A program made the translations under genes and the position numbers. A stretch of 15,704 bases of DNA, taken from positions 1 through 15,704 of the forward strand of contig RFPQ01000005.1 of NCBI GenBank assembly GCA_009926035.1, read 5' to 3'. The notes beneath the pieces are model-generated. The model ran no database searches. It was given only the letters and a program-made list of their open reading frames with translations, and was not told where the DNA came from. The stretch comes from Betaproteobacteria bacterium (GTDB lineage Bacteria > Pseudomonadota > Gammaproteobacteria > Burkholderiales > Methylophilaceae). This document shows positions 1 to 15,704 of the stretch, piece after piece (position 1 is the stretch's first letter; each line of letters opens with the position of its first letter).

Positions 1-1
1 A

Positions 2-1294
2 TTAAGTAACTTGGAGAGACGTATCACGGTTAAAGTGCCGGTTGAACCTCTTCAGAAAGAGATGTCTAGTCGTTTTCAGCGTTTAACTCGAACAGCAAAA
101 GTTCCTGGTTTTAGACCTGGCAAAGCACCTCTAAAAATGATTGAACAGCAATATGGGTCCCAAGTGAAAGAAGAAGTATTTGCTGAAGCGATTGAAACTT
201 CTTTTGGTCAAGCTATTCAGGAGAATAAATTACGTGTTGCTGGTATGCCGAATATCCAACATAAGCCGCTTAATCAAGTTCACGATGATTTTGAATATAC
301 TGCAACATTTGAAATTTTCCCTGAAGTGACATTGGCTGATTTTAAAACTTCAACTATTGAAAAGCCAGAAGCTCAAATCACCGATAAAGATGTTAATAAA
401 ACAATTGATGTCTTACTCAAGCAAAGAGCACAATTTATTGAAACGAAAGAAGCCGCTGCTAAGGGCGATCGACTTACTTTAACACTTACCTCTTTCATTA
501 ATGACAAGCAAGTTGAAACTACAGGCGACAAGCCTATTCAAATTATCCTAGGCGATGATTCTCGTTTTGCTATTTTTGATGATCATCTTGTTGGCGGTAA
601 AGAAGGTGAATCCAAAACATTTGAAGTTAACTACCCAGAAACACATAATCCTAAAGAGTTAGCAGGAAAAAAAGTTCAATACAATGTAAATTTTATTTTA
701 GTTGCCAAGCCTAAACTTCCAGAAGTGAATGCTCAATTTGCTCAATCCCTGGGCGTAGTAGACGGTAGTATCGATAAAATGCGAGAGGAAATTAAACAAA
801 GTTTAGAGCAAGAGCTAGATAAGAGAATAAAAATAAAATTAAAAGAACAGGTTTTTACTCAGCTGATAGATGGCTGTAAGGCCGATCTTCCCAAGGCGCT
901 GATTAATGTTGAAATTAACCGAATGGCTCAATCAACCTATGCAAATTTAAAACAACGTGGAGCCGACTTAAAGCAATTCAAATTAGAACCTTCAATGTTT
1001 GAAGAGCAAGCTAAAAAAACATGCAAGCTTAGATTAATATTAGCTGAGATTGTTGATAAAAATAATCTGAGAGCAACTCCGGATCAAATTAAGGCTATGG
1101 TGAACGAATTTGCACTTAATTTCGATGATACGGATGAGGCGGTTAAATGGTTTTACGCAGAGCCGTCTAGACTTGAAGAGCCAACAGCTCTTGCAACAGA
1201 AACTAATGTGGTTGATTGGTTTATGAAGCAATGTAAAGTAGAAAATAAAAAAACAACATTTGATGAACTTATGACTGGACAAGCTAAAACCTAA
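2..1294 (+). CDS. tig: Trigger factor, ribosome-associated chaperone (5'-truncated by window edge)
   Basis: Trigger factor docks on the ribosomal exit tunnel and shields nascent chains in the cytoplasm. The frame stays open to the left edge: bases 2-10 read L-S-N directly before LERRITV, as in the family N-terminus. The true start therefore lies outside the window, probably about ten residues upstream, and the TTG at 11 is not a start. Visible parts are the ribosome-binding signature GFRPGKAP (about 107-130), a central FKBP-like region (about 464-730) and the helical C-terminal arms ending in the typical TTFDELM stretch. The FKBP part looks degenerate: the usual DFxGxxDGxxFxGG and IPGFE-type motifs are replaced ([19 protein letters not shown]), so prolyl isomerase activity is doubtful while chaperone function should remain. 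clpP follows after 2 bases, implying co-transcription. Identity is secure; the loss of isomerase activity is inference. Confidence 0.96.
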
Positions 1295-1296
1295 TT

Positions 1297-1914
1297 ATGG
1301 CTTACACACCACCAAATAATTTAGGCTATGTGCCAATGGTTATTGAGCAAAGCGGGCGAGGCGAGCGCGCTTATGATATATATTCTCGACTTTTAAAAGA
1401 GCGCGTAATCTTCTTAGTTGGCCCTGTAGACGATATGACAGCAAATGTTATTGTTGCTCAATTACTTTTCCTAGAAGCTGACAATCCTGACAAGGATATT
1501 TCTCTGTATATTAATTCTCCGGGTGGGTCAGTAACAGCGGGAATGGCTATCTATGACACAATGCAATTTATCAAGCCCGATGTGAGTACTTTATGTATCG
1601 GACAAGCGGCTAGCATGGGCGCATTATTGCTTGCAGCTGGAGAAAAAGGAAAGCGTTTTTGTTTGCCTAACTCTCGAGTAATGATTCATCAGCCTCTGGG
1701 TGGATTTCAAGGACAAGCATCTGATATAGAAATTCATGCAAAAGAAATTTTATTTTTAAAGGAAAAACTAAATCAGATTTTAGCAAATCACACTGGCCAA
1801 ACACTTAACAAAATTGCAGCAGATACTGATAGAGACAACTTTTTGAGTGCTGAGCAATCTGTTGAGTATGGCATGGTCGATCAAGTTATTTCAAAGAGAT
1901 CACAAGTAGTTTAA
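1297..1914 (+). CDS. clpP: ATP-dependent Clp protease proteolytic subunit ClpP
   Basis: Serine peptidase (family S14) that forms a double-heptamer barrel and degrades proteins fed to it by ClpX or ClpA in the cytoplasm. The 205 residues match the usual length. The catalytic triad is complete: Ser106 in QAASMGA, His131 in MIHQPLGG and Asp180 in DRDNFLSA, a constant five-residue offset from the E. coli precursor numbering. The substrate-binding stretch [11 protein letters not shown] is intact. The N-terminal [18 protein letters not shown] is of the usual proteobacterial kind with a short propeptide. It starts 2 bases after tig with no clear Shine-Dalgarno, so coupling to tig translation is likely. 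clpX follows after 7 bases, giving both halves of ClpXP from one transcript. Confidence 0.98.
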
Positions 1915-1921
1915 AGCTACT

Positions 1922-3202
1922 ATGGCAACTAAAAGCGATAACGAAAAATTACTTTACTGCTCATTCTGTGGCAAAAGTCAGCATGAAGTAAAAAAACTAA
2001 TTGCAGGTCCTTCGGTATTTATCTGCGACGAGTGTGTTGATTTATGTAATGACATTATTAAAGAAGAAGTCAAAGGCGCTTCAAAAGGAGTTAAAGATCA
2101 TGATCAACTTCCTTCCCCTAAAGAAATTTGCGACCAACTCGATGAGCATGTTATTGGTCAAACAAGTGCTAAGAAAAGTTTGGCTGTTGCTGTTTATAAT
2201 CATTACAAAAGACTTAGGGATAGCAATTCTGAATTAGATATTGAACATAAAGATGTTGAAATTTCAAAAAGTAATATTCTGCTTATTGGACCTACGGGTT
2301 CTGGAAAAACCCTTCTAGCACAAACACTTGCAAAATTACTTGATGTTCCCTTTGTGATGGCGGATGCCACAACACTTACTGAAGCCGGTTATGTTGGTGA
2401 AGATGTTGAAAACATTATGCAAAAATTACTGCAAAAATGTGATTATGATATTGAGAAAGCTCAAAGAGGCATTGTATACATTGATGAAGTTGATAAAATT
2501 TCAAGAAAATCTGAAAACCCCTCAATTACAAGAGATGTCTCAGGTGAAGGTGTTCAGCAAGCACTTTTAAAACTTATTGAGGGTACTGTGGCCTCAATTC
2601 CTCCCCAGGGTGGACGCAAACATCCAAATCAAGAATTTGTTCAGCTCGATACAACAAATATTTTATTTATTTGTGGTGGTGCTTTTGATGGTCTCGAGAA
2701 AATTATTAAGCAAAGATCTGAAAAAGGTGGAATTGGTTTTGGAGCTCAAGTAAATAGTAAGGCAGATGCTAAAGTCATTGGTGATGTTATTAAAGATGTT
2801 GAGCCAGAAGATTTGATTAAATTTGGCTTAATACCTGAATTCATAGGAAGACTTCCTGTTGTCGCAACACTGGAATCTTTAAGTGAGGATGCTTTGGTTC
2901 AAATACTCACCGAACCGAAAAATGCTCTTACTAAACAATATATTAAACTTTTTGCTATGGAACATGTGTCTCTAGAATTCAGACCTTCGGCTTTAAGACT
3001 GATTGCGAAAAAAGCACTTGAGAGAAAGACGGGTGCTCGAGGTCTTCGTTCAATTATGGAACATATCCTATTAGATACAATGTACGAATTGCCATCTATT
3101 AAGAATCTTGAGAAAGTGGTCATTGATGACGGCGTGATTGAACAATCAAATAAACCTATACTTTTATTGTCAGAAAAGAAACAGGTTTCAGGAAAAAAAT
3201 AA
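1922..3202 (+). CDS. clpX: ClpXP protease ATP-binding unfoldase subunit ClpX
   Basis: AAA+ hexameric unfoldase that recognises tagged substrates and threads them into ClpP. At 426 residues it is full length. The N-terminal zinc-binding domain has four cysteines, C13, C16, C35 and C38 (CSFC, CDEC). The AAA+ module shows Walker A GPTGSGKT (123-130), pore loop GYVG (157-160), Walker [10 protein letters not shown] (184-192), the RKH loop (232-234), the ClpP-docking IGF tripeptide (271-273) and the sensor-2 GARGLRS motif near the C-terminus. All functional motifs appear intact, so ClpXP should be active even though the neighbouring lon is disrupted. No Shine-Dalgarno precedes the ATG; a small hairpin spans the clpP stop. 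The 85-base gap that follows contains the candidate lon heat-shock promoter. Confidence 0.98.
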
Positions 3203-3213
3203 GTTCCTACCTA

Positions 3214-3247
3214 GGTCAGTAAAGCCTTGAAATATTATAAACTGACC
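3214..3247. repeat. Inverted repeat GGTCAGT / ACTGACC framing the lon promoter
   Basis: Perfect 7-base arms at 3214-3220 and 3241-3247 are separated by 20 bases. The left arm lies just upstream of the -35 and the right arm runs into the -10 of the candidate heat-shock promoter. The loop is long and no T-run follows, so it does not look like an intrinsic terminator for clpX. An operator or chance are both possible. Confidence 0.35.
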
Positions 3248-3253
3248 CAATAT
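3226..3253 (+). promoter_or_regulatory. Candidate sigma-32 (RpoH) heat-shock promoter of lon
   Basis: CTTGAAA at 3226-3232 matches the RpoH -35 consensus exactly. CCCAATAT at 3246-3253 matches the -10 consensus CCCCATNT at every defined position but one. The spacer is 13 bases, within the usual range. A transcript would begin near 3260, about 28 bases before the lon ATG. E. coli lon is a known sigma-32 gene, which supports the call. It has not been tested against a genome-wide motif background. Confidence 0.6.
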
Positions 3254-3287
3254 TTTAGAAAATAATTATTGCTCATGAAAGCACCTA

Positions 3288-5090
3288 ATGGCTCAAGAAA
3301 TTAAAATTACAGGTTCCCAGCATGATTTCATGCCTCTTCTTCCTTTGAGAGATGTTGTTGTTTATCCTCATCTTGTGATTCCTCTTTTTGTAGGCCGAGC
3401 AAAATCTGTAAAAGCATTGGAAATTGCTTCTGACAAAGATAAAAAAATAATTTTAGTCGCACAAAAGTCTGCAAGTAAAGATGAGCCTGATGCAAAAGAC
3501 CTTTATGAATATGGGACTGTCGCATCTATCCTTCAAATGCTGAAATTACCTGATGGTACCGTTAAAGTTTTAGTTGAAGGTCTAAGCCGCGCAAAAATTA
3601 AAGAAGTAATTGATCAGGAAGCTTGTTTTGTTGCTCGTTTCGATGAAATTAATATTCTCGAACCTAAAGACAAAGAGTCTTTAGCATTAATGAGAACAGT
3701 ATTCTCGCAGTTTGATCAATATGTTAAATTAAATAAAAAAATCCCCCCCGAAATTTTAACGTCCCTGGCCGCTATTACAGACCCTGGCAGATTAGCAGAT
3801 ATGATTGCAGCGCATCTAACTCTAAAACTAGAAGAAAAACAAACGATTTTAGAAACATTAAAAATTAAAAATCGTTTGGATCATCTATTAAAGATTATGG
3901 AATCTGAAATTGATATTCTTCAGGTAGAAAAAAGAATTCGTGGTCGTGTTAAGCGACAGATGGAAAAAAGTCAAAGAGAGTATTACCTCAACGAACAAGT
4001 TAAAGCTATCCAGAAAGAACTGGGTGAACAGGATGAGGGCGCCGATTTAGATGAACTTGAAAAACGAATTCAAGAAGCAGGTATGTCAAAAGAGGCTCTT
4101 AATAAAGCTACATCTGAGTTTAAAAAATTAAAAATGATGTCGCCTATGTCCGCAGAAGCTTCGGTAGTTAGAAATTACATTGATACATTGATTGATTTGC
4201 CGTGGCAGAAAAAAACTAAAATTAGTCGTGAATTAGCCCTTGCGGAGAAGATTTTAGATGAAGACCATTATGGCCTTGAAAAAGTTAAGGAACGTATTAT
4301 TGAGTATTTGGCGGTTCAACAAAGGGTTGATAAATTAAAGGCACCTATTTTATGTTTGGTGGGGCCTCCAGGCGTAGGCAAAACTTCTTTAGGTCAAAGT
4401 ATTGCAAAAGCTGTTAACCGCAAATTTATTCGTATGGCACTTGGTGGGGTGCGAGATGAGTCTGAAATTCGTGGACATCGAAGAACTTATATTGGCTCTA
4501 TGCCAGGTAAAGTTTTACAAAGTATGAGTAAAGTAGGAGTTACCAACCCATTATTTTTGCTAGATGAAGTTGATAAAATGGGCCAAGACTACCGAGGTGA
4601 TCCAGCTTCAGCACTTTTAGAAGTTTTAGACCCTGAACAAAATCATACTTTTACAGATCATTATGTTGAAGTTGAATACGATTTATCTGATGTGATGTTT
4701 GTGGCGACTGCCAACTCAATGAACATCCCCGAACCACTTTTGGATCGTATGGAGATTATTCGCTTATCAGGTTATACAGAGGCTGAAAAGCTTAATATAG
4801 CGATGCAATATTTACTTCCCAAACAGCTCAAGATGCACGGCCTAAAAAAATCTGAGATAAGTATTACCGCAAAAGTGGTCAGAGAAATTATTCAATTTTA
4901 TTCTAGAGAAGCTGGTGTTAGAAAACTTGAGCAAGAAATCGCTAAAATTTGCAGAAAAGCTGTGAAGGAATTGCTTAGCAAAAAGTCACTTAAAAAAGTC
5001 ATTGTGAATAGCAGAAATCTTGAATCATATCTCGGGGTGAAAGTATTAAAGTATTTGATATTGGCCTTGCCTCCAAAAAGAATCAAATAG
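3288..5090 (+). CDS. lon: Lon N-terminal substrate-recognition and AAA+ part, truncated before the protease domain
   Basis: Six hundred residues. The Lon N-terminal substrate-binding domain (about 14-205, starting [20 protein letters not shown]) is followed by a coiled-coil linker (about 210-260) and the AAA+ module. Walker A is GPPGVGKT (359-366), Walker [10 protein letters not shown] (422-430), and a sensor/lid region ends near 585. Residues 587-600 are out-of-frame sequence created by the duplication at 5040-5055. Without the S16 protease domain the product could bind and possibly unfold substrates, but it cannot cleave them. The ATG at 3288 is chosen because MAQEIKITG leads straight into the conserved domain; the preceding GAAAG (3277-3281) is only a weak ribosome-binding site. 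An ATG at 3275 opens an out-of-frame nine-codon ORF overlapping this start and is not considered a gene. Confidence 0.85.
5040..5055 (+). repeat. Exact 8-bp tandem duplication that disrupts lon
   Basis: AAAGTATT occurs at 5040-5047 and again at 5048-5055 with no mismatch. Eight is not a multiple of three, so the extra copy changes the reading frame. With one copy the codons read AAA GTA TTT GAT ATT GGC (K V F D I G), matching the Lon family; with two they read AAA GTA TTA AAG TAT (K V L K Y). Confidence 0.95.
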
Positions 5091-5134
5091 GACAAGTTAC
5101 AGGCCTGGCTTGGACTCAAGTCGGAGGTGAATTA

Positions 5135-5713
5135 TTGACGATTGAAGCTGTCGTTTTGCCGGGTAAAGGAAAAACAATCATTACAGGCAAATTAGGCGAC
5201 GTCATGCAGGAGTCTATTCATGCCGCGATGAGCGTTGTAAGAAGCCGAGCTAAGAAATTAGGCATCGCTGAGAATTTCTATGAAAAAAACGATATTCATA
5301 TCCACTTACCTGAAGGCGCTACGCCTAAAGACGGCCCAAGCGCTGGTATAGGCATTACCTCCGCGATTGTTTCTGCTTTAACTAATATTTCAGTCAGGGC
5401 TGATGTTGCTATGACAGGAGAAATAACGTTAAGGGGTGAAGTTTTGCCGATTGGCGGGCTTAAAGAAAAGCTTCTTGCAGCTCATAGGGGCGGTATTAAA
5501 ACCGTCCTGATTCCGGAGCAAAATGTAAAAGATTTGACTGAAATTTCTGATGAAGTTAAAAATGCCTTGGAAATTCATCCTGTTCGTTGGATTGATGAAG
5601 TTTTAGAGCTTACTTTGACTAAAATGCCCAAGAGTGCAGCTGCTAAGGACCAAAAATCTGTCCCTGTACCCCATAAAAAACTCCCTAATATTATAAAAAG
5701 TATCACACATTAG
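5135..5713 (+). CDS. lon: Detached Lon protease (S16) domain fragment
   Basis: This is the C-terminal proteolytic domain of Lon in the frame restored after the duplication. The homologous frame is open from 5056, so residues [19 protein letters not shown] precede this start. The Ser-Lys catalytic dyad is intact: Ser69 in PKDGPSAG (codon 5339-5341) and Lys112 in [14 protein letters not shown] (codon 5468-5470), 43 residues apart as in E. coli Lon. The first possible start is a TTG at 5135, with GGAGGT at 5123-5128 and a 6-base spacer, a near-ideal ribosome-binding arrangement. However, those bases also encode the conserved VGGELL of Lon, so the match may be fortuitous. If translated, the 192-residue fragment would lack an ATPase motor. 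Whether it is made is unknown. Confidence 0.6.
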
Positions 5714-5744
5714 CGTAAACCTAGCGTTGGTAAGGACTATGTTG

Positions 5745-5750
5745 TAAAAT
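5745..5750 (+). promoter_or_regulatory. Candidate -10 box of the tRNA-Val/tRNA-Asp transcript
   Basis: TAAAAT is followed by a GC-rich stretch (AGCGGCC), the type of discriminator seen at stringently controlled stable-RNA promoters, and lies 26 bases before tRNA-Val. The -35 at the right distance (TAGCGT, 5722-5727) is poor. This is a suggestion based on position and the -10 alone. Confidence 0.4.
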
Positions 5751-5775
5751 AGCGGCCTTACTAATGAGTGTGCAT

Positions 5776-5851
5776 GGGTGCTTAGCTCAGTTGGTAGAGC
5801 GTCGCCCTTACAAGGCGAATGTCGGCGGTTCGACCCCGTCAGCACCCACCA
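5776..5851 (+). tRNA. tRNA-Val (anticodon TAC)
   Basis: The cloverleaf is complete over 76 bases: acceptor GGGTGCT paired with AGCACCC, D-arm GCTC-AGTTGGT-AGAGC, anticodon loop CTTACAA with anticodon TAC (reads GTA, and with a modified U34 other Val codons), T-arm with TTCGACC, and an encoded CCA end. It is 18 bases upstream of tRNA-Asp and shares that gene's terminator. Confidence 0.97.
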
Positions 5852-5869
5852 ATATTAGTAACAAGTTTT

Positions 5870-5946
5870 GGAGTGGTAGTTCAGTTGGTTAGAATACCGG
5901 CCTGTCACGCCGGGGGTCGCGGGTTCGAGTCCCGTCCACTCCGCCA
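5870..5946 (+). tRNA. tRNA-Asp (anticodon GTC)
   Basis: The cloverleaf is complete over 77 bases: acceptor GGAGTGG paired with CCACTCC, D-loop AGTTGGTT, anticodon stem CCGGC/GCCGG around loop CTGTCAC (anticodon GTC, reads GAC and GAT), T-arm GCGGG-TTCGAGT-CCCGT, discriminator G and encoded CCA. A strong terminator starts 8 bases later. Confidence 0.97.
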
Positions 5947-5954
5947 ACATTATT

Positions 5955-5981
5955 AAGGCGAATCCAAAGATTCGCCTTTTT
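5955..5981 (+). terminator. Intrinsic terminator of the tRNA-Val/tRNA-Asp unit
   Basis: The 8-bp stem GGCGAATC (5957-5964) / GATTCGCC (5969-5976) encloses the loop CAAA and is extended by A-T pairs. A T-run follows immediately (5977-5981). This is a textbook rho-independent terminator separating the tRNAs from ppiD. Confidence 0.92.
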
Positions 5982-6050
5982 ATTCACTCAGTAAGAACTT
6001 TTTGGTAGATTTTTTTATCAAACAGCTTAAATAATATTAGGATAAATTCA

Positions 6051-7946
6051 ATGTTAGAAAAATTTAGAAGTTACGCTCAAACTAAAGCTGCACAAATTAT
6101 TTTAGCGCTCATTCTGGTTCCATTTGCATTATTTGGAATTGACTCTTATTTAAATCAAGCTGGTAATAATCTAAGTATTGCAAAAGTTAATGGCTATAAA
6201 ATTGCTCTGCCAGAATATAATCGCGCAATTGAAAATGTGCGTAATCGCATCATGAGTGAGGGTAAAAAAGTTGATCCCGCAATGTTCGATTCATTTGAAT
6301 TTAAAGAGTCGGTAATCGACGGCCTTATCACAAAGCAACTGCTTAATAATGATATTAAAAAATCTAAATTTAAAATCACTGACCAACAATTAAGCCAATA
6401 CATCATTGGTATGCCTGAATTTCAAAAAGATGGAAAATTTTCACAAGAGATTTACGATAAAGTTTTGCAAAATAATCAACTCACCCCTAAAAAATTTGAA
6501 GAGAGCATTAGAAATGATTTGCTTATTCAGCAAGTGCGTGATGGTCTCCAGAAACTTACATTCATTCCACCAAGTAATTTAGAAGAAACCTTAAAAGCAA
6601 CATCACAACAAAGAGAAATAAGCATCGCTGAATTTAAAACTAAAGAATATATGGCAAAAGCAAATATTGCCGAGAAGGATATGCAAGCTTTTTACGATCA
6701 AAATAAATCTAAATTTTTAGCCCCAGAACAAGTAAAGGCTGAATTTGTAGTATTTTCACTAGCAAATATTCTTCCAACTATTAATGTGACAGAAGACGAA
6801 ATAAAATCTTTTTATAAAACAAATGCAGATAAATATCAAAATCAGCAGCAAAGAGAAGCAAGTCATATTTTAATTGCTGCATCTAAAAATGCCCCTCCTG
6901 CAGAAAAAGCAAAAGCAAAAGCAAAAGCTGAAGATATTTTGAATCAAATTCGAAAAAGCCCTAAACAATTTGAAGAATTGGCAACAAAATACTCTCAAGA
7001 TCCAGAATCTGCAAAAAAAGGAGGTGACCTTGGAGCGTTTGGTCGAGGAATGATGGTTAAGCCCTTTGATGATGCAGTTTTTTCAATGAAAGTTAATGAG
7101 ATTAGTAATATTGTTGAATCTGATTTTGGTTATCACATTATCAAGCTGACTAAGATTATAGGTGAGGGTGGTGGATTTGATTCAATGAGACCACAAATCA
7201 AGGCTGAATTAATCTATCAAAAAGGACAAGAAAAATTTGCTGCTCTTGCTGAAGAGTTTAGTAATAAGGTTTATGAACAATCATCCAGCCTCGATGCAGT
7301 ATCAAAGAAATTTAATCTACCTATTCAAAAAACTGATTGGATTAGTCGTAATGATTCGGATAAATTTTTCAAAAATGAAACATTGATGAGCGCTTTATAT
7401 TCAAAAGAATCTATCAAGGACCGTCGAAATACTGAAGCGATTGAAGTAACACCTAACAACTTAATTTCTGCTCGAGTCGTAGATTATAAAGCTCAAACTA
7501 CAAAACCTTTCGCCGATGTTAAAAAAAATATTGAAGACTATTTAAAATTTGAATCTGCAAAGAAAACTGTAGCTAAAGAAGGAGAGACTGTCCTGAAGTC
7601 TTTAGCTGATACTTCTCGAAAAATCGATTGGCAGCCGTCAGTATTAGTTGATCGGAAAAATACCAAAGATTTTAGTGATGCTGTCATTAATCATGCATAT
7701 AAAATGCCTACGGATAAACTTCCAAGCTATAGCGGTTTTATGGATGGCAATAATGGATATATTATTGTTAAGGTTAATAAAGTAGCATTCCCAAACGATA
7801 GCAATGAAGAAAATAAAAAAGCATTTGCATCAGATTACACAGAAGCATTATCTGCTGAGTATTTAAGTGCTTATTTGAAAGGATTAAAAGCGAAGGCGAG
7901 TGTATCAGTCAACCAAAAATTCTTTGAAACATCACAAAAGAATTAG
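6051..7946 (+). CDS. ppiD: Periplasmic folding factor PpiD (SurA N-terminal and parvulin-type PPIase domains)
   Basis: PpiD is an inner-membrane-anchored chaperone that works near the Sec translocon on newly exported proteins. The 631 residues match the family (E. coli 623). A short cytoplasmic N-terminus is followed by one membrane anchor (about 15-33, [15 protein letters not shown]). A SurA_N-type chaperone region (about 35-165) comes next, then a parvulin domain (about 266-368) with [31 protein letters not shown] and FGYHIIKLT. The C-terminal SurA-like arm runs to the end. An AGGA Shine-Dalgarno (6039-6042) lies 8 bases before the ATG. The promoter must lie in the gap after the tRNA terminator; a TTGGTA at 6002-6007 is only a weak -35 candidate. 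The gene converges with fabI, and the stop codons overlap by 4 bases. Many PpiD parvulin domains are catalytically poor, so chaperone function is safer than isomerase activity. Confidence 0.92.
6905..6928 (+). repeat. Four in-frame copies of the hexamer AAAAGC inside ppiD
   Basis: AAAAGC is repeated exactly four times and encodes the alternating Lys-Ala stretch [11 protein letters not shown] near the start of the parvulin domain. The unit is six bases, so gain or loss of a copy changes length by two residues without a frameshift. Confidence 0.9.
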
Positions 7947-8725
7947 TCGATTGAGCCTGCAGCAGTGATATTCATACCGCCATCTACGTAGGTAATTTCA
8001 CCTGTAATGCCTGATGCAAGATCGCTACATAAAAAAGCTGCTGCATTCCCAACTTCTTCAATTGTAACGTTACGTCTTAAAGCTGCATGTTTTTCATTAA
8101 AACCAATCATGCGGTCAAAATCAGCGATACCCGATGCCGCAAGTGTTTTAATTGGCCCTGCAGATACTGCATTTACTCTAATGCCTTTTGGTCCTAGACT
8201 CTGAGCCATATACCTCACGTTTGCTTCTAAACTCGCTTTAGCAAGACCCATAACATTATAATTAGGCATCGTCCTTTCAGCGCCTAAGTAACTTAATGTA
8301 AGTAAACTCGCATGCTCACTAAGCATAGGTAATGCTGCTTTTGCTAACGCTGTAAAGCTATAAGAACTTATGTCATGAGCCATTCTAAAATTTTCGCGAG
8401 TTGTTGCTTCAACAAAATCACCTTTTAAGGCTTCTTTTGTTACAAAAGCTAATGAGTGTACAATGACATCTAGTTTATCCCAATGCTTTTTTAAAAGAGG
8501 AAATAGGTTGTCGATTTGTTCATCAAGCGAAACATCACAGGGCAATACGATGTTTGAATTGAAATCTTGAGCAAGTTTTTTAACGCGCTCGTTGTGTTTT
8601 TCCATTTGATAGGTGAAAGCTAATTCAGCCCCTTCTCGTTTCATAGCCGAGGCAATGCCATAAGCGATAGATCGGTCGCTCAGTAGACCAAGAATTAAGA
8701 CGCGTTTACCTTTCAAAAAACCCAT
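7943..8725 (-). CDS. fabI: Enoyl-[acyl-carrier-protein] reductase FabI
   Basis: FabI catalyses the last step of each fatty-acid elongation cycle, reducing trans-2-enoyl-ACP with NADH in the cytoplasm; it is the triclosan target. It is a short-chain dehydrogenase-type enzyme of 260 residues from the chosen start. Catalytic Tyr146, Tyr156 and Lys163 ([30 protein letters not shown] region) fall at exactly the E. coli numbers, supporting this start. The Rossmann start [15 protein letters not shown] and HDISSYSF are also typical. The ATG at 8725 has AGGA 7 bases upstream. A longer form from an ATG at 8740 would overlap the upstream permease stop as ATGA and add five residues absent from the family; I consider it less likely. 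This is the last gene of the leftward operon, and its stop overlaps that of ppiD. Confidence 0.96.
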
Positions 8726-8736
8726 GTTCTCTTCCT

Positions 8737-9564
8737 TCATTTTTTTTGATTCTTATTTTTCGGATCAAGCAAATCTCTTAGTCCCTCTCCGAGTAAATTA
8801 TAACCTAGGACTGTAATCAAAATAGCAAGCCCTGGAAATAATGATAGCCACCATGCAAACTGAATATATTCTTTGCCATCAGTTAGAATATTTCCCCACG
8901 ATGATTGAGGTGCTTGAACTCCAAGTCCGAGAAAACTTAATCCAGACTCAGTTAAAACTGCGCTTGCAATACCCAAAACAGAGCTTACGATGATGGGTGT
9001 TAAACTATTTGGAAGAAGATGTTTAGAGATAAGTCTGAAATCAGAAGCGCCCATCGCTTCTGCCGCTAATATATATTCTCGATTTCTAAGACTTAGAAAT
9101 TCTGCACGAACAAGACGAGTCACCCCCATCCAAGAAGTAAATCCAATTACAATCATAATGTTCCAAATAGATGGGGTTAAAAAAGCAATGACTGCAAGAA
9201 TAAGAAAAAAAGTAGGGATGGATAACATAATATCTACAAAACGCATGATAATTGAATCGATATAGCCCCGATAAAATCCTGCAATAGCCCCTAAAAATGT
9301 ACCAATTAAAGTAGCAATACCTACGGCAACAAAACCCACTAGAAGTGAAATTCTCGATCCGTAGAGCATGCGCGAGAAAACATCTCTTCCCAATCCATCA
9401 GTCCCCATTAAATGTGAGAAAGAGGGTGGTAAAAGAATAGAGGTAATATCAATATAATTAGGATCGTAAGGAGATAACCATGGGGCAAAAATTGCAACAA
9501 AAAGCACGGCAACAATAATAATGAGTCCACCTAACGCTAATGGGTTTTGTATGATCTTTTTCAA
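8737..9564 (-). CDS. Peptide ABC transporter permease, OppC/DppC type
   Basis: Inner-membrane subunit of a peptide importer (binding-protein-dependent transport family). At 275 residues it has an N-terminal membrane segment (about 10-29), the conserved [22 protein letters not shown] region (45-65) typical of OppC/DppC/YejE proteins, about five further hydrophobic segments, and the cytoplasmic coupling loop [20 protein letters not shown] (167-186) that contacts the ATPase. The start is a TTG at 9562-9564 overlapping the preceding permease stop (TTGA), with GAGG at 9574-9577 nine bases upstream. No better in-frame start exists nearby. The tight overlap suggests translational coupling with its partner permease. 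Substrate specificity cannot be read from the sequence. Confidence 0.92.
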
Positions 9565-10580
9565 TTTGAAATGCCTCGTCTAATTCTTGGGTCTGCCCAG
9601 GCATAACCAATATCTGCGATTAAATTTCCAAATAACGTTAAAACTGATCCAATCGTAAGAATTCCCATGACCACAGGAAAATCTCTCATTAAGACAGCAT
9701 CAAAAAATAATTTGCCCATACCAGAAATTGCAAAAATAGATTCCCCAATTACGGAGCCACCAATTAAACCTGGAATAGATAGGCCTATGATGGTAATGAG
9801 CGGCAGGAGCGTATTTCTCAGAGCGTGTCTATAAATGATCTTATTTTCTGGTAAGCCTTTGGCACGAGCAGTGGTAATATAATCTTGCTGAAGAACATCT
9901 AGCATTCCATTTCTTACGTAAAGAGAAATGCTAGCTAAGCCACCTAAACATGAAATAGATACGGGCAATATAAGGTGTTTAAATAAATCTATGTATTGTT
10001 CAAAATGACCCATCTTTTCAAATCCTGCACTATGAAGTCCTGAAATAGGAAGCCAAGAATGAGTGACACCAGTCCAATACATTAATAAAAGCGCTAGCCA
10101 AAAACCGGGAACAGCAAAACCTATGAATACAATTATGGTAATGAGCCGGTCTGGCCACCGATTTTGATTCACTGCTGAAACTACACCCAGAAAAATTGAT
10201 AACGCAAAGATGATAAGTAGCCCTATTAAATTAATCATAAGTGTTATAGGTAGGGCATCTTGAATCATGCCTTTACTGATATTTCCTTTAGCATCTTTAG
10301 TTTCCCATAGGACAGGGCGTTGATGAGACGCAAAAGAATTGCCAAAGTCTAATTTAACAATACGTTTTAGCCATAAACTATATTGTGTCATCAAAGGCTT
10401 ATCTAGGTTATAAAGTGCTCTTAATTTTTGCCTAGATTCTTCGGACGCTTTTGGATTAAATGCTGATTCTGATGCAGTAATATCACCAGGTGCTAAATGC
10501 ATAATAAAGAATGAAATAAGACTAATACCAATTAACATTGGAATCATCCATAGCAAGCGTTTAATAAGATAATTGAGCAT
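9561..10580 (-). CDS. Peptide ABC transporter permease, OppB/DppB type
   Basis: Partner permease of the OppC-type subunit. The 339 residues contain an N-terminal membrane segment (about 9-30), a long periplasmic loop (about 32-110), then five membrane segments near 113-136, 146-170, 203-222, 257-282 and 302-325. The coupling loop DYITTARAKGLPENKIIYRHALRN (233-256) is the standard EAA-like motif of this family, and the C-terminus YAWADPRIRRG is typical. It starts one base after the stop of the substrate-binding lipoprotein gene and has no clear Shine-Dalgarno, so it probably depends on coupling. Its 339 residues place it among OppB/DppB/YejB-like proteins; the exact subfamily was not resolved. 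Confidence 0.92.
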   Translation of the reverse strand: MLNYLIKRLLWMIPMLIGISLISFFIMHLAPGDITASESAFNPKASEESRQKLRALYNLDKPLMTQYSLWLKRIVKLDFGNSFASHQRPVLWETKDAKGNISKGMIQDALPITLMINLIGLLIIFALSIFLGVVSAVNQNRWPDRLITIIVFIGFAVPGFWLALLLMYWTGVTHSWLPISGLHSAGFEKMGHFEQYIDLFKHLILPVSISCLGGLASISLYVRNGMLDVLQQDYITTARAKGLPENKIIYRHALRNTLLPLITIIGLSIPGLIGGSVIGESIFAISGMGKLFFDAVLMRDFPVVMGILTIGSVLTLFGNLIADIGYAWADPRIRRGISN

Positions 10581-10581
10581 T

Positions 10582-12216
10582 TTATGGAGCTATTTCATTT
10601 CTTCTAAGTGTGGAGGGAATAAACCACTCATATGAATTATATGCAATCCCAGCTGGTGGAGCAGGTGACTCAATACCTTTGATGCGTTTATTCATAGCAG
10701 TTAAACCATATCCAGCGTAAAGATAAATTACAGGACTTTCTTTAAGTAAAATTTTTGAAAAAGCATGATAAATTTTTTCTCGCTTATCAGAGTTTAATTC
10801 GGTACGACCTTCTTCAAGCAGTTCATCAACTTCTTTGTTGCTATATCCAATAAAGTTAAATTGACCAGGTTTTTGTTGCGAAGAATGCCAAATATTATAT
10901 TGATCAGGATCTAGCGATAGGCTCCAACCAAGAATCACTGCATCAAAATCTCCTGTTTTAATAAATTGATTAACAAAGCTCGCCCATTCAATCACTCTTA
11001 TTTTTACATCAATACCAATATCCTTAAGCCTTCTTTGAATTAGGACCGCGGTCATCTCTCTTTGCTTATTTTGATTTGTGAGAATCTCAAATGCAAAAGG
11101 CTTCCCATCTTTTTCTAGGATGCCATCATGATTTAAATCATCAAAACCAGCTTCACGAAGTAATTTTAGGGCTTGATTTTTATCATAAGGGTAGGGGTGT
11201 AGATTTTTGTCACTCCATCGGGTCCCAGGTTTATAAGGTGACGCGACAGGTTCCCCTAGTCCCAAAAGAACGCCATCAATTATTTCTTGCTTATCAAGTG
11301 CATAGTTTATGGCTTGCCTTACCTTTATATCATTGAATGGCTTATGTTTTAAATTAAAACCTAGGTAGGTATAGCTATTTCCAAGCTCTTTATAAAGCGC
11401 GAGTTTATTTTTTAGATCAGGTCGCGAGGGGATAACGCGAGCAAATTGTATGGGATTAATATTCATAAGATCAATATTGTCAGCAATCAATTCTAAAAAT
11501 TGAGAAGATGTATCAGGAATAAATCTTGAAGTCAGTTGATTTATATTGGGCTCACCCATCACTGATGAAGGGTTGGCATCTAATGTCAATTTCTCACCAT
11601 TTATCCATTGAGTCAATTTGTAGTAACTTGAGCCAGTCGGTTTTCTTGAAAAAAAAGTGTGATTGATATCCTCATCCTTAAGAATATGCTTTGGTAGAAT
11701 TTGAAGAGATGCCCAGCTATCTAAGGCAGGAGCATAAGCTTTTTTGTAATGAATTCGAAATGTGTATGGGTCGGGAGCTTCGGCTTTATCAACTAATTTA
11801 TAATCTGATCCGTAAGGAGTTCTTGTTTTTTCATCCGTGACAAGCTCCCAGGTAAAAAGAACATCATTACTTGTAAGTGGATGACCATCAGCCCATTTAA
11901 GATTTCTTTTTAAATAAAAAGTAATTGTTTTTTGATCATCAGAAATTATCCATTTGTTGGCTAATTCTGGTGCTAGCTCTAAATTTTTATCATATTTAAT
12001 AAGCTTATTAAAAATATTTCCTGAAATTGCTGATGAAGCTGAGTCACCAGCAATCATTGAAATAAGATTACTTGGCTCACCAGACATTGCATCAATTAGC
12101 ATTCCACCTTTTTCAATATTAAAAGAGCCTTCGTAGTTGTAGACAGTTTCTTTCTTACTGCTGCACGAAGTTAAGTTAAACAAAAATAATAATAAGAATA
12201 TATATTTTGAAAACAT
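10582..12216 (-). CDS. Peptide-binding lipoprotein of the ABC importer (SBP_bac_5 family)
   Basis: Extracytoplasmic solute-binding protein that captures peptides and delivers them to the two permeases encoded just downstream. At 544 residues it is normal for OppA/DppA-type proteins. The N-terminus is a lipoprotein signal with lipobox LTSC, the acylated residue being Cys18, followed by SSKKE. Family hallmarks include LELAPELANKW, the FYLKRNLKWADGHPLTSNDV stretch, VRQAINYALDKQEI and the IRVIEWASF region. The gene lies 11 bases after mltD and one base before the OppB-type permease. Being next to a murein hydrolase makes cell-wall peptides a plausible ligand, but that is inference from context only. 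No cognate ATPase gene is nearby. Confidence 0.93.
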   Translation of the reverse strand: MFSKYIFLLLFLFNLTSCSSKKETVYNYEGSFNIEKGGMLIDAMSGEPSNLISMIAGDSASSAISGNIFNKLIKYDKNLELAPELANKWIISDDQKTITFYLKRNLKWADGHPLTSNDVLFTWELVTDEKTRTPYGSDYKLVDKAEAPDPYTFRIHYKKAYAPALDSWASLQILPKHILKDEDINHTFFSRKPTGSSYYKLTQWINGEKLTLDANPSSVMGEPNINQLTSRFIPDTSSQFLELIADNIDLMNINPIQFARVIPSRPDLKNKLALYKELGNSYTYLGFNLKHKPFNDIKVRQAINYALDKQEIIDGVLLGLGEPVASPYKPGTRWSDKNLHPYPYDKNQALKLLREAGFDDLNHDGILEKDGKPFAFEILTNQNKQREMTAVLIQRRLKDIGIDVKIRVIEWASFVNQFIKTGDFDAVILGWSLSLDPDQYNIWHSSQQKPGQFNFIGYSNKEVDELLEEGRTELNSDKREKIYHAFSKILLKESPVIYLYAGYGLTAMNKRIKGIESPAPPAGIAYNSYEWFIPSTLRRNEIAP

Positions 12217-12227
12217 AAAATTGTCAG

Positions 12228-13634
12228 TTAATTGTTTCTTTTGAGTTGCAAGGTAGATCCAATTTGAATATCTGATGCAGTAATTTGATTGATATCTTTC
12301 AATTCATTAATGGATATCTTATATTTTTTTGCAATTTTAGTAAGCGTATCCCCAGGCTTAACTTTGTATTTATTTGGGCTAACTGAAATCTCAGTTTTGC
12401 TATCTTTTTGGATTTTTGATTCATCAATATCTTGATGCGCATTTGTCTCTGTTCCCTCTTTTTTTGCTACTAGGATGATTGAAGAGGGCTTGATTAATTT
12501 TTGTGGATTTAAGTCATTTGCCTTAATGAGATCACTTTCTTCCATATCAAATTTATTTGCTATTGTTTTAATTTTCTCATTACGTTTTGGTTGGTAAATG
12601 TTCCACGAGACCAAAGGCTTTTCATTTTGACTAAGATTTTTCACAAAGGTATCAGCCGCATTTATAGGTAATATAAATTTTTGTGTTTTTTCATTTGTCC
12701 TAATAAGTGGTCTTCTATGTTCAGAATTTAAAAGCAAAAATTCATCATAAGAAATTTCAGCAAGATTTGCGGCAAGATCTGCATCTATAACAGCAGGCGC
12801 TTCAACATAGGTAAAATAAGGCTTATTAGGTATCGGATCTATATAAAGTCCGTATTGGCTTGGATTGGATACAATATTTTTTATGGCTTGCAGTTTCGGA
12901 ACATAATCTTTAGTTTCGGCGGGTAGTTTTAGATTTGCATAGTCCGCTGGTAGACCTTTCGCTTTGTTTTTAGCTATCGCTCGACTTACAGTTCCTTCTC
13001 CAGCATTATAGGCAGCCAATGCAAGATCCCAGGTACCAAATAATGCATGAAGCTTTTGAAGGTAATCAAGGGCTGCATTTGTTGCATCTACCACATTGCG
13101 TCTTTTATCCTGCCACCAGTCCTGCTTTAAGCCATAGAGTCTTCCTGTAGAGGGGATAAATTGCCAAATGCCTACGGCCTTACTCCTAGAGTTTGCAATT
13201 GGGTTATATGCACTTTCTATCATAGGAAGAAGCGCTATTTCTGATGGCATGCCTCTTTTTTCAACCTCTCCCACAACGTAGAAAAGATATTTCTGACTTC
13301 GATCCATCATTCTTTCTATATACTCTGGTCGTGCTGAATACCATTTTTCATATTTTTTGGATCTTGAATTATTCTCATCTTTAATATCAAATCTGGAATA
13401 AATTCGCTGCCATAAATTAATTTCAGCCTTAATGGATTGGAAATTTTGAGACTTGTTAGTTGAGCTGGTTGGGTTGAAATTCAAAGTATTTAATTTGTTC
13501 ATTTCTTGATCAATTCCATCATTTTCTAAGATACTAATTTCTTCTCCTAGAATATTTCTTTCAGCACAAGCGCTCGACATTAATGATATCGAGATACAAA
13601 TACAAGCTAATAGGCGTTTAGTGAGTAACATCAT
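12228..13634 (-). CDS. mltD: Membrane-bound lytic murein transglycosylase D with LysM repeats
   Basis: MltD cleaves the MurNAc-GlcNAc bond of peptidoglycan in the periplasm, leaving 1,6-anhydro ends. Of 468 residues, the first 25 or so form an export signal. SSAC (20-23) could act as a loose lipobox or ACA as a signal-peptidase-I site, so the type of anchor is unclear. The SLT (goose-lysozyme-like) domain covers about 110-225, with catalytic Glu140 in LLPMIESAYNP and the typical KAVGIWQFIPSTGRLYGL and LALAAYNAGEGTV motifs. Two C-terminal peptidoglycan-binding LysM repeats follow, a divergent one (about 345-391) and a clear one (about 422-465, YKVKPGDTLTKIAKKYKI). Two ATGs are adjacent at 13629-13634; either could be used, and neither has a Shine-Dalgarno. 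gloB ends one base upstream, as in the E. coli mltD-gloB neighbourhood. Confidence 0.94.
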   Translation of the reverse strand: MMLLTKRLLACICISISLMSSACAERNILGEEISILENDGIDQEMNKLNTLNFNPTSSTNKSQNFQSIKAEINLWQRIYSRFDIKDENNSRSKKYEKWYSARPEYIERMMDRSQKYLFYVVGEVEKRGMPSEIALLPMIESAYNPIANSRSKAVGIWQFIPSTGRLYGLKQDWWQDKRRNVVDATNAALDYLQKLHALFGTWDLALAAYNAGEGTVSRAIAKNKAKGLPADYANLKLPAETKDYVPKLQAIKNIVSNPSQYGLYIDPIPNKPYFTYVEAPAVIDADLAANLAEISYDEFLLLNSEHRRPLIRTNEKTQKFILPINAADTFVKNLSQNEKPLVSWNIYQPKRNEKIKTIANKFDMEESDLIKANDLNPQKLIKPSSIILVAKKEGTETNAHQDIDESKIQKDSKTEISVSPNKYKVKPGDTLTKIAKKYKISINELKDINQITASDIQIGSTLQLKRNN

Positions 13635-13635
13635 T

Positions 13636-14361
13636 TCAATATTGATCTTTTAGATCTCTAAGCTTTTTGAATGTCTCTAAAGAATCACAATTTAGGAAAG
13701 GATTTGTTCTTAACTCTTCATCGAGCGATGATGGAACAGTAATTTTTAGTTTTGAAGTAAATTCACTTCTTAATTTTAGATTCATATCATGAGGTTTTAA
13801 TGACAGAGCGAATGCAATATTTTTTTTAGTATATTCATGTGCACAATAGATTCTTGTCTCTTTCGGTAAAGCACTTATTTTTTTTAATGAGTTATACATT
13901 TGCTCATGGGTTCCATCAAATATTCTGCCGCATCCACATGCAAAAAGGGTATCACCACAGAAAAGGTTTTTCATATCGTAATATGCGATATGACCTCGGG
14001 TATGGCCAGGAATTTCAATTATTTTATAGTTTATTTGAAGCTCAGGAATATTAATTTCATCCCCATTTTTAAGGCTTATATTGACAAAATCATATTTGTC
14101 TTTTTGTGGGGTATAGATTGTAATATCCGGATATTTCTTGTGAAGCTCCGAAACGCCGCCAATGTGATCCGCATGATGGTGTGTGATTAAAATAGAAACT
14201 AGGCTGAGACTTTTTCTTTTCAATGCTTCGATGACTGGCTTTGCATCACCAGGGTCAACAACAATGCAATTTTGATCGTTATGAATTAACCAAATATAAT
14301 TATCTTGAAAGGCTTCAATTGGCTCGATTTTAATAAATTGTTTTTCTTTGTAGCCTGTCAT
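13636..14361 (-). CDS. gloB: Hydroxyacylglutathione hydrolase (glyoxalase II)
   Basis: GloB hydrolyses S-D-lactoylglutathione to glutathione and D-lactate, the second step of methylglyoxal detoxification in the cytoplasm. It is a metallo-beta-lactamase-fold enzyme of 241 residues. The dinuclear metal site is complete: THHHADH (His61, His63, Asp65, His66), His120 in IPGHTRGH, Asp137 in CGDTLF and His175 in CAHEYT. The N-terminus reaches IEPIEAFQDNYIWLI, the usual family opening, after ten extra residues; no closer ATG, GTG or TTG start is visible, so the ATG at 14361 is kept. The C-terminal substrate-binding region ends with the typical TVPSSLDEELRTNPFL. It is the first gene of the six-gene leftward operon and diverges from the methyltransferase gene. 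Confidence 0.95.
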   Translation of the reverse strand: MTGYKEKQFIKIEPIEAFQDNYIWLIHNDQNCIVVDPGDAKPVIEALKRKSLSLVSILITHHHADHIGGVSELHKKYPDITIYTPQKDKYDFVNISLKNGDEINIPELQINYKIIEIPGHTRGHIAYYDMKNLFCGDTLFACGCGRIFDGTHEQMYNSLKKISALPKETRIYCAHEYTKKNIAFALSLKPHDMNLKLRSEFTSKLKITVPSSLDEELRTNPFLNCDSLETFKKLRDLKDQY

Positions 14362-14390
14362 TTGTATTCATAGTAAAGTATTTCTATCAT
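14362..14390 (+). promoter_or_regulatory. Weak candidate promoter for the methyltransferase-rnhA-dnaQ unit
   Basis: TTGTAT (14362-14367), a 17-base spacer and TATCAT (14385-14390) make a sigma-70-like pair in the 44-base divergent gap. The -10 matches five of six positions and the -35 three of six. The predicted start lies only about 9 bases before the ATG at 14406, giving a very short leader, consistent with the absence of a Shine-Dalgarno there. Confidence 0.3.
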
Positions 14391-14394
14391 TATA
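14389..14394 (-). promoter_or_regulatory. Candidate -10 box for the gloB-mltD-peptide transporter-fabI operon
   Basis: The minus strand reads a perfect TATAAT here, 27 bases before the gloB ATG, predicting a leader of about 20 bases. No good -35 sits at 16-18 bases; that position falls within the start of the divergent methyltransferase gene. Perfect -10 boxes arise by chance in AT-rich gaps, so the call rests partly on position. Confidence 0.45.
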
Positions 14395-14405
14395 AGATAT
14401 TTTTT

Positions 14406-15122
14406 ATGCCTAAAATTTCACCACAGGAATGGTTTAATAGCCCTTTAGGCCGATATTTAATTGCTTTAGAATATAAATATATAAACCCTGTTGTTGTCGA
14501 TACGTTTGGATTTTATGCGATTCAAATGGGCAATTTCGACATTGATTTTTTAGATCATTCGAGAATTCAGAACAAATTCTCGTTAAACTCGAATCAAGCT
14601 GATTTAATAACGTCTAACGAAGCCTTACCCTTTGATGAGTCTTCCGTAGATTTGCTTATTGTTCCACATATATTAGAGCAAATGTCGGAACCCTATCAAT
14701 TATTGAAAGAGATCCATCGGGTGTTGATGCCTGAAGGGCGCCTTATAATTACAGGTTTTAATCCAACGAGCTTGTGGGGAATAAAAAGACTCCTAAGTTT
14801 TGATATTGATTACCCTTGGAATACTAAATTTATATCACTAAGTAAGATTAGAGAGTGGCTGCCTATTGTTGGTTTAGAAATGGTTGAAGGGAAAATGGGG
14901 TGTTATATTCCCCCAATTCAGCAATTATCATGGCTGAAAAAAATACAAATTATGGAACAATTAGGCGATCGATGGTGGCCAATGTTGGGGGGATTTTATT
15001 TTCTAGTTATACAAAAGAGGGTGCATGGTATGACGCCCATTCAGCCCATGTGGCAAAAGAGATTAATTAAGACTCCAATTTATTCAGCACAAAAATCTAA
15101 AACTTATAAAGTTAAACCATGA
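14406..15122 (+). CDS. YafS-like class I SAM-dependent methyltransferase
   Basis: A 238-residue protein with a Methyltransf_11-type core. The stretch FDESSVDLLIVPHILEQMSEPYQLLKEIHRVLMPEGRLIITGFNP (76-120) is the characteristic second half of that fold. The glycine-rich SAM motif (ExGxGxG) expected near 28-42 is not present in recognisable form; the sequence there is VVVDTFGFYAIQMG, followed by DIDFLDHSRI. The position between gloB and rnhA, divergent from gloB, matches E. coli yafS, whose substrate is not established as far as I know. I therefore give no substrate. rnhA overlaps the stop codon by 4 bases (ATGA), so the two are probably translated together. No Shine-Dalgarno precedes the ATG. 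Confidence 0.85.
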   Translation: MPKISPQEWFNSPLGRYLIALEYKYINPVVVDTFGFYAIQMGNFDIDFLDHSRIQNKFSLNSNQADLITSNEALPFDESSVDLLIVPHILEQMSEPYQLLKEIHRVLMPEGRLIITGFNPTSLWGIKRLLSFDIDYPWNTKFISLSKIREWLPIVGLEMVEGKMGCYIPPIQQLSWLKKIQIMEQLGDRWWPMLGGFYFLVIQKRVHGMTPIQPMWQKRLIKTPIYSAQKSKTYKVKP

Positions 15123-15565
15123 AACCTGATATCACAATATATACAGACGGCGCTTGCAAAGGTAATCCAGGAGATGGTGGCTGGGGTGCATTATTAATTT
15201 CTGGAACAAATGAAAAATCTATTTATGGTGGCGAAAAGAATACTACAAATAATCGTATGGAATTGTTGGCAGTTATTAAAGCGCTCGAAATTGTTAAACA
15301 GACATCTGAAATTAAAATATATACAGATTCCACTTACGTTCAAAAAGGTATTACGGAATGGATTCATGCTTGGAAGCTTAATCAGTGGAAAAATAGTAGT
15401 AAAAAAATTATCAAGAATATAGACTTATGGCAAAGGCTTGATGAGCTAGTATCTGCTCATTCAATTGAATGGCTATGGATTAAAGGCCATGCTGGTCATG
15501 ATGGCAATGAAAAGGCAGATCAACTTGCAAATCAGGGCGTTGATAGTTTATTTAAGGGGTCATGA
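15119..15565 (+). CDS. rnhA: Ribonuclease HI
   Basis: RNase HI cuts the RNA strand of RNA-DNA hybrids, removing R-loops and primer RNA. It has 148 residues, the usual length. The active-site carboxylates Asp10 (IYTDGA), Glu48 (RMELLA), Asp70 (IYTDSTYV) and Asp134 (EKADQLA), plus the loop histidine His124 (KGHAGHDGNE), all sit at exactly the E. coli positions. The Trp-rich basic protrusion (WIHAWKLNQWKNSSKK, 81-96) that binds the hybrid is present. It overlaps the methyltransferase gene by 4 bases. Its stop codon overlaps the start region of dnaQ. Confidence 0.97.
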   Translation: MKPDITIYTDGACKGNPGDGGWGALLISGTNEKSIYGGEKNTTNNRMELLAVIKALEIVKQTSEIKIYTDSTYVQKGITEWIHAWKLNQWKNSSKKIIKNIDLWQRLDELVSAHSIEWLWIKGHAGHDGNEKADQLANQGVDSLFKGS

Positions 15566-15704
15566 TGAGACATATATTTCTAGATACTGAAACAACAGGC
15601 TTGTATGCAAATCAAGGACATCGAATTATTGAAATTGCTGCAATTGAAATTATAAATCGTCGACCCACAAATAATTCTTTTCATTTTTATATAAATCCAG
15701 ACAG
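15565..15704 (+). CDS. dnaQ: DNA polymerase III epsilon subunit (3'-5' proofreading exonuclease), 3'-truncated by window edge
   Basis: Only the first 46 or so residues are visible. They begin MRHIFLDTETTGLY, the Exo I motif of DnaQ with the metal ligands Asp7 and Glu9, followed by GHRIIEIAAIEIINRRPTNNSFHFYINPD, which matches the DnaQ N-terminus closely. The ATG at 15565 is preferred over the ATG at 15562 because AGGGG (15555-15559) lies 5 bases upstream of it; the alternative adds one Met. The gene overlaps the end of rnhA and runs in the same direction, whereas in E. coli rnhA and dnaQ are divergent. The frame is open to the window edge. Confidence 0.92.
   Translation, partial: MRHIFLDTETTGLYANQGHRIIEIAAIEIINRRPTNNSFHFYINPD

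Follow-up and report, generated by a model that had tools for sequence, protein, structure and literature searches.

The lon gene in the window, i.e., the whole 15,704 nt stretch of DNA that was analyzed, is split into two open reading frames by an exact 8-bp tandem duplication. At this site the gene is read in one continuous frame in all of the relatives' loci examined. The duplication is best read as an assembly or consensus error, which is the probable origin. The main rival, which is possible but less likely, is a very recent ordinary loss-of-function mutation of lon by a spontaneous 8-bp tandem duplication.

The divided lon gene

The two copies of AAAGTATT form the sequence AAAGTATTAAAGTATT (positions 5040–5055), which has a single occurrence in the window (Table 1). 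The 5' part of lon encodes the N-terminal substrate-binding (LON) domain, the AAA+ domain and the lid, and it stops approximately 11 codons beyond the second repeat copy. The lon reading frame is frame 3 up to position 5048 and frame 2 from position 5045. The ORF that begins at the TTG covers positions 43–204 of the 205 positions of PF05362 (Lon_C), and the start of the domain is thus missing even if this ORF is translated. The stop-to-stop protease frame, open from the repeat onward, matches PF05362 positions 14–204, beginning at 5048. The ORFs and the position of the repeat confirm an earlier sequence-only reading of this DNA, which described an exact 8-bp tandem duplication that splits lon.

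Table 1. Positions of the tandem pair, the two parts of lon and neighboring genes in the window
Feature	Position	Strand	Description
Tandem pair, AAAGTATT x 2	5040..5055	+	exact; 8-bp insertion vs relatives compared; breaks lon frame
lon 5' part	3288..5090	+	600 aa ORF; Pfam PF02190, PF00004, PF22667
lon 3' part	5135..5713	+	other frame; 192 aa from TTG 5135; S16 protease, Pfam PF05362
clpP	1297..1914	+	upstream neighbor; frame intact; length as in G004; NCBIfam TIGR00493 above cut-off
clpX	1922..3202	+	upstream neighbor; frame intact; length as in G004; NCBIfam TIGR00382 above cut-off
tRNA-Val (tac)	5776–5851	+	downstream of lon
tRNA-Asp (gtc)	5870–5946	+	downstream of lon

The lesion aligns to approximately residues 585–587 of the intact Lon of G004, the nearest relative (see below), and these correspond to chain residues 582–584 of 6u5z. 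This PDB entry is a Lon protease, which we take to be that of E. coli, and it is the best PDB sequence match of G004 Lon. The lesion falls where the protease domain starts: in intact G004 Lon, Lon_C extends from residue 573. The sequence-only reading had the lesion separate the AAA+ module from the S16 protease domain, which both the Pfam domains and the 6u5z alignment bear out. Removal of the 8 bases gives by arithmetic 806 codons including the stop, i.e., a protein of 805 aa, equal in length to G004 Lon and in agreement with the earlier estimate of about 805 residues. When judged against G004, the duplication is also the only visible lesion in lon, as had been proposed. GGLKEK and the Walker-type motifs are read in the two lon ORFs, with alignment to 6u5z. 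The catalytic Ser-Lys pair and the Walker motifs are thus both encoded in the two ORFs.

The intact G004 copy shares its domain order and its 805 residues with LonA, or endopeptidase La (NCBIfam PRK10787 and TIGR00763). The LonA domain set (LON, AAA+, lid and S16 protease) is present across the two parts of the gene in the window, but these parts are separated by the 8-bp frameshift, and the one continuous motor-protease frame of a functional LonA is not found. As judged from its reading frames, the split lon would be functionally inactivated. Programmed frameshifting was also considered; no slippery site is seen at the lesion, and the 109 relatives' loci need none.

The exactness of the repeat is unremarkable: under an order-2 Markov model approximately 0.51 exact 8-base tandem pairs are expected per window, and 28% of 300 simulations had at least one. 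The specific 16-mer of the lon repeat has 0 occurrences in 200 shuffles. A second exact 8-base tandem pair is present in lon at positions 4176–4192; there are no indels there relative to G004, and it is thus a chance pair. The notable point is the insertion relative to the relatives examined together with the broken frame, rather than the exactness of the repeat.

Conservation of lon in related genomes

The genus set consists of 16 genomes (G000–G015), where G000 is the window's own; five of them are single contigs of approximately 1.3–1.4 Mb. The closed genome G004 is the nearest relative and is collinear across all 15,704 bases of the window with 92.9% identity. There are six gaps in this alignment. 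The sole intragenic gap is the 8-bp one in lon, and the remaining five (positions 1921, 3204, 3207, 3210 and 3255) are all between listed ORFs.

Thirteen of the 15 genus relatives have a lon match, and in all 13 loci the gene is in one frame through residues 570–620. The two others, G001 and G012, are 68% and 62% complete, respectively. A 1014-bp query across the site is covered over 1006 bp in each of the 13 matching relatives. A 25-base pattern that represents the two-copy form is found in one of the 16 genus genomes, the window's own; this search was exact, and diverged two-copy forms would escape it, but the reading of frames covers them for the 13 loci. More distant loci give the same result. 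The gene is in one frame at the site in 96 of 96, i.e., in all 16 family or order loci (those with DNA out of 42 matching genomes) and in all 80 GTDB loci, which are the best 80 of 583, selected for their similarity to the protease part rather than at random. Methylophilaceae bacterium LSUCC0717 is among the matches to the protease domain. The alignment of relatives' lon genes that had been proposed as a check thus gives one copy in each of the 13 genus loci with a lon match, and a two-copy split lon shared with relatives, which would have spoken against a recent mutation, is not seen in any relative examined.

No second lon was found in the window's genome, a search limited by the 82% completeness of the draft. 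A redundant role for the split copy beside a second lon was rejected with this result. The other Lon_C match in the genome (contig C290) was also rejected as a second lon; it is a 456 aa ORF that matches RadA (TIGR00416, above cut-off).

Codon differences relative to G004 bear on the age of the lesion. Before the repeat there are 85 synonymous and 10 nonsynonymous codon differences in 584 codons, and after the repeat there are 11 synonymous and 0 nonsynonymous differences in 221 codons. The 11 to 0 ratio indicates that the protease half was under selection until very recently, and as there is no amino acid change in the downstream half, any real lesion in lon would be young. An old pseudogene was rejected, as the changes downstream of the lesion are only synonymous and there is no relaxed selection.

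Frame breaks and mixed strains in the draft genome

The window is contig C246 of the G000 draft, which is 1.18 Mb in 311 contigs with an estimated completeness of 82% and contamination of 2.7%. The draft is inferred to be a short-read metagenome assembly. The contigs of two pairs overlap exactly by 99 bp at their ends, suggesting a de Bruijn assembly with k near 100; these two overlaps were kept out of 686, of which 684 joined contigs reading N and were discarded. The contig sequences suggest that the G000 bin is a mixture of two genomes or more. Their identity to G004 ranges from approximately 86% to 98%. The final 1.5 kb (window positions 14211–15704) recurs in contig C247 (L153) at 87% identity. 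In 500-bp steps along the window, identity to G004 is approximately 89–93% over positions 1–3800, 96–99% over approximately 4000–6000, 87–93% over 6500–12000 and 94–98% beyond. This patchy identity may be due to natural recombination or to a mosaic assembly.

Frame breaks were counted in a sample of 61 contigs (the window and 60 others). Nineteen of these read N, and the 42 with letters total 283,337 bases. Twenty-nine contigs could be compared with ORFs from 800 kb of G004, with a minimum ORF length of 120 aa and a minimum identity of 65% per alignment piece. Three of 200 gene-contig pairs (64,437 aa) are broken, those of lon, rseP and a putative lipoprotein gene. The control, 400 kb of closed genome G010 compared with G004, has no frame breaks in 278 pairs (100,792 aa). 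The difference is in the expected direction but only suggestive (one-sided Fisher 0.073), with small numbers and a control that consists of two closed genomes and not of a comparable draft. In both sets the count can miss breaks that lie close to the end of a gene or affect a short or diverged gene. Locus L146 in G000 and one row of the G010 control were excluded as matches to paralogues or repeated domains.

The break in rseP says more than this count. The rseP gene (L178, contig C292, positions 2569–3844) has deletions of 31 bp and 10 bp and is the sole copy found in the draft. After the 10-bp deletion, exactly 100 bp (3778–3877) are identical to G004 and then the sequences diverge; the other exact runs around the deletion are 20–38 bp. 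The 100-bp run looks like a strain switch or a graph join. Eleven of the 15 genus relatives have the gene whole, counting G012, where the contig ends after residue 435 of 439. Of the other four, G003 has one stop, G005 gives a short partial match, and G001 and G007 give none. The gene is reported to be essential in E. coli, where this requirement can be bypassed by loss of major porins (PMC12421810); the essentiality is E. coli knowledge and does not come from this lineage. The third broken gene (L158, contig C252, positions 1157–1806) encodes a 218 aa putative lipoprotein and has its frame broken near position 1310. It is whole in nine of 15 genus relatives and not found in six, and it has no NCBIfam match.

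Perfect tandem insertions of at least 4 bp relative to G004 were also counted. There are two in 204,625 aligned columns of the sampled G000 contigs, i.e., the 8-bp insertion in lon and a 9-bp one at approximately position 1632 of contig C113 (L191), whose length is divisible by three. In the closed pair G010 and G004, one such insertion (6 bp) is found over 324,941 columns in one direction, and the reverse direction (323,997 columns) has none. The closed-pair case shows that short tandem insertions also arise in nature, but the lengths of the two insertions other than that of lon are divisible by three.

Origin of the duplication

If the duplication is an assembly or consensus error, the second AAAGTATT would be absent from lon in the living organism and would have been introduced during assembly of a mixed-strain short-read metagenome. 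The organism would then carry a single copy, like its relatives, and its Lon would be of the ordinary kind with 805 residues. The duplication may have arisen from an incorrect path or a false join within the assembly graph, and it may share its origin with the other frame-breaking indels of the draft. This reading is favored by the confinement of the two-copy form to the window's genome among 16 genus genomes and by the lack of any other indel within genes over 15.7 kb relative to closed G004. The other frame-breaking indels in G000, including the two in rseP, which is essential in E. coli, point in the same direction, as do the signs of mixed strains (the rseP exact run and the second version in C247) and the absence of nonsynonymous change beside 11 synonymous differences in the protease half. 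Mixed strains are reported to produce bulges, misassemblies and annotation artefacts in metagenome-assembled genomes (PMC8021871), and G000 resembles such cases in having short frame-breaking indels beside mixed strains. It is unlike them in lacking a visible strain switch at the lon site: both sides of position 5040 are approximately 97–99% identical to G004, and no exact run of approximately 100 bp starts at the repeat. A strain switch exactly at this site was rejected on these observations, although a switch between two strains that are both near G004 would stay hidden. The site is also 5 kb away from the closest contig end, and the excess of frame breaks over the closed-genome control is only suggestive.

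If k is near 100, as the 99-bp overlaps suggest, a de Bruijn contig ought to mirror the reads and contain read-supported stretches alone, which counts against an error and for a null mutation. With such a mutation, Lon would be cut after the AAA+ lid, the protease domain would be unmade or uncoupled, and the cell would live without Lon by relying on other proteases such as ClpXP. In favor of a null mutation, the sequence matches on both sides of an exact, clean duplication, loss of Lon by mutation is well known, and the neighboring clpP and clpX are intact. In E. coli, insertion of IS186 in the clpX-lon gap is reported to have been selected independently in four lineages (PMC4618355), a case that resembles the window in a tolerated and sometimes selected loss of lon function. 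It differs in that the E. coli insertion is upstream of lon and was validated by PCR and Sanger sequencing, as described in that source, whereas the window has a coding frameshift in a draft sequence. Against a null mutation, the lesion is absent from every relative examined, and it must be very young yet common enough to be assembled. G000 also breaks rseP and another gene, and streamlined oligotroph genomes are in general described as having few pseudogenes (PMC6794327).

A reversible slipped-strand switch, where one copy is on and two copies are off, is very improbable. A tandem repeat in a coding sequence, with a unit that is not a multiple of three, could revert by loss of a copy. There are reports of spontaneous duplications in pneumococcal capsule genes that lead to phase variation (cited in PMC4022640), and the cap8E/wchA, tts and type 3 cases cited there are like the window in that a short tandem duplication within an ORF breaks the gene. 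However, those cases are of phase variation in cultured strains, as cited, and the window is a single draft sequence with no sign of reversion. According to that source, insertions of up to 9 bp are expected to revert at no more than approximately 1e-5, which counts against a switch. Two 8-bp copies are also too short a tract for frequent slippage, the single-copy site is without a flanking base match to prompt it, and there is no variation in copy number among the species compared (species representatives; all 13 genus loci have one copy). Nothing favors a switch apart from the repeat itself. A literature search at abstract level found no report of a tandem-duplication switch in lon, and the statement extends to that level only. 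Of the mutation, switch and error that the sequence-only reading had listed as options, error or a very recent mutation is favored, and the switch is unsupported by copy number and by reversion rate.

A lost mobile element, with an 8-bp target-site duplication left after excision or with the element dropped by the assembler, is extremely unlikely. Eight bp is a common target-site duplication length, which fits, and the duplication is without microhomology. However, there is no element remnant between the repeat copies, and in a search for one transposase family, DDE_Tnp_1 (PF01609), none was found in G000 (82% complete), whereas nine of 14 control genomes were positive.

With an error as the probable origin of the lon duplication, the G000 draft is one that has short frame-breaking indels in conserved genes, and its single-gene losses are not to be trusted without reads. 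It is highly unlikely that this genome-streamlined planktonic Methylophilaceae methylotroph uses lon, in a part of the population, as a low-frequency two-state switch over regulator proteolysis. If the lesion is real and common in nature, it would represent an unusual loss of Lon in a streamlined lineage.
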